From the NCBI GenBank assembly GCA_937944105.1, contig CALDZP010000017.1, forward strand, positions 1-64,000: 64,000 nucleotides of DNA, read 5' to 3'. Below, in pieces: positions 1-64,000 of this stretch; position 1 is the first letter of the stretch, and each line of letters opens with the position of its first letter. Source of the stretch: an uncultured Ignavibacteria bacterium. GTDB taxonomy: Bacteria > Bacteroidota > Ignavibacteria > Ch128b. The notes under the pieces are model-generated. The model was given only the letters and a program-made list of their open reading frames with translations. It was not told the DNA's origin and made no database searches. The position numbers were made by a program, and so were the translations under genes.

Positions 1-19
1 AATTACCAATAGAGGAACA

Positions 20-400
20 ATGAACAACTATAAAATTCTTATTGTCGATGATAACCCATTAGTGGTTAAAATGCATTTACATTACCTGAAGAGAGCAGGT
101 TTAGATGCAGATACGGCTTCAAATGGAAAAGAAGCTAAGGCAAAAATTTCAGAGAAATCATACGATTTAATTATTCTTGACTTGATGATGCCAGAAGTTA
201 GTGGATTTGATGTTTTAAAAACGATTCGTTCTAATCCTAAAAATAACAATACTAAAGTAATTGTTGCATCCGCATTAAATGATAAAGAAATTGTCGAATT
301 GTGCTTTCAATTAGGTGCAAATTATTTTGTAACGTCACCTGTCTCTTATCAATCGCTAATGGAAAAAGTTAAAGATGCATTAGGTTTGAAGGGAGTTTAA
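20..400 (+). CDS. Single-domain response regulator (CheY-like)
   Basis: A 126-residue stand-alone receiver domain with no output domain, so it probably signals by protein contact as CheY or Spo0F do. The acidic pair is D10-D11, the predicted phospho-acceptor is D54 in the LDLMMPE motif, and the switch residue is S84. The lysine normally found in the C-terminal KP motif is absent: the sequence reads VTSPV, placing S106 at that position. This may alter phosphorylation-dependent signalling. A hybrid histidine kinase lies 1.9 kb downstream on the same strand but is not adjacent, so partnership is only a guess. The 3' end overlaps the convergent methyltransferase gene by 21 bases. Confidence 0.9.
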   Translation: MNNYKILIVDDNPLVVKMHLHYLKRAGLDADTASNGKEAKAKISEKSYDLIILDLMMPEVSGFDVLKTIRSNPKNNNTKVIVASALNDKEIVELCFQLGANYFVTSPVSYQSLMEKVKDALGLKGV

Positions 401-1084
401 TGGACTCCCTTTTTTATTATCAATTACAAGAACAAACTCACATTTAAAATTTTTATTCTCTAACTCATTAAGTACTTCTGAAATTTTCCCGCGATATATT
501 TTTTCATTCTCAGTAGTTAGATCGCAAGCCAGAGAAATTATTGTATTTGTACCAAATATTTCCAGAACATCTCTGAGTAGTTGCTTTAATCGATATGGTG
601 TTTCCATTAAAGCAATTGTAGTCTTTTGCAATTTCATCTCGTGAAGTTGTTTTTTCCTTTCGTCAGATTTTGGAGAAAGCCAACCTCCGAAATAAAAATT
701 ACTAATATCAAAACCGGAAACTACAAGAGCAGGAATAAGTGAATCGGGTCCAGGTACAATTGATACTTTCACGCCAATTTCATAAAGACGATTCAAAAGA
801 TAATTTCCAGGATCCGAAAAAAGAGGAGTACCCGCATCAGAAATCATACAACAATTTTTCCCTGATTGAAGATATTGAATAACTAATTCAGAATTTTCTT
901 TTTCGGTGTGTTCATTAATTTGGATTAACTCTTTAAATAGTCCTAAATGTTTTAATATTTGACGTGCAGGTTTTAGTTCCTCACAAATAACTACATCACA
1001 TTCAGATAATATTCTTTTTGCCCTGAGTGTTATATCTTCAAAATTACCAATATGAGTAGAAACGATATAAAAATTACCTCTCAA
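380..1084 (-). CDS. RsmI-family SAM-dependent methyltransferase (divergent)
   Basis: A 234-residue member of the tetrapyrrole methylase/RsmI family, which in RsmI 2'-O-methylates C1402 of 16S rRNA. Family landmarks are the N-terminal HIGNFEDITLRA, ISDAGTPLFSDPG and VPGPDSLIPAL blocks. The usual EDTR motif after the first strand reads EELK, and the protein is shorter than typical RsmI (about 280), so it may be a paralogue with another target. The start must be TTG at 1084: the upstream stop of ilvE (1088-1090) is in the same frame and no ATG follows early. It sits 3 bases after ilvE, so the two are probably cotranscribed. The last codons run through the terminator of the convergent gene. Confidence 0.75.
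   Translation of the reverse strand: MRGNFYIVSTHIGNFEDITLRAKRILSECDVVICEELKPARQILKHLGLFKELIQINEHTEKENSELVIQYLQSGKNCCMISDAGTPLFSDPGNYLLNRLYEIGVKVSIVPGPDSLIPALVVSGFDISNFYFGGWLSPKSDERKKQLHEMKLQKTTIALMETPYRLKQLLRDVLEIFGTNTIISLACDLTTENEKIYRGKISEVLNELENKNFKCEFVLVIDNKKGSPLNSLQT
391..416 (+). terminator. Intrinsic terminator of the response regulator gene
   Basis: GGGAGT (391-396) pairs with ACTCCC (404-409) across a 7-base loop and is followed by a run of T. The stem overlaps the stop codon of the response regulator and lies inside the last codons of the convergent methyltransferase gene. Confidence 0.7.
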
Positions 1085-1087
1085 GCT

Positions 1088-2170
1088 TCAGTCTTCTAAA
1101 ATTGTAATCCAGCCAAATGGATCTTCTGCTTTACCGTAATACCACGAAGTTATAAAATCATAAAAGTATTGACTCCATTCTCCAACTTTAAAATCATTTA
1201 TAACGTAATCATTTCCTTTGTAACTTAATAAACCCACTGGTGATATCACGGCTGCTGTACCTGAACCGAAAACTTCCTTTAGCCTTCCATCTTTATGAGC
1301 CTGAATAACCTCATCTATTGAAATTTTTCGTTCACAAACATTAATTTTTTTGGTCTTTGCAATCTTTATTATACTATCTCTTGTGATACCTGGTAAAATT
1401 GTACCTTCGAGAGGAGGAGTAATTAAATCATCATCAATTCGGAAAAAAATATTCATTGTACCAACTTCTTCAACATATTTTTTCATGCAAGCATCTAACC
1501 ATAGAACCTGGGTAAATCCTTTTTTCTTTGCTAACTCAGCCCCGAATAAACTTGCAGCATAGTTTGCTGCAGTCTTACATGAACCTAATCCTCCAGGCGC
1601 TGTACGTGAGTAGGTTTCTTCAACTAAAATTTTAACTGGATTAAATCCTTCTGCATAATAAGATGCTACTGGACTAAGCATTATAAACATTTTAAACGTA
1701 TATGAAGATCTTACACCAAGCGCATTGTCCATTGCAATTATCAAAGGGCGTATATAAAGGGATGTCCCATCGTATTTTGGAACCCAACCTTTATCAATTT
1801 TGATTAATTCTATTAGATAACTTAGTAGTTCCTCTTCATTGAATTGCGGTATACACATTCCATACGCAGAGTTATTGAATCTCTTGAGATAATCTTTGAC
1901 TCTGAAAAATCTGATTTTATTATCAACACCATAATAACATTTGAACCCATCAAAAACAGTTTGACCATAATGGAATGTTATATTACCTGGTTCAATTGGT
2001 AGTGCATCATAGGGCTGAATTGATGGATTGTGCCAGCCATGTTCTGGATCGTAGTCCATAGTGAAAATATGATCCGTGAAATGTTTCCCAAATCCGAGTT
2101 CATTAAGAGATGGGATTTTTTTAGGGGAATTGGTCTGAATTACAGTGAGGTTTTTAATATTTGTTTCCAT
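1088..2170 (-). CDS. ilvE: Branched-chain amino-acid aminotransferase
   Basis: A 360-residue fold-type IV PLP aminotransferase of the longer, eukaryote-like subgroup. It interconverts valine, leucine and isoleucine with their 2-oxo acids using glutamate/2-oxoglutarate in the cytoplasm. Landmarks are HYGQTVFDGFK near residues 67-77, IRPLIIAMD near 140, and the PLP lysine K199 in GGLGSCKTAANYA. The C-terminal GSGTAAVISPVG loop binds cofactor phosphate. The ATG start at 2170 leaves a 104-base divergent intergenic region shared with the histidine kinase gene. Length is normal for the family and nothing is missing. Confidence 0.93.
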   Translation of the reverse strand: METNIKNLTVIQTNSPKKIPSLNELGFGKHFTDHIFTMDYDPEHGWHNPSIQPYDALPIEPGNITFHYGQTVFDGFKCYYGVDNKIRFFRVKDYLKRFNNSAYGMCIPQFNEEELLSYLIELIKIDKGWVPKYDGTSLYIRPLIIAMDNALGVRSSYTFKMFIMLSPVASYYAEGFNPVKILVEETYSRTAPGGLGSCKTAANYAASLFGAELAKKKGFTQVLWLDACMKKYVEEVGTMNIFFRIDDDLITPPLEGTILPGITRDSIIKIAKTKKINVCERKISIDEVIQAHKDGRLKEVFGSGTAAVISPVGLLSYKGNDYVINDFKVGEWSQYFYDFITSWYYGKAEDPFGWITILED

Positions 2171-2274
2171 ATTTTTTCCAAAAATATTAAAAAAAGTACA
2201 ATGCTTAAAATTTTCAGTTATATTCTAGATGCAAAATTTCTTATTTTAAACTAAAAATCAATTGGTATTTATCA

Positions 2275-4212
2275 ATGAAAGACAACGTAAAAAGAACCAA
2301 AAGTGTAATAGCGGAAAATTTAGTTTTTGACCATTCTTTATTTAAGTCGATCTTAAATAACACTAATGAAGCTTATATTTTAATAAACAATAAAGGTTTA
2401 ATAGAATTCTGGGGAGGTGCGGCAAATAAAATATTCGGTTTTACTGAAAAAGCAATATTGAATAAACATATTGGTTCTCTTATATCGGAATACGAGAAAG
2501 AAAAAAACATGATTATCCGTTCTATATTATCTGAAAAAACCCTTAATGATTATGAAACATATTTGTTGACAAAGAACGGAACCGAAGTATTTTCCAATCT
2601 TTCAATTTATCCAATTAAAATCAAGGGTAAAAAGAATCCATATTACCTGATGGTGGCAATAGATATAACAGAAGAAAAAAATTTTAGAGATAAATTTCAA
2701 CAATTACAAACATTACATTCGGAAATTCTTGATAAAATTGGATTTGGACTTTTAATAGTTGATAAGGAGACACTAGATATTCTTTATACAAATAAAAAGG
2801 GGATGGAATTATTGCAAATTTCAAGTAACGAAAACCTGGGAAGAAAAATCTGGGATTTGGTTGATGCAGATAGTGTTAAGGACTTAGAAAATCTTTTTTT
2901 TGAAGGAATTACTTCCGATAATTTTCCTAAACAAATTAAGATGCAACGCTATCATGATAAGATGAGATTCTGGGCAAATTTATACATATCGGAGATTACT
3001 TATCATCGAAGACCATGTTTTCTTATTTCATTTAATGATATTACAAAAGAAAAAGATTATATCAAGACACTAGAAGAAACAGTTAAGCAAAAAGATCTTC
3101 TGGCAGCAACAAAATCTCGCTTTATGGCAAATATGTCTCATGAGCTTCGTTCACCAATTAATATTATCCTTGGTTATGTCGATATATTAACGAGTATGGA
3201 TATTGATGGGGACTTAAAAGAATTTCTTACATATATTCAAAAAAGTGCAGAACATCTCTTAAAAGTTTTGAATGATATTTTAGATCTTTCAAAAGCCGAG
3301 GCTAGCAAAATAAAAATAATTGAGAAACCATATAATTTAATTGCTTTAATGAAATCCGTTTTATCAATGATTGAAGTAAAACTAATTGGTAAAAAAGTAG
3401 CCCTGGATTATAACTCGAATGTTGAACCCGATGCTTACTTTTTAATTGACGCTCACAATCTACAAAGGGTACTTTTAAATATACTGGATAATGCAGTTAA
3501 ATTCACAGATGAAGGTTTAATTTCAGTTGATGTAAGGTATAACAATGGTGTTTTGGTTTTCAAAATTAGTGATACCGGAATTGGTATGACTCAGGAAGAG
3601 TTAAATCGTCTATTCATACCATTTGAACAGGCCCCAGAAATTTCTCAAAAATATGGTGGAACAGGACTTGGGCTAGCAATTTCCAAAGAGATTATTAATT
3701 TGTGGAACGGAGAAATAAAAATTGAAAGTAAGAAAAATGTAGGTACAACTGTTACCTTTACTTATCCTGCTTCAAGAACTGAACAAATTGAAGAAGCTGA
3801 GGTAATTCAAATACCAAAAGATTTATCTATTATTAAAGGAAAGAGAATCTTGGTAGTTGATGATCAGGAATATAATCATAAACTATTTAAATTAATGCTT
3901 GCTGAATGTGAAGTTGAAACAGTATTTTCCGGTAAACTTGCTCTTAATAAATTAATCACAGAAGAATACGATGGGATTGTTCTCGATTTAAGATTACCTG
4001 ATATACCCGGAATGGATGTTATCAAAGAAATTAAAAAGAGAGAAAAACTTCAAAACTTAAAAATTGTTACAACTTCTGCTGATATTTTAAGCGGATTGAA
4101 AGAACAAATGGAAGAGATGGGTATAATATTCATTCCCAAACCAGTTCGAAGAGCAGATTTATTAAATGCTTTAATTGCTGTTTTCAGTCAAGTTGAAAGA
4201 AACACACTTTAA
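2275..4212 (+). CDS. Hybrid sensor histidine kinase with two PAS domains
   Basis: A 645-residue soluble hybrid kinase. PAS 1 spans about 20-135 and PAS 2 about 147-265. The HisKA helix carries phospho-acceptor H289 in MSHELRSP. The ATPase domain has the N box (ILDNAVKFTDEG, about 403-413), DTGIGM and GGTGLGLAIS. A C-terminal receiver domain (about 517-640) has D571 as phospho-acceptor and the expected KP motif. There are no transmembrane segments, so it should sense a cytoplasmic signal through the PAS domains. No DNA-binding output is fused, so a separate phosphotransfer partner is likely; the single-domain regulator at 20-400 is one candidate but this is unproven. Confidence 0.9.
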   Translation: MKDNVKRTKSVIAENLVFDHSLFKSILNNTNEAYILINNKGLIEFWGGAANKIFGFTEKAILNKHIGSLISEYEKEKNMIIRSILSEKTLNDYETYLLTKNGTEVFSNLSIYPIKIKGKKNPYYLMVAIDITEEKNFRDKFQQLQTLHSEILDKIGFGLLIVDKETLDILYTNKKGMELLQISSNENLGRKIWDLVDADSVKDLENLFFEGITSDNFPKQIKMQRYHDKMRFWANLYISEITYHRRPCFLISFNDITKEKDYIKTLEETVKQKDLLAATKSRFMANMSHELRSPINIILGYVDILTSMDIDGDLKEFLTYIQKSAEHLLKVLNDILDLSKAEASKIKIIEKPYNLIALMKSVLSMIEVKLIGKKVALDYNSNVEPDAYFLIDAHNLQRVLLNILDNAVKFTDEGLISVDVRYNNGVLVFKISDTGIGMTQEELNRLFIPFEQAPEISQKYGGTGLGLAISKEIINLWNGEIKIESKKNVGTTVTFTYPASRTEQIEEAEVIQIPKDLSIIKGKRILVVDDQEYNHKLFKLMLAECEVETVFSGKLALNKLITEEYDGIVLDLRLPDIPGMDVIKEIKKREKLQNLKIVTTSADILSGLKEQMEEMGIIFIPKPVRRADLLNALIAVFSQVERNTL

Positions 4213-4220
4213 AATCGTTC

Positions 4221-5642
4221 TCATAATTTATTAAAAACAGCAAGCTTTAATTCAGTCATTTCTTCAATTGCATATCTAATTCCTTCTCTACCTAAACCAC
4301 TTTCTTTAATGCCTCCATATGGCATATTATCCACACGAAAAGTTGGATAATCATTGATCATTAAACCACCAACTTCAACATTTTCAAAGGCATAAAGAGC
4401 ATTTTTTAAATTATTCGTGAAAATACCTGCTTGAAGTCCATATTTAGAGTTATTTATTTGGTTAATTCCTTCCTCAAATGAATCAACTGGTTCAATTGTA
4501 ACTACTGGCGCAAAAACTTCTAAAGCATTAACTTTCATATCGGGTGTTGTGTTAGTAAGAACAGTAGGCTTGTAAAATTCTCCTTTTCTTTTTCCACCAA
4601 TTAAAATTTTTGCACCTTGTTTTTGTGCTTCATCGACCCATTCTTCAATTCTTTTTGCATCGTTTTCTGTAATCATTGGACCTACGATTACATTTTCATC
4701 AAGAGGATCACCACATTTAACTTTAGAGGTTTCTTCTAAGAATTTATTTAAGAATTCATTAAAAATTTCTTTATGTACAAATATTCGTTGAACTGAAATA
4801 CAAATCTGACCCGAATGCGCAAAAGAACCACTTACTAGTCTTGGTATAGCAAAATCTAAATCTGCATCTCTATCTACCATAGCACCTGCATTTCCACCAA
4901 GTTCGAGTGTAACTTTTTGTTTAATTGCAAGTTGTTTAATTCTCCATCCAATTTCGCAACTTCCAGTGAAACTTATTTTTTTTATTCTTTCATCACTTAA
5001 AAATTTTTCCAGACTAGATCCCGAACAATTAATTGAATTAATCAAGCCTGGTAAATCAGATGCTTCATTTATAATATTTGCTAATTTGTTTCCAGTTACC
5101 ATTGCAGCAGTTGCAGGTTTAAAGATAACAGTATTTCCTGCGGCAATGGCTGGAGCAATTTTATGCGCTGCGAGATTTATCGGGAAATTAAATGGTGTAA
5201 TAGCTAAAACAGGTCCTACTGGAAATCTTTTTGTGATTCCAAATCTATTCTCAGATTGAGCAGTTACATCTAAGTTTAAGACTTCGCCAGTTAATTTATC
5301 AACTTCTTCGGCAGCAAATTGAAATGTATTTATAGCACGATCAATTTCAATACGAGATAGTTTTATTGGTTTTCCTGTTTCTATTGAGATAAGCTTTGAC
5401 AACTCTTCTTTTTGATCCAACAGCGCTGTAGCTACTTTTTGAAGTATTTCTTTCCTTTTATATGCTGGAAGTTTTCGACTAATTCTAAATGCATTGTGAG
5501 CAGATTGAATTGCATTTTCAATATCATTATCAAAAGATAATGAGCACGTAGCAAATACCTGATGAGTAGATTTATTTTTTACATTAGTTTTTTTTGAAGT
5601 TAGAATTAAATTCCCATTAATTATAAATCCAGTGTGTAACAT
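4221..5642 (-). CDS. NAD(P)-dependent aldehyde dehydrogenase
   Basis: A 473-residue aldehyde dehydrogenase superfamily enzyme that oxidises an aldehyde to a carboxylate. Catalytic residues are visible: E247 in LELGGN and nucleophile C281 in SGQICISVQRI. The cofactor-binding TPFNFPINL (149-157) and ISFTGS (223-228) segments are present. The substrate cannot be read from sequence; the family includes lactaldehyde, succinate-semialdehyde and betaine-aldehyde enzymes. The ATG at 5642 has a GGAGG six bases upstream. It is divergent from a GbsR/MarR-type regulator and a fatty-acyl-type operon, so it probably belongs to the same catabolic unit. Confidence 0.88.
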   Translation of the reverse strand: MLHTGFIINGNLILTSKKTNVKNKSTHQVFATCSLSFDNDIENAIQSAHNAFRISRKLPAYKRKEILQKVATALLDQKEELSKLISIETGKPIKLSRIEIDRAINTFQFAAEEVDKLTGEVLNLDVTAQSENRFGITKRFPVGPVLAITPFNFPINLAAHKIAPAIAAGNTVIFKPATAAMVTGNKLANIINEASDLPGLINSINCSGSSLEKFLSDERIKKISFTGSCEIGWRIKQLAIKQKVTLELGGNAGAMVDRDADLDFAIPRLVSGSFAHSGQICISVQRIFVHKEIFNEFLNKFLEETSKVKCGDPLDENVIVGPMITENDAKRIEEWVDEAQKQGAKILIGGKRKGEFYKPTVLTNTTPDMKVNALEVFAPVVTIEPVDSFEEGINQINNSKYGLQAGIFTNNLKNALYAFENVEVGGLMINDYPTFRVDNMPYGGIKESGLGREGIRYAIEEMTELKLAVFNKL

Positions 5643-6014
5643 CTCAAACCTCCGATAAAATTTTAATTTTCATTTTCTAATTAGACAAAAATTTTATTTC
5701 AATCAATAAGCAAATAACAAATTTTTACCATTTATTTTAATCAAAATGAAAAATTTTTAAAAAAAATTAAGTTGATTATTGAAAGGGCAAGCAATCAAGT
5801 GATCTTTATAATCTGAAATTACTAACGAAATAAGTTGAATAAGAAATTAATCTGATTGGAGAAGATTTATAATTTTATTTAGTTGTTGCAATGTTATTTG
5901 CAAATTATGGGAAATAAATCTTGGACTAGGAGAAATTGTATTTTGATTTATAAACCAATGTTGATAATTATTTTTGGAATTATTATGTTTTAAAAAAATC
6001 AAACGTTTGAAAAA
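5643..6014. other. Divergent intergenic region with palindromes
   Basis: 372 AT-rich bases between the aldehyde dehydrogenase and the regulator gene. It should carry both promoters. Two short perfect palindromes are visible: ATTTGCAAAT at 5896-5905 and TCAAACGTTTGA at 5999-6010. No open reading frame of note is present. Confidence 0.6.
5999..6010. promoter_or_regulatory. Candidate operator, 12-bp perfect palindrome
   Basis: TCAAACGTTTGA is a perfect inverted repeat ending 4 bases before the TTG start of the GbsR/MarR-type regulator. Winged-helix dimers of this kind bind short palindromes, so this is a candidate autoregulatory operator. The symmetry is seen in the sequence; the function is inferred. 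Confidence 0.4.
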
Positions 6015-6506
6015 TTGAAAACACTTAATTTAGATGAAAAAATAAAAAGGGAAATTATCCAGAGCTTTGGAGATGCATATAAAGCATTTGGACTAAGTAA
6101 ACTCATGGGGCATATTGTTGCATTGATGATATTCTCACATCAACCTTTATCTCTTGACGATATTTGCAAGCAACTTAAGAGAAGTAAAGGACCTGTTAGC
6201 CAGATCATTAGGAGATTGAGAGATAAAAATCTATTAAGAAAAGTTTGGGTACCCGGCAGTAGAAAAGATTTTTATGAAGCACATCCTGAAATATTCGAAA
6301 ACGCATTCCGTAATAATTTTGAATTAATTAAAAGAAACAGGAAACTGGCAAGTGAATTAAAATCAAAAGCTAAAAAATCAAATAGTCAGAAAATAGACGA
6401 AATTTTGAAACGACTTGACGAAATGGAAGAATTTTACAGTCTCATGGTTCAAAATTATCAGAAGTTTCTTGATGATTGGAATAAAATTAAATCAAAATAT
6501 CGGTAA
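6015..6506 (+). CDS. GbsR/MarR-type transcriptional regulator
   Basis: A 163-residue winged-helix regulator resembling the GbsR branch of the MarR superfamily. The helix-turn-helix covers about residues 30-80 (SLDDICKQLKRSKGPVSQIIRRL), followed by a wing (VWVPGSRKDFYEA) and a charged C-terminal helical region (about 95-160) likely to dimerise. The start is TTG at 6015: an in-frame stop lies at 5991-5993 and the first internal ATG would remove the N-terminal helix. No good Shine-Dalgarno is visible. A perfect palindrome lies immediately upstream. It precedes the fabG-like gene by 29 bases and probably controls this operon and the divergent dehydrogenase. Confidence 0.8.
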   Translation: MKTLNLDEKIKREIIQSFGDAYKAFGLSKLMGHIVALMIFSHQPLSLDDICKQLKRSKGPVSQIIRRLRDKNLLRKVWVPGSRKDFYEAHPEIFENAFRNNFELIKRNRKLASELKSKAKKSNSQKIDEILKRLDEMEEFYSLMVQNYQKFLDDWNKIKSKYR

Positions 6507-6535
6507 TTAAAATAATCACAAAATATGAGATTACT

Positions 6536-7276
6536 ATGAGATTAAAAGATAAAGTCGTAGTTATCACAGGTGGATCAAGGGGCATTGGAAAAGCTGCTGT
6601 CGAAAAGTTCTGCTCCGAAGGTGCAAGAGTTATAATCTGGGATGTTTTAGATAAAGAAGGTGAGTCATTTGCAAATCAATTGAATTCAAAAGGATTTATT
6701 TGCCGATTTTTTCATGTTGACGTAACTAATTTTGTTGAAGTCGAAAATTCAGCAAAAAAAATTATTGAAGAATTTGGTCAAATTGATGTCTTAATTAATA
6801 ATGCTGGAATAACTCGTGATGCTACTTTATTAAAAATGACTGATGAACAATGGCAAAGTGTTCTGAATGTAAATTTGACGGGTGTTTTTAATTGCACAAA
6901 AGCCGTTGCACCATATATGATCGAAAAAGGTAAGGGGAAAATAATAAATACCTCTTCTGTGGTTGCGTTGTATGGAAACTTTGGACAATCAAATTATGTC
7001 GCTACTAAATCTGGAATCATTGGCTTAACAAAAGTATGGGCTCGAGAGCTCGGTAGAAAAGGGATAAATGTAAATGCTGTAGCTCCTGGTTTTATAGAAA
7101 CTGAAATGGTCCAAAGTGTCCCTGAAAAAGTCTTACAAATGATGAGAGAGAGAACCCCACTTGGCAGATTAGGAAATCCAATGGATATTGCAAATGCTTA
7201 TTTGTTTCTTGCTTCTAATGAAGCTGACTTTATCAATGGTGCAGTTATAAGTGTTGATGGAGGTATTACAATTTAA
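6536..7276 (+). CDS. FabG-like 3-oxoacyl reductase / 3-hydroxyacyl dehydrogenase (SDR)
   Basis: A 246-residue classical short-chain dehydrogenase. The Rossmann motif TGGSRGIG is at 11-18, NNAG at 88-91, and the catalytic tetrad is N113, S141, Y154 and K158. It is closest in layout to FabG, which reduces 3-oxoacyl-ACP. The residue ending the second strand is acidic (D36 in IIWDV), which in this family favours NAD(H) over NADP(H) and would suit an oxidative, catabolic role on 3-hydroxyacyl thioesters. The stop codon shares one base with the next gene's ATG (TAATG), indicating translational coupling with the KAS III-like gene. Confidence 0.85.
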   Translation: MRLKDKVVVITGGSRGIGKAAVEKFCSEGARVIIWDVLDKEGESFANQLNSKGFICRFFHVDVTNFVEVENSAKKIIEEFGQIDVLINNAGITRDATLLKMTDEQWQSVLNVNLTGVFNCTKAVAPYMIEKGKGKIINTSSVVALYGNFGQSNYVATKSGIIGLTKVWARELGRKGINVNAVAPGFIETEMVQSVPEKVLQMMRERTPLGRLGNPMDIANAYLFLASNEADFINGAVISVDGGITI

Positions 7277-8295
7277 TGGGATCAAAAAAGCTTTTTGAAA
7301 TAAAAAGGAGGAATGCTGTAATAAAAGGAATTGGTTCATATGCCCCTGAAAGAGTTTTACAAAATAAATTTTTTAACGATTTATTAGGTGAAGATGTTGA
7401 TACATGGCTTCAAGAAAATTTGACAATTAAAGAACGAAGATGGTGCAATGAAAATCAATCAACTGCCGATTTGTGTATAGAAGCTGCGAAAAATGCATTA
7501 ATTGATGCTAACCTTTCTCCTGATGAAATTGATTTACTTATTGTAGCAACTGATACTCCTGAATATATTTCACCATCAACGGCTTCGGTTGTTCAATATC
7601 GTCTTGGATTGAAAAACGCAGGTACATTTGATATTAATACAGCTTGTGCTGGATTTGTTACGGCATTAAATGTTGGAAGTAAATTTATTATTGCTGATGA
7701 AAAATATAATAATGTTCTTGTTATAGGGGCCTATGCTATGAGCAAATATCTTGATTTAAGTGATAAAAAAACAGTTACTTTATTTGCTGATGGTGCAGGT
7801 GCAGTTGTTTTATCTACAGAAGAATTTACAAATAGAGGATTTTTGTATAGTGAATTAATTTCTCAAGGTGAATATCATGATTGGATGGGAATATATGCCG
7901 GTGGAACTAAAATCCCAGTAAGTAAAGAGGTAATTAAAAATAAAGATCATCTACTAAAATTTGTGAAAAAATTTCCAAAAGAAATTAATCCTAATACTTG
8001 GACAAAAATGGTCAAAAACATCTGTGCTGAATTTGAAATTATACCGAATGATATTGATCATTTCTTGTTTACTCAAATAAATATTAATTCTATCAGAGAA
8101 ACTTTGGAAAATTTAAACGTTCCTTTTGAAAAAACTCATACTATAATGGACCGTTTTGCTTATACTGGATCAGCTTGTATACCTATGGCTCTGGATGATG
8201 CATATAAGAAATCAAAAATCAAAAAAAATCAATTGGTTGTTTTTATAGGTTCAGGAGGTGGTCTTGCTTTTGCCTCTGCTTTATTTAGATTTTAA
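7276..8295 (+). CDS. KAS III-like (FabH-like) thiolase-fold enzyme with altered active site
   Basis: A 339-residue thiolase-fold protein of the 3-oxoacyl-ACP synthase III type. The nucleophile is C124 in NTACAGF, and the C-terminal GSGGGLAFAS glycine loop is intact. By alignment from memory with E. coli FabH, the decarboxylating pair is replaced: His of HQAN corresponds to T266 (FTQIN) and Asn of GNTSAA corresponds to Y296 (AYTGSA). Ordinary malonyl-ACP condensation is therefore unlikely; acyl transfer or a thiolase-like reaction is possible. It is coupled to the upstream reductase and lies with an acyl-CoA ligase, so a CoA-thioester substrate is plausible. Confidence 0.8.
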   Translation: MGSKKLFEIKRRNAVIKGIGSYAPERVLQNKFFNDLLGEDVDTWLQENLTIKERRWCNENQSTADLCIEAAKNALIDANLSPDEIDLLIVATDTPEYISPSTASVVQYRLGLKNAGTFDINTACAGFVTALNVGSKFIIADEKYNNVLVIGAYAMSKYLDLSDKKTVTLFADGAGAVVLSTEEFTNRGFLYSELISQGEYHDWMGIYAGGTKIPVSKEVIKNKDHLLKFVKKFPKEINPNTWTKMVKNICAEFEIIPNDIDHFLFTQININSIRETLENLNVPFEKTHTIMDRFAYTGSACIPMALDDAYKKSKIKKNQLVVFIGSGGGLAFASALFRF

Positions 8296-8306
8296 GAGGT
8301 AATAAA

Positions 8307-9779
8307 ATGTCAGCTAAAATTTATCTGACAATCATAATTTTATTATATGTAATAGGTATAATTTTACTAACTATCATTGGTAAAAAGAAAAAGCAGTCAA
8401 TTGAAACTTATTCAATTGGAAGCAAAAGAGTAAATCCTATTGTTATTGGTTTATCTCTTGCTGTTGGTATGACAAGCGCTGCTACTTTTGTGATTAACCC
8501 GGGACTGGTTTATTTATATGGCTTATCAGGTTTTATTGGCTATGGTATAGCTGCACCATTGGGGATTTATCTAGGATTAATAATCATGTCAAAAAAATTT
8601 TTGAAATTTGGAGAACAAACCCAAGTGCTTACAGTTCCCCAGTGGATTGGTGAAAGATATAAAAGCAAATTTTTTACAATCTTTTATGCAATTATTGCAT
8701 TTCTTCAAATCACATTTGCTGTTCTTATAGTTGTTGGAATTACAATTGTCCTTGCAAATTCATTTGGCGTTACCTATGAATTAGTACTTGTTCTTGTCTT
8801 GTCTTTTTCGGTACTATACTTATTTTTTGGAGGTGGTGTAAATGTTTTGCTTTTTTCGAATGCTCTACAATCTGTTTTTATGATTCTTGCAGCTTTATTA
8901 TTTCTATTTTCAGGTCCAATTTTCTTGGATTTGTCATTAAGTGAACTTTTTAATCAATTAAAAGAGATTGATAGTTCACTTGTTTCTATTACTAATCCAA
9001 ATAGTTTATTATTTAGAGATATTTTTGAAGTGTTCTTTGTTAACTTTTTAGTTGGTGTGGCAATTATTTGTCAGCCACATATTATTTCAAAAGCTTTATA
9101 TCTTAAATCGGAGAAGGACTTGAATAAATATTTAATTACAGTTGTAGTTGTTGCATCTCTTTTCTTTTTTGTCCTGTTTACCGGACTCTATGCAAGAGTT
9201 GCGTTGATTGGTGATTTAGTTAAGCCAGATCAGGCTATTTCAAAATATATTAATCAAACTTTTCCGCCTTTACTACTTGCTATTGTTACTCTTGGAATTA
9301 TATCTGCGGGGTTTTCGACTCTTGATAATATTTTAGTTGTTCTTTCTTCAATTTTCTCGGTAAACATTTTAAAAGAATTTTTAATTAAAATTAAACCGAA
9401 TTTGGATGAAGATAAGCTAAAGAATATTTTATTAATTTCATCTAAAATCTTTCTATTCTTTTTGGCTGTCATCATTTATTTTTTTGCTATCGATCAAATT
9501 TATTATCCCAATCTTTCTGTAGCTATTTTCGCTCAAAATGGTGTTTATGGTTTATTTGTTACTACTTTCTGGCCTATTTTACTTGGACTATTTAGATCAA
9601 CTATTAAAAAAATTTTTGTTTTTCTTGCAAGTTTAATCGCTTTCTTGATTCATTTCGGATTTTACTATCTCAAAATAACTATTTATCACAATAATCCGGG
9701 TGCTACTGCTGCTTTTTCTTTAATCATTAGCGGAATCTTTGTTCTTTGTATTATAATAATTACAAGGATTAAAAAATGA
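8307..9779 (+). CDS. Sodium:solute symporter family transporter
   Basis: A 490-residue, highly hydrophobic inner-membrane protein with about 13 predicted membrane helices, matching the sodium:solute symporter (SSF) family in length. The N-terminal region (GSKRVNPIVIGLSLAVGMTS, residues about 38-57) is the usual SSF signature zone. It should import a small solute with Na+; given the acyl-CoA ligase downstream, a carboxylate is the likely substrate. A GAGG ribosome-binding site precedes the ATG, and the gene overlaps the ligase gene by 4 bases (ATGA). Confidence 0.88.
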   Translation: MSAKIYLTIIILLYVIGIILLTIIGKKKKQSIETYSIGSKRVNPIVIGLSLAVGMTSAATFVINPGLVYLYGLSGFIGYGIAAPLGIYLGLIIMSKKFLKFGEQTQVLTVPQWIGERYKSKFFTIFYAIIAFLQITFAVLIVVGITIVLANSFGVTYELVLVLVLSFSVLYLFFGGGVNVLLFSNALQSVFMILAALLFLFSGPIFLDLSLSELFNQLKEIDSSLVSITNPNSLLFRDIFEVFFVNFLVGVAIICQPHIISKALYLKSEKDLNKYLITVVVVASLFFFVLFTGLYARVALIGDLVKPDQAISKYINQTFPPLLLAIVTLGIISAGFSTLDNILVVLSSIFSVNILKEFLIKIKPNLDEDKLKNILLISSKIFLFFLAVIIYFFAIDQIYYPNLSVAIFAQNGVYGLFVTTFWPILLGLFRSTIKKIFVFLASLIAFLIHFGFYYLKITIYHNNPGATAAFSLIISGIFVLCIIIITRIKK

Positions 9780-11305
9780 TCCCATATGATTGGATATCTA
9801 AATGGGCAATATATTATCCTGATAAAATTGCGATTAAAGAATATGAAAGTAATCGAACATTAACATACTCACAAATTAATAACGTTGCAAATTTTCTTGC
9901 CTCCAAATTTATTAATGATCTTAAATTAACACCTTCTGATCGAGTTGTAATATTAGCAGAAAATTCTCTCGAGCATATCATTTTGTTTTCGGTTTGTCAA
10001 AAGACTGGTTTAATATTAGTTCCATTAAATTATAGGCTTGCTCCGAGGGAAATTGATTATCAACTTTTAGACTCAAACCCATCTTTAATTATTATCGAAA
10101 AAAAGTTTTATGAAAAAGTATATGAACTCGAATCATTTTATAAAACGAAACATAAAATTTATATCGAAGAAATAGCTGAGATTATTGAAAATGAAAAAAA
10201 CACTTTAAACAAATTTAATCCAATTGAAACTTTTGATGAAAATCATCCTATTTTTATCCTTTATACTAGTGGAACAACAGGTACTCCAAAAGGGGCATTA
10301 TATACACATAAAATGCTTTTCTGGAATAGTATAAATACAGCGTTAAGACTTGATATAACTTCTGATGATAAATCTATAAGTTGTACTCCTATGTTTCATA
10401 CAGGTGGGTGGAATGTAATACCAACTCCTTTCTTACATCATGGAGCTTATTTTTGTTTAACAAAAAAATTTGATCCAGATTTGATACTTCAATTACTTGA
10501 AGAAGAAAAAGCTACCATGTTTATGGCAGTGCCCACAATGCTTTCATTTATGGCTCAATCGAAAGAATTTGATAAAGTTAATCTGAATACAGTTAAGTTT
10601 TTCATTGTTGGTGGTGAACCAATGCCATTACCATTAATTGAGGTTTGGCATAAGAAAGATGTTCCAATTAGACAGGGTTATGGACTAACGGAAGTTGGTC
10701 CAAGTGTGACATCTTTACACCAAAATGATGCAATAAGAAAAATGGGTTCAATTGGTAAAATTAATTTTTACTTAAAGTATAGAATTGTTGATGAAAGGGG
10801 TAAAGATGTTAAAACTGGTGAAACCGGTGAATTAATCTTAAAAGGGCCAACGGTTACAACTGGTTACTGGAATAATCAACAAGCAACAAATGAAAATATA
10901 AAAGATGGATGGTTTTACACTGGGGATTTGGTTTGTGAAGATGAAGAGGGCTTTTTATTTATTGTTGATAGAAAGAAAAATATGTTTATTTCGGGTGGAG
11001 AAAATGTTTATCCCGCAGAAATAGAAAGATTGCTATATACACATCCTTGTATTGAAGAAGTAGCTGTAATTGGTGTTCCGGATGAAAAGTGGGGCGAGGT
11101 TGGTAAAGCATTTATTAAATTAAAGGAAGGTAAATCAATTACAGTTGAAGAGCTTCGAAATTTTATGGAAGGTAATTTGGCTCGTTATAAAATTCCTAAG
11201 TATTTTGAATTTGTTAATCAAATACCCAAAACTGAGACAGGTAAAATTGATAAAAAAGTTCTTCTCAAATTACACTTACAATCAACTAATCAATCATTAA
11301 AATAA
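9776..11305 (+). CDS. Acyl-CoA ligase (AMP-forming, ANL superfamily)
   Basis: A 509-residue adenylate-forming enzyme that activates a carboxylic acid with ATP and joins it to CoA. Motifs in order are the P-loop YTSGTTGTPKGA (about residues 163-174), YGLTEVGP, GWFYTGD, the hinge near DRKKNM, and the catalytic lysine motif PKTETGKIDKK near the C terminus. Length matches fatty-acid or medium-chain acyl-CoA ligases. The start overlaps the symporter stop by 4 bases, so uptake and activation are translationally coupled. Chain length or aromatic preference cannot be read from sequence. Confidence 0.92.
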   Translation: MIPYDWISKWAIYYPDKIAIKEYESNRTLTYSQINNVANFLASKFINDLKLTPSDRVVILAENSLEHIILFSVCQKTGLILVPLNYRLAPREIDYQLLDSNPSLIIIEKKFYEKVYELESFYKTKHKIYIEEIAEIIENEKNTLNKFNPIETFDENHPIFILYTSGTTGTPKGALYTHKMLFWNSINTALRLDITSDDKSISCTPMFHTGGWNVIPTPFLHHGAYFCLTKKFDPDLILQLLEEEKATMFMAVPTMLSFMAQSKEFDKVNLNTVKFFIVGGEPMPLPLIEVWHKKDVPIRQGYGLTEVGPSVTSLHQNDAIRKMGSIGKINFYLKYRIVDERGKDVKTGETGELILKGPTVTTGYWNNQQATNENIKDGWFYTGDLVCEDEEGFLFIVDRKKNMFISGGENVYPAEIERLLYTHPCIEEVAVIGVPDEKWGEVGKAFIKLKEGKSITVEELRNFMEGNLARYKIPKYFEFVNQIPKTETGKIDKKVLLKLHLQSTNQSLK

Positions 11306-11319
11306 AAATGGAGGACTAC

Positions 11320-11823
11320 ATGAAATTAAAATCAATTTTTGTCGTTCTTTTAATTTCTCTCCTTCTTGTTGCATGCAAAAAGGAAGAATCTAACACTGAA
11401 CCAACTAAACCAAAGGATGCAATTTTAGGAACCTGGGTTTCTGAGGGTAATAATGTAGCTTTGGGTTTAAGGGTTGTTTTAAAGACAAAAAAGATAGTTG
11501 CAACTTTCAATGAAAATAAAACATATACAGTTGTTGCAACAGATAGCAACGATGTCTCTGTAACTTATACTGGCACATATCAATCAGCAGAGGTTTCTGA
11601 TACATTAATTCATCCGATTACATTAACTCAACAAACACCTGTTGCTTTGACTTCTCAGGGAATTTATCAAGTTAAAGGGAATGTAATGACTTATGAAGTA
11701 ATCCAGGTAAATCCACCATTGCAAGGATTCACACCCCCGACAGTCGAAGAAGGATTTGGTAGTACAAAATATAATGGGGTTAAACTTGGATCATATTGGG
11801 TCCAAATATTTGTTAAACAGTAA
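11320..11823 (+). CDS. Small lipoprotein, lipocalin-like
   Basis: A 167-residue predicted lipoprotein. The signal peptide ends at a lipobox LVAC with C19 as the lipidation site, followed by a Lys/Glu/Thr-rich linker. The mature part begins with ILGTWVSEG, the pattern of lipocalin-like bacterial lipoproteins, and is rich in beta strand. I chose ATG 11320 instead of the in-frame ATG at 11308, because GGAGG (11310-11314) sits five bases before 11320 and the lipoprotein signal begins there. It lies 14 bases after the ligase gene and before a terminator, so it closes the first transcription unit of the island. Function unknown; it may bind the transported hydrophobic acid. Confidence 0.75.
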   Translation: MKLKSIFVVLLISLLLVACKKEESNTEPTKPKDAILGTWVSEGNNVALGLRVVLKTKKIVATFNENKTYTVVATDSNDVSVTYTGTYQSAEVSDTLIHPITLTQQTPVALTSQGIYQVKGNVMTYEVIQVNPPLQGFTPPTVEEGFGSTKYNGVKLGSYWVQIFVKQ

Positions 11824-11857
11824 AATTGCTATGCCTTGATCCTAAAATATAGTTTGA

Positions 11858-11900
11858 TGTCACCCCCTCAAAAATTTAGAGAGGGTGACATTATTATTTT
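11858..11900 (+). terminator. Intrinsic terminator or attenuator inside the island
   Basis: TGTCACC...TC (11858-11869) pairs with GAGGGTGACA (11881-11890), with two unpaired C in the left arm, and a T-rich stretch follows. It separates the lipoprotein gene from the barrel gene and may reduce rather than abolish read-through. Confidence 0.65.
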
Positions 11901-11940
11901 ATTGATGCGTTTTTTATTATAAAATTTTTATGAGGTGCAT

Positions 11941-13473
11941 ATGCGATTATTTTTAGTTTTATTTTTTACAATCAATTTAATAGTACATGCTCAGGATGAA
12001 ATAGATGATACTCAAATTAAAGAGTTTCAATTTATCGGTTATTCATTTACAAGATTTTCTACAACTAATATTTCACCTACTGCTGATATTCTTCAAGGTC
12101 AGGTAATTGGAAGATTATTTGGACAAAATTCCACTACAACAGTTCCACAAACAGCTGTTTATTTTGAACAAAGGTTTGTTCCATTTTTCGTATACCAACC
12201 AAAAATTTTAGATGGTTATGCTACATTCAGATCTTTGTTTAAAGTTGATTACACATGGGGTGATCAAGCTTATGGAGTTGGTAATAATCGTGGCGGAGCT
12301 ATTAATGCAGGACAAATTAATTTACAAACTTTAATGGCAAATATTGAAATTAAACCATCTGATGATTTTAACTTTGTTATTGGATTGCAGAGACTATTCG
12401 ATAATGTCAGAGATCCCAATGTTAATTCACTTCAAACTTTTCAAACTAGTGCTTATAAACTATCTTATTGGGGTACTCAGGCAGTTGGTATAAATTCGTT
12501 TTTCAAATTAAATCCCTGGACTTCAGGAAGAATAGGTATGTTTCAACTTTGGGAAAATGAGATTAGGAAAGATGATGATGTTGTTCTCTGGATGTTAGAT
12601 TTAGAATCAAGGGTTCAACCTTTATTAGAAATTGGAGTTGATTTTTGGTATTGTTTTGACAGAGCAAAAAATTCTGGTGGAATTAGTGTACTTGGACAAG
12701 GTTTAAATTCTGCCTTAGCAGAATATAATGGTGCCTTTAGATTAAATTTGCCTGGAACCTCGCAAAAATATACTGCAGACCTTTACTGGTTGGGAAGTCA
12801 TCTGTCCTACAATCGAGACTTTTTAATGGGGAGATGGTGGTTCGACGCTTTTATTATGACTAATCTTGGTCGAATTGATTCAATTATCAATGAAAAAAGT
12901 TATAAAGCAGCTTCTATTTTTGGGTTGTCTGCTAATGGAATGGTTTCATATAAATATGGTATGACGGCAAATGATAAAATTAGTTTGGAATTTCTATTTT
13001 CGACCGGTGATAATAATAATGCAAAAGACGGAAAAATTAATTCTGTAATTACTGGTAATGTTTATGGTTCTCCAGTTGGTATTTATAGTGCACATCGTGC
13101 TTTTTTACTATTTCCAGATCCTCAAGTGGTTAATAGGTACTATTCAGCAGTTCATGATATTTCTAATATGGGACTTGGAGTAACAGCAATTTATCTCAAT
13201 TTTTCAAAAGATTTTATACCTAATCGATTTAATGGAAAAATTGGATTAGCTTCTGCAATTTCAAATATTATACCGAATGGTGGTGGTTCACTAATTGGTA
13301 ATGAAATAAATCTTGAGTTTAGATATAACCTTAAAGTTTATCTGACCTTAACAATGAGTTTAAGTTATCTATCACTGGGTAATTTTTACAATGCTCCTTC
13401 AATTACATATTTTAATCAACGACCAAATAATCCATGGGTAATATTTACTACATTAAACTGGTTAATGTTTTAA
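11941..13473 (+). CDS. Outer-membrane beta-barrel protein (porin/alginate-export-like)
   Basis: A 510-residue secreted protein with a signal peptide (residues 1 to about 19, cleavage near VHA-QDE) and alternating aromatic beta strands to a C-terminal aromatic residue (F), as in outer-membrane barrels. The layout resembles alginate-export/substrate porins used for hydrophobic or acidic compounds. The ATG at 11941 has GAGG (11932-11935) five bases upstream; an in-frame GTG at 11935 overlaps that site and is a less likely start. It follows a transporter, a ligase and a lipoprotein, so an uptake role for the same substrate is a reasonable inference. Confidence 0.72.
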   Translation: MRLFLVLFFTINLIVHAQDEIDDTQIKEFQFIGYSFTRFSTTNISPTADILQGQVIGRLFGQNSTTTVPQTAVYFEQRFVPFFVYQPKILDGYATFRSLFKVDYTWGDQAYGVGNNRGGAINAGQINLQTLMANIEIKPSDDFNFVIGLQRLFDNVRDPNVNSLQTFQTSAYKLSYWGTQAVGINSFFKLNPWTSGRIGMFQLWENEIRKDDDVVLWMLDLESRVQPLLEIGVDFWYCFDRAKNSGGISVLGQGLNSALAEYNGAFRLNLPGTSQKYTADLYWLGSHLSYNRDFLMGRWWFDAFIMTNLGRIDSIINEKSYKAASIFGLSANGMVSYKYGMTANDKISLEFLFSTGDNNNAKDGKINSVITGNVYGSPVGIYSAHRAFLLFPDPQVVNRYYSAVHDISNMGLGVTAIYLNFSKDFIPNRFNGKIGLASAISNIIPNGGGSLIGNEINLEFRYNLKVYLTLTMSLSYLSLGNFYNAPSITYFNQRPNNPWVIFTTLNWLMF

Positions 13474-13483
13474 TGAGGTTGTT

Positions 13484-14428
13484 ATGAAACTGAATTTATT
13501 TTTTATAGCTGTTTTGTTTTTAAGTATCATATTCAACTGTTGCTCCGGTTTTATCCATACTAAAAAGCCGCCGCTCGAATTTTCTGATATTGATTATGGT
13601 TTTGATGTAAAATATACCGATTCCTCTCCAAAGTTAGCATATATTGACGAAGGTAAGGGTGATGTTGTACTGCTTATTCATGGACTTGCAAGTAATGCAG
13701 GTTTCTGGAGATATAATATACCTGAGCTTTCAAAACATTTTCATGTTATTGCATTGGATCTTCCAGGATATGGGAAATCTGAAAAGGGTAACTATTCATA
13801 TAAAATGACTTTTTTTGCACAGACAATTAAAAATTTCCTGGATGATTTGAAAATAGATAAAGTTAATTTTGTTGGTCATTCAATGGGTGGACAAATTGGA
13901 ATTTGGTTCTCGATAATGTATCCTGAAAAAGTAAATAAACTTATTCTTGCTTCATCAGCTGGATTTGAAAAATTTAATAAAGGAGAAGGCGAATGGTTAA
14001 AAAGTGTAGTTAATGTGAGAAGTATAAAATCTACTAATGAAGAAGGTGTTAGACGAAATCTTAGTAATAATTTTTATAATTGGAATAATAAATTGGAATG
14101 GATGGTTGAAGAAAGAGTTAGAATGTCAAAAGCAAAAGAATTTGATTTATTTGCCAGAGCTGTTTCAAAATCTGTAGCTGGAATGATTGATGAACCTACT
14201 TACAATAAACTTGATCAAATTAAAGTACCGACTTTGATTATTTATGGTAATAAAGATGGATTAATACCAAATCCTTATTTACATCCTGGCTTTGCTGCAG
14301 ATATATTTACTATAGGAAAAGAAAAAATAATTGGCTCTGTATTGGTAGAAATCAAAGATTGTGGTCATATGATAATGATTGAAAGACCCGTCGAATTTAA
14401 TAGAGCTATTATAGAGTTTTTAAAGTAA
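13484..14428 (+). CDS. Secreted alpha/beta-hydrolase
   Basis: A 314-residue alpha/beta-hydrolase with an N-terminal export signal ending near NCCSG (possible but non-canonical lipobox). The oxyanion HG motif is LIHGLAS (64-70), the nucleophile S133 lies in GHSMGG, the acid is D258 in GNKDGL, and the base is H295 in CGHMI. It should hydrolyse an ester or related bond in the periplasm or at the outer membrane. It starts 10 bases after the barrel gene with GAGG upstream. In this context it could release the carboxylic acid that the island then imports and activates. The substrate is not known. Confidence 0.85.
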   Translation: MKLNLFFIAVLFLSIIFNCCSGFIHTKKPPLEFSDIDYGFDVKYTDSSPKLAYIDEGKGDVVLLIHGLASNAGFWRYNIPELSKHFHVIALDLPGYGKSEKGNYSYKMTFFAQTIKNFLDDLKIDKVNFVGHSMGGQIGIWFSIMYPEKVNKLILASSAGFEKFNKGEGEWLKSVVNVRSIKSTNEEGVRRNLSNNFYNWNNKLEWMVEERVRMSKAKEFDLFARAVSKSVAGMIDEPTYNKLDQIKVPTLIIYGNKDGLIPNPYLHPGFAADIFTIGKEKIIGSVLVEIKDCGHMIMIERPVEFNRAIIEFLK

Positions 14429-14808
14429 AAATGTGGTTCTCAAAAGATGAATTAAGCAATTAAAAAAGGGGAATTGTTTTAAATATTTACTACAAATAAC
14501 TTGATTACATTAACGTTTATTTTATATTTATACTGATTTGAAGAATTCTAAAAATTTTAATTTTTCAACCCTTTTGTTATATATTCCTATAACATAACTA
14601 ATGTAAGTAATTACTTAATAAATTTTATTAATTTTCTTACAAAATTTAACATAGATTTAGTTGTTTATTTTTTTACTTTTACAATAAGAAAAATTTTGAA
14701 TTATGATAATTAAATTTTTTCTCCAGATTAAGTTTATGGTTCTATAATGCTTATGCGGGAAGGGAGAAGTTAGATCGTAAAAAAATTAAAATTAATGAGG
14801 GTGATAAA
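14429..14808. other. AT-rich intergenic region before the T9SS cluster
   Basis: About 380 bases with no convincing gene. It must contain the promoter of the following cluster; a TATAAT box is visible at 14743-14748 but no good -35 partner. I see no riboswitch fold. Confidence 0.5.
14743..14748 (+). promoter_or_regulatory. Candidate -10 box for the small protein/T9SS cluster
   Basis: TATAAT lies 61 bases before the ATG of the 38-residue protein. No convincing -35 element is found 17 bases upstream, so this is weak, and AT-rich sequence gives such matches by chance. Confidence 0.2.
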
Positions 14809-14925
14809 ATGACAAAAAATAGAAAACCTCGTCAAAGGACAAATTCTACGGGGGATTATTTTCTTATAACATTTATTATTATTGTTTCAATACTATTTTT
14901 TGCTTCATCGAAAATATGGAGCTAA
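14809..14925 (+). CDS. Tiny single-span membrane protein, SSxIWS family (copy 1)
   Basis: A 38-residue protein. The N terminus is strongly basic (KNRKPRQR), followed by NSTGD, a hydrophobic span of about 19-20 residues, and the C-terminal end SSKIWS. Positive-inside topology would put the IWS tail in the periplasm. GAGGG (14797-14801) lies 7 bases before the ATG, supporting translation. The same pattern (basic, NS-GD, span, SSQIWS stop) recurs in a 39-residue gene at 21690-21809, on the other side of the three T9SS cargo genes. The matching ends in two separate places argue that both are real genes. No known family comes to mind. Confidence 0.7.
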   Translation: MTKNRKPRQRTNSTGDYFLITFIIIVSILFFASSKIWS

Positions 14926-14983
14926 AAAAATATGAGAGAATTATATTTTAAATTTAAGAAATTTTTAAACACATAGAGGTTTT

Positions 14984-17900
14984 ATGTTAAATAAAATATT
15001 TACATGTTTTTTTATTTTTATCTCCATATCAACATTGTGTTTTGCTCAGGGCCCTGGTGGAATTGGTGATAATACAACATTAAAATTATGGTTAAAGGCT
15101 GATGATTTAAGTCTAAACGATGGTGATCCAGTAGATAATTGGCCAGATGCATCAGGAAATGGGAATCATGCTTCGCAAGGAACAGTGGTTAATCAACCCA
15201 CTTTTTATACAAATGTTATAAATGGGAAACCCGCTGTTTCATTTGATGGAATAAATGACTATTTAACCGGTTCATTAGGTGCTCTAAATTCACCATTTAC
15301 AATTATAATTGTAGGTTATTTTGATTATGTTAATCAACCTGCTGGAGATTATGATTACTTAATAAATTTAGGAAATGGAACACCTAATGCTAATGTAAGC
15401 ATGTCAAGATGGGCAAGTGATGGTTCGAATAACAATAAGTATTATGTTTATAATGGTAGTGCTGTTTATTATGGACCGGTATTAAATGGTAATCAGTGGT
15501 TATTACTTTCTGCTGTTCATAAAACAAGTGCACCGAGAAATAATCTTTTTATCAATGGTACTGCACAAACGGTTGATGATTATCCAGCTTTGTTAAACAC
15601 AAATGGTTCTTATACTTTAGGTCGATTCGAACCTACTGCAACGCATTATCTTTATGGGAAAATTGCCGAGGTTATTGTTTATAACTACGCACTAAACTCT
15701 GCTGAGAGAACTTTAGTTGAAAATTACCTTTCTGAAAAATACAATCTCTCCATAAGTAATGATAAATATTCAAACACTGCCGGATATAGTTTCGATCTAA
15801 GAGGAATTGGGAAAGAAAATGATGGTACACATACTCCATCCAAAACTTCAAAGGGATTGGAATTAATTGATGCAGGTTATTTACAGGATAATGGTGATTA
15901 TGTTTTATTCGCACATAATACAAGTTCAAATTCTGAAGTAAATACAGATTTGCCAGCCTACCATAAAGCAAGGTGGAGTAGGATTTGGTTTTTAGATTTT
16001 AATGATGTTTCTTCAAATGGTGGTAATATTACTTTTACATTTGATTTGAGTGAATCAGGTTTGGGGGGTGCTCCTTTTGCTCAGCAAAATTATACATTAC
16101 TTTATCGTGCTGGTACAAGTGGTATTTTTTCAGTTATAGATTCTTCAGCTTCCGTTTCTGGTGACCAAATAAGTTTTACAGTTAATGTTAACTCTTTAAG
16201 TGATGGATACTTTACTCTGGGTAGAAGAGGACCATTAACAATTACCAAGCAAATTAAGCCAGCAAATTTTGGTTCTATTTCTGGTCCCACTTCAGTAGAT
16301 TATGGTAACAATGTGTCATTTACAATTGCCCCAGCACCAGGAACTCATATTGGAATGTTACTTGACAATAATTCACCCAAAGGAGCAATTACTTCATATA
16401 CAATTAATTATGTTATGGAAGATCACACTATAATTGCAACATTTGGTTATAATGCTTCAATGGTTTTTGGTAGTCCAGATATAATTGTCAATGAATGGTC
16501 ACAAGGCGCTTCTGCTAACCAAGAATGGATAGAATTACTTGTAGTAGGAGACACAACTTCTCCGAATGTGGATTTGAGGGGTTATAAAATTCTTGCAAAT
16601 GTAACCAGTCCTGTTTCTTCAGCACCTACGTACTATATTGAATTTACAAATAATTCAATGTGGTCTTCTGTTCAGCGAGGTAGTATAATTGTGCTGTACA
16701 ATGGTAACAATAAGGATGCTTCATTGCCCGCTGATGATTTTTCACTTTCAGGGGACTTTAAAGTTGTTATACCACATAATAATTCAACTTATTTCAATGT
16801 AGTTGGAACGGGTGTCTGGAATAATACATCTAATGAGTTTTTTAATAATTTAAATGTTAATGATTATCCAATTATTTTTGATAATGAATGGATTCCAAAT
16901 TTTGATTGGGGTTATCAGGGTCCTGGTGTTGCAATACATCCTGGAACGGGACAATTAGCTTATTATACTTCATATTACGGTAATTGGGGAAATCCAAATT
17001 ATTGGGAAGTTACACTCTCTACCAGTGGTTATCCAGCAAGAGATAATGGTGGTGATAATTTGATTTTTGTTAATGCAATGAGATTAAACAGACCATCTAT
17101 TCAAATAATTCCTCCTGCAAGTCCTGTCCCATCAGAATCAGGAACGCAGTTAAACTTTACAATTAAATTTGGTACTGAGATTCCAGTATATAATGTAGTT
17201 GGAGTCTCCTTTAAATTTAGAAGGGGTTGGCAGTATTATTTTAAGTTGACAGGTGCATTTTACTCTGCTCCATCACAAAGTTTATTTGCATCAGGAAGTG
17301 CTTTTGTAGATACTACAACTGAATCCGGTGTAATTAATTTTGCAGCTATTAGAAACAATAATTCTGAAACATATACGGGGACTGGGGGCACAATTACTAC
17401 ACTACCACTCGTAATTGTGCAAGATTTACCAAATGCAGCGAATGTTAATTTCTTTCTTACAGATGTTTATACGCTTGATAATAATGGAGAATATATTCCA
17501 CTAACCCAAGTTACTTATCAATATAATTTAACATTTTTAAGTTCTTCCGGTGGAAATATGATTTATAGAGTTGGTAAAGGGGATTCAGATCATGATGGCG
17601 ATGTAGATTTAGATGATGTTTCTGCATTAGCTTTACGGTTTGGTGAACAGGGAGGCGCTGTTCAAGGTATCATTAATTGGAATACCTGTTCTGTGATTAC
17701 CCGTGATCCATGGGGAGTTGATGCAGGAAGAAATCCAGCAACTGATGTTTTAGCAGTTTGGTGCGATCACAATGGTGATGGCAGGGTTGGAAATCTGGAT
17801 ATATTACAAATTGGTTTCTGCTGGAGTAGCACATATTCCTATTCCAAAAAGAAAGTTGAAAATTTAGCAGAATCAAATAGTAAAATTAAATATAGAATTA

Positions 17901-18568
17901 GAGATTCTGAAGGCAAATTAGTTTCTAAGTTCGAAGAATTTAAAGAGTATTCAATTGAGTTATATATCGATGAATTAAATGGTGCTCAGTCAATTAATTT
18001 TATTCTAGATTTTAATAGTAATTTAATAGTGCTTGATTATAAAGTCAGTGAAGATTTAATATCTAATTCGAAAGATTTTATTCAATTCATAAAGAATGAT
18101 GGTAATCGATTTTATGTTGCATTAGCAAAACCAGTTTATGAAGGAACTTTCAATGGTGCAAATATTGAACTAATTAGATTCAGGATAAAATATCAACAAT
18201 TAGATAATAACTTGATTGTAATTAATGATCCAAAATTAATGGATTCAAATGGAAACTTTTATAATTTGAAATTTGATTCGAATCTTAACAATTCATTACC
18301 TGATAAATTCGAACTTTCTCAGAATTATCCTAATCCATTTAATCCATCGACAATAATTAGTTTTGCTTTACCTGAGGCATCAAGAGTAACATTAATAATC
18401 TACAACTCAATTGGTGAAGAAATTTCGAAATTAATAAGCAACGAATTTTTTGAAGCGGGTACATATACAAAAGAATTTAATGCTACTAATTTATCAAATG
18501 GGATCTATTTTTATCGTTTAATCAGTGAAAATTATACAGCTATTAAAAAAATGGTTTTGCTTAAGTGA
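14984..18568 (+). CDS. Large T9SS cargo protein: LamG, lamin-tail, cohesin-like, dockerin-like
   Basis: A 1194-residue secreted protein. A signal peptide (about 1-21, FAQG) is followed by a laminin-G/concanavalin-like domain (about 27-240; LKLWLKADD, WPDASGNGNHAS), a linker with a repeat-like Ig fold (about 425-495), a lamin-tail-like domain opening with NEWSQG (about 503), a cohesin-like beta domain (about 705-860), a dockerin-like module and a second cohesin-like domain. The module has two calcium loops starting at D867 (DSDHDGDVDLDD) and D928 (DHNGDGRVGNLD), separated by a long Cys-containing insert. The last 85 residues are a class A T9SS sorting domain (NYPNPFNPST ... KKMVLLK). No enzyme domain is seen; probable surface binding or scaffold role. 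Confidence 0.82.
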   Translation: MLNKIFTCFFIFISISTLCFAQGPGGIGDNTTLKLWLKADDLSLNDGDPVDNWPDASGNGNHASQGTVVNQPTFYTNVINGKPAVSFDGINDYLTGSLGALNSPFTIIIVGYFDYVNQPAGDYDYLINLGNGTPNANVSMSRWASDGSNNNKYYVYNGSAVYYGPVLNGNQWLLLSAVHKTSAPRNNLFINGTAQTVDDYPALLNTNGSYTLGRFEPTATHYLYGKIAEVIVYNYALNSAERTLVENYLSEKYNLSISNDKYSNTAGYSFDLRGIGKENDGTHTPSKTSKGLELIDAGYLQDNGDYVLFAHNTSSNSEVNTDLPAYHKARWSRIWFLDFNDVSSNGGNITFTFDLSESGLGGAPFAQQNYTLLYRAGTSGIFSVIDSSASVSGDQISFTVNVNSLSDGYFTLGRRGPLTITKQIKPANFGSISGPTSVDYGNNVSFTIAPAPGTHIGMLLDNNSPKGAITSYTINYVMEDHTIIATFGYNASMVFGSPDIIVNEWSQGASANQEWIELLVVGDTTSPNVDLRGYKILANVTSPVSSAPTYYIEFTNNSMWSSVQRGSIIVLYNGNNKDASLPADDFSLSGDFKVVIPHNNSTYFNVVGTGVWNNTSNEFFNNLNVNDYPIIFDNEWIPNFDWGYQGPGVAIHPGTGQLAYYTSYYGNWGNPNYWEVTLSTSGYPARDNGGDNLIFVNAMRLNRPSIQIIPPASPVPSESGTQLNFTIKFGTEIPVYNVVGVSFKFRRGWQYYFKLTGAFYSAPSQSLFASGSAFVDTTTESGVINFAAIRNNNSETYTGTGGTITTLPLVIVQDLPNAANVNFFLTDVYTLDNNGEYIPLTQVTYQYNLTFLSSSGGNMIYRVGKGDSDHDGDVDLDDVSALALRFGEQGGAVQGIINWNTCSVITRDPWGVDAGRNPATDVLAVWCDHNGDGRVGNLDILQIGFCWSSTYSYSKKKVENLAESNSKIKYRIRDSEGKLVSKFEEFKEYSIELYIDELNGAQSINFILDFNSNLIVLDYKVSEDLISNSKDFIQFIKNDGNRFYVALAKPVYEGTFNGANIELIRFRIKYQQLDNNLIVINDPKLMDSNGNFYNLKFDSNLNNSLPDKFELSQNYPNPFNPSTIISFALPEASRVTLIIYNSIGEEISKLISNEFFEAGTYTKEFNATNLSNGIYFYRLISENYTAIKKMVLLK

Positions 18569-18643
18569 GGATAATTAAAGAATGGTAAAGTATAGCAAAA
18601 CATTAATTAACATAAAATTAAAAATTAAAAATATGAGGGTACT

Positions 18644-20839
18644 ATGAAAAGATTATCTATATCCTTCGTTCTATTCGTTTTCTTTGTGCTGGTAATACTT
18701 GCAGCACAGCGCCTATTTGCACAGACACCAACCCCTAAAAGTGTAATTTTTAATGAATGGTCACAAGGTAATACAACAGATGGTGCTTCAGCAGAATGGG
18801 TAGAACTTTTGGTGGTAGGAAATCCATGTGATACTGTTTTAAATCTTGCTGGATTAAGATTACAAAAAGTTGCTGGAGTATCAACAAATTATATTGAATT
18901 TAAAAATATTCCTTTATGGACGGCTGTTCCTCGGGGAACAATTATAGTTATTTACAATGGTGCTAATAAATCATCTGTCTTACCTGCTGATGATTTTTCA
19001 TTCTCAGGTGACTATAAAGTTGTAATACCTCATAATAATGCAACATATTTTACAACGAGTGGGACAACTTGGGGAGCTGGAACTGAAATGTTTGCTAATT
19101 CTTTTAATTCTTCACAACAACCAGTTCTACGTTATGGTGGTACCGATATATTTGTATGGGGGACGGATGGGCCGGGAGCTGGTGCATATCCCGGTACGAA
19201 TCAATTAGTTTATTATAAATCGCATTATAATAGTGGAACATATACCCCAGTTTCTAATTGGGAAGTTGCAGCTTATAATGCTGGTTATCCAGCTTCGTAT
19301 AATACCGGTGACAATATTTTATTTGTTCAAGGTTTAAGACAGAATAGACCATCGATAAAACTTGAAACAACATCCCCGGTTTCTGGAATGATGGGTAATA
19401 CAATCTATTTTGATGTTAAATTAGGTTGTGAGATACCGGCTGCTAATGTAATAGGAGTGTCGTTTATATTTTATCGAAATTGGCAAGACTATTTTAGTGT
19501 ACAAGGTGCTTTTTACAATACTCCATATGTTCCAGGGTATAATTTGTGGGGTAATGGAAATGGTACAGCTTTAGCTGATTTAGTAGTTGAACCTGGGAGA
19601 TTACATTATTCAACTTTTAGAACAAGTGGGCCACCCTATTGTGGAGGATGTGGATATGTTACTCGAATACCTCTTGTCATCCAAGGTACTTTACCAAACG
19701 GTGCCGTGTGTAATTTTATGTTGCTTGAAATGTATGCAATGCTTTCCAATGGTAATGTTGTATCTTTGATTAAGTTTGACGAAGGTGTTGATGTTACATT
19801 TATTACAGGTACAGCGGGTGGTCTTATGTACTATAAAGTTGGGAAAGGTGATTCAGATCACGATGGTGATGTAGATCTTTCGGATGTAACAGCTTTAGCA
19901 ACAAGATTTGGTGAACAGGGTGGTGCTGTACAGGGAATTGTAAATTGGAATACATGTTCTACTATTATTCGCGATCCATGGGGCGTAGATGCAAGTCGTG
20001 ATCCTTCTACAGATGTACTAGCTATGTGGTGTGATCACAATGGTGATGGTAGAGTAGGTAATCTTGACGTTTTAGCAATTGGTTTATGCTGGAATTCATC
20101 TTATACTTATACTAAGTCAAATCCTGTTAAGAATTTACCGTTAGCATCAAGTGAACTTGCATTGAAGGTTTATAATAGAAATGGGCAATTAGTTAAAAAA
20201 TTAATTCCTGGTGAAGAATATGATTTTGTTTATAGTGTAATGAATGCAAACGATTTGTTGACAGCTTCTTTTGAATTGAATTGGGATGATAATCTTGAAT
20301 TTATTGATTATAAAATTTCTGAACCGTTCAAAAAGAACTCAACCAATTTTATTGAATTTGTAAAAATGATGAATAAGTCAGCAGCTATTGCTCTTGCAAG
20401 AGTATGGTATGATGGCTCTATTTCAGGGGACGAAATTGAATTGATAAGATTCAAGTTTAAAGTAAATCAGACTAATGATATAAAACTTGATTTAATGAAT
20501 CCAGAGTTAAGAGATGGAAGTGGCAAACTTTACAGAATGCCCGTAAATCTTCCAGATCTTACATCGAGTCCGTCTAAATTTGCATTAATCGGAAATTATC
20601 CAAATCCTTTTAATCCATCGACCATAATTAAATTTGAATTGCCTGAGCAAAGTTATGTAAGCTTAAAAGTCTTTAATACTCTTGGACAGCTTGTTCAAGT
20701 ATTAATAGATAATGAAATTCTTGAAGCTGGAAGATACGAGAAATTATTTGATGGATCAAAATTGACGACCGGTATTTATTTCTATAAACTTGAAACACCA
20801 AATCATAGTGCAATTAAAAAGATGGTGTTAATAAAATAG
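18644..20839 (+). CDS. T9SS cargo protein, paralogue lacking the LamG domain
   Basis: A 731-residue secreted protein that repeats the C-terminal two thirds of the preceding protein. A signal peptide (about 1-27, LFAQT) leads into the lamin-tail-like NEWSQG domain, a cohesin-like domain (about 245-390), dockerin-like loops starting at D403 and D464, a second cohesin-like region (about 510-630) and a class A T9SS sorting domain (NYPNPFNPST ... KKMVLIK). The dockerin segments of the two proteins are near identical, including WNTCS and WCDHNGDGRVGNLD. This points to tandem duplication with loss or gain of the N-terminal LamG domain. It probably shares a transcript with its neighbours and is exported to the cell surface. 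Confidence 0.82.
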   Translation: MKRLSISFVLFVFFVLVILAAQRLFAQTPTPKSVIFNEWSQGNTTDGASAEWVELLVVGNPCDTVLNLAGLRLQKVAGVSTNYIEFKNIPLWTAVPRGTIIVIYNGANKSSVLPADDFSFSGDYKVVIPHNNATYFTTSGTTWGAGTEMFANSFNSSQQPVLRYGGTDIFVWGTDGPGAGAYPGTNQLVYYKSHYNSGTYTPVSNWEVAAYNAGYPASYNTGDNILFVQGLRQNRPSIKLETTSPVSGMMGNTIYFDVKLGCEIPAANVIGVSFIFYRNWQDYFSVQGAFYNTPYVPGYNLWGNGNGTALADLVVEPGRLHYSTFRTSGPPYCGGCGYVTRIPLVIQGTLPNGAVCNFMLLEMYAMLSNGNVVSLIKFDEGVDVTFITGTAGGLMYYKVGKGDSDHDGDVDLSDVTALATRFGEQGGAVQGIVNWNTCSTIIRDPWGVDASRDPSTDVLAMWCDHNGDGRVGNLDVLAIGLCWNSSYTYTKSNPVKNLPLASSELALKVYNRNGQLVKKLIPGEEYDFVYSVMNANDLLTASFELNWDDNLEFIDYKISEPFKKNSTNFIEFVKMMNKSAAIALARVWYDGSISGDEIELIRFKFKVNQTNDIKLDLMNPELRDGSGKLYRMPVNLPDLTSSPSKFALIGNYPNPFNPSTIIKFELPEQSYVSLKVFNTLGQLVQVLIDNEILEAGRYEKLFDGSKLTTGIYFYKLETPNHSAIKKMVLIK

Positions 20840-20850
20840 TTTTCTTAAGT

Positions 20851-20880
20851 GGGGGAATTATTAATTCCCCCTTATTTTAA
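20851..20880 (+). terminator. Hairpin terminator between cargo genes
   Basis: GGGGGAATT (20851-20859) and AATTCCCCC (20863-20871) form a 9-bp stem with a 3-base loop, followed by TTATTTTAATT. The U tract is imperfect, so partial read-through into the cohesin-like gene is possible. Confidence 0.7.
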
Positions 20881-20895
20881 TTATATGGTTGAAAA

Positions 20896-21681
20896 ATGAA
20901 GGGTATAATAAATTCATTAATTATTTTTTTTGGTTACATTCAAATTATATCTGCTCAGGCAAGTATTAAGCCAGTTTGTCCAAGTTCTGTAATAGGTAAC
21001 TTTGGAAACACTTTCACCGTTGATATTGTAGTTGGTGATCCAGTACCTGTAACTGATTTATTCTCGGCATCATTTACTCTTACTTTTACAAACACTACAT
21101 ATTTAAATTATAATGGTATAATGGCTGGAAATTTTTTAGGAGGAAGTCCTTTTATTTTTGCTGAGCCGAGTGGTGACAGAGTGAGTGTGGCAATTACAAG
21201 TATACCTTCCGTTGGACCATCGTCAGGAAGTGGCGTATTGGCAAAAATATTTTTCAGAATAACAGGAACAGTATCGAGTCCAACAGTAAATTATTTTAAT
21301 ATTATCAAAGCCTTTGGATATAAACAAAATGGAGATACAATTAGATTATATCCACAAGAAACTATGATGACTATACAATCAGCAACAGGTGTTTATAGTG
21401 AGGATATAATCTTTGATTATCAATTGAAGCAAAATTTCCCTAATCCATTTAATCCTAAAACGAATATTTCTTTTACCATTCCAAAAGAAACATTCATTGA
21501 TCTTTCGGTCTATGATATAATGGGTAATTTAGTCAAAACTCTTGTAAATGATAAATTATTAGCAGGGGATTATATTGTTGAATTTGATGCAACAGAATTT
21601 AATATCAGTTCCGGGGTTTATTTCTATAAACTTAAAACACCGGAATTTACATCTGTAAAAAAAATGGTTTTAATTAAGTAG
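20896..21681 (+). CDS. Cohesin-like T9SS cargo protein
   Basis: A 261-residue secreted protein with a signal peptide (about 1-21, ISAQA), one cohesin-like all-beta domain (about 25-155; pattern G-TFTVDIVV, a long strand-rich middle, then SGSGVLAKIFFRITG) and a class A T9SS sorting domain (about 178-261; NFPNPFNPKT ... KKMVLIK). Cohesins bind dockerin modules, and the two preceding genes encode dockerin-like loops, so this small protein is a candidate surface receptor for them. That is inference: no binding residues can be verified from sequence alone. The second tiny membrane protein gene begins 8 bases after its stop. Confidence 0.78.
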   Translation: MKGIINSLIIFFGYIQIISAQASIKPVCPSSVIGNFGNTFTVDIVVGDPVPVTDLFSASFTLTFTNTTYLNYNGIMAGNFLGGSPFIFAEPSGDRVSVAITSIPSVGPSSGSGVLAKIFFRITGTVSSPTVNYFNIIKAFGYKQNGDTIRLYPQETMMTIQSATGVYSEDIIFDYQLKQNFPNPFNPKTNISFTIPKETFIDLSVYDIMGNLVKTLVNDKLLAGDYIVEFDATEFNISSGVYFYKLKTPEFTSVKKMVLIK

Positions 21682-21689
21682 GTAAAATT

Positions 21690-21809
21690 ATGATTCGTCA
21701 AAATACTAATAAAAGTAGACCGCGAAAAAATTCAGGGGATTTAATCTTACTTCTTCTAGTTGTTGTTATTACTGCTTTATTTGTTATGTCCTCTCAAATT
21801 TGGTCTTAA
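21690..21809 (+). CDS. Tiny single-span membrane protein, SSxIWS family (copy 2)
   Basis: A 39-residue protein starting 8 bases after the cohesin-like gene, so it is probably translationally coupled to it. It has a basic N terminus (KSRPRKNSGD), a leucine/valine-rich hydrophobic span and a C-terminal SSQIWS. It matches the 38-residue protein at 14809-14925 in length, charge pattern, the NS-GD motif and the last six residues (SSKIWS there). A strong terminator lies downstream, so this gene closes the T9SS cluster. Likely an inner-membrane protein with a periplasmic IWS tail. Function unknown; a role tied to export or assembly of the cargo proteins is a guess from position. Confidence 0.7.
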   Translation: MIRQNTNKSRPRKNSGDLILLLLVVVITALFVMSSQIWS

Positions 21810-21842
21810 TTAAGTTTCAAAAAATCTGGATGTAAATTCACT

Positions 21843-21888
21843 AAATGTTCAGTGAAACAATTCATTTGTTTCTCTGAACATTTTTTTT
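21843..21888 (+). terminator. Strong intrinsic terminator of the T9SS cluster
   Basis: An 18-bp inverted repeat with one mismatch (21843-21860 and 21866-21883) is followed by a run of eight T that begins within the right arm. It closes the transcription unit after the 39-residue protein. Confidence 0.9.
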
Positions 21889-21994
21889 AATGCTGCAGAT
21901 GTTACACATTTTATATCTAATTCTTAAAATCTCCTAAATGTTTGTCGGTTCTGACTTCAATTTTTCTTTATATTTAAATAAAAAGGAGAACTTT

Positions 21995-22792
21995 ATGGAA
22001 GAACAAAATCAAAACTTTGAAGCCTCAAGATTAGAAAACATTGGGATTGAAAAAATGTCTTTTACAGATAAATTAGTAGGGATTTTTATTGAGCCTGCAA
22101 ATGTTTTTGAAAACATAAAAATTTATGGTGCTCGAGCGATTGACTGGTTCATACCAGTGCTATTGTTAATATTTTTGACGATTATTACCAATTTTATTGT
22201 TACTTCAAATCCCGATATTAAAGCAGAACTTGATTTAATGCAAAGAAAAGCTATAGAAAAATCTTTAGATAAAGAAGTAAAAGCTGGAAGGATTACTGAA
22301 GCTCAGAAGGAAGAAAGGTTAGCCCAAATAGAAGATTTTACATCTGGACCAATGATGAAAATATTTCAGTACTTTAGCATTGCAATCTTTATGTTTGTTT
22401 TTCTTTTTATAATAGCAGCAATTTATCATCTAATCTGGACTTTCTTCTTGAAGGGACAGGGTACTTATAATTATGCATTAAGTGTTTATGGGTTAGCTTC
22501 GTTCATTACTATGATAGAGATTATTTTGATTGCAATTCTTTCACTGGCTTTAACAAAATTTCTTACCGGGTTTAATCCATTAATAATAGTTGAATTGGAA
22601 AAAGGAACAACTTTGAGTTATTTTTTATCTAAATTAGATCCTTTTACTTTTTGGTGGCTTTATGTTATAGGATTAGGATTATCAAAAGTTTATTCAGTGC
22701 CAAAAAATAAGTCAATAACTACGATTTTTGTTTTATGGTTGGTTTATGTGGTAATTGGGAAATTTATTCCATATCTTTCATTTGGAGTTTAA
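21995..22792 (+). CDS. Yip1-like integral membrane protein
   Basis: A 265-residue membrane protein with about five hydrophobic spans and a cytoplasmic Lys/Glu-rich loop (about residues 75-110) between the first and second. The sequence around FVGIFIEPANVFENIK-like opening and the later LTKFLTGFNP segment resembles Yip1/YIP1-type bacterial proteins, whose role is unclear. I placed the start at ATG 21995 because AAGGAG (21983-21988) lies just upstream; an in-frame ATG at 21938 adds 19 residues without such a site. It is a single gene between the T9SS terminator and a convergent symporter gene. Confidence 0.65.
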   Translation: MEEQNQNFEASRLENIGIEKMSFTDKLVGIFIEPANVFENIKIYGARAIDWFIPVLLLIFLTIITNFIVTSNPDIKAELDLMQRKAIEKSLDKEVKAGRITEAQKEERLAQIEDFTSGPMMKIFQYFSIAIFMFVFLFIIAAIYHLIWTFFLKGQGTYNYALSVYGLASFITMIEIILIAILSLALTKFLTGFNPLIIVELEKGTTLSYFLSKLDPFTFWWLYVIGLGLSKVYSVPKNKSITTIFVLWLVYVVIGKFIPYLSFGV

Positions 22793-22856
22793 AATGAAGG
22801 GATAATGAACATATTGACCAATATTTTCTAAAATTTATCCGTAATGATATGATTTT

Positions 22857-24602
22857 TTATTCAAGTAATTTATAATCCTTTGCTAAGCTTAGAGAAATTA
22901 TTGTTATTGATATTGAGGCAATCAATAGATAAAAGATAGCCATTGTGTAATCTTTGAAAATTAGACTACCAATCCCGAAAAGCGTTGAATAAACAAAAAC
23001 TACTCCCAAAAGCCAGTTCAAAAACATAATTAAGAAATTAGAACTTTCTTTGGCTTCGGGAATTTTTTCAGAAATTTTTTTCCAAAGTTTTCCTCCAGGT
23101 CTAATTCTTTTATAAAATTCAATTAAGACTTTTTCGTCTGTTGGTTTCGTAATGAAAGTTACAATTAGCCATACGAGTGTTGTACCAAATACCAAGTAAA
23201 ACAGGGAGATAGGAAATTCAATTCCAAAATGTTTTACAATTGGTAAAAGAGCAAAGGGAGTGATAAGAGCAGAAATTTCTGACCAGGCATTTATTCTCCA
23301 CCAATACCACCTTAAAATTAAAACAAGTCCAACTCCTGCACCACATTCAATTATAAATTCCCATGCTCCAGAAATTCTATCAATAAACATAGTAACCACT
23401 ATAGAAATAATCATCAAGAGGAGTGTCGTTAATCTTGAAATTAGAACATAATGTTTTTCATCTTGATTTTTAATTATAAATCGCTTATAAAAATCGTTAA
23501 TTATATAAGAAGTTCCCCAGTTAAGTTGAGTTGCAATTGTTGACATATAAGCAGCAAAAAATGAAGCAACCAATAAACCTTTTAATCCTGGAGGTAAGAA
23601 ATCTCTAATTGCAAAAATATATCCCATTTTAGGATTTGAAGAAGAAATCTCTGGGTAAATAATTAAAGCCGCTAGTCCAACGAGAATCCAGGGCCATGGT
23701 CTTAAAGCATAATGGGCAATTTGAAAGAACAGCGTAGCAAAAAGTGAATGTTTTTCATTTTTAGCAGCCATCATTCTTTGAGCAACATAACCTCCGCCAC
23801 CTGGTTCAGCACCTGGATACCATGTAGCCCACCATTGAATTCCTACATAAGCAAGAAAAGCAAGTGGTGTAAGAGCTAAAACATTGGTAAGAGCAGTTGT
23901 GTTAGTTGAAATTTTAGGAAAAAAGTCAAATACAAATTCAGGTAATTTTGTTTTCATTCCATCGATACCACCTACTTGAGGAGAATTAACAACATAGATT
24001 GCAAGAATAATACATCCGGTCATAGCGATAACAAACTGAACTGCGTCAGTTACAACAACACCCCACAAACCTGACAGAGCAGAATAGACTGCCACAATTA
24101 GCATTGCAATAATCACATAAATAAAAACAGATTCTTCGGGTAGATTAAAAATTCCGACAAGAATTGAAACCATTGCTTTATTAACCCAACCCATAATTAT
24201 AACATTAATGAATAGACCAAGATAAACAGCTCTAAATCCTCTTAAGAATTTTGCTGGTTTACCTGAATAGCGAATTTCAGCAAATTCAACTTCGGTCATG
24301 ATTCCTGCACGACGCCATAATTTTGCAAAAAAGAAAACAGTTAATAAACCACCAAATACAAAGTTCCACCAAATCCAATTTCCGGAGATTCCATTTTTGG
24401 CAACCAATTCTGTAACGGCAAGAGGAGTATCGGCAGCAAAGGTAGTTGCCACCATAGAAAGTCCCGCAAGATACCAAGGAAGATTTCTTCCCGAAAGAAA
24501 AAATTCTCCAGTGTTTTTTCCAGCTCTCTTTGAAAAAATAATGGCAATAGAAAAACTAAAAACAAAATAGAGAATTATTATAAGGTAATCAATTAATATC
24601 AT
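22857..24602 (-). CDS. Sodium:solute symporter family transporter (long form)
   Basis: A 581-residue inner-membrane transporter of the SSF family with 13-15 predicted helices. The N-terminal region (LSGRNLPWYLAGLSMVATTF, about 37-56) and helix VVTDAVQFVIAM (about 183-194) are typical. It is longer than the neighbouring symporter because of a C-terminal soluble stretch (about 485-530, KPTDEKVLIEFYKRIRPGG) and two extra helices, as in some sugar-type SSF members. The substrate is unknown. It is last in a minus-strand series and 117 bases downstream of the second symporter gene, so it may have its own promoter. Confidence 0.85.
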   Translation of the reverse strand: MILIDYLIIILYFVFSFSIAIIFSKRAGKNTGEFFLSGRNLPWYLAGLSMVATTFAADTPLAVTELVAKNGISGNWIWWNFVFGGLLTVFFFAKLWRRAGIMTEVEFAEIRYSGKPAKFLRGFRAVYLGLFINVIIMGWVNKAMVSILVGIFNLPEESVFIYVIIAMLIVAVYSALSGLWGVVVTDAVQFVIAMTGCIILAIYVVNSPQVGGIDGMKTKLPEFVFDFFPKISTNTTALTNVLALTPLAFLAYVGIQWWATWYPGAEPGGGGYVAQRMMAAKNEKHSLFATLFFQIAHYALRPWPWILVGLAALIIYPEISSSNPKMGYIFAIRDFLPPGLKGLLVASFFAAYMSTIATQLNWGTSYIINDFYKRFIIKNQDEKHYVLISRLTTLLLMIISIVVTMFIDRISGAWEFIIECGAGVGLVLILRWYWWRINAWSEISALITPFALLPIVKHFGIEFPISLFYLVFGTTLVWLIVTFITKPTDEKVLIEFYKRIRPGGKLWKKISEKIPEAKESSNFLIMFLNWLLGVVFVYSTLFGIGSLIFKDYTMAIFYLLIASISITIISLSLAKDYKLLE

Positions 24603-24719
24603 TTATTACCTCTTTGAATAAAAATTTTTTTATTGTTTAATTGGGTTGGCATTAAAACTTCTAATTCTATAAAAATTGTAGAAAAGTATTGATAGTTCAT
24701 ACTCATTTTAATGATGCTA

Positions 24720-26174
24720 TTAATCTTTTAGGTTTTTCTGCAAAGTTGCCAGTAATGAACCAACTATGATTGTTGTACTGACCCCAATAAGTGTGTACCA
24801 TGTCCAGGCTGTGAGTTTAAGTGTAATTACAGTAATCATTATAAAAATACCACTAACAAAGCCTGCTAATGCATCTTCCTGAGTTACTTTCTTATTGATA
24901 ATTCCTAGCAGGAAAGTACCCAACAAACCTCCATATGTAAATGATGCAATACTTAATGCGATTTCAACAACAGCTTTAGAACTTTCCATGAAAAGGAATG
25001 CAACAAATACAAGTATGAAAGCCCAGATAATTGTAATAATACGAGAAGCCAAAAGTTTTTTCCTATCATCTTCAAATTTTTTGAAATATGGAACTAAAAT
25101 ATCCATCACAGTAGCAGATGAAAGAGAACTGATAGATCCTGCAAGTGTGGAGAGAGCTGCCGCAAAAAGTCCAGCTATAATTAATCCTTTCAAGCCGTTT
25201 GGAATTACATTAATTATGAAGTATGGAAATATTTCATCAGATCTCATATTCATCGTGCCATAGAAAGCAAAAAGTAAAATACCCACAATTAGAAACATCA
25301 AAAATTGAAAGATGATAATAACACCACTCCCAATTAAAGCTTTTTGAGCATTTTTAAGATTTTTTGTTGCAAGGAGTCTTTGAACAATCAATTGATCTGT
25401 TCCGTGCGATGCCATAGAAAGAAATGCACCACCAACGATTCCAGAGATAAAAGTATATGGTTGAGAGAAGAAAGAGCTTAGACTTTGATTTAAACCAAAA
25501 TTAAAAATTTCTAATTTATTTGATTCAGATGCGATGGTGATTATGCTTTTTAGACCACCAGGGATTAGAGAAATTAATATCACACCAGAGATAATAGCAC
25601 CTCCAATGTAAATAAGAAACTGAATTACATCCACCCAGATAATTCCTTTTACGCCACCAATTGATGTATAAATTAGAGCAACTATACCAATGATTAAGAT
25701 TGCTAACGGATAATCGATATTCAGCATTAGTTTAAGAGGGATTGCTGTAGCAAATAATCTGACACCATCTGCAGCTGTTCTTGTAAACATAAATATGATT
25801 GAAGCAAAACTTCTTGTTTTATAACCGAATCTATTTTCTAAATAGGCATAGGCAGTTGAAAGTTCGCCTTTGAAATATGCAGGTAGAAAAAGAAATGCTA
25901 CGATAATTCTACCGATTAAATATCCAAATGTTAATTGTAAAAAATTTAGATTGGTAATGTAAGCAAGTCCTGGAATTGAGATAAATGTAAGGGTACTAGT
26001 TTCAGCGGCTACAATTGCAAAACAAACAGCCCACCATGGAACGACATCAGTACCTAAAAAATAATCTTTTATTGACTTTTGTTTTCCACCAGAGATAATT
26101 CCAATAGTTGTAATTAAAATTAAATAGCCAATAATAATTACATAATCGAGAGTTGAAGGTAAATTATTTTGCAC
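24720..26174 (-). CDS. Sodium:solute symporter family transporter
   Basis: A 484-residue SSF-family inner-membrane transporter with about 13 helices. The YFLGTDVVPWWAVCFAIVAA region (39-58) and the GVKGIIWVDVIQF helix (about 173-185) match the family. Its layout is nearer to SGLT/sialic-acid-type symporters than to the proline type, but the substrate cannot be assigned. It starts 4 bases after the STAS gene stop, so it is likely coupled to that protein. It differs clearly from the other two SSF proteins in this window and is not a recent duplicate. Confidence 0.87.
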   Translation of the reverse strand: MQNNLPSTLDYVIIIGYLILITTIGIISGGKQKSIKDYFLGTDVVPWWAVCFAIVAAETSTLTFISIPGLAYITNLNFLQLTFGYLIGRIIVAFLFLPAYFKGELSTAYAYLENRFGYKTRSFASIIFMFTRTAADGVRLFATAIPLKLMLNIDYPLAILIIGIVALIYTSIGGVKGIIWVDVIQFLIYIGGAIISGVILISLIPGGLKSIITIASESNKLEIFNFGLNQSLSSFFSQPYTFISGIVGGAFLSMASHGTDQLIVQRLLATKNLKNAQKALIGSGVIIIFQFLMFLIVGILLFAFYGTMNMRSDEIFPYFIINVIPNGLKGLIIAGLFAAALSTLAGSISSLSSATVMDILVPYFKKFEDDRKKLLASRIITIIWAFILVFVAFLFMESSKAVVEIALSIASFTYGGLLGTFLLGIINKKVTQEDALAGFVSGIFIMITVITLKLTAWTWYTLIGVSTTIIVGSLLATLQKNLKD

Positions 26175-26178
26175 TGGA

Positions 26179-26529
26179 TTACTCTAAATTTTCAAGTTCA
26201 TTTATAGCTTCTTGTTGAGAGGTGCATATTGGTAAGACATTTTCAAGGAAAGAAATTTTTATAAGATTTTGAATTTTTTCATTAACATTTATTAATCTAA
26301 TCGCCCCACCTTTTTCTCTAATCTGCCTTTGAGCAAGTAATAATGCACTTAAACCAGAGCTATCACAGATTTCAACATCATTAAGGTCGATAATTAATTT
26401 TCTAATATTTTCTGCTTGTGAGAGTATTGTGAATTCCCCTTTTAGTAATCCAGAGATTGTGGAGTCCATTTTACGTTCATTGAGTTTGAATATAGTTATG
26501 TCATCAATATGTTTAATTTCAAAGTTCAT
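26179..26529 (-). CDS. STAS-domain protein (anti-sigma-factor-antagonist type)
   Basis: A 116-residue single STAS domain like SpoIIAA/RsbV. The phosphorylation loop is ICDSSGLSAL with S58 at the position phosphorylated in SpoIIAA. Members bind anti-sigma kinases or membrane proteins. No anti-sigma kinase or sigma gene is nearby; instead a sodium symporter gene begins 4 bases downstream, raising the possibility that it works with that transporter. STAS domains are known from SulP transporters, not SSF, so the link is only positional. It follows the unknown 173-residue gene by 10 bases. Confidence 0.85.
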   Translation of the reverse strand: MNFEIKHIDDITIFKLNERKMDSTISGLLKGEFTILSQAENIRKLIIDLNDVEICDSSGLSALLLAQRQIREKGGAIRLINVNEKIQNLIKISFLENVLPICTSQQEAINELENLE

Positions 26530-26539
26530 AATTTCTCCA

Positions 26540-27061
26540 TTACAATTTTAAGAGGTATAAAAAGTTTTTATAAATGTTTATGGTGCTTTCAATGTTCTTT
26601 ACTTTCAGTACTAAGTTATTAAATAGAGTTGAATTTTTCCTGTACAGTCCGATTTTAAATTTTGCATTTAGGCTTTTTGTAATCCAGTAATGAAAATTTG
26701 AGTCTTTCAGATTACAATCAATTATTGTATCGAAATTTTTTAAACTTAGTAACTTAATTAATTCTTTTCCTGGTAATTCAAGGAAATTTTTTTGTCTTTT
26801 ATCATAAATAATTTTCGAAACATTACCATCTGAATTCAGGAAACTGTTAATTTCATTAGAGATTAAAAATGTTTTTTGTTTAAATATTTTATCGAGTACG
26901 GTAATAAGAAAATTAATTTCTTGAATTAATTCTTTTTCTTCTGGCAGCAAGATTAGTACATTTGATGAGTTTTTCAGAATGTTAGATGGTTCTATAAAAT
27001 TAAAAGTGTTTCGTTTTTTTGAATAAAGGTAGAAAATTAATTTCTGAATTAGTTTAATCAT
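26540..27061 (-). CDS. Unknown protein, glycosyltransferase-9-like N-terminal fold
   Basis: A 173-residue protein with no signal peptide. Its sequence (NVLILLPEEKE near 34-44, FDTIIDCN near 114-121, AKFKIGLYRK near 133-142) resembles the N-terminal Rossmann-like half of heptosyltransferases and a small conserved Bacteroidota protein family (DUF6913-like, from memory). The donor-binding half of a glycosyltransferase is missing, so enzymatic activity of that kind is unlikely. It lies between ligA (15 bases upstream) and the STAS gene within a compact operon. No function is proposed. Confidence 0.6.
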   Translation of the reverse strand: MIKLIQKLIFYLYSKKRNTFNFIEPSNILKNSSNVLILLPEEKELIQEINFLITVLDKIFKQKTFLISNEINSFLNSDGNVSKIIYDKRQKNFLELPGKELIKLLSLKNFDTIIDCNLKDSNFHYWITKSLNAKFKIGLYRKNSTLFNNLVLKVKNIESTINIYKNFLYLLKL

Positions 27062-27076
27062 TATGAGGTAAGATGA

Positions 27077-29897
<2,821 letters not shown>

Positions 29898-29956
29898 TTC
29901 ATTCCCTGTCCTCCATTTTTAGTTTTGATTTTAATTAACTCTCTACTAAATAAAAG

Positions 29957-31312
29957 TTAATAAAGTTTTATTAATTTTGCTGCAAAGCTTCCGTCCATAT
30001 CGTGAACATTAGGGAATGTAGAGATGCAACCATTTTCGTCTATTAATTCAGGATGAATATTAGGATGATATTTTATGAGTTCAAAATTTGGATGATCTTC
30101 AAGAAATTTCTTAATTATTTCAAAATTTTCTTCTGGTTCAATAGTGCAGGTGCTGTAAACTAAAGTTCCGCCAACTTTAACAAGTTTAGCAGCATTATTA
30201 ATTAATCTGGTTTGAATATTAGAAAGTCGTTTAATATCATCAGAATCTTTTTTCCATTTGATTTCTGGTTTTTTTGTGAGTACTCCAAGACCAGAACAGG
30301 GTGCATCGAGAAGAACTTTATCAACAGGAGGCAATTGAAGAGTTTCACTGTCGGCTTCGAGGAATTCAATATTTGTAATTTTTAATCGTTCTACATTTTT
30401 TTTCATTAAATTGATTCGACTTTGAAATTTATCGACAGCGATAATTTTGCCTTGATTGTTCATTAATTCAGCAATGTAAGTGCTTTTTCCACCGGGTGCG
30501 GCACAGAGGTCAAGTATTGTTTCGCCTGGTTTTGGATCCAGAAGGAGACAGGGAATGCCAGCGCTTTCATCTTGAATTGAAAAATAACCTTGTTGAAAAT
30601 AATTCCAGTCAGTAATGTTTGTAAGATGTAACAGGACGAAAAAATGCTCTAAATATTTAGATGGGCGAAATTTTAATTCAGCTGATTGTAATTTTTCGAT
30701 AAAAGAATCTCTATCTGTGAGTAGTGAATTGTATCTTAAGGTTAGTTTTGGCCTTTGATTATTTTCTTCCATTAATTTTTCAGTAAATTCTCTACCATAT
30801 CTCTTTAACCATCTTTTAACAAGCCAGTTAGGATGTGAATAATATGTTCCTAAATAATTAATTTCATCTTCCTCAGGATTCGGATAACGAATTTCAGATT
30901 CTTCAATAGTTCGAATGATATTTCTTAAAACAGCATTGACCAGATTAGCAGATTTTTCCCCTTGAATTTTTTTTACAAATTCAACAGCCTCGTTAACTGC
31001 TGCATAATGTGGAATGTTATCAAGAAATAGAATTTGATAAAGAGCTACACGCATTGCATTTTTCAAATTTGGAATGCATTTTGAAAATTCACCTTTATAA
31101 AAACCACGAAGAATCCAATCAAGCCGTCTTTCCCAACGAATTACACCATGAACAATTTCATTTAATAAAGCCTTATCGGGACCTGATAGCTCACCATACT
31201 TTAATTCAACATCAATCAATTTATCTAAATACGCATCGGTTCTATCTACGCGGTTTAAGATTTTTACAGCTATTCCTCTTGGACCAACATATAAATCTTT
31301 TAATTCTTCCAT
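29957..31312 (-). CDS. rsmB: 16S rRNA (cytosine-967-C5)-methyltransferase
   Basis: A 451-residue protein with an N-terminal NusB-like RNA-binding domain (about 10-145) and a C-terminal Rossmann methyltransferase (about 160-451). The SAM loop is LDLCAAPGGKS, and the two cysteines of the NOL1/NOP2/Fmu mechanism are in DAPCSGLG and STCTIEPEEN. It methylates C967 of 16S rRNA from SAM. Length is typical. It is the first gene of the minus-strand operon; the region upstream (31313 on) is non-coding and holds its promoter. Confidence 0.94.
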   Translation of the reverse strand: MEELKDLYVGPRGIAVKILNRVDRTDAYLDKLIDVELKYGELSGPDKALLNEIVHGVIRWERRLDWILRGFYKGEFSKCIPNLKNAMRVALYQILFLDNIPHYAAVNEAVEFVKKIQGEKSANLVNAVLRNIIRTIEESEIRYPNPEEDEINYLGTYYSHPNWLVKRWLKRYGREFTEKLMEENNQRPKLTLRYNSLLTDRDSFIEKLQSAELKFRPSKYLEHFFVLLHLTNITDWNYFQQGYFSIQDESAGIPCLLLDPKPGETILDLCAAPGGKSTYIAELMNNQGKIIAVDKFQSRINLMKKNVERLKITNIEFLEADSETLQLPPVDKVLLDAPCSGLGVLTKKPEIKWKKDSDDIKRLSNIQTRLINNAAKLVKVGGTLVYSTCTIEPEENFEIIKKFLEDHPNFELIKYHPNIHPELIDENGCISTFPNVHDMDGSFAAKLIKLY

Positions 31313-31610
31313 TTCTATCTTTTTGGTTGATTTTAAATAACAAATTTTAATTACTATTAATACAAAGTTATGATTTTAATTAATAAATTTTTACTGATGA
31401 TTCCGGCAAGAAGGGTAGTCTTATATTTTTAATTTTAATCTATTGGAATTGTTTGTTTAATTTTTTTATGAACTCAATTAATTTTTCCTGAATTGATTTT
31501 GAAGAAAAGATATTTAAATAATTGGGAGAAATTTAAGTCAAGTAATTTTTGATTTTGTTGTGCATACATACCTGATAACGAGAGTTTATTTTTCAATAAA
31601 CATTAATGAT
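31313..31610. other. Non-coding AT-rich region upstream of rsmB
   Basis: About 300 bases with no supported gene or RNA. It should include the rsmB promoter on the minus strand. I see no structured element. Confidence 0.5.
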
Positions 31611-31887
31611 TTACTTAATAAGGACTAATTTGGATGTTAATTTATGAGTGTTTGAAGATATATTAAGAATATACACACCAGAATTTAAGTTGTTGCCTGA
31701 AATGTTAATTAAATATTTTCCTGCTGGTTTTTGTTGTTCATTTAGAATTGTTTTTATTTTTTGACCAAGTAAAATAAATAGTTCAATTCTTATAGAAGTA
31801 TTTTTATATAATGTAAGTTCAAATTTTGTCTGATTATTAAAAGGATAAAGAAAAAAGAATTAAGGCAAAACAGTAAATGGAATTTGA
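31611..31887 (-). pseudogene. Decayed C-terminal sorting domain of a T9SS cargo protein
   Basis: The minus strand reads in one frame from IPFTVLP through an in-frame stop (31860-31862), then FFFLYPFNNQTKFEL, LLGQKIKTIL, PAGKYLINISGNNLNSGVYIL and a final SKLVLIK stop. This is the class A T9SS sorting-domain pattern seen in the intact proteins of this window (PNPFN, LG, AG-Y, SGVYFY, KKMVLIK). The asparagine-proline core is damaged (QNYPNPFN has become stop-FFFLYPFN). No upstream secreted domain remains before the next gene. It is the relic of a lost surface protein. Confidence 0.72.
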
Positions 31888-32035
31888 TGATTTTATATAA
31901 TTCTACTAAAGCTCAAGTAAAGAATATTGATTTGTGAGGTCGATATAAAAATTGTGATGACTCATTAAATGATTATTTTTTTAAAAGACTCAATGAGTTA
32001 AAGAAACGAGCTTAATGAAAGAAGTTTAGAGATAA

Positions 32036-33298
32036 TTAATAAGGCATACCTCGTTTTCTTCTTTCTTCTCTTGTGAGGTCGAAGACTTTTCGAAGTAATT
32101 TTTCTTCAGCTGAAGACATAGTTACATTTCTTCGAGCCATAACTCTTTTTGCAACTTCGAGGCTTCTTTCGAGATCATAAGTAGTGAGCATATCAGCTCC
32201 ACCCCATGAAAAAGAAGGAACGTACTTAGGAGGAATACCAGAACCATAAATATTGCATGAAACACCTACAACGGTTCCAGTATTAAACATTGTATTAATT
32301 CCAGTTTTTGAATGATCACCCATTGTAAGTCCAACAAACTGAGAACCAGAATCTACCAGTTCACCATTGATATAAACTTTTACGCTTCCATAGTTATTTT
32401 TTAAGTCACTATTATTGGTATCGGCGCCGATATTTACCCAGGAACCAAGATAGCTATGTCCTAAAAATCCTTCATGTTGTTTATTTGAGTAAGAATGAAT
32501 AATGCTGTTCTCTACCTCGCCACCAACTTTACAAACTTCGCCAATTGATGTTCCTTCATAAATCTTTGCGCCAATTTTAATCGCAGTTTTATCTCCAATA
32601 TAAGCTGGACCTTCAATTACTGCATTTGGGAAAATTTTGACATTTTTCCCAATATAGATTGGTCCATTTTCTCCATCCAATACTACACCAGGTTTTATTG
32701 ATGTTCCTTCATCAATAAAAATGTAATCTTCGTTTAATAAATGAACTCCTTGATAAATCTTACCATTGATTTTCTTTTCCTTTGATTTAGCTAAATATTC
32801 AAAATCTTTTTCTATTTGGTCGGCATTATTATTAATTAAATCCCATGGATAATTAATTAACTTAACATCAACCTGTTGTTTGAACAATCCATCAAAATCA
32901 GAAAGTGTAAACAAATCGTGAAGTGAATTTTTTAACTCACTTAATTTTGAACCACTGACTTTTGCAGCTACAATATATTCACCGTTTACATAAAGGACAT
33001 CGTTTGGATTTTTTAAATCAATTTTCTGAAGGAAATCACTTTCGGCTAAAATTCTTCCATTTATAAATAAACATTCGTCTTCACTACTAATTGTATTAAT
33101 TTCATATTTAGGATAAAGTTCTGATAAATGTTCGGCAAGATAGTTGCGGGAATGCAATGTAATTTTTGAATCGGTGAAATGTCGAATGATTTTATCTTTT
33201 AATTTTAGAATTCCACATCTTAACTCATAAGTTGGTCGAGTATAAACCAGGGGAAGTAAACGAGAGTAATATATGTCCTCAAAAATGCAAATATGCAT
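32036..33298 (-). CDS. Alternative GlmU-type sugar nucleotidyltransferase/acetyltransferase
   Basis: A 420-residue protein with a divergent N-terminal nucleotidyltransferase domain (PLVYTRPTYELRCG near 17-30, lacking the classic GxGTRM signature) and a C-terminal left-handed beta-helix (about 190-400) with hexapeptide repeats such as IGKNVKIFPNAVIEG. It matches the alternative bacterial GlmU family of Bacteroidota, predicted to make UDP-GlcNAc from glucosamine-1-phosphate. This function is inferred from the family. It lies 35 bases downstream of nagB, which acts on glucosamine-6-phosphate, so the pair probably balances amino-sugar flux. Confidence 0.8.
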   Translation of the reverse strand: MHICIFEDIYYSRLLPLVYTRPTYELRCGILKLKDKIIRHFTDSKITLHSRNYLAEHLSELYPKYEINTISSEDECLFINGRILAESDFLQKIDLKNPNDVLYVNGEYIVAAKVSGSKLSELKNSLHDLFTLSDFDGLFKQQVDVKLINYPWDLINNNADQIEKDFEYLAKSKEKKINGKIYQGVHLLNEDYIFIDEGTSIKPGVVLDGENGPIYIGKNVKIFPNAVIEGPAYIGDKTAIKIGAKIYEGTSIGEVCKVGGEVENSIIHSYSNKQHEGFLGHSYLGSWVNIGADTNNSDLKNNYGSVKVYINGELVDSGSQFVGLTMGDHSKTGINTMFNTGTVVGVSCNIYGSGIPPKYVPSFSWGGADMLTTYDLERSLEVAKRVMARRNVTMSSAEEKLLRKVFDLTREERRKRGMPY

Positions 33299-33333
33299 AT
33301 TGACTCCTATGAAGATTAATTAAATAACCAAGT

Positions 33334-34077
33334 TTAGCCGTTAAATTCCTGACTTAATTTTGATGCAGCATCTTTGTCAACTATTACAAATGCTTTTCGA
33401 TGCATCTGGATAATTGATGCAGGACACATTGCAGTGATTGGTCCTTCAACGGCAGCTTTGACTGCATCGGCTTTGTTTTTTCCATTGGCAAGCAAAATTA
33501 TTTCTTTTGCTTCCATTATTGTTCCGATACCCATGGTAATTGCGTATCTGGGTACTTCTTCAATGCTCTTGAAAAATCTGGCATTATCTTTAATTGTTTG
33601 TTGTGTGAGAGTTTTAATACGAGTTCTTGACCCTAAAGATGATCCTGGTTCGTTGAAAGCAATGTGTCCATTTGCCCCAATTCCAAGTATTTGTAGGTCT
33701 ATTCCACCAAATTTTTTTATCTGTTCTTCATACCATTCGCAATGAGCTTCAATATCTTCAGCCATTCCATTAGGTACATGAATGTATCTCTTATCAATGT
33801 TGATATGATTAAACAAATTCACATCCATAAAATATCTATAACTTTGATCGTGGTGAGGTGGTAAACCGATATATTCATCAAGATTAAAAGTAACGATTTT
33901 GGAGAAGTCTAAACCTTCTTCTTTATGCATTCTGATGAGCTCTTTATAAAGCCCAACGGGAGTACTTCCGGTTGCAAGACCAAGGACAAGATTGGGTTTA
34001 CGACGAATTCGAGAAGCTACCAATTTAGCAGCTTCCTTACTCATTTCGTCATAGCTTTCTTTAATAATTACAAGCAT
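33334..34077 (-). CDS. nagB: Glucosamine-6-phosphate deaminase
   Basis: A 247-residue enzyme converting glucosamine-6-phosphate to fructose-6-phosphate and ammonia. Landmarks are GLATGSTPVGLYKEL (about 33-47), the catalytic NLDEYIG (about 65-71) and GIGANGHIAFNEP (about 132-144) with the active-site His. Slightly shorter than E. coli NagB (266), lacking some C-terminal allosteric residues, as is common outside enterobacteria. It lies between rpmE (upstream) and the GlmU-like gene (downstream). Confidence 0.93.
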   Translation of the reverse strand: MLVIIKESYDEMSKEAAKLVASRIRRKPNLVLGLATGSTPVGLYKELIRMHKEEGLDFSKIVTFNLDEYIGLPPHHDQSYRYFMDVNLFNHINIDKRYIHVPNGMAEDIEAHCEWYEEQIKKFGGIDLQILGIGANGHIAFNEPGSSLGSRTRIKTLTQQTIKDNARFFKSIEEVPRYAITMGIGTIMEAKEIILLANGKNKADAVKAAVEGPITAMCPASIIQMHRKAFVIVDKDAASKLSQEFNG

Positions 34078-34130
34078 AAGTTCGCTCCTTTAAATTTGTT
34101 ATAGATATTTGTAGAGCGAGGAAAGTAAAA

Positions 34131-34340
34131 TTATTGAGTAGCCTTTTTCCCGTATTTTTTCATGAATTTTTCTACGCGACCAGCTGAGTCGACTAACTTT
34201 TGCTTGCCTGTGAAAAAGGGATGACAATTTGAGCAAATTTCTAATCTTAAATCTCCGGCTGTTGATCTTGTCACAAAAGTGTTACCGCAAACACAAGTAA
34301 CTACCGATTTTCTATAAACAGGATGAATACCTTTCTTCAT
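34131..34340 (-). CDS. rpmE: 50S ribosomal protein L31
   Basis: A 69-residue ribosomal protein of the zinc-binding (C+) L31 type. The CVCG pair near residues 16-19 and the CSNC pair near 37-40 form the metal site. The opening KKGIHPVY and the HPFFTGKQK motif are characteristic. Length is normal. It is followed by nagB 53 bases downstream; the upstream region has no gene for about 750 bases. Confidence 0.95.
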
Positions 34341-35100
34341 TTTTTCTCCATTTTTTAAAATTCCGTTGCAAAATAAGAATTAGAAAATGGAAAAACAATT
34401 TGAAGGATAATCAAGAATTTAGCAAGTTCTAAGTTACAGGGTATTTATTATTGATGATTGGATATATACTTTTTTCAAGAGTATATTATTTTTATGCAAT
34501 GTTTATGCTTTAGAAGTTTCAAAAATTTTGTATAGAAATGTTTAGTGACAGGAAATCAAATATGGATAGATTTTTATAAGCTTAAATTTATGATTATAAA
34601 GTAGCATTCAAGGAAAGTAAATCGAGTTTAAAATCGGTAGATGGATGTGATATATCATAACAAAAGATTATAGAACTGTCTGAAATTAGTAGGTTTTCAA
34701 AAGAATAATGGAATTAGAAACACAAAGAGGGCAATTGAATATTTAATGTTTACAGTACTTTCTGCAAAATATAGAGATATTAAGAATCAATTAATTTAGA
34801 TTGTAGGATCGAATACTGAAAAATTTTAAGTAAAGTTGTTCGTAAAAACTTAATTCATCTTTAAAATTATTTTCAAAAGTTGAGAGGATTAACCCGATGT
34901 ATTCAAAATATGATTGAAAAAATTTTTGGTAGAAAATTTACAACTGATTATCCTTATTAAGCTCCAATTAATGTCAGAAGAGTAATTTTGGATGGTTTAA
35001 TAAAATTTCAATTAAATTTTTTAGCTAATTAATTCAATAATTATTTTGAGATCACAAAAGTGAATAATAAGTGGAGAAAATAGAATTTAAAAATATCATA
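34341..35100. other. Long region without intact genes, possible gene relics
   Basis: About 750 AT-rich bases between mlaD and rpmE. Two stretches on the plus strand read like decayed protein coding: about 34710-34797 (GIRNTKRAIEYLMF...) and about 34876-35080 (IEKIFGRKFTTDYPY, then a stop, then APINVRRVILDGL). They are broken by stops and match no family I know. No RNA gene or repeat is seen. Confidence 0.4.
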
Positions 35101-36156
35101 TCATTCATTTTTTCTATCCTGTGGCAGGACAGGAGTTCGTTTTTCGAGTTCTCTCAATTCTTGAATTCTTTTTTCCAATTCTTTTTGTTGTCGTTTAATT
35201 TCCTCAAGTTTCATGTCGAGTTCTCTTTCGTATTCGCTTCTCTCCCAGTATCCTCTTCTTTCAAAGTATCCTTTGAAAAGCCAGTTATGTTTTAATGCTT
35301 CCATATTTTCAGCAAATCTTTCAGCTCCAATTCGTGCTTGGTTTGCCGTGATGATTAAATTATTAAGAATTGCTTTAACAGAATCGTAAGCGCTTTTATC
35401 ACTAACTAAAGCTCCTAAAACACCCTCCCCTTGATTGACTCTTAAAACTAAATTATCAATTTTTTTCACAACAGAATCGACACCAGAAATTACATTTACA
35501 AGATTATTTCCAAGTCCTGTAACAACATTTGAAATTTCTTCGAGACTTGTAGTTAACCCAGCCATAGTTTGGTTAGCAGTTTGAGTTGCCTGATCAATAC
35601 TTTGGTATAATTTTTTATCATTTAATAATTTACCAATTGTTCCTTCACCTTCGTTTACTTTTTTAAGAGTCAGACTAAATTCTTTTGAAATTTCTTTAAT
35701 GTAAGATAGGATTCCCTGGGTTTCTTCTACAATTTCCGCATAAGTTACTGGCATCTTAATGGGTAGAAAATCTCCGTCAGAAACAGCAGGAACTGCACTA
35801 CTTCCGCCGTAGATAATTAATACTTTATTACCAACAAGACCTTCAGTTTCTATACTTGCCCTGGAATCTTTTTTAATGAATTGCTGGACATCTCGTCGGA
35901 TTCGCATTGTTACAAGAATTTTACTTGTAGTGTCTGCGATAAATTCAATCGATTTAATTGAACCTACATCGATACCTGTTAATCGAACTGGAGCACCAAC
36001 TCTTAAACCTTCAACAGTAGGGAAGTATGCATTTAATTCAAATGTATCTTGAAAAAGTAAATCCTTATTTCCAATAAGAAAAATGCCAAGCACTAAAATT
36101 ACTGTACCAATAAATGTAAAAATTCCAAGTCTTGCGCCTTTTAATCCAACAGCCAT
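35101..36156 (-). CDS. MCE-domain lipid transport protein (MlaD-like)
   Basis: A 351-residue protein with one N-terminal transmembrane helix (about 8-27) and a periplasmic MCE domain (about 38-120; YFPTVEGLRVGAPVRLTGIDVG), followed by long helices (about 135-290) and a highly charged C-terminal coiled coil (about 300-345, rich in Glu, Arg, Lys). MCE proteins of the Mla type carry phospholipids between membranes. It lies 15 bases after the ATPase gene in an mla-type operon. The helical C-terminal part is longer than E. coli MlaD (183 residues), as in many Bacteroidota and in chloroplast TGD2-like members. Confidence 0.88.
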   Translation of the reverse strand: MAVGLKGARLGIFTFIGTVILVLGIFLIGNKDLLFQDTFELNAYFPTVEGLRVGAPVRLTGIDVGSIKSIEFIADTTSKILVTMRIRRDVQQFIKKDSRASIETEGLVGNKVLIIYGGSSAVPAVSDGDFLPIKMPVTYAEIVEETQGILSYIKEISKEFSLTLKKVNEGEGTIGKLLNDKKLYQSIDQATQTANQTMAGLTTSLEEISNVVTGLGNNLVNVISGVDSVVKKIDNLVLRVNQGEGVLGALVSDKSAYDSVKAILNNLIITANQARIGAERFAENMEALKHNWLFKGYFERRGYWERSEYERELDMKLEEIKRQQKELEKRIQELRELEKRTPVLPQDRKNE

Positions 36157-36171
36157 AGTATTTCTCCCGAT

Positions 36172-36900
36172 TTAATCGAGTTTAGTTGATAAAAACTTTT
36201 TAGCGATATCGAGTTCTGAATTCAATAATTGTTCAGGTGTCCCCTCAAAAATGAAGTTACCATTCTCAAGCAAAAGAATTTTGTCTGCCGTACTTAGTGC
36301 AACAACCATGTCGTGTGTAACAACGATATTAGTCATTTTAAATTTTTTCTGCATTTCAATAATTAATTTAGCAATTTCTTTTGATGTAACAGGATCGAGT
36401 CCAGTGGTGGGTTCATCGTATAACATAATTTTAGGATTAAGAATTAGAGATCTTGCAAGGGCAATTCTTTTTTTCATTCCCCCTGAAAGTTCTGATGGCA
36501 TTTTACTGATGGCTTCAGCAAGACCAACAAGATTTAAAATTTCTTTAATACGTTCTTCAATTTCCTTATTGGTCAGACCAGTATGTCTTAAAAGTGGAAA
36601 AGCTAAGTTTTCTTTTACAGTCATAGAATCATAAAGCGCTGAACTTTGAAATAAGAAGCCAATATTTTTTCTGAGCTCATTAAGCTCTTTAAGTGTGAGT
36701 TCAAAAATATTTTTTCCCTCAATAAAAATTTTGCCTTTATCTGGTTCAATTAATCTAACAATACATTTTAGTAAAACGCTTTTACCAATTCCACTTCTGC
36801 CTAAAATTACGGTAGTTGTTCCTTCAGGAACTTCAAAATTTACCCCATCTAAAACTACTAAATCACCAAATCTTTTATGGAGATTTTCTATTTTCAACAT
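36172..36900 (-). CDS. ABC transporter ATPase (MlaF-like)
   Basis: A 242-residue ABC ATPase. The Walker A loop is GRSGIGKS (about 34-41), the signature is LSGGMKKR, and Walker B is IMLYDEPTTGLDP. The LSGGMKKR/DEPTTGLDPVTS pattern is typical of the MlaF/Ttg2A group that powers phospholipid transport with the MlaE permease. It sits 2 bases after mlaE and 15 bases before mlaD. Length is typical. Confidence 0.92.
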   Translation of the reverse strand: MLKIENLHKRFGDLVVLDGVNFEVPEGTTTVILGRSGIGKSVLLKCIVRLIEPDKGKIFIEGKNIFELTLKELNELRKNIGFLFQSSALYDSMTVKENLAFPLLRHTGLTNKEIEERIKEILNLVGLAEAISKMPSELSGGMKKRIALARSLILNPKIMLYDEPTTGLDPVTSKEIAKLIIEMQKKFKMTNIVVTHDMVVALSTADKILLLENGNFIFEGTPEQLLNSELDIAKKFLSTKLD

Positions 36901-36902
36901 GA

Positions 36903-37676
36903 TTAATCAGGGAAAATAATTAATGTTAATCTAACAATAACAGAGTCAATCAATAGAATTAACAGAGAAGAAATAACCACTGAAGTAGTGCTTGCTTTAC
37001 CAACTCCTTCTGTTCCTTTACTTGCATTAAACCCAAGATATGAACCGACAATTCCAACCACAAAACCGAATACAAAAGTTTTTGAAACACCTGGAATTAT
37101 ATCTGAAAAACGAACTGCATCGAGAACAAGCTGAATGTAATATGAAAAAGTCATATTCTGTGTAATGATAACAGCTACATACCCACCGAGAAGAGCGATT
37201 AAATCAACATAGATTGTTAGTAATGGTAACATCAAAGTTGTAGCAATTACACGGGTAACAACTAAAAATCTAAATGGATCTACTGCAGAAACTTCCATTG
37301 CATCGATTTGTTCTGTGACTCTCATTGAGCCTAATTCAGCACCAATACCAGAGCCTACTCTGCCAGCAAATATCAATGCAGTAAGTACAGGGCCAAGTTC
37401 TCTAATAACAGAAAGAGCAATCATTCCAGGTAAAAACATTTCAGCACCAAATCGAGCAAGAACAGGTTGAGATTGCATACCCAGGACGAGCCCAATTATA
37501 AATCCTGTGATACTTACAATTGAAAAAGTTTTTACACCTAATTCATCCATATGTTTTCGTATTTCAGTTATTTCATAAGGTGGACGAAAGACTTCGACAA
37601 AAAATCTAAGAGTAAAGCTGGTAAGTCCACCAATAACTGAAAAGAAATTGTTAATACTATCTATCAATTTCATCAT
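36903..37676 (-). CDS. ABC transporter permease (MlaE-like)
   Basis: A 257-residue inner-membrane permease with about five or six helices. The conserved MlaE segments ELGPVLTALIFAGRVGSGIG and AELGSMRVTEQIDAMEVSAVDP (together about 90-135) are clear. With MlaF it forms the inner-membrane engine of the phospholipid transporter. Its ATG overlaps the stop of a 77-residue gene by 4 bases, so the two are translationally coupled. The order here is small gene, mlaE, mlaF, mlaD. Confidence 0.92.
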   Translation of the reverse strand: MMKLIDSINNFFSVIGGLTSFTLRFFVEVFRPPYEITEIRKHMDELGVKTFSIVSITGFIIGLVLGMQSQPVLARFGAEMFLPGMIALSVIRELGPVLTALIFAGRVGSGIGAELGSMRVTEQIDAMEVSAVDPFRFLVVTRVIATTLMLPLLTIYVDLIALLGGYVAVIITQNMTFSYYIQLVLDAVRFSDIIPGVSKTFVFGFVVGIVGSYLGFNASKGTEGVGKASTTSVVISSLLILLIDSVIVRLTLIIFPD

Positions 37677-37906
37677 TCAATACCAAGAGCAAATGTGATG
37701 TTCTTACTGTCCTTTTTTTCTTCGAATGTAATAGGAACTTTTGGAAAAGATTTTTCAATAAAATGCTGAAATTCTTCAAGCTCACGAGGAGTATAAATAT
37801 CAGGATTATAGATAATTTTAATAATCTTAATAGTATAAGCTTCTAATTTTACAAGCTCTTTTAATTTTTGAATATCATCTGAAATTTGAAGTTCGATGAA
37901 ATCCAT
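37673..37906 (-). CDS. Small unknown protein coupled to mlaE
   Basis: A 77-residue soluble protein without signal peptide or membrane segment. It is mixed alpha/beta, with a central TIKIIKIIYNPDIYTPREL stretch and a C-terminal beta segment NITFALGIE. I do not recognise the family. It is smaller than MlaB (STAS, about 97 residues) and lacks a DSSG loop, but it occupies an adjacent position in the operon and overlaps mlaE by 4 bases (ATGA), which suggests a partner of the transporter. Its upstream region (37907-38150) has no gene and probably carries the operon promoter. Confidence 0.6.
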   Translation of the reverse strand: MDFIELQISDDIQKLKELVKLEAYTIKIIKIIYNPDIYTPRELEEFQHFIEKSFPKVPITFEEKKDSKNITFALGIE

Positions 37907-38150
37907 GCATGTAACCGATTAATTGGGCTATTTTTTATACAAAATAATAAAGATTAATCTTATTTCACTTAATATTGAGAGAAATATTTGTCAATAACTG
38001 AGAAAATTACAAGCTAATGTTTTAAATCCATTTACTTAAAAAACAAATTCGAAGTTTTGAATTGATGAAAATTATTAAACAATTTTAAGTTATTTGCTGG
38101 GTCATTTGGAATTTTTTAAGTTGATTTATAGGAATAAGTCTGCCCCAATA

Positions 38151-38939
38151 TTATGCTTTTAAGAATTCAAGAATTTTTTTATTAACATTTTCTCTATCTT
38201 CAAGATTTACCATATGTCCAGCAATTTCAGAAAAGTAAATACTGGAATTTTTAATTTTTTGATGCATTAATTCAGCATTTTGAATAGGACTTGCAAGATC
38301 ACTTTTACCATGAATGACTAAAACAGGAAAGTTTATTTTATCTAACAAATTGACATAGTCTTTTCGGTCCCGCATAGCACCAAGTGAACCAATGATCCCG
38401 TTTAAGCTTGCCCTTTCCATAATTATAGAAACCTTATCGATTAAATCCAGATTATTTTCCCATGTTAGAGGTGCGAATAATATTTTTTTAAATGCATCAA
38501 TAACAGGTCTTTTTCCTTCTTTTTTTGCAAGTTCAATTAATTCATTTCTTCGATTTTTACCTGCTTCATCATCTGCTTGAGCTTTAGTAGCAATCAAAAT
38601 TGCTTTGTTGATTCGTTCACTAAATCTATCAATGATATTAAAAGTTATGTAACCTCCCATACTCATTCCTGCTATGCTAAATTTCTTTATGTTTAATTTA
38701 TCGGCAATACAGAGAATATCATTTCCGAAATCATCCATCTGCCATTCAGACATTTCCACAAGGGAATTTCCAAAACCCCTTAAATCGGGGGCAATTACTT
38801 GAAACCCATTATTGCTTAGGAGTTCTATTTGAGGTTCCCACATCTCATGTGTAAGTGGAAAGCCATGTATTAAAATTATCGGTTCCCCATCACCTTTAAC
38901 ATGAACATACAGGGAACAATTAGTTAATTCTATTTTCAT
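38151..38939 (-). CDS. Alpha/beta-hydrolase (enol-lactonase/esterase-like)
   Basis: A 262-residue cytoplasmic alpha/beta-hydrolase. Oxyanion motif LIHGFPLT (23-30), nucleophile S93 in GMSMGG, acid in IHGKSDLASP and base in IAGHMVNLE. The pattern resembles 3-oxoadipate enol-lactonase or esterase/BioH-type enzymes, but no aromatic-degradation genes surround it, so the substrate is open. It is 12 bases downstream of the unknown membrane protein gene and probably cotranscribed. Confidence 0.85.
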   Translation of the reverse strand: MKIELTNCSLYVHVKGDGEPIILIHGFPLTHEMWEPQIELLSNNGFQVIAPDLRGFGNSLVEMSEWQMDDFGNDILCIADKLNIKKFSIAGMSMGGYITFNIIDRFSERINKAILIATKAQADDEAGKNRRNELIELAKKEGKRPVIDAFKKILFAPLTWENNLDLIDKVSIIMERASLNGIIGSLGAMRDRKDYVNLLDKINFPVLVIHGKSDLASPIQNAELMHQKIKNSSIYFSEIAGHMVNLEDRENVNKKILEFLKA

Positions 38940-38951
38940 AAATAATGCCCT

Positions 38952-39605
38952 TTACTTTTTGAAGTACAGTGCAAAATAAGAGATTATTAATGCTAAAGCA
39001 AAAGCAAATTTGCACATTAAACTTTCTATGAAGTTTTTTGATTCAGGGTAGATAAATAAGCTAAGAATCATTGGAAATAGAAATGATATAAAACCTATAA
39101 GTAAAATTAGATTTTGTTTTTTTAATACATTATCTGTGCTCTTAATGTAGCCTTGAGTTAGAATAAATAGTGATAATAAAATTGGAAGGTAATAAAATAA
39201 ACCATATAGAAATCCGAGTGGATAATAATAAGAAGCATAAATGACACTACATTCTTTTACTCTTAAATTTTTAATCGCAAAAAAATAATAGATTGAAAAA
39301 AAAATAGCGGGAATAAAAATTAAATTTTTAAATTTATTTCGTAGCTTTTTGTTTATTTTTAAGGCTAACACAAACCCTGAAGGTGGTAGAAAAGAAATGC
39401 TCACGAATGCTAAATAAAGTATAAAAGTCTCTTTAAGTTCTAAGCCACATATTAAGAACTCGAAAAATTGGTAAGCCGCAAGTAAGGATAATATTAAAAT
39501 TATATTTTTCTTAAATTTTGACTTTGAAAATATAAGCACATTAATTAAAAGAACAAGCTCAAGGCAAAAAATTAAAAGTGAAAGTAAGCCTTTATATTCA
39601 TTCAT
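38952..39605 (-). CDS. Unknown seven-helix membrane protein
   Basis: A 217-residue protein consisting almost wholly of about seven hydrophobic helices with short loops. The spacing resembles the seven-helix sensor module found at the N terminus of some histidine kinases, here without a signalling domain. No catalytic motif is visible. It lies divergent from tpiA and just upstream of a hydrolase gene on the same strand. Confidence 0.6.
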   Translation of the reverse strand: MNEYKGLLSLLIFCLELVLLINVLIFSKSKFKKNIILILSLLAAYQFFEFLICGLELKETFILYLAFVSISFLPPSGFVLALKINKKLRNKFKNLIFIPAIFFSIYYFFAIKNLRVKECSVIYASYYYPLGFLYGLFYYLPILLSLFILTQGYIKSTDNVLKKQNLILLIGFISFLFPMILSLFIYPESKNFIESLMCKFAFALALIISYFALYFKK

Positions 39606-39696
39606 TTTTTTCTCAAACTTTGTAAGCGTTTAGTTCTTTCGTAATTTTACAAAAATATTTAAATAAAATAGATAAAAATAGAAAAGAGGATTTAAG

Positions 39697-40458
39697 ATGC
39701 GAAAGAAAATTGTTGCCGGCAACTGGAAAATGTATAAAGATAAATCGGAAACCATCGAATTAATTTCTCAATTGAAAGAAAAGCTTAGTTCTTATACACC
39801 AGAAGTGGAAATAATTATCTGTCCACCTTATACATCAATTGAATTAGCGGGTGAATTGATTAAAAACTCAAAGATTTTTCTTGGCGCACAAAACATGCAT
39901 TCAGAGATTGAGGGAGCTTTTACTGGTGAAGTTTCTGGAAAAATGTTAAAGTCTTTTGGTGTAGAATATGTAATTCTGGGTCATTCGGAAAGACGATCTT
40001 ATTTCAAGGAAACGGACGAATTTATTAATCAAAAGATAAAAAGAGCTATTGAATTCGATATTAAACCAATTTTTTGTCTTGGTGAAACACTTGAGGAAAG
40101 AGAAAACGGCAAAACTTTTGATGTTGTAGAAAACCAACTTACGAAAGGATTATCTGGCATATCTCGAATTGATCTCGAAAAAGTGGTAGTGGCTTATGAA
40201 CCAGTTTGGGCTATAGGAACTGGAAAAACTGCCACACCTGAGCAGGCTCAAGAAGTACAATCATTTTTAAGAACAAAAATTTCAGAATTATATGATTCTG
40301 AAATTGCTTCAAAAGTTCGTATTCTTTATGGTGGTAGTGTAAAGCCTGAAAATGCAAAGGATCTATTCAAACAACCTGATATTGACGGTGGATTAATTGG
40401 TGGTGCTTGTTTGAAAGCTGATTCATTCTATCAAATTATTTTAGCTGCACAATTTTAA
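39697..40458 (+). CDS. tpiA: Triosephosphate isomerase
   Basis: A 253-residue glycolytic enzyme interconverting dihydroxyacetone phosphate and glyceraldehyde-3-phosphate. Active-site residues are N9 and K11 (GNWKMYK), H96 (LGHSERR) and E168 (AYEPVWAIGTGK). The phosphate-gripping GGSVKPEN and GGLIGGACL loops are present near the C terminus. Length is standard. AGAGG-type spacing precedes the ATG. It appears to be monocistronic or the first gene before the GTG-started gene 84 bases downstream. Confidence 0.96.
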   Translation: MRKKIVAGNWKMYKDKSETIELISQLKEKLSSYTPEVEIIICPPYTSIELAGELIKNSKIFLGAQNMHSEIEGAFTGEVSGKMLKSFGVEYVILGHSERRSYFKETDEFINQKIKRAIEFDIKPIFCLGETLEERENGKTFDVVENQLTKGLSGISRIDLEKVVVAYEPVWAIGTGKTATPEQAQEVQSFLRTKISELYDSEIASKVRILYGGSVKPENAKDLFKQPDIDGGLIGGACLKADSFYQIILAAQF

Positions 40459-40542
40459 TTTAAGGCTTTAGTAATTGATAAATTGAACATACTTACTTCA
40501 TAAATTATATTTGTATGATTTATTTTTTAAGAGGGTTTAAAA

Positions 40543-43017
40543 GTGTCTAAAAGAATAATCTTTTTTCTGCTAATAATTTTGAATCTGGTTTCAGGTGAAG
40601 AATTAAAAATACCACAATTTAATAAAGAAATTCCTCAAACTCGGAAAATCATTTTACTTAACGATAATTGGATTTATGAAGTAGATGGTAAAACGCATAA
40701 AGCTAATGTTCCCATCTTTTTAGAAGATAAAAATGTAACTTTAAGAAAAAGATTTCGACTCGAAAACAAATCAGATGTTTATATTTATTATTTGAGTTTC
40801 AGAAGGATTAATGGATTACAAGAAATTTACTTTAATGATGAGAGAATTCCATTTGATCCAATTGATATTGAAAAATTGTCTTTTCGAATTCCTTCAAATA
40901 TTGTGAAAGATGATGGAGAAAATTTTATAAAGTTAATTTTATCAAAGAAATTAAAATACAAAGAACAAAATGTACTGGCTTCAAAAATTGAGTTAGCTGA
41001 AAAAAATTTTGGAATTGTTGGAGATGTTTTATTTGAAATTCTTCCTTCTATTTCCTTTACGGATTTATCTGTAATGCCATCACTTGATGAGAATTTTCTT
41101 ACTGGAATAGTCAACTACAAATTCGAGCTTTCTTCTTTCAAGCATATTCAACCAGATTCAGTAAAAAAATTAACAGTTCAAATTGAAGTGGTTGATAATC
41201 AAAATCTTACAGTTGTAAATTCTATTCAAGAAGAAATCCAGTTCAAAGGGAATTCAATTTCTTTCAGTGGAAATCTTTTTATCAAAAATCCGAATTTATG
41301 GAGTATTTCAAATCAATCATTTTATACAATAAGATTGAAACTTTATCGAGATAATACATTTGTTGATGAAATTTCATCGCATATCGCATTTAAAAGAATT
41401 GGAATTAAGGATTCAAAAATATTTTTGAATAATAAACCTTTGGTAATACGAGGACTTACATATTTTGAAACAGATAAAAAAGATAAATATAATTTTCAGG
41501 ACGGAATTTATAAGCGAGATATCAGCTTAATCAAGGAATTAAATGCAAATGCAATTTTTGTTAAGAATTCTCTTCCATCTTATGAATTGATTTCCGAATG
41601 TGAGAAGAATGGAATTTTAGTTTTCGTTGATCTGGATAGTAAAATTTATCCATCAAAATATTATCAAAGATATTTATCCAGCAAAAAAAGAAAATTAAAT
41701 TTTATTATAAGTGAATATTCAAAATTTGGATGTTTTGCTGGTGTGAATTTAGGTGATATTGGTAAAGGTGAATCTTCAAGCTGGATTAATTCACTAAAAA
41801 ATATTAGAGATAGTTTGAATTCTAATATTTTAATTTTTGCTGAATCTTATGAGTTAAGAGATCAAAATTTAAATTCTGTTGATTTTATTGCTTATAATGT
41901 ACTTCATAAATCATTTTCTGAAGTTGAAAAATTTATTAAAGAGTTTAATGATGAAAAATTCAGTTTAATTTCTTCTGTTGGTTATAATCATGGAATTAAT
42001 GAAAAAGAAGGTTACTTAAATCCTTACTCAGCTGAAGCTCAAGCGAAGTATTTGTCCGATGTGCTTGAAATATTGCTGGAAAAAAACATCTCATTTTCTG
42101 TCCATACTTTTGCTGATTATCGTCTACCTTATCATTCGATTATTGCGGGGAAATATGATAATCGATTAATGAAGTTTGGATTGGTAAATGAGTTCAGAGA
42201 TAAGAAAAAACTTTCCTTTCAGGTTTTTAAGAATTATATGAATGAGAGCAAGTTGCCATTGATAATGCAGGGGAATTATACAGAATCTGCTACCATGATA
42301 TTTATCGTTTCGGGATTACTTTTTCTTGCATTAACGATTATAACAATAAACTCAACGCATCGTTTCCGTGAAAATGTTTCAAGGGCTGTTCTTAAGACAT
42401 ATAATTTCTTTTCTGATATCAGAGATGGCTGGTTTATTTCTTCTTTTCATTCTATGATACTTGCATTGATAGTAGCTTTATCTTCTTCATTAACTTATTC
42501 GAGTTTAGTTTACTACTGGAAAGATAATATTGCGTTTGAAAAATTTATTTCGTTGTTTAATTCAAATTTGTTGTTTGAATTTTTCAGCTATGTTGCCTGG
42601 CGACCAATTGAGTTAATTTTTTATTTTACATTGATTACACTTTTTATTATGATTCTACTGACAGTATCAATTAAATTCTTTAATCTTTTCGTAAAAAATA
42701 AAATATTTTTTAATCATGCATTTTTAATTTTAATATGGAGTGCAATTCCATATTTGATTTTGATACCACTTGGTATGGTGGCGTTTAAGATTCTATCACA
42801 ACATAAATACAATTTGCTAATATACCTCATAATTTTTTTGTTTCATCTGTGGGTTTTGGTTAGAATTCTGAAAGGAATTTCAATAGTGTTTGAAGTTAAA
42901 AAAATTCGAGTTTATTCTGTTGCTGTCTTATTTCTGCTGGCAGTTTTTGCTGGTTTAATTTTATATTTACAGGTTAATTATAGTTCATTAGATTATTTTA
43001 TGGAGTTTTTCGGGTAA
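40543..43017 (+). CDS. GH2-like pseudoenzyme fused to a multi-span membrane domain
   Basis: An 824-residue protein with a signal peptide or anchor (1-18), a glycoside-hydrolase-2-like sugar-binding beta domain (about 35-165), an immunoglobulin-like domain (about 170-285) and a TIM-barrel (about 290-570; VIRGLTYFE, HTFADYRLP). Alignment from memory puts the acid/base Glu of LGNE at I406 (NLGDI, 402-406) and the nucleophile Glu of TEYG at S478 (ISSVG), so catalysis is probably lost. The last 245 residues hold about six membrane helices (from about 584). The start is GTG with GAGGG upstream. It ends 3 bases before smc. Likely an inner-membrane carbohydrate-binding protein. Confidence 0.7.
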   Translation: MSKRIIFFLLIILNLVSGEELKIPQFNKEIPQTRKIILLNDNWIYEVDGKTHKANVPIFLEDKNVTLRKRFRLENKSDVYIYYLSFRRINGLQEIYFNDERIPFDPIDIEKLSFRIPSNIVKDDGENFIKLILSKKLKYKEQNVLASKIELAEKNFGIVGDVLFEILPSISFTDLSVMPSLDENFLTGIVNYKFELSSFKHIQPDSVKKLTVQIEVVDNQNLTVVNSIQEEIQFKGNSISFSGNLFIKNPNLWSISNQSFYTIRLKLYRDNTFVDEISSHIAFKRIGIKDSKIFLNNKPLVIRGLTYFETDKKDKYNFQDGIYKRDISLIKELNANAIFVKNSLPSYELISECEKNGILVFVDLDSKIYPSKYYQRYLSSKKRKLNFIISEYSKFGCFAGVNLGDIGKGESSSWINSLKNIRDSLNSNILIFAESYELRDQNLNSVDFIAYNVLHKSFSEVEKFIKEFNDEKFSLISSVGYNHGINEKEGYLNPYSAEAQAKYLSDVLEILLEKNISFSVHTFADYRLPYHSIIAGKYDNRLMKFGLVNEFRDKKKLSFQVFKNYMNESKLPLIMQGNYTESATMIFIVSGLLFLALTIITINSTHRFRENVSRAVLKTYNFFSDIRDGWFISSFHSMILALIVALSSSLTYSSLVYYWKDNIAFEKFISLFNSNLLFEFFSYVAWRPIELIFYFTLITLFIMILLTVSIKFFNLFVKNKIFFNHAFLILIWSAIPYLILIPLGMVAFKILSQHKYNLLIYLIIFLFHLWVLVRILKGISIVFEVKKIRVYSVAVLFLLAVFAGLILYLQVNYSSLDYFMEFFG

Positions 43018-43020
43018 GAT

Positions 43021-46000
43021 ATGTATCTATCTAAAGTTGAAATTTTTGGTTTTAAATCATTTGCAAATAAAGTTGAGATAAAATTTAACAGTGGTTTAAC
43101 AGCTATTGTTGGACCAAATGGTTGTGGTAAAACTAATGTTGTAGATGCAATTCGTTGGGCTCTGGGTGAGCAAAGAACAAGCATGCTCAGAAGTGATAAA
43201 ATGGAAAATGTAATTTTTAATGGTACCGCACATCGAAAACCACTTGGAATGGCAGAGGTTTCTTTAACTATTCAAAATAACAAAGGCATACTTCCTATTG
43301 AATACACTGAAGTTACTATTACACGAAGACTTTTTCGATCTGGTGAGAGTGAATATTTGATTAACAAAACTCCATGCCGTCTTAAAGATATTCAGAATTT
43401 GTTCATGGATACAGGAATGAGCTCCAATGCTTATTCTGTAATTGAATTAAAAATGATCGAAGATATTTTAAGCAATCGTGCAGATGATAGAAGGATATTA
43501 TTTGAAGAAGCGGCTGGAGTCAATAAATACAAGCATAGAAGGAAAGCAGCATTAAGAAAACTTGAAGCAGTTAAACAGGATTTGATTAGAGTAAATGACA
43601 TTTATTCTGAAGTTCAGAAAAAAGTTAATTCACTTGAAAGACAATCAAAAAAAGCTGAACAATTTAATAAACTATATCAGGAAGCAAAAGATCTTGAAAT
43701 TAGTCTTGCCGAAAGAGAACTATTTAGATTACAGAAAAAAATTAAAAAGGCAAATGAAATACTTCAACAATTACATGACAAAAAGCAAAAATATACCTCT
43801 GAATTAGAAGGTCTGGATAATTATCAACAAACTTTATATCAACAACTTGATGAAGTTGAATTGCAACTTGAAAAGAAAAGAGAAGAAATACTTAGAACTA
43901 CTGAAGATATTTATAAAGTTAAAGAAAATATCATTAGAAACAGGGAAAGAGCAAAAAATAATGAAAACAATAATTCAAGATTAAATCAAAATATTGATGA
44001 AGGTAAAAAGAAAATTGAATCACTTAAAAATTTAATTTCTCAATCTCAACAAAAAATTACTTCACTGGAAAATGAAATCTTTGAATTAAAAAAATTGCTC
44101 GAAGATTTTGAATCGAAAAGAAATGAATATGAAGGTTATCTTAAAGAAAGGAATAAAGAGAAAGAAGAAAAAAATAAAGAACTTCAACAACTTTATATAG
44201 AATTCAATGAACTAAAGAATCAACACGAAAAATTGATAATTCGAATTCAAAATAATAATGAAAGCATCAAAACTTTAAATGAAAAAATTTCTAAATCAGA
44301 ACAAACAGTTGAAAAACTTGCAAAGTATCTTGAAGAATTAACTCAGGAGCATTACAGGGCTAAAACACGGGTAAAGGAAGCTGAAATTGCTCTAACTAAA
44401 GCGCAGGATAGAAAAGCAGAAATTGAACAGGAAATTTCAAAATTAAAACAAGAAGAGCTAGAGACTCGTTCTGCATTAAATGCGATTAAAAACAAGATTG
44501 ATTTTATCCAGAGTTTGCTGGATAATCTTGAAGGAATTTCAAAAGGCACAAAAGAATTAATCCTTCGAAGTGATTGGAGCAAAGGGGAAAAAGTTCTGGT
44601 CGCTGATGCAGGTTCTGCAGATGAAAAATACAGAATTGTTGCAGAAAATGTATTGAAAAATTATTTGAGTTATATTTTGATTCAGTTAAAAGATGACCTG
44701 AAAAGGGGAATTGCATATTTGAAAAATAATCAACTCGGTCAGGCTAATTTTTATTTTCATTTTGAAAAAAAACAAAATATCTGGGAACGACTTAATTCAT
44801 ATTCGATAAGAAAGCAACGAAAAAAATTGGTTAATGAAAAAGGTTTTGTTGCATGGCTTAAAGATGTAATTGAATATTCCAAGAGCTGGGAAAAATTCTT
44901 TGACAAAGTTCTGGGTAATGTTTGCATTGTCGATAATTCTGAAACTGCGCAATTACTCTTAGAAAAGTATCAAAATTTTGATTTTGTTACTCTTGATGGT
45001 GATGTATTTCGTTCAAGTGGATTTATTGAAGTAAGTGGAGAAAAAAGCTTAATTGAAACCGCATTTGGAAGGAAAAAAATTCTTTCTGAATTAAATGATA
45101 TTTACATTAAGGAAACTTATAAACTTGAACAATTGACAAATAAACTGGCTGATTTTAATTCTGAACTAAAATCAATTAACATAAAGGCTTACCAGGATAA
45201 TCTCAATTTTTTAAGAAATGATGAATCCACAATTGAAAAGCAATTATCTCAAATACATTTTGAACAAAACAAAAATATAGAAGAAATTGAGAAGATTAAT
45301 TTTGAGATTAACAACTTCAAAAAAATAAATGAAGAAATTCAATTGAAAGTTAATGCCATTCAAAAAGAATTGGATCAGAAAAATCAGATTATTTTGGAAA
45401 AGGAAAGTGAGTTAAATGAACAGCAAAAAATATTAAAAGAGATTGAAGATGCTCATAATTCAAATCTTTCAAAGATTAATGAACTTAAAATTAATCTGGC
45501 AAAATTAGAAAGCGAAATAGGTAATCAACAAAATCAAATTCATAGGAGTCAATCGGAACTTATTTCTCTTGAATCAGATATTCAAAAATTTTTCAATGAG
45601 ATTACAAGTCTTCGTGAAGAAAACAATCAAATCAAAAATTTACTTCAAGAATTAGAGCTTCAGGAGAAATCATTAGAAGAAAAGAAGAAAATATTAAATG
45701 AAGAATTAAACATTATTCTCTCGGAATTGAACTCTATTCGTTCAAAAATTTCAGAAAACGATAAATTGATTCACGAAAGAAGAAAAACGCTTGATGAGAT
45801 TAACGAAAGTATTCATCAAAATGAGATAACAGTTAACGAAGGAAATTTAAGAACTCAGAATTTAATTGATAAAATTTATGAAGAATACCAGCATCGAATA
45901 GAATTAAAAGATTTTGAAGATATCGAATCATTTAATTTTTCTGAAGCTGAAGAAAGACTTCATACATTGAAAAATAAAATTCGATCACTTGGTCCGGTTA

Positions 46001-46602
46001 ATTCACTTGCTTTTCAAGAATATGAAGAAGAAAAGAAAAGGCTTGAATTTTTAACTGAGCAAAGAAACGATTTAATAGAATCTGAAAAAGAATTAATTCA
46101 GGTAATTGCAGAAATAAATCAAACAGCACAAAAACAATTTTTAGAAACATTCGAAAAAATCAGGCAAAACTTCATCGAAACATTCCGAACACTTTTTGAT
46201 CCAGGTGATGAAGCTGATTTACGACTCGAAGATGGGGTAGATCCACTTGAAGCAAAGATTGAAATTATTGCAAAGCCAAAAGGAAAGAGACCAACTTCTA
46301 TTGATTTGCTATCTCAAGGAGAGAAAACACTAACCGCTACAGCACTTCTTTTTGCTATTTATCTTGTTAAACCAAGTCCTTTCTGTATTCTTGATGAGGT
46401 TGATGCGCCGTTAGATGATGCAAATATTAAGCGATTTATACGATTGATAAATAAATTTTCAGAGAATACTCAGTTTATCATCGTCACCCACAATAAACTG
46501 ACAATGGAAGCAGCACAAACTCTTTATGGAGTCACAATGGAAGAAGAAGGCGTTTCAAAAATTGTGGCGGTGAGGTTTACTGAGGAGGCAACAGTTGCTT
46601 GA
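43021..46602 (+). CDS. smc: Chromosome segregation ATPase SMC
   Basis: An 1193-residue SMC protein that organises and segregates the chromosome together with ScpA/ScpB. Walker A is GPNGCGKTN (31-39), long heptad coiled coils flank a hinge (about 505-660), and the C terminus has the LLSQGEKTLTATALLFAI signature and the Walker B FCILDEVDAPLDD. Length is normal. It follows the GH2-like gene by 3 bases and overlaps the following T9SS gene by 8 bases. scpA and scpB are not in this window. Confidence 0.97.
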   Translation: MYLSKVEIFGFKSFANKVEIKFNSGLTAIVGPNGCGKTNVVDAIRWALGEQRTSMLRSDKMENVIFNGTAHRKPLGMAEVSLTIQNNKGILPIEYTEVTITRRLFRSGESEYLINKTPCRLKDIQNLFMDTGMSSNAYSVIELKMIEDILSNRADDRRILFEEAAGVNKYKHRRKAALRKLEAVKQDLIRVNDIYSEVQKKVNSLERQSKKAEQFNKLYQEAKDLEISLAERELFRLQKKIKKANEILQQLHDKKQKYTSELEGLDNYQQTLYQQLDEVELQLEKKREEILRTTEDIYKVKENIIRNRERAKNNENNNSRLNQNIDEGKKKIESLKNLISQSQQKITSLENEIFELKKLLEDFESKRNEYEGYLKERNKEKEEKNKELQQLYIEFNELKNQHEKLIIRIQNNNESIKTLNEKISKSEQTVEKLAKYLEELTQEHYRAKTRVKEAEIALTKAQDRKAEIEQEISKLKQEELETRSALNAIKNKIDFIQSLLDNLEGISKGTKELILRSDWSKGEKVLVADAGSADEKYRIVAENVLKNYLSYILIQLKDDLKRGIAYLKNNQLGQANFYFHFEKKQNIWERLNSYSIRKQRKKLVNEKGFVAWLKDVIEYSKSWEKFFDKVLGNVCIVDNSETAQLLLEKYQNFDFVTLDGDVFRSSGFIEVSGEKSLIETAFGRKKILSELNDIYIKETYKLEQLTNKLADFNSELKSINIKAYQDNLNFLRNDESTIEKQLSQIHFEQNKNIEEIEKINFEINNFKKINEEIQLKVNAIQKELDQKNQIILEKESELNEQQKILKEIEDAHNSNLSKINELKINLAKLESEIGNQQNQIHRSQSELISLESDIQKFFNEITSLREENNQIKNLLQELELQEKSLEEKKKILNEELNIILSELNSIRSKISENDKLIHERRKTLDEINESIHQNEITVNEGNLRTQNLIDKIYEEYQHRIELKDFEDIESFNFSEAEERLHTLKNKIRSLGPVNSLAFQEYEEEKKRLEFLTEQRNDLIESEKELIQVIAEINQTAQKQFLETFEKIRQNFIETFRTLFDPGDEADLRLEDGVDPLEAKIEIIAKPKGKRPTSIDLLSQGEKTLTATALLFAIYLVKPSPFCILDEVDAPLDDANIKRFIRLINKFSENTQFIIVTHNKLTMEAAQTLYGVTMEEEGVSKIVAVRFTEEATVA

Positions 46603-48487
46603 AAAGTTTTTTAAAATATTTCTGATTTTTCTAATTCCTTTAAAAATTTTTTCACAGGATTTTATAACTATTCATTCATCAAGAGATAAAACTACACTCC
46701 TTAAAGTTGAAAAACTTGGAAATAAATATTTTATTTTTTATCACGATTCTTCTTTTTTTGATAAGCGAATTAAATGCAAAGTTTTTGATAAAAATAATCC
46801 AACTGAATTTAAAGAATTTTTTCTTACACCAAATCTTTCAACATTTCAGGATGAATTAAAACTTCAAGTAATTTCTGAACGATTAATTTTTTTAGCCTTT
46901 CTCGATTTCAGAACAGATCCAGATGGAGATATCTACTCTCAATTGATTGATGAAAACGGAATTCTTTGGGATAGTGGTGGAATTCCTATTTGTACACAAA
47001 AAGGAGTACAAAAAAATTTTACCATTTCATCGGATAATGAAAATATTTTTCTTGTATGGGAGGATTATAGAAATGATCCATATAGTGATATTTATGCTCA
47101 AAAATTAGATTTCTATGGAAATCTTCAATGGAAAGAAAATGGAATTGTTGTTTCAAATCTTGAAGGAGTGGAATCCGAGCCACAGGTGGCTTCTGATAAT
47201 TCTGGCGGATGTTACATTTCATGGATTGAAAAAATTTTAAAGGTCAATAAGATTTATATTCAATACTTAAATAGTTCTGGCAAAAAATTATTTGGTCAAT
47301 TCGGAATTTTTACTTCCAATCCAGAAGCAAATGCAATCCAGAATTTTTTATTTGTTGATGGAAAAAATGAACCAATAATTTTTTACACTGAAAGAAAAAA
47401 TAATTCAAAAATATATTTTCAAAAATTTTCTAAAAAAGGTTCAAAGAAAATGGGGTTTTATGGTAAGGAACTCTGGCAAAAATCTGAAAATCAGGAATTG
47501 ATAAGTGTAATTAAATTTTCTCAGAATGATTTTGTAATATTATTTTTATCAGAAGAAAAATCGAATCTTAAAAGCTTTTATGCTCAGATTCTAAGTCAGG
47601 GAGAAAAATTAAAATTTAAAAACCCGATTAAAATGCATTCCAATTGTAAATTTCATCAAATGCCAGACTTATCAACGAATCAAAGTGGATTTTTTATTTT
47701 CTGGACATGTTATCATAATTCTCTAAATCAGATATCTCTTTTTATTCAAACACTCACACCAAAAGGGGAAATGCTTAAACTTGAAGGATTAAAATTAACT
47801 GATGAAAATTTAAATCTCGATTCTAAATATTATCTATTTTTTGAGAATCAATTAACTCTTTTTACATCAAATTTAAACAAGAAAAATGGAATTTATTTTG
47901 CTGAATTTTACCTTAAAGAGTATCAAAATCCAAAGGTACAAAACTTTAGAATTTCTCAATACGAAGGATTGGTAAAAATAAATTGGGAATTAATTAATGA
48001 ACAACCCAGAACAAAAATTATTCTCGAAAAATTTAATGAAAACGATAGCTCGTGGATAGAAATTTATAGTTACAATTCAAATTCAAGATCACCATTAAAA
48101 CAAATGAATTTTGACGATCATATTTTTGAAAATTCAACAGCAAAGTATCGTATCAAATGTATTGATCCTGATGGCAATGAGAAGTTAATCGAAGAAGAAA
48201 TAGAACCCGAATCTGTGACCGATGGTTTTTTCTTGTTTCAGAATTCACCGAATCCATTTTCAAAAACAACAAAAATTGCTTTTAGAATACCTTTTAAAAC
48301 CAGAGTGGTGATTAAACTTTATAATTCTCGACTTGAAGAAATAGAAACAATTTTAGATGAAGTTCGAGAATCTGGTGTTCACGAAATTGAATTTGAGCCA
48401 TCAACTTTAATGGAAAATGGAATTTATTTTTATCGAATGAGTTCATCTGGTTTTTACGATGTAAAAAAAATGATTTATTCAAAATGA
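46595..48487 (+). CDS. T9SS cargo protein with propeller-like repeats
   Basis: A 630-residue secreted protein. The signal peptide ends near IFSQD (about 21). The body contains repeated WD-like blocks (DPDGDIYSQLID, DPYSDIYAQKLD; about 100-290) suggestive of a beta-propeller, then a fibronectin-III-like region (about 448-535) and a class A T9SS sorting domain (about 545-630; NSPNPFSKTT ... VKKMIYSK). The start is TTG at 46595: GAGGAGG (46582-46588) lies six bases upstream inside the end of smc, and no ATG is near. The 8-base overlap with smc and the 4-base ATGA overlap with the next gene show translational coupling to unrelated neighbours. Confidence 0.8.
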   Translation: MLEKFFKIFLIFLIPLKIFSQDFITIHSSRDKTTLLKVEKLGNKYFIFYHDSSFFDKRIKCKVFDKNNPTEFKEFFLTPNLSTFQDELKLQVISERLIFLAFLDFRTDPDGDIYSQLIDENGILWDSGGIPICTQKGVQKNFTISSDNENIFLVWEDYRNDPYSDIYAQKLDFYGNLQWKENGIVVSNLEGVESEPQVASDNSGGCYISWIEKILKVNKIYIQYLNSSGKKLFGQFGIFTSNPEANAIQNFLFVDGKNEPIIFYTERKNNSKIYFQKFSKKGSKKMGFYGKELWQKSENQELISVIKFSQNDFVILFLSEEKSNLKSFYAQILSQGEKLKFKNPIKMHSNCKFHQMPDLSTNQSGFFIFWTCYHNSLNQISLFIQTLTPKGEMLKLEGLKLTDENLNLDSKYYLFFENQLTLFTSNLNKKNGIYFAEFYLKEYQNPKVQNFRISQYEGLVKINWELINEQPRTKIILEKFNENDSSWIEIYSYNSNSRSPLKQMNFDDHIFENSTAKYRIKCIDPDGNEKLIEEEIEPESVTDGFFLFQNSPNPFSKTTKIAFRIPFKTRVVIKLYNSRLEEIETILDEVRESGVHEIEFEPSTLMENGIYFYRMSSSGFYDVKKMIYSK

Positions 48488-49206
48488 TTAAACAGGGAAT
48501 CAAAATATTTTGTGATTTTGATGGTACAATTGCAATTGAAGATATCGGCAATTTGTTTTATCGTGAATTCGGAAATAAAACTATTTGCGATGAGTTCGTC
48601 TCTAAATGGCGTGAAGGAAAAATTACATCTATTGAATGTTTGAGCGGTGAATGTAGTACAATCAGAAATTTAAATCTTGAAAAAGCCTACGATTTTATTG
48701 ATAAACAAAAAATTGATGAAACATTTATTGAATTTGTAAAATTTTGCAAAACTAAAAATCTTGATTTGATAGTTGTAAGTGATGGAATTGATTTATATAT
48801 AAAACGAATCTTTGACAGGTACAGCATAGATATAAAATTTTATGCGAATTCAATTCATATTAATAATGATGGAACTGCTGAGATGATTTTTCCTTTCTCC
48901 GATTCAGTTTGTTTGAAGTGTGCTAATTGTAAGCGAAACCACATCATAAATAACTCTGCAGATGATGAAATAACCATTTACATTGGTGATGGACATTCTG
49001 ATCGATGTCCTATTGAATATGTCGATTATATTTTTGCTAAGAAGGATTTATTAAAGTATTGTGAAATAAATCGAATCTCATATTTCCCATTTGATAATTT
49101 TAGTTCAATCCAGTTAGCAATTGAGAAATTACTTTCGAAGAAAAGAATTAAAAAAAGAAACACTGCAATTCAAAAAAGAAGAGAATTATATTTATTGGAG
49201 CCTTAA
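48484..49206 (+). CDS. MtnX-like HAD phosphatase
   Basis: A 240-residue HAD-superfamily phosphatase. The catalytic motif is FCDFDGTIA (9-17), motif II is VVSDG, and motif IV is YIGDGHSDRCP. The LKCANCKRNH cysteine cluster is characteristic of the MtnX/PSPase-like group. In other bacteria MtnX works in methionine salvage, but no mtn gene is near, so another phosphomonoester substrate is possible. It overlaps the preceding T9SS gene by 4 bases and abuts the methyltransferase gene. Confidence 0.78.
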   Translation: MIKQGIKIFCDFDGTIAIEDIGNLFYREFGNKTICDEFVSKWREGKITSIECLSGECSTIRNLNLEKAYDFIDKQKIDETFIEFVKFCKTKNLDLIVVSDGIDLYIKRIFDRYSIDIKFYANSIHINNDGTAEMIFPFSDSVCLKCANCKRNHIINNSADDEITIYIGDGHSDRCPIEYVDYIFAKKDLLKYCEINRISYFPFDNFSSIQLAIEKLLSKKRIKKRNTAIQKRRELYLLEP

Positions 49207-49791
49207 ATGAAATTAGGTGAATTTTTCTTCAAATATCGTAGTTACACTCCACTTCCGTTCTTGATATTGATGATACTTTATGCTAATCCAAATATTTATA
49301 CAATTCTGGTAGGTTTAATTTTTGTTTTAATTGGTGAATTTATCCGCATATGGGCAAATGCCTGGGCAGGCTCTGAAACAAGAACAACAGGTGGAGTAGG
49401 AGGAACATTTTTAGTGATCAATGGACCTTATGCTTATGTGAGGAATCCACTTTATATCGGTAATATTATAATTTATTTCGGGCTTGGAATTATGTCCAAT
49501 GCAGTTTTTCCCTATCTTCAAATTTTTGCGTTAGTTTATTTTCTGTATCAATACTATGAGATTGTAAAAGAAGAAGAGAAATTTTTAATGGATAAGTTTG
49601 GTGAAGATTATAAAGATTATTGTAAGAATGTTAATAGATTTTTACCAAAATTTACTAAATATAAAAATTCAAGTGTTGTGCAACCAGAATTTTTATGGAG
49701 AAAAGGTTTACAATCTGAGTCTCGTTCGATTCAGGCAATATTAAGCGTTATTGCGATTTTAATTTTAATCTGGGTTATTAGAAGAATTTAA
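49207..49791 (+). CDS. Isoprenylcysteine/phospholipid methyltransferase-like membrane protein
   Basis: A 194-residue integral membrane protein of the ICMT/PEMT family with four to five helices. The SAM-binding end is recognisable: GPYAYVRNPLYIGN (about 77-90) and EEEKFLMDKFGEDYKDYCKNV (split about 119-139). It probably methylates a small molecule or lipid at the inner membrane. It begins directly after the phosphatase stop, suggesting an operon. Substrate unknown. Confidence 0.75.
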   Translation: MKLGEFFFKYRSYTPLPFLILMILYANPNIYTILVGLIFVLIGEFIRIWANAWAGSETRTTGGVGGTFLVINGPYAYVRNPLYIGNIIIYFGLGIMSNAVFPYLQIFALVYFLYQYYEIVKEEEKFLMDKFGEDYKDYCKNVNRFLPKFTKYKNSSVVQPEFLWRKGLQSESRSIQAILSVIAILILIWVIRRI

Positions 49792-49905
49792 TAGCATGAT
49801 GATTTTAATCTTCAATAAGTTATTGATAGAGTTAATTGAAATTGTTGTTAAATGTGATTTTTGTTTTTGAATAAAAATAAATTGGTAATTCAATTTCTAA
49901 TCAAG

Positions 49906-51036
49906 ATGAAAAAAATTTTAATAATAGCTGGTGAAGTTTCAGGGGATTTGCATGGTGGTAATCTTGTTAAAGCGATGAAGGAATTAGATAGGTCTATTCA
50001 ATTTTTTGGAATAGGTGGTGATAATATGAATGCAAATGGAGTTGAATTAATTTATCATATCAATTCTATTTCTTTTATGGGATTTGTAGAAATAGTGAAG
50101 CATATTCCGTTCCTGAGAAAAGTAAAAAAGAATATTCTGAATTTAGTCGATAGAAGCGATATTGATGCAGCAATATTAATCGATTATCCTGGATTTAATT
50201 TATCTCTTGCAAAAGAACTTTATAAACGAAAGAAAAAAATTTTTTATTATATATCACCTCAACTGTGGGCATGGGGAAGAAGTAGAATTAATCTTATAAA
50301 AAAATTAATCCATAAAATGATTGTTGTTTTTCCCTTTGAAGAAAAGATGTATCGTGAAGCTGGAATAGAATCTATTTTTGTTGGTCATCCGTTAATTGAT
50401 GTTATCTCAAGTTATAAATTCGAATCGAAAGAAGATTTTTTTAGAAATAATTGCCTTGATTTCAATAAAAAACTATTAACAATTTTTCCTGGCAGCAGGG
50501 AACAGGAAATAAAAAAAATTTTACCTATAGTAAGTGAAGCGATAAATTTAATTTTTAGAGAATTCGATATAAATGCTGTTGTTTCGGGAGTCAGGTCAAT
50601 CGAAATGAATTTATATCGTAAATACCTTGGTCAAAAAATTCCAGTTATCTTAAACAAAAACTATGAGTTGATGAAATATGCTGATGCTGGAATTATTAAA
50701 TCAGGAACTTCAACTTTAGAGGCTGCACTTTTTGAATTACCTTTTGTGGTTGTTTACAAAACATCATTGTTGAGTTATTTAATAGGTAAAAATTTAATTC
50801 AAATAGATAACATTTCACTGGCTAACATTGTAGCGGGAGAAAAAATTGTAAATGAGTTAATTCAAAACGAATGTACCCCGGAAAAAATTTATAATGAAAT
50901 AAAAGAGTTACTTACAAATAATTCAAAAATTGAATTGATGCAATTAAAGATGAGAAGAATAAAGGAAATATTAGGTGAATCAGGGGCTTCTCAGAAAGCT
51001 GCAAAAATAATTTTAAGTGATTTACAGAATGAATAA
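49906..51036 (+). CDS. lpxB: Lipid-A-disaccharide synthase
   Basis: A 376-residue glycosyltransferase joining UDP-2,3-diacylglucosamine and lipid X in lipid A synthesis. Landmarks are IIAGEVSGDLHGGNL (4-18), GFVEIVKHIP, IDYPGFNLSLAKE, YYISPQLWAWGRSR and FPGSREQEI. I start at ATG 49906, where the conserved GEVSGDLH N terminus begins; an in-frame TTG at 49861 would add 15 non-conserved residues. The stop overlaps the start of the DUF374 gene. Confidence 0.93.
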   Translation: MKKILIIAGEVSGDLHGGNLVKAMKELDRSIQFFGIGGDNMNANGVELIYHINSISFMGFVEIVKHIPFLRKVKKNILNLVDRSDIDAAILIDYPGFNLSLAKELYKRKKKIFYYISPQLWAWGRSRINLIKKLIHKMIVVFPFEEKMYREAGIESIFVGHPLIDVISSYKFESKEDFFRNNCLDFNKKLLTIFPGSREQEIKKILPIVSEAINLIFREFDINAVVSGVRSIEMNLYRKYLGQKIPVILNKNYELMKYADAGIIKSGTSTLEAALFELPFVVVYKTSLLSYLIGKNLIQIDNISLANIVAGEKIVNELIQNECTPEKIYNEIKELLTNNSKIELMQLKMRRIKEILGESGASQKAAKIILSDLQNE

Positions 51037-51640
51037 GATTTTACAAAATTTTGGTATAATAATTTTACCATTCCTTTTGAATATTTATGTAAAAACTCTC
51101 AGGTTTAAGAGTGAGAATCTTAAATCGTTGCAATTGGGAAATTGTGTACTAATGTTCTGGCATGGTAAAATGCTTGGTGGCTGGTGGCTTGGAAAAAATA
51201 AAAATTTTTATGCTGTTGTTAGTCAAAGCAAAGATGGCGAAATACTGTCTCGTTTATTAAAAAAATGGAATTATAAATTAATTCGTGGTTCAAGTTCAAA
51301 GGATTCAAAAGATGTTATGAATCGTATGGTTGAAGTCTTGAAAGATGGTTTTTCACTGGCAATAACTCCTGATGGACCAAAAGGACCAAAGGAAAAAATG
51401 AAAATTGGTGGCTTGATTGCTGCCGTCAGAGCAGAAAAACCTATAGTTCTTTGCGGAATAAAGTATGAAAAAAAATTTGTTTTTAATAGCTGGGATAAAT
51501 TTGAATTACCTAAACCTTTTTCAAAAGTATTTATTAAGCTTTCAGAACCCAAAATTTTTCCATCAGGACTTACTTATGAAGAATATGAAATCATCAGACA
51601 AAATCTCGAAAAAGAGTTAACCGAACTTTCATTGGTATAA
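51029..51640 (+). CDS. DUF374-type lysophospholipid/lipid A acyltransferase-like protein
   Basis: A 203-residue protein with a hydrophobic N terminus, CVLMFWHGKMLGGWW, and the ITPDGPKGP block typical of the DUF374 family, relatives of lysophospholipid and LpxL-type acyltransferases. The HX4D-like feature is replaced by the family's WHGKML motif. It probably acylates a lipid A precursor, given its position between lpxB and lpxK. The start at ATG 51029 (8-base overlap with lpxB) is preferred over an in-frame GTG at 51017. It is 6 bases before lpxK. Confidence 0.82.
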   Translation: MNKILQNFGIIILPFLLNIYVKTLRFKSENLKSLQLGNCVLMFWHGKMLGGWWLGKNKNFYAVVSQSKDGEILSRLLKKWNYKLIRGSSSKDSKDVMNRMVEVLKDGFSLAITPDGPKGPKEKMKIGGLIAAVRAEKPIVLCGIKYEKKFVFNSWDKFELPKPFSKVFIKLSEPKIFPSGLTYEEYEIIRQNLEKELTELSLV

Positions 51641-51646
51641 ACTTTA

Positions 51647-52690
51647 ATGAGAATTACTGATAATTTAAGACTTTTATTATTTCCCTTTTCTTTGATTTTC
51701 TGGATGGGTCTTTTTATAAGAAAGTTTGTTTATAAATCAAATTTGCTTCGAAAAGTCTTTCAAATAAATGTTATTTGTTCTAAAATTCCAGTGATTTGTG
51801 TTGGTAATATTAGAGTTGGTGGAACTGGAAAAACCCAAATTGTATTGTCAATTGCACAAAAATTAATTGATAAAAATTTTAGGGTAGCAATCTTATCCAG
51901 AGGTTACAAAAGGAAATCAAAAGGATTTCTTGAAGTTGATTCGTTTGATTATGAAAAATTTGGTGATGAACCTGTGTTAATTAAAAGAAATTTAAATAGT
52001 GCTAAAGTTTTCGTTTCAGAAAATAGATCATTGGCTATTGAAAAACTAAATGCTACAAATAAATTCGATTTTATTCTTTTGGATGATGGTCTTCAAAATT
52101 TAAGTATAAAAAAAGATTACTCTATCGTTTTGATTGATGAAAATTTTTTCTCAAAAAATTTAGTGGAAAATTTACTTCTTCCAGCTGGTAATTTGAGGGA
52201 ACCAAAAACGAAATTAAAAGATTACGATTGTTTAATATTTAACAAAAAATTTGAGAATGTTTCTAACTACCCTCTGAATCATAAAAAACTATTTTTTTCA
52301 GAGTATCGTTTTGAGGGATTCCGAGATCTTGAAGGTAGGGAAGTAGAAATGGAAAAAATTAATAATCAAAACGCTGGAATCTTTTGCGGTATTGCACAGC
52401 CGAAAACATTTGTGAAGCTTATGGAAAAAATTGGGATTTTATACAAATTTTCGAAGTTTTTTCCAGATCATTACAATTACGATGTACAAGATTTAAAAAT
52501 ATTGCTTAAATTTGTAGAAAAATTTGGGTGTTATCACCTTATCACAACCGAAAAGGACATTGTCCGATTATCAAAATTCAAAGATGAGTTTAAGAGAGCT
52601 GGGGTTTTCCTCTTATATGCGAAAATCACAGCAAAAATCAAAAATGAGGAGAATTTATTACAAGATATTATATGTCTGATAAAAAAATAA
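51647..52690 (+). CDS. lpxK: Tetraacyldisaccharide 4'-kinase
   Basis: A 347-residue inner-membrane-associated kinase that phosphorylates the lipid A disaccharide. An N-terminal membrane helix (about 8-25) precedes the P-loop NIRVGGTGKTQI (about 54-65). The ILSRGYKRKSKG, GDEPVLIKRN and DDGLQN motifs that define LpxK follow. Length is typical. The 3' end overlaps the PuuD-like gene by 19 bases. With lpxB and the DUF374 gene it forms a compact lipid A unit. Confidence 0.93.
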   Translation: MRITDNLRLLLFPFSLIFWMGLFIRKFVYKSNLLRKVFQINVICSKIPVICVGNIRVGGTGKTQIVLSIAQKLIDKNFRVAILSRGYKRKSKGFLEVDSFDYEKFGDEPVLIKRNLNSAKVFVSENRSLAIEKLNATNKFDFILLDDGLQNLSIKKDYSIVLIDENFFSKNLVENLLLPAGNLREPKTKLKDYDCLIFNKKFENVSNYPLNHKKLFFSEYRFEGFRDLEGREVEMEKINNQNAGIFCGIAQPKTFVKLMEKIGILYKFSKFFPDHYNYDVQDLKILLKFVEKFGCYHLITTEKDIVRLSKFKDEFKRAGVFLLYAKITAKIKNEENLLQDIICLIKK

Positions 52691-53364
52691 AGATTGGCTT
52701 ATCTTATTACGGTTCAAAAATTCAAAATTATATTAATTGGTTACTATCATTCCCGCAGGAAATTGAAATTATTAAACTCAATCATGAAACTGGATCGCCC
52801 GAAGAACTCTTAAAATGCACGAGCTTACTTCTTACAGGTGGTTCAGACATTAATCCTGAGATTTATAATCAGACAAATGAAAAAAATCTTTCAAAAAACA
52901 TTGATAAAAATCGTGATAGGTTCGAAAGAAATTTACTCGATATTGCATTAAAAAATAATTTACCCATACTGGGTATATGTCGTGGTCTTCAATTAACTAA
53001 CGCACACCTTGGTGGAAGTTTAATTCAACATATTGATAAACATAGAAATGAAGATTCTTCTGATGACCTTGAACACGAAATTGAATTATTTGAAAATTCA
53101 CTACTTTTTAATATTGTAAAAGTAAAATCTGGTAAAGTTAATAGTGAACATCATCAAGCAGTCGATAGTGTTGCAAATTCTTTGAAAGTTTCTGCATTAT
53201 CTAAAGATGGAATAATTGAAGCACTCGAATGGAAAAATCCTGAAGGTAACTCACCACTTTTACTTGTTCAATGGCATCCTGAGAGAATGAAAAACAACAA
53301 TAGTCCTCTCTCAAAAGAAATTTTAAATTGGTTTATAAAAAGTCAAAAAAATAATGGAGATTAG
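52672..53364 (+). CDS. Class I glutamine amidotransferase, PuuD-like
   Basis: A 230-residue class I amidotransferase of the gamma-glutamyl-GABA hydrolase (PuuD/peptidase C26) group. [13 protein letters not shown] (about 53-65) and the nucleophile Cys in LGICRGLQ (about 99-106) are clear, with His/Glu in the WHPER motif. The HHQAVDS block is typical. It probably hydrolyses a gamma-glutamyl amide. It is placed between lpxK and ppdK, whose functions are unrelated, so the cotranscription may be incidental. Confidence 0.85.
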
Positions 53365-53365
53365 T

Positions 53366-56173
53366 ATGGCTAAAGCAACAAAAAAATATGTTTACTTCTT
53401 CGGTGGTAAAAAGGCAGAAGGCAGGGCTGATATGAAAGAATTGCTCGGTGGTAAGGGAGCAAATTTGGCTGAAATGGTTAATATTGGTTTACCCGTCCCT
53501 GCCGGATTCACCATAACCACTGAAGTTTGTACATATTTTTACAAACACAATAGAACATATCCAAAAGAACTTGAAAAGCAGGTAAAAGAAGCTCTTCAAA
53601 AAGTTGAAAAAATTATGGGCGCTAGGTTCGGCGATCCCGAAAATCCTTTGCTTGTTTCTGTTCGTTCTGGTGCAAGAGCTTCAATGCCAGGCATGATGGA
53701 TACAGTTCTAAATCTTGGCTTAAACGATCAAACAGTTCAGGGATTAATTAAAAAAACTAACAATCCAAGATTTGCTTATGATTCTTATCGTCGGTTCGTT
53801 CAAATGTATGGGGATGTTGTTCTTGGACTTAAACCTCAAAGAAAAGATGAAATTGATCCATTTGAAGCTATAATCGAAAAGAAAAAACATGATAGAGGAA
53901 TAACTCAAGATATTGAATTAACAACTGAAGATTTAAAAGAATTAGTCGAAGAATTTAAAACCGCAATTAAAGAAAAGACAGGTCACGATTTTCCAACTGA
54001 TCCATGGGAACAGCTTTGGGGAGCAATTGGCGCTGTTTTCGGTTCATGGAATAATGAAAGAGCCAAAGCTTATAGAAAATTGAATAATATTCCTGAGGAT
54101 TGGGGAACTGCTGTTAATGTTCAGGCAATGGTTTTTGGTAATATGGGCGAAGATTCTTTAACCGGTGTTGCATTCACTCGTGACCCTGCCACCGGTGAAA
54201 ATGAATTTTATGGTGAATATTTAACCAATGCTCAAGGCGAAGATGTTGTAGCCGGAATAAGAACTCCACTTCCTATTAAAACATTAAAAGAGACTAAGCC
54301 AGAAATTTATAATCAACTCGAAAGAATTAGAAAAATTCTCGAGAAACATTATAAAGAAATGATGGATATCGAGTTTACTGTACAACAAGGTAAACTCTGG
54401 ATGTTACAATGCCGCGTTGGTAAACGAACTGGATTTGCGGCTGTAACCATGGCCGTTGATATGGTGAACGAAAAATTAATCACAAAAGAAGAAGCAATAA
54501 GAAGAATTGACCCCGATCAACTCAATCAATTACTCAGGCCAATTTTTGATCACAATGAAAAAAGAAAAGCAATTGAAGAAGGAAGACTTATCGCTAAAGG
54601 TTTAAATGCTGGTCCTGGTGCAGCAACTGGTAAAGTTGTCTTCAATGCTCCTGATGCTGAAGAATGGGCAAAAAATGGTGAGAAAGTAATCCTTGTTAGA
54701 ATTGAAACTTCACCTGAAGATATTCGTGGTATGAATGCTGCTGAAGGTATTTTGACCGCTCGTGGTGGAATGACTTCTCATGCTGCTCTTGTAGCACGAC
54801 AAATGGGAAAAGTTTGCGTGGCTGGTTGCGGTGAACTTGAAATTGACTACTCTGCTCAGGAAATGAAAATTAAAGGAAAAGATATTGTTATTCGACAGGG
54901 CGATTATATTTCACTTGACGGAACAACAGGTGAAGTTTTCTCAGGTAAAATTGATACAAAACCATCCGAAATTATTCAGGTTCTAATCAATAAAACTCTC
55001 GATCCAAAAGATGCTCCAGTTTATCAGAAATATGCTAATTTGATGAGCTGGGCTGATAAATTTAGAAGACTCAAAATTAGAACAAATGCCGATACTCCAG
55101 AACAATCTGCTAATGCAATTGCTTTTGGTGCTGAAGGAATTGGGCTTTGCAGAACTGAACATATGTTCTTTGAAGGAGATAGAATTCAGGCTGTTCGTGA
55201 AATGATTTTATCTGATACTATTGATGAAAGAAAAAATGCCTTAAATAAGTTACTTCCACTTCAAAGAAGTGATTTTGAAGGTATATTTGAAGTAATGGAA
55301 GGCAGACCTGTTACAATTAGAACTCTGGATCCACCTTTGCATGAATTTTTACCGCATGAGGACAAAGACATTCAAGAACTTGCTGAGCGAATGAATATGA
55401 CCTTTGATTCTGTCAAAAACAAGATTGAAAGTATGAAAGAATTTAATCCGATGCTTGGTTTCCGAGGTTGTAGACTTGGTATTAGCTATCCAGAAATTAC
55501 TGAAATGCAAGCTCGAGCTATTTTTGAGGCTGCCTGTAATGTTAAGAAAAAAGGAATCAAAGTATTTCCTGAAATAATGATTCCTCTTGTTGGACATATT
55601 AATGAATTGAAACTTCAAGAAAAAATTGTGCGTAGAGTTGCTGAAGAGGTTATGAATGAAATGGGTGAAAAGATTGATTATACAATTGGAACTATGATTG
55701 AATTGCCAAGGGCTTGTGTTACTGCTCATCAGATTGCAGAAGTTGCTCAGTTCTTCTCATTTGGGACGAATGATTTAACTCAAACAACATTTGGCCTTTC
55801 AAGGGACGATTCTGGCAAATTTTTGCCTGCTTATGTTGAACAGGATATCTTGCCAAGAGATCCATTCGAGTCAATTGATATCGATGGTGTTGGTGAATTA
55901 ATGAAAATTGGTGTTCAAAAAGGTAGAGCAACTCGTCCCAATCTTAAAGTTGGTATTTGTGGTGAACATGGTGGAGAACCTGATTCGGTTATTTTCTGTC
56001 ATAGAATTGGGCTTGATTATGTAAGTTGTTCACCGTTCAGAGTTCCTATTGCAAGACTGGCAGCCGCTCGTGCTGTTGTCTTAGAAAAGTCCTCTTCACA
56101 AAAAAAATCTGTTAAAAAAGAGAAAGTAAATCTGAAGAGCAAAAAGACAACCACAAAATCTCGTAAGAAATAA
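53366..56173 (+). CDS. ppdK: Pyruvate, phosphate dikinase
   Basis: A 935-residue enzyme interconverting pyruvate, ATP and phosphate with phosphoenolpyruvate, AMP and pyrophosphate. The ATP-grasp domain (about 1-340; [12 protein letters not shown]), the swivelling domain with catalytic His in [14 protein letters not shown], and the PEP/pyruvate-binding TIM barrel with [10 protein letters not shown] are intact. The last ~30 residues form an unusual tail rich in Lys and Ser/Thr ([12 protein letters not shown] onward). I place the start at ATG 53366: GGAG lies six bases before it, and it begins one base after the preceding stop; ATG 53354 would add four residues. Confidence 0.93.
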
Positions 56174-56191
56174 ATTAATTTGAAAATATTT

Positions 56192-56234
56192 GAAGAGCTT
56201 TCAATTCAAAGGAGTTGAGAGCTCTTCTTTATTT
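56192..56234 (+). terminator. Hairpin terminator after ppdK
   Basis: A stem of about 16 pairs including wobble, built on GAAGAGCT (from 56192) and AGCTCTTC (to 56227), with a T-rich but interrupted tail. It closes the lpxB-ppdK run. Confidence 0.6.
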
Positions 56235-56295
56235 ATGAAATCTGTGAGATTAAAAGATTTAAAGTAAAAATTAAAAACTAATCGTGAGGATTATG

Positions 56296-57354
56296 ATGGA
56301 TTTTTTATTAGATAGAGAATTAAAGTTATCTGATTTCAAATATGTGTTGCCTAAAAATTTAATTGCCAAGTTTCCGGTGACTCCCAGAGATAAATGTCGT
56401 TTGATGGTATTACACAGAGAAACCCAAAAAATTGAAGACAAAAAATTCAGTGACATAGTCGATTATTTTCAAAAAGGTGATTGCCTGGTTGTAAATCAAA
56501 CTAAAGTTTTCCCAGCAAGACTTTTCGGGAAGAAGGAAAAAACTAATGCCAGGATTGAAGTACTTTTATTGCGTGAACTGAATCCTCAGGAAAAAATCTG
56601 GGATGTTATTGTTGAACCTGCTCGAAAAGTTAGAATTGGGAATAAAATTTATTTTGATGAAGGACTTGTTTGTGAAATTATTGACAATACAACTTCTCGT
56701 GGAAGGACAATAAGATTTCTCACTGACAAGGATGTATTTGAAATTGTTGAGCGAATTGGAACAATTCCTCTTCCACCATATATCAAAAGAGAACCTGTTC
56801 CAGCTGATAAAAAGAATTATCAAACGGTTTATGCTCAGGTATCAGGATCTGTTGCTGCACCAACTGCTGGCTTACATTTTACTACACAACTCTTGAAAAA
56901 AATTGAAAAAAAAGGTGTAAAAATTGTTCCGGTTATTTTACATATAGGATTAGGTACATTCAGACCAGTAGAGGTTGAAGACTTAACTAAACATAGAATG
57001 GATTCTGAATTTTATGAAATTCCTGAATCCACTGCCGAAGTTATTAATAAAACAATAATCAATAAAGGAAGGGTTTTTGCAGTAGGCACAAGTACTGTGA
57101 GAGCTCTTGAAACAAGCGTGACGGCAAGTAGACTTTCAGCACCCAATCGAGGTTGGACAGATAAATTTATTTTCCCTCCTTACGATTTTAAAATTGTTGA
57201 TGCTCTTATTACTAATTTTCATGCTCCCGAATCAACTTTACTTATGCTTGTTGCAGCATTTGCTGGATATCACTTAACAATGAAAGCTTATAAAAAAGCA
57301 ATTAAAGATGGTTATAGATTTCTTAGTTATGGCGATGCAATGTTGATTTTGTAA
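56296..57354 (+). CDS. queA: tRNA preQ1(34) S-adenosylmethionine ribosyltransferase-isomerase
   Basis: A 352-residue enzyme that transfers and isomerises ribose from SAM to make epoxyqueuosine in tRNA. Landmarks are LSDFKYVLPKNLIA near the N terminus, VNQTKVFPARLFG, the PTAGLHFT block and FAVGTSTVRALE, with a C-terminal NFHAPESTLLMLVAAF. I start at ATG 56296, six bases after GAGG (56286-56289); ATG 56293 and GTG 56284 are in the same frame and possible. No other queuosine gene is in the window. Confidence 0.92.
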   Translation: MDFLLDRELKLSDFKYVLPKNLIAKFPVTPRDKCRLMVLHRETQKIEDKKFSDIVDYFQKGDCLVVNQTKVFPARLFGKKEKTNARIEVLLLRELNPQEKIWDVIVEPARKVRIGNKIYFDEGLVCEIIDNTTSRGRTIRFLTDKDVFEIVERIGTIPLPPYIKREPVPADKKNYQTVYAQVSGSVAAPTAGLHFTTQLLKKIEKKGVKIVPVILHIGLGTFRPVEVEDLTKHRMDSEFYEIPESTAEVINKTIINKGRVFAVGTSTVRALETSVTASRLSAPNRGWTDKFIFPPYDFKIVDALITNFHAPESTLLMLVAAFAGYHLTMKAYKKAIKDGYRFLSYGDAMLIL

Positions 57355-57403
57355 TTGGAATTTTAAAATTTGTATAGAAAATTTTCTTAACTTTTAATCT
57401 TTG

Positions 57404-57433
57404 AAAAGTCAGGTCTATTTCCTGACTTTTTTA
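57404..57433 (+). terminator. Strong intrinsic terminator after queA
   Basis: A perfect 10-bp inverted repeat, AAAAGTCAGG (57404-57413) and CCTGACTTTT (57421-57430), with a 7-base loop and a T-run that overlaps the right arm. Confidence 0.88.
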
Positions 57434-57463
57434 TCTATAATAGATTTGAGACTTTAGTTGAAG

Positions 57464-58138
57464 ATGAAAACAATAGCAATAATTCCATCTGCTGGAATGG
57501 GAAAAAGATTTAATTCTACTATTCCAAAACAATTTCTCAAGATAAATGGAATTGAAATTTTGGCACATACTCTTTTGAAATTTCAAAACGCAAAAAGCAT
57601 AGATGAGATTATTATTGCTTCTCATAAAGATTTTGTTAGTAAAACCGAAAAGTTGGTTAATAAATATCGGATTAATAAAGTTAAAAACATTGTAATTGGT
57701 GGTAAAGAAAGACAGGATTCGGTATACTCCGCATTGAAAATACTTAGTGCAAATAAAAACGATTTGATCTGTGTTCACGATGCTGTAAGACCATTAATTA
57801 AATCAAAAGAAATAGATGAATTGATTGAATTTGCTAAAAAGAAAAAGTCAGTTATTGCTGCGAAAAAAGCAGTTGATACAATCAAAACAGGTGGAAGATT
57901 TGTTGAGTCAACATTGGATCGTAATAGGATATGGATTGTTCAAACTCCACAAATTTTTAGTTATAAGATTCTAATTGATGCTTTTCAAAAAGCTTATAAA
58001 GAAAATTTTTACGGTACCGATGAATCGTCAATTGTGGAAAGGATAGGCATCAAAATTTTCTTTTATCAATTGAAAAGTGACAATAGAAAAATTACATTAA
58101 AAGAAGATTTTGATTTTGCAAAACGATTTTTAACTTAG
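57464..58138 (+). CDS. ispD: 2-C-methyl-D-erythritol 4-phosphate cytidylyltransferase
   Basis: A 224-residue enzyme of the non-mevalonate isoprenoid pathway that couples MEP to CTP. Landmarks are the N-terminal IIPSAGMGKRF (5-15), PKQFLKING, GGKERQDSV and CVHDAVRPLI. I start at ATG 57464; an in-frame TTG at 57458 adds two residues. ispF, which often neighbours ispD, is not here. A strong terminator sits just upstream, so this is a new transcription unit. Confidence 0.92.
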   Translation: MKTIAIIPSAGMGKRFNSTIPKQFLKINGIEILAHTLLKFQNAKSIDEIIIASHKDFVSKTEKLVNKYRINKVKNIVIGGKERQDSVYSALKILSANKNDLICVHDAVRPLIKSKEIDELIEFAKKKKSVIAAKKAVDTIKTGGRFVESTLDRNRIWIVQTPQIFSYKILIDAFQKAYKENFYGTDESSIVERIGIKIFFYQLKSDNRKITLKEDFDFAKRFLT

Positions 58139-58213
58139 ATTATATTTGTTAAAAATCTTATAATTGAATATGTTTATAAATGGTTTTCATCATAAATTAA
58201 TTATTAGGTAAAT

Positions 58214-58894
58214 ATGTTAACAATAATTTTAATATTGCTCCTTTCTTATCTGGTTGGTTCAATTCCAACTGCAATTATAACAAGCAAATTGGTTGCAGGA
58301 ATTGATATAAGAAATTATGGAAGTGGTAATGCTGGCGGCACGAATGTATTTCGTGTTCTTGGTTGGAAATATGGAATTCTTGTTATGTTATTTGATGCTT
58401 TCAAAGGTGTGGTAGCAGTTGTTTTTATAGCCAGACTTTTCTTCTTAACTGATATGCCATTCGAAAATCCGACGCCATTTGACGACTTCACTTTTGTTCA
58501 ATTACTTGCTGGAATTTGTGCAGTGATCGGACATGTTTTCACTGTTTTCGCTGGATTTCGTGGAGGAAAAGGTATGGCTACTGCTGTTGGAATGGCTGCA
58601 AGTTTAATGACAATTGACGTTTTGATTGCCGCAGCAATTTTTCTTTTGATGCTAATTAAATTTAGATATGTTTCACTTGGATCTATTTCGGCTGCTGTTG
58701 CTCTTCCAATTATTTTATTTATTAGAGAAAATATTTTTCATGTACATATACAAGGTTACACTACATTAATTGCTTTTTCAATATTTATAGCAATTTTTAT
58801 TACATATACTCACCGTTCTAACATTAGACGATTAATTGAAGGTACTGAAAGTCGAATTAAAAGAATTCCTTTGATAAATAAAAAATCCAGTTAA
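58214..58894 (+). CDS. plsY: Acyl-phosphate:glycerol-3-phosphate acyltransferase
   Basis: A 226-residue inner-membrane acyltransferase for the first step of phospholipid synthesis. Conserved loops are YLVGSIPTAIITSK (about 11-24), GSGNAGGTNVFRVLG (about 36-50) and GHVFTVFAGFRGGKGMAT (about 111-128), with five hydrophobic helices. Length is slightly above E. coli PlsY. It is 3 bases before gpsA, which supplies its glycerol-3-phosphate substrate. Confidence 0.94.
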   Translation: MLTIILILLLSYLVGSIPTAIITSKLVAGIDIRNYGSGNAGGTNVFRVLGWKYGILVMLFDAFKGVVAVVFIARLFFLTDMPFENPTPFDDFTFVQLLAGICAVIGHVFTVFAGFRGGKGMATAVGMAASLMTIDVLIAAAIFLLMLIKFRYVSLGSISAAVALPIILFIRENIFHVHIQGYTTLIAFSIFIAIFITYTHRSNIRRLIEGTESRIKRIPLINKKSS

Positions 58895-58897
58895 AAA

Positions 58898-59899
58898 ATG
58901 AATATTGCTGTTCTTGGTGCTGGTGGTTGGGGTACCACTCTGGCAATTCTTTTAAGTGGAAATGGTCACAAAGTAGTTCTTTATGAATATAAACCTGATT
59001 ATGCCAGAATATTGCAAACGAAGAGACTAAATGAAGTATACCTGCCCGGTATTTTAATACCTGAGGAAATTGAAATCACATCTGATTTAAGTTATGCAAT
59101 ACATAATAGACATATAATTGTTCTTGCAGTTCCTACTCAGTATCTGAGAAGTGTAATTGAAAAAATAGATTTTCAGTTAGTTAAAAATTCAATCTTTGTT
59201 AATGTTGCCAAAGGCATTGAAATTTCGACCTTAAAAAGAGTTTCAGAAATTATTCTCGATATATTTCCCCAAATTTCAGAAGAGCAAATCTCAACTCTAT
59301 CTGGCCCAAGTCATGCCGAAGAAGTTGCAAGAAAAATTCCAACGGCAGTTGTGGTAGGTTCAAAATCAATTGAAACAGCAAAATTCGTTCAGAATGAATT
59401 CATGAATCCATATTTTAGAGTTTATGCAACAACAGATATTGTGGGTGTGGAACTTGGCGGTGCGTTGAAAAATGTAATTGCAATTGGTGCAGGAATATGT
59501 GATGGAGCTGGTTTTGGTGATAATACAAAAGCAGCAATCATGACCAGGGGAATTGCTGAGATTTCCAGACTTGGTGTTGCACTTGGTGCAAAACCAGAAA
59601 CCTTTTCTGGTCTTTCAGGGATTGGTGATGTAATTGTTACCTGTATGAGCAAATATTCAAGAAACAGATTTGTTGGTGAACAAATTGGAAGAGGTAAAAA
59701 ATTAAAACAGATTCTATCTGAAATGGAAATGGTTGCCGAAGGAGTGACAACTGCAAAAAGTGTTTATTTACTCTCACAAAAAACGAGTATTGAAGTTCCC
59801 ATTTGTACTGAAGTATATAAAATTCTTTATGAGGATAAAGATCCAATAATAGCCACAACAGATTTAATGACTCGCCAGCCTAAGGAAGAACATCAGTAA
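58898..59899 (+). CDS. gpsA: NAD(P)-dependent glycerol-3-phosphate dehydrogenase
   Basis: A 333-residue enzyme reducing dihydroxyacetone phosphate to glycerol-3-phosphate for lipid synthesis. The Rossmann motif is GAGGWGTTLA (7-16), and the catalytic lysine lies in GGALKNVIAIGAGI. The LSGPSHAEEVA and GLSGIGDVIVTC blocks are typical. Length is normal. It directly follows plsY, forming a phospholipid precursor pair. Confidence 0.95.
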   Translation: MNIAVLGAGGWGTTLAILLSGNGHKVVLYEYKPDYARILQTKRLNEVYLPGILIPEEIEITSDLSYAIHNRHIIVLAVPTQYLRSVIEKIDFQLVKNSIFVNVAKGIEISTLKRVSEIILDIFPQISEEQISTLSGPSHAEEVARKIPTAVVVGSKSIETAKFVQNEFMNPYFRVYATTDIVGVELGGALKNVIAIGAGICDGAGFGDNTKAAIMTRGIAEISRLGVALGAKPETFSGLSGIGDVIVTCMSKYSRNRFVGEQIGRGKKLKQILSEMEMVAEGVTTAKSVYLLSQKTSIEVPICTEVYKILYEDKDPIIATTDLMTRQPKEEHQ

Positions 59900-60031
59900 A
59901 ATCATCTTTGATTTAATTTTTGTCGTTTCAATTATATAAGTTTAAATGCTTTCTGCTTTTTATATCCAATTATTTTCATCCAAATTGATTAAAATTTAAT
60001 TCTGTAATTGAATAGGTAATAGTAGAAAAAA

Positions 60032-60814
60032 TTATTCTTTAATTAAATCTGCGACCGATTTTAAAACATAATCGGGTTTTATTGTTGATTCGAATAGCAT
60101 ATTTTCTCTGGTCACACCACTAAGAACAAGGGCTGAATGTATACCGTTTTGTTTAGCCATTAATATATCTGTTTCGAGTCTATCGCCAATTATAATACAT
60201 TTTTCTTTAGGTATATTAATTTGGTTTAGAACTTCGTTAATAATTAAACTTGACGGTTTACCAAAATTTTTTTCAAGTTTTCTGCCAGTTAAATTTTCAA
60301 GAGCAATAATTGTATAACCGGCATCAAGAATTTCGGTATCTTCAACTGGGCAGGTCAGATCAGCGTTGGCTGCAAAAAACCTAGCCCCATTTGATAAAGC
60401 TTTCTGTGCTTTTAAAAGTTTCTGGTAATTTAATTTTCTATCGAGTGAAACAAGTACAATATCGATGTGATGGTTTGCGATTTTAATTTGATTATTTTTC
60501 AAATAGTCAATAAAAACTTTTTCGCCGATCACAAATACTTTATGATCGGGAAAATTTTGAATCAAATAATTTTTAGTCACTTCAGCAGAAGTGATGATTT
60601 GATCTTCATTACATTGGATTCCGAAAGAATTTAACTTTTCACAATATTGATTTTTTAATGATGTTGTTCGATTGGAAACGAATACAAATTTTTTTTGAAG
60701 TGATTTTAGAACATTGAATACCTCAGCTACTCCATCTATTGGTTTTAACTCACGGTAAATAGTTCCGTCAAGATCAAAAATAAATCCTTCGTAATGATCC
60801 AATATTTTATGCAA
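60032..60814 (-). CDS. HAD-IIA family phosphatase (NagD-like)
   Basis: A 260-residue HAD subfamily IIA phosphatase. The nucleophile motif is FDLDGTIYR (about 14-22), VFVSNRTTS follows at about 44-52, and IIGDRLETDI is motif IV. Members such as NagD and phosphoglycolate/4-nitrophenyl phosphatases act on small phosphosugars. The start is TTG at 60814; a further in-frame TTG lies four codons in, so the exact N terminus is uncertain. It follows the reductase-like gene by 3 bases in a minus-strand sugar-type cluster. Confidence 0.82.
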   Translation of the reverse strand: MHKILDHYEGFIFDLDGTIYRELKPIDGVAEVFNVLKSLQKKFVFVSNRTTSLKNQYCEKLNSFGIQCNEDQIITSAEVTKNYLIQNFPDHKVFVIGEKVFIDYLKNNQIKIANHHIDIVLVSLDRKLNYQKLLKAQKALSNGARFFAANADLTCPVEDTEILDAGYTIIALENLTGRKLEKNFGKPSSLIINEVLNQINIPKEKCIIIGDRLETDILMAKQNGIHSALVLSGVTRENMLFESTIKPDYVLKSVADLIKE

Positions 60815-60817
60815 CCC

Positions 60818-61726
60818 TTACTTTCCCAATTTCTTTTTAATGTCAATTAAATTTTCTTCGATTGTGTGTGGTTTGTATCCAAGTTCAGCTTGAGCCTTCA
60901 AAATAATTAAGCCGCCTCGTAATGGTCTTTTAGCTTTTTGATTAAGCCTATCCGTTGTAGTTTGATTAATTAAATTTTTATTCAGCCTGAATATTTCTGC
61001 AATTTTCATTGCAAAATCATATCGGCTAAGGTATTCAAGACCACCAATATTATAAATTCCAGTTTTCTTTTTATCAATAGCAAGAGAAATTCCATTAACA
61101 AGATCTTCAACATAAGTTGGGTTATTCCATTGATCTGTCACAACATTAATCTCTTTCCCCGCAGTTAAATTTTCTACAACCCATTCGACAAAGTCTTTTT
61201 TAATACCTTTCAGAACGCCATACAGGACATTGGTTCGAATTATTAAATATGGAATACCGCCTATCTTGATTTCATTTTCGCTTGCAAATTTTGTTCTGCC
61301 GTAATAAGAAATTGGATTTGGTTTTGAATCTTCGTGGTAAGGTCCATTTTGACCATCAAATATGAAATCTGTAGACATATGAATTAATTGAGCATCAACT
61401 ATCCTGCAACCTTCAATAAGATACTTAACACCATTAACGTTAATATTCCAGGCAAGTTCACGATTAACCTCACATCCGTCAACATCTGTATAAGCGGCAG
61501 CATTTATAATATAATCAGGGAAAAAGTCGAGAATTACATTTTTTACATCACTTCGTTTAGAAATATCTACTTTTGAATATGTGAATTGGTTATTCCCAAC
61601 GAAAGAATCTTCAATTGATGCAAGGTGTAACTCAACATCTTTTCTTTTTGAGTAATAGTTTACCAGAGCCTGACCAAGCAAACCATTACATCCAATTATT
61701 AAAATTCTGGTCTTAATTAAATTCAT
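60818..61726 (-). CDS. dTDP-4-dehydrorhamnose reductase-like extended SDR
   Basis: A 302-residue extended short-chain dehydrogenase. The N-terminal nucleotide loop is IIGCNGLLGQAL (about 10-21), INAAAYTDVDGCE is the RmlD-like motif (about 74-86), and the catalytic YYGRTK motif lies near 139-144. It resembles RmlD, which makes dTDP-L-rhamnose, but the other rml genes are not in view, so the sugar is uncertain. Its start overlaps the end of the PfkB-like gene by 4 bases. Confidence 0.78.
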   Translation of the reverse strand: MNLIKTRILIIGCNGLLGQALVNYYSKRKDVELHLASIEDSFVGNNQFTYSKVDISKRSDVKNVILDFFPDYIINAAAYTDVDGCEVNRELAWNINVNGVKYLIEGCRIVDAQLIHMSTDFIFDGQNGPYHEDSKPNPISYYGRTKFASENEIKIGGIPYLIIRTNVLYGVLKGIKKDFVEWVVENLTAGKEINVVTDQWNNPTYVEDLVNGISLAIDKKKTGIYNIGGLEYLSRYDFAMKIAEIFRLNKNLINQTTTDRLNQKAKRPLRGGLIILKAQAELGYKPHTIEENLIDIKKKLGK

Positions 61727-62631
61727 TTTACGTTAACAAATTGTTTTAAATTATCAATTATGTTCTCAATTTTTTCTATTTCGATTCTTCTTGATGAAAT
61801 TTTTACTGCCTCTTTAAGACAAGTTTCAATTTTCTCGTTGCGAAAATAATTATAAGAAAATACCGCACCAAATATATCACCACAACCTATATTGTTTTTT
61901 AATATTAAATTTTGCTCAGGATATTGATTTAAAACTTTGATGATATCATTTTCAAAAAAATATGAAGTTGCTCCTTTAGATCCTTTTGTTATGTTAACTA
62001 CTTTACAACCAGCTTTAATTGCCTCGTGAGCAAATTCTTCTTCATTTAATTTTTCTGGTGAAAGATTTTGCATTTCTAATTCGTTTAATTGAATCACATC
62101 ACAATTTGAAACCCAGTTGCGCCAATTTTCTATTGGTCTATAAAATCTTTTACCTTCTTCATTTATTCCACGAGTCAAAGTATGAAAATCAAAATAAATT
62201 TTACCATTAAAGTTTTTTCTGATGAATTCTAAATCATGGAGTTCAAGCTCGAATCCACTTATCATGTTGATATAAAAATGAGAATCAGGTTGGATTGATT
62301 TTGCAATTAAGTCGACTTGAATTTTTTCAGCCCGGGATTGATAACATTCAAAATTTAATGTTTCACCCTCAAAAAAAAGATGAACAGTATTAATTGGGGA
62401 ATTATTTTGAATAATAAAATCTTTTTTGATTTGCTTAAATGTATTTACAATCTCAAGATATTTATTGTAATGTTCATCCTGAATTTGAAAAACAGGGAAA
62501 AATTCATCTTCACCTGTACTTACAGTTAAAAAACCAATTATGCTGTAAATAATTCCACCGTATGAAAGCAATTCTTGTTCGTTCTTGTGAATAATATCAA
62601 GGCATGGGTGTCCAATTATCACTATTTTCAT
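61723..62631 (-). CDS. PfkB-family carbohydrate kinase-like protein
   Basis: A 302-residue ribokinase-fold protein. The N-terminal VIIGHPCLDIIH and the C-terminal anion-hole/catalytic motif NNIGCGDIFGAVFSYN (about 257-272) with the base Asp are present, together with NITKGSKGATSYF. The N-terminal part is more divergent than in ribokinase, so the substrate is unclear. It overlaps the SDR gene downstream by 4 bases and lies 2 bases after the heparinase-like gene, within one operon. Confidence 0.75.
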   Translation of the reverse strand: MKIVIIGHPCLDIIHKNEQELLSYGGIIYSIIGFLTVSTGEDEFFPVFQIQDEHYNKYLEIVNTFKQIKKDFIIQNNSPINTVHLFFEGETLNFECYQSRAEKIQVDLIAKSIQPDSHFYINMISGFELELHDLEFIRKNFNGKIYFDFHTLTRGINEEGKRFYRPIENWRNWVSNCDVIQLNELEMQNLSPEKLNEEEFAHEAIKAGCKVVNITKGSKGATSYFFENDIIKVLNQYPEQNLILKNNIGCGDIFGAVFSYNYFRNEKIETCLKEAVKISSRRIEIEKIENIIDNLKQFVNVK

Positions 62632-62633
62632 TT

Positions 62634-64000
62634 TTAATCCTCTAAGGGGAAAATTTCTATTCCAAACTTTTTTTTAAACCTTTTCGTGATTTTGAATCTT
62701 ATTCTAAATCTAAGATTATTTTGAATTTTACCATAGCTTTCTGAGTATACATATTCTTCTATTTTTATTTCAGAATTTGGCGGTGTCCAGAATTCTATTT
62801 TAATTCTCACATTATCACGACTAAGTTCGTAGATTGTGTCAGTAAATTTTCTAATTTTAACTTCAGGATGTAAATGATAAAATACTTCAATCTGATTTTC
62901 ACCATTATTTTCAAAAGCATCCAGGACTTTAATTGAATTTTTCAATAAGTTGAGTTCTATAATTCTTATTACTTTAATGGGATTTTTTAATCTGAGATAT
63001 GCTGAATGTTCTGCATAAACAGAATTGACATCCCAGCTATTGAAATTATATGATGTTAATTGAGGTTTAGATAAGTCTTCTTTTATTCTAAATAAATTTA
63101 AAAACTCTGCTTGTTCGGTATTGTCAACCAATACAGTATTATGAGAATATGTAGAACGAAATTTTTGTCTCATTTCAGGATCGGGAGTATATAAATAAGT
63201 TCCAGAATCAACAAAAAATCTTTTTCCTTTATAAGCGAGTTCAAAGCTAAGAATATCATTATGTCCATGTCCACCCCAGCCATTCATACCTATATCACCA
63301 AAATCAAAAAAAATAAAAAAACCATTGTGATTTAGTACAGCGTAACCACCATCTGGGAAAATTTTATGCTCGGTTAAAATTTCCACAGTCTGGATTTCAG
63401 AAAATTTTTTATATCCGTCAAGCCCAAGTAGTAATAGAACATCTACAAAATTTTTTTCAGCTTTTGATTTTAAATTTTGATCATTAAAAATTACAGCACC
63501 AATAACAAGAGTATTCCTCATTTCGCTGACTTTTTCAAAAAAATTAAATTTAATTATTCTTCCATCATCGCAATCGCCAACATTTGGTACTTCATCGCCC
63601 AAAACATAAGAAGCAATAAACTCAAACATTTTATGGAGTCTTTCTTTGAATTTAATTGAAAAAGGTTTGTTTAATCTTTCAGCCACTATATATGAGAGAG
63701 TAAGAATTTCTGTTACCAACCTCTGATAGAAAGTAGATTTTTCATAATCTACTCCATCTTCATAAACCTGGATTAAAATTTCCTTCTCAAGTTCTTTTTT
63801 CGCAAACCTGAACCAATTCCTTCCAAATCGATATTTGTAAAAAAATGCACCAATCCAGATAAGTCCCATTAAATCGCTAAGGTAATGATTTCCATTTCTC
63901 CTACCATATTCAAGATTATTTCTAATGAAAAGCCCATGCTGGTAAAGAGAATTATAAATTTTTTTAGCAATCTGTTCGTTGAAACTTTGAGAAAATTTGA
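62634..64000 (-). CDS. Heparinase II/III-like protein (5' end outside the window)
   Basis: The open frame continues without a stop from 62634 to the right edge of the window, so the protein starts outside. The visible 454 or so residues hold an alpha-helical toroid (RNNLEYG, NGNHYLSDL) followed by a beta-sandwich region (from GGYAVLNHNGFFIFFDFGD; WGGHGHNDILSFEL; RSTYSHNTVLVDN), as in the heparinase II/III family of polysaccharide lyases. Bacterial operons for exopolysaccharides often contain such a gene. An ATG at 63869 is internal and should not be taken as the start. Confidence 0.82.
   Translation of the reverse strand, partial: KFSQSFNEQIAKKIYNSLYQHGLFIRNNLEYGRRNGNHYLSDLMGLIWIGAFFYKYRFGRNWFRFAKKELEKEILIQVYEDGVDYEKSTFYQRLVTEILTLSYIVAERLNKPFSIKFKERLHKMFEFIASYVLGDEVPNVGDCDDGRIIKFNFFEKVSEMRNTLVIGAVIFNDQNLKSKAEKNFVDVLLLLGLDGYKKFSEIQTVEILTEHKIFPDGGYAVLNHNGFFIFFDFGDIGMNGWGGHGHNDILSFELAYKGKRFFVDSGTYLYTPDPEMRQKFRSTYSHNTVLVDNTEQAEFLNLFRIKEDLSKPQLTSYNFNSWDVNSVYAEHSAYLRLKNPIKVIRIIELNLLKNSIKVLDAFENNGENQIEVFYHLHPEVKIRKFTDTIYELSRDNVRIKIEFWTPPNSEIKIEEYVYSESYGKIQNNLRFRIRFKITKRFKKKFGIEIFPLED

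Follow-up and report, generated by a model that had tools for sequence, protein, structure and literature searches.

The Gene Cluster

The window analysed is a stretch of 64,000 nucleotides from the genome (G000; 2.74 Mb, 96 contigs, 99% complete) of an uncultured Ignavibacteria bacterium. Its plus strand carries three genes encoding secreted proteins, bracketed by two very small genes, s1 (14809..14925) and s2 (21690..21809), both of which are found as open reading frames at exactly the coordinates given in a preliminary description of this DNA. Cargo 1 (14984..18568) encodes a protein of 1194 amino acids with a LamG-like region and repeats of the domains of cargo 2, cargo 2 (18644..20839) a protein of 731 amino acids, and cargo 3 (20896..21681) a protein of 261 amino acids with a beta-rich domain whose cohesin type is unproven. 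Each of the three has a Por_Secre_tail domain that passes the Pfam and NCBIfam cut-offs (E 1.1e-10, 2.4e-12, and 2.1e-8, respectively), and they are thus members of the known T9SS type A cargos (TIGR04183/PF18962). The preliminary description had called them secreted T9SS proteins and had further labeled the cluster as cohesin/dockerin. No Pfam or PDB sequence match was found for a cohesin domain in cargo 3, the fold model of which was too poor for use, and this label is left without support. For the dockerin label a weak match is present, but it falls below the cut-off (PF00404, E 0.007). Cargo 1 and cargo 2 are paralogous, being 52% identical over the LTD-like to dockerin-like part of cargo 2.

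The genes are closely spaced, with 58 nt between s1 and cargo 1, 75 nt between cargo 1 and cargo 2, and 8 nt from the stop codon of cargo 3 to the start of s2. A pattern scan alone indicates a terminator-like hairpin in the gap between cargo 2 and cargo 3 (20851..20871, plus strand), and a strong terminator-like hairpin followed by a run of T closes the cluster after s2 (21843..21883, plus strand). G000 and five relatives, G001-G005, make up the family f1, and the hairpin after s2 has an equivalent in G002 and G001 in which the stem is changed. Upstream of s1 lies a conserved non-coding element of 29 nt (14738..14766, plus strand), which is promoter- or leader-like and contains TATAAT. It occurs once in the genome, even when three mismatches are allowed, and is kept upstream of s1 in G002 and G004 and absent in G003. 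Inspection of the sequence showed that the GG-GC spacing is unsuitable for a sigma-54 promoter, and this assignment was rejected.

The Two Small Membrane Proteins

The 38-aa protein encoded by s1 is MTKNRKPRQRTNSTGDYFLITFIIIVSILFFASSKIWS, and the 39-aa protein encoded by s2 is MIRQNTNKSRPRKNSGDLILLLLVVVITALFVMSSQIWS. Each is a predicted membrane protein with a basic N terminus and a single helix; s1 has NSxGD and ends on SSKIWS, and s2 has NSGD and ends on SSQIWS. The similarity reported earlier, comprising the basic N terminus, the NS-GD motif, the hydrophobic span, and the C-terminal end, amounts to 16 invariant columns (M..K.R.R.NS.GD..L..........LF..SS.IWS). In a comparison of the window's 219 ORFs with lengths of 30-48 aa, s1 and s2 were the top-scoring of 23,871 pairs with a BLOSUM62 score of 75, the runners-up scoring 58 and 52 and both being antisense to two paralogous cargo genes. 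The hydropathy peaks are 2.6 and 3.2 for s1 and s2 (17-residue mean), and AlphaFold2 predicts one helix in s1 comprising residues 13-37 (mean pLDDT 82.6). The ribosome-binding site of s1 is GAGGG, and this, together with the short distance from cargo 3 to s2, agrees with the good ribosome-binding site and the tight coupling that had been noted for the two genes.

The two genes are the sole copies in G000. Neither protein has a match in Pfam, NCBIfam, PHROGs, or PDB, so the earlier statement that they could not be matched to a known family stands for these collections. They contain no cysteine, as the lipobox of a bacterial lipoprotein would, and they have no T9SS CTD, are not themselves cargos, and match no T9SS component family. 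With around 40 residues and one helix they resemble the small single-pass membrane regulator Ecr (NF033861), to which s2 has a sub-threshold match (13.2 bits against a cut-off of 33, E 0.057). They differ from Ecr-type regulators in being linked to secreted giant proteins.

Distribution and Coding Constraint

A profile made from s1 and s2 found relatives solely in f1, where homologues are present in five of the six genomes and in each of these adjoin T9SS cargo genes. Two copies were found in each of G002 and G003, and one each in G004, where the contig ends just behind the gene, and in G001, where a contig end is close by; the same search gave no homologue in G005. A profile of all eight s1/s2-type sequences gave nothing credible outside f1 when run over 391 genomes of the class, and the more promising of these outside matches proved on reading to be chance helices or pieces of other frames. 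A degenerate 75-base DNA pattern matching typical members was slightly tightened for a species-wide search, and had two matches in 84,980 GTDB species, both in Ignavibacteria MAGs (JAOAHM010000081 and CAKZPH010000226). It had no match in viral contigs.

Among the relatives the s1/s2-type genes display pN/pS values of 0.09-0.38, and the third codon positions change most in every pair. For each of eight pairs, none of 2000 permutations gave as few non-synonymous changes as observed. Four genomes from three genera have the same C-terminal end of s1, VSILFFASSKIWS, and the last 6-13 residues are the best-conserved part of s1 across the three genera. s1 and s2 are real, conserved coding genes under purifying selection; a lack of conserved homologues or of coding constraint, either of which was named beforehand as a ground for giving up the proposal, was not found.

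This constraint bears on the idea that the small genes are conserved hitchhikers or leader ORFs, of which the translation matters, through coupling or attenuation, and not the product. The position of s1 as the first gene behind the conserved leader element and that of s2 8 nt behind cargo 3 would suit such a function. The constraint, however, acts at the amino acid level and includes the tails, and s2 is kept in G002 where cargo 3 is missing. Because of the amino acid constraint this is the weakest of the explanations considered, and we regard it as highly improbable.

An Exchanged Cargo with a Constant Signal Peptide

In both G002 and G003 the two small genes enclose just one T9SS protein, which is composed of Fn3/Ig repeats and is 1193 or 1262 aa long. 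These two giants are 53% identical to each other. What cargo 2 shares with this type of protein is limited to the T9SS CTD (54%) and, with 24 residues in common among the first 29, the signal peptide. The signal peptide of cargo 2 (MKRLSISFVLFVFFVLVILAAQRLFAQ; 18644..18724, plus strand) is unusually conserved, with 22 of 27 residues (81%) identical to that of the G002 cargo and 19 of 27 to that of the cargo in G003, which belongs to another genus. The background was taken from ten secreted proteins that G000 and G002 share as orthologues and whose signal peptides can be recognised; these signal peptides are 20-56% identical and the mature parts 64-86%. Cargo 3 follows this usual pattern, its body being conserved and its signal peptide divergent; the orthologue in G001 is 70% identical. 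Within G000 the cargo-2-type signal peptide is found only at this locus, and in the genomes compared it otherwise rises above noise solely in an orphan small ORF in front of s1 in G003.

Neighbouring genes of G000 and G002 have pS values of 0.62-0.69 and an amino acid identity of 75-84%, and by this measure the evolution of the s1-linked signal peptide resembles that of a functional domain of a protein. The pS values of s1 and the signal peptide are somewhat lower (0.44 and 0.50) over few codons, which may be due to chance or to recent exchange. Judged from these comparisons the constants of the locus are s1, s2, and the signal peptide of one cargo, and the mature cargo has been replaced in the window. 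The preliminary description had suggested a dedicated membrane component for the cohesin/dockerin cargos. Conserved, predicted membrane proteins tied to T9SS cargo are indeed present. What they flank in G002 and G003 is an Fn3/Ig giant, however; it is with a single lineage of cargos that they are linked, and not with cohesin/dockerin cargos. A dedicated role would be a further step, considered below.

The genome of the window encodes 97 T9SS sorting domains, but contains only one locus of the s1/s2 type. SprA_N was detected in G000 and in all five relatives tested. With so many sorting domains and with SprA present, s1 and s2 are unlikely to be general parts of the T9SS. The GldL model TIGR03513 found no match in the f1 genomes tested although SprA is present, so the T9SS motor parts are either diverged or absent in this family.

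Many small membrane proteins are known as regulators of larger ones, and s1 and s2 might in the same way regulate a sensor kinase, a protease, or the Yip1-domain protein encoded after s2, merely sharing an operon with the cargo. An apparent counterpart of the Yip1-domain gene is found after s2 also in G001 and G002. The terminator-like hairpin stands between s2 and this gene, however, and the cargo behind s1 is constant in three settings with differing upstream genes (G000/G002, G004, and G003). The neighbours other than the cargo differ also for the second peptide family described below, and a regulator of this kind seems rather improbable.

Probable Remnants of Lost Cargos

Ahead of s2 in G002 there is no cargo 3 but its last approximately 26 codons (L055, minus strand, about 9030-9110), and a similar degraded stretch was recognized by eye before s2 in G003 (L056, about 206-330). 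The orphan ORF of G003 is a signal-peptide-like sequence of around 31 codons, located just before s1 and preceded by a good ribosome-binding site (L056, minus strand, about 4981-5074). It may be what is left of a lost cargo, or else encode a further small peptide. These remnants indicate that s2 has outlived a cargo at least once, and they would explain the bracket by tandem units: most likely, as far as the sequences can tell, the two copies derive from tandem cargo-peptide units of which some cargos have been lost. As s2 is kept in G002 despite the loss of cargo 3, it is not strictly a partner of cargo 3, a point that counts against the dedicated role discussed below.

A Second Peptide Family Behind Giant Cargos

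Homologues of the G002 giant are found in a second Ignavibacteria family, f10, and their surroundings were listed without use of a profile. Nearly all of the f10 giants are followed by an ORF on the same strand, 28-34 codons long and encoding one hydrophobic helix. When T9SS genes of every kind were considered, 52 had sufficient sequence downstream, and 13 of these were followed by such an ORF: in nine cases the gene is an f10 giant, in three the ORF is a copy of s2, and one case is probably due to chance. A profile built from ten of the f10 peptides and run over the 391 genomes irrespective of position had 43 matches with E < 1e-4, distributed among 30 genomes, all of them f10 (L167-L196, also L160-L166). 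At all 28 f10 loci read, 21 of which are in genomes outside the profile set, the gene for the 29-30-aa peptide follows, at a distance of 0-94 nt, one whose product has a T9SS CTD at its end, as scored with a model made from f1 cargos only. The cargo is similar to the G002 giant at 27 of the 28 loci. A ribosome-binding site precedes nearly all of the peptide genes, and the median pN/pS is 0.26 (100 pairs). In L162 two and in L164 three units of giant cargo and peptide are arranged in tandem beside a pair of transporter-like genes.

The f10 consensus is M[KR]KL-x-AS followed by a hydrophobic stretch and LALYACHQAYF, in which a lipobox-like LxAC leads into a short, aromatic tail; in two members the cysteine is replaced by S or A. 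No Pfam or NCBIfam family matches these peptides. When s1 and s2 were compared with them the hhalign probability was 18%, and against the f10 profile s1 and s2 reach only the scores of ordinary signal peptides, so that their membership of the f10 family is not supported. The same holds for an f10-type identity of the f1 signal peptide or of the orphan ORF of G003, their scores lying within those of signal-peptide controls. The position and the general plan, with a helix, small residues, and a short aromatic tail, correspond between the two groups, and in G002 and G003 the f1 peptides have the same placement as those of f10, adjoining an Fn3/Ig-giant T9SS cargo. The f1 and f10 peptides are consequently treated as positional analogues, as sequence does not prove homology.

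Both families might instead encode precursors from which a very short peptide or lipopeptide is secreted, to serve as a kin or density signal beside a surface adhesin. The helix would then be a signal sequence, with putative cuts at ASS|KIWS and SS|QIWS in s1 and s2, and in f10 either the LxAC would give lipopeptides resembling C-HQAYFA or the cut would fall at AA|QTAFF. The concentration of conservation in the last residues of s1 fits this idea, as do the short, aromatic, and conserved tails behind the lipobox-like motif in f10, where a small residue precedes the tail when cysteine is absent. With its 14-16 aa and its invariant GD, however, the N-terminal region of s1 and s2 is long and differs from that of a plain signal sequence, the helix predicted by AlphaFold runs on to residue 37, and no receptor, transporter, or sensor was linked to the genes. 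We therefore consider a signaling precursor unlikely.

The arrangement also resembles that of colicin/bacteriocin release lipoproteins and of entericidins, where a tiny gene is likewise found directly behind the gene of a large exported protein. The lipobox-like LxAC of the f10 members is a further likeness, while the f1 members have no such cysteine. The tails of release lipoproteins comprise about 28 residues, compared to 4-7 in the present peptides. A toxin- or lysis-type membrane peptide, comparable to type I toxins or to the release lipoproteins, that releases the cargo by permeabilizing the envelope would agree with the size, the single helix, and the position directly behind a gene for a secreted protein, and one f10 member is weakly similar to entericidin B (E 0.098). 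This similarity is at noise level, though, the sequences are strongly conserved with the tail included, and an Rfam scan of the cluster gave no RNA match, and so no antitoxin. Such an activity appears decidedly improbable.

Possible Function at the Membrane

The likeliest reading, in which our confidence is a little less than even, is that s1 and s2, along with the f10 peptides, are cargo-dedicated membrane micropeptides acting on the export or display of the cargo. In its favour are the purifying selection, the steady placement beside T9SS cargo, the signal peptide kept along with s1 on an exchanged mature protein, and the second peptide family behind homologous cargos. The basic N terminus suggests an N-in/C-out orientation, and s1 and s2 would be single-pass inner-membrane proteins with the basic tail inside and the short aromatic tail outside. 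Their synthesis would accompany that of a single lineage of giant T9SS surface proteins, and they would act at the membrane step by which these are made or displayed. Since the signal peptide is the only part of the cargo that is conserved along with s1, the signal-peptide helix or Sec is a natural candidate for the partner; the helix of s1 or s2 might pack through L-F-x-x-S-S against the signal-peptide helix, Sec, or an inner-membrane part of the T9SS, and thereby influence export, anchoring, or quality control. The unusual conservation of the signal peptide makes the idea of such a partner directly testable. Besides the retention of s2 without cargo 3, it counts against a cargo-dedicated role that s1 and s2 resemble the f10 peptides no more than signal peptides do, that the f1 peptide family is known from five genomes only, and that no peptide was detected behind the giant cargos of G072.

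A more far-reaching version, which we consider rather doubtful, would be that the Fn3/Ig giants of Ignavibacteria are accompanied by a dedicated membrane micropeptide of 29-40 aa, which has either arisen two or more times or changed so far that the relationship can no longer be recognized. Its target would be the signal-peptide helix of the cargo, on which it would act within the inner membrane or, in the form of a lipopeptide, from the periplasmic side. Each such cargo would thus pass through an export or quality-control step of its own before reaching the T9SS translocon.

Models of the T9SS comprise sorting domains, translocon, motor, and sortase, and to our knowledge a small membrane protein of this kind, serving as partner to a specific cargo, is not among their parts. 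Partners of the SprF/PorP type are encoded behind T9SS giants such as SprB, SprF being an outer-membrane beta-barrel of around 300 aa. The likeness lies in a cargo-specific partner gene behind a giant T9SS protein, while the present peptides differ in being single helices of 29-40 aa encoded behind type A cargos. A search with partial coverage of the literature found nothing linking Ignavibacteria, T9SS, and small proteins. A small membrane protein encoded beside its partner is a known kind of part; as far as tested, the class of partner and the two peptide families are new. Two families tied to one class of giant cargo would offer a concrete way into the question of how Ignavibacteria export or display their very large surface proteins, and both the s1/s2 and the f10 peptides would illustrate what annotation pipelines with size cut-offs overlook.

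An alpha/beta hydrolase gene of G072 (L159, 11566-12519), located near a giant cargo in f10, encodes an N-terminal motif resembling that of the gene at 13484-14428 of the window (DIDYGF/EIDYGF). This suggests old synteny.
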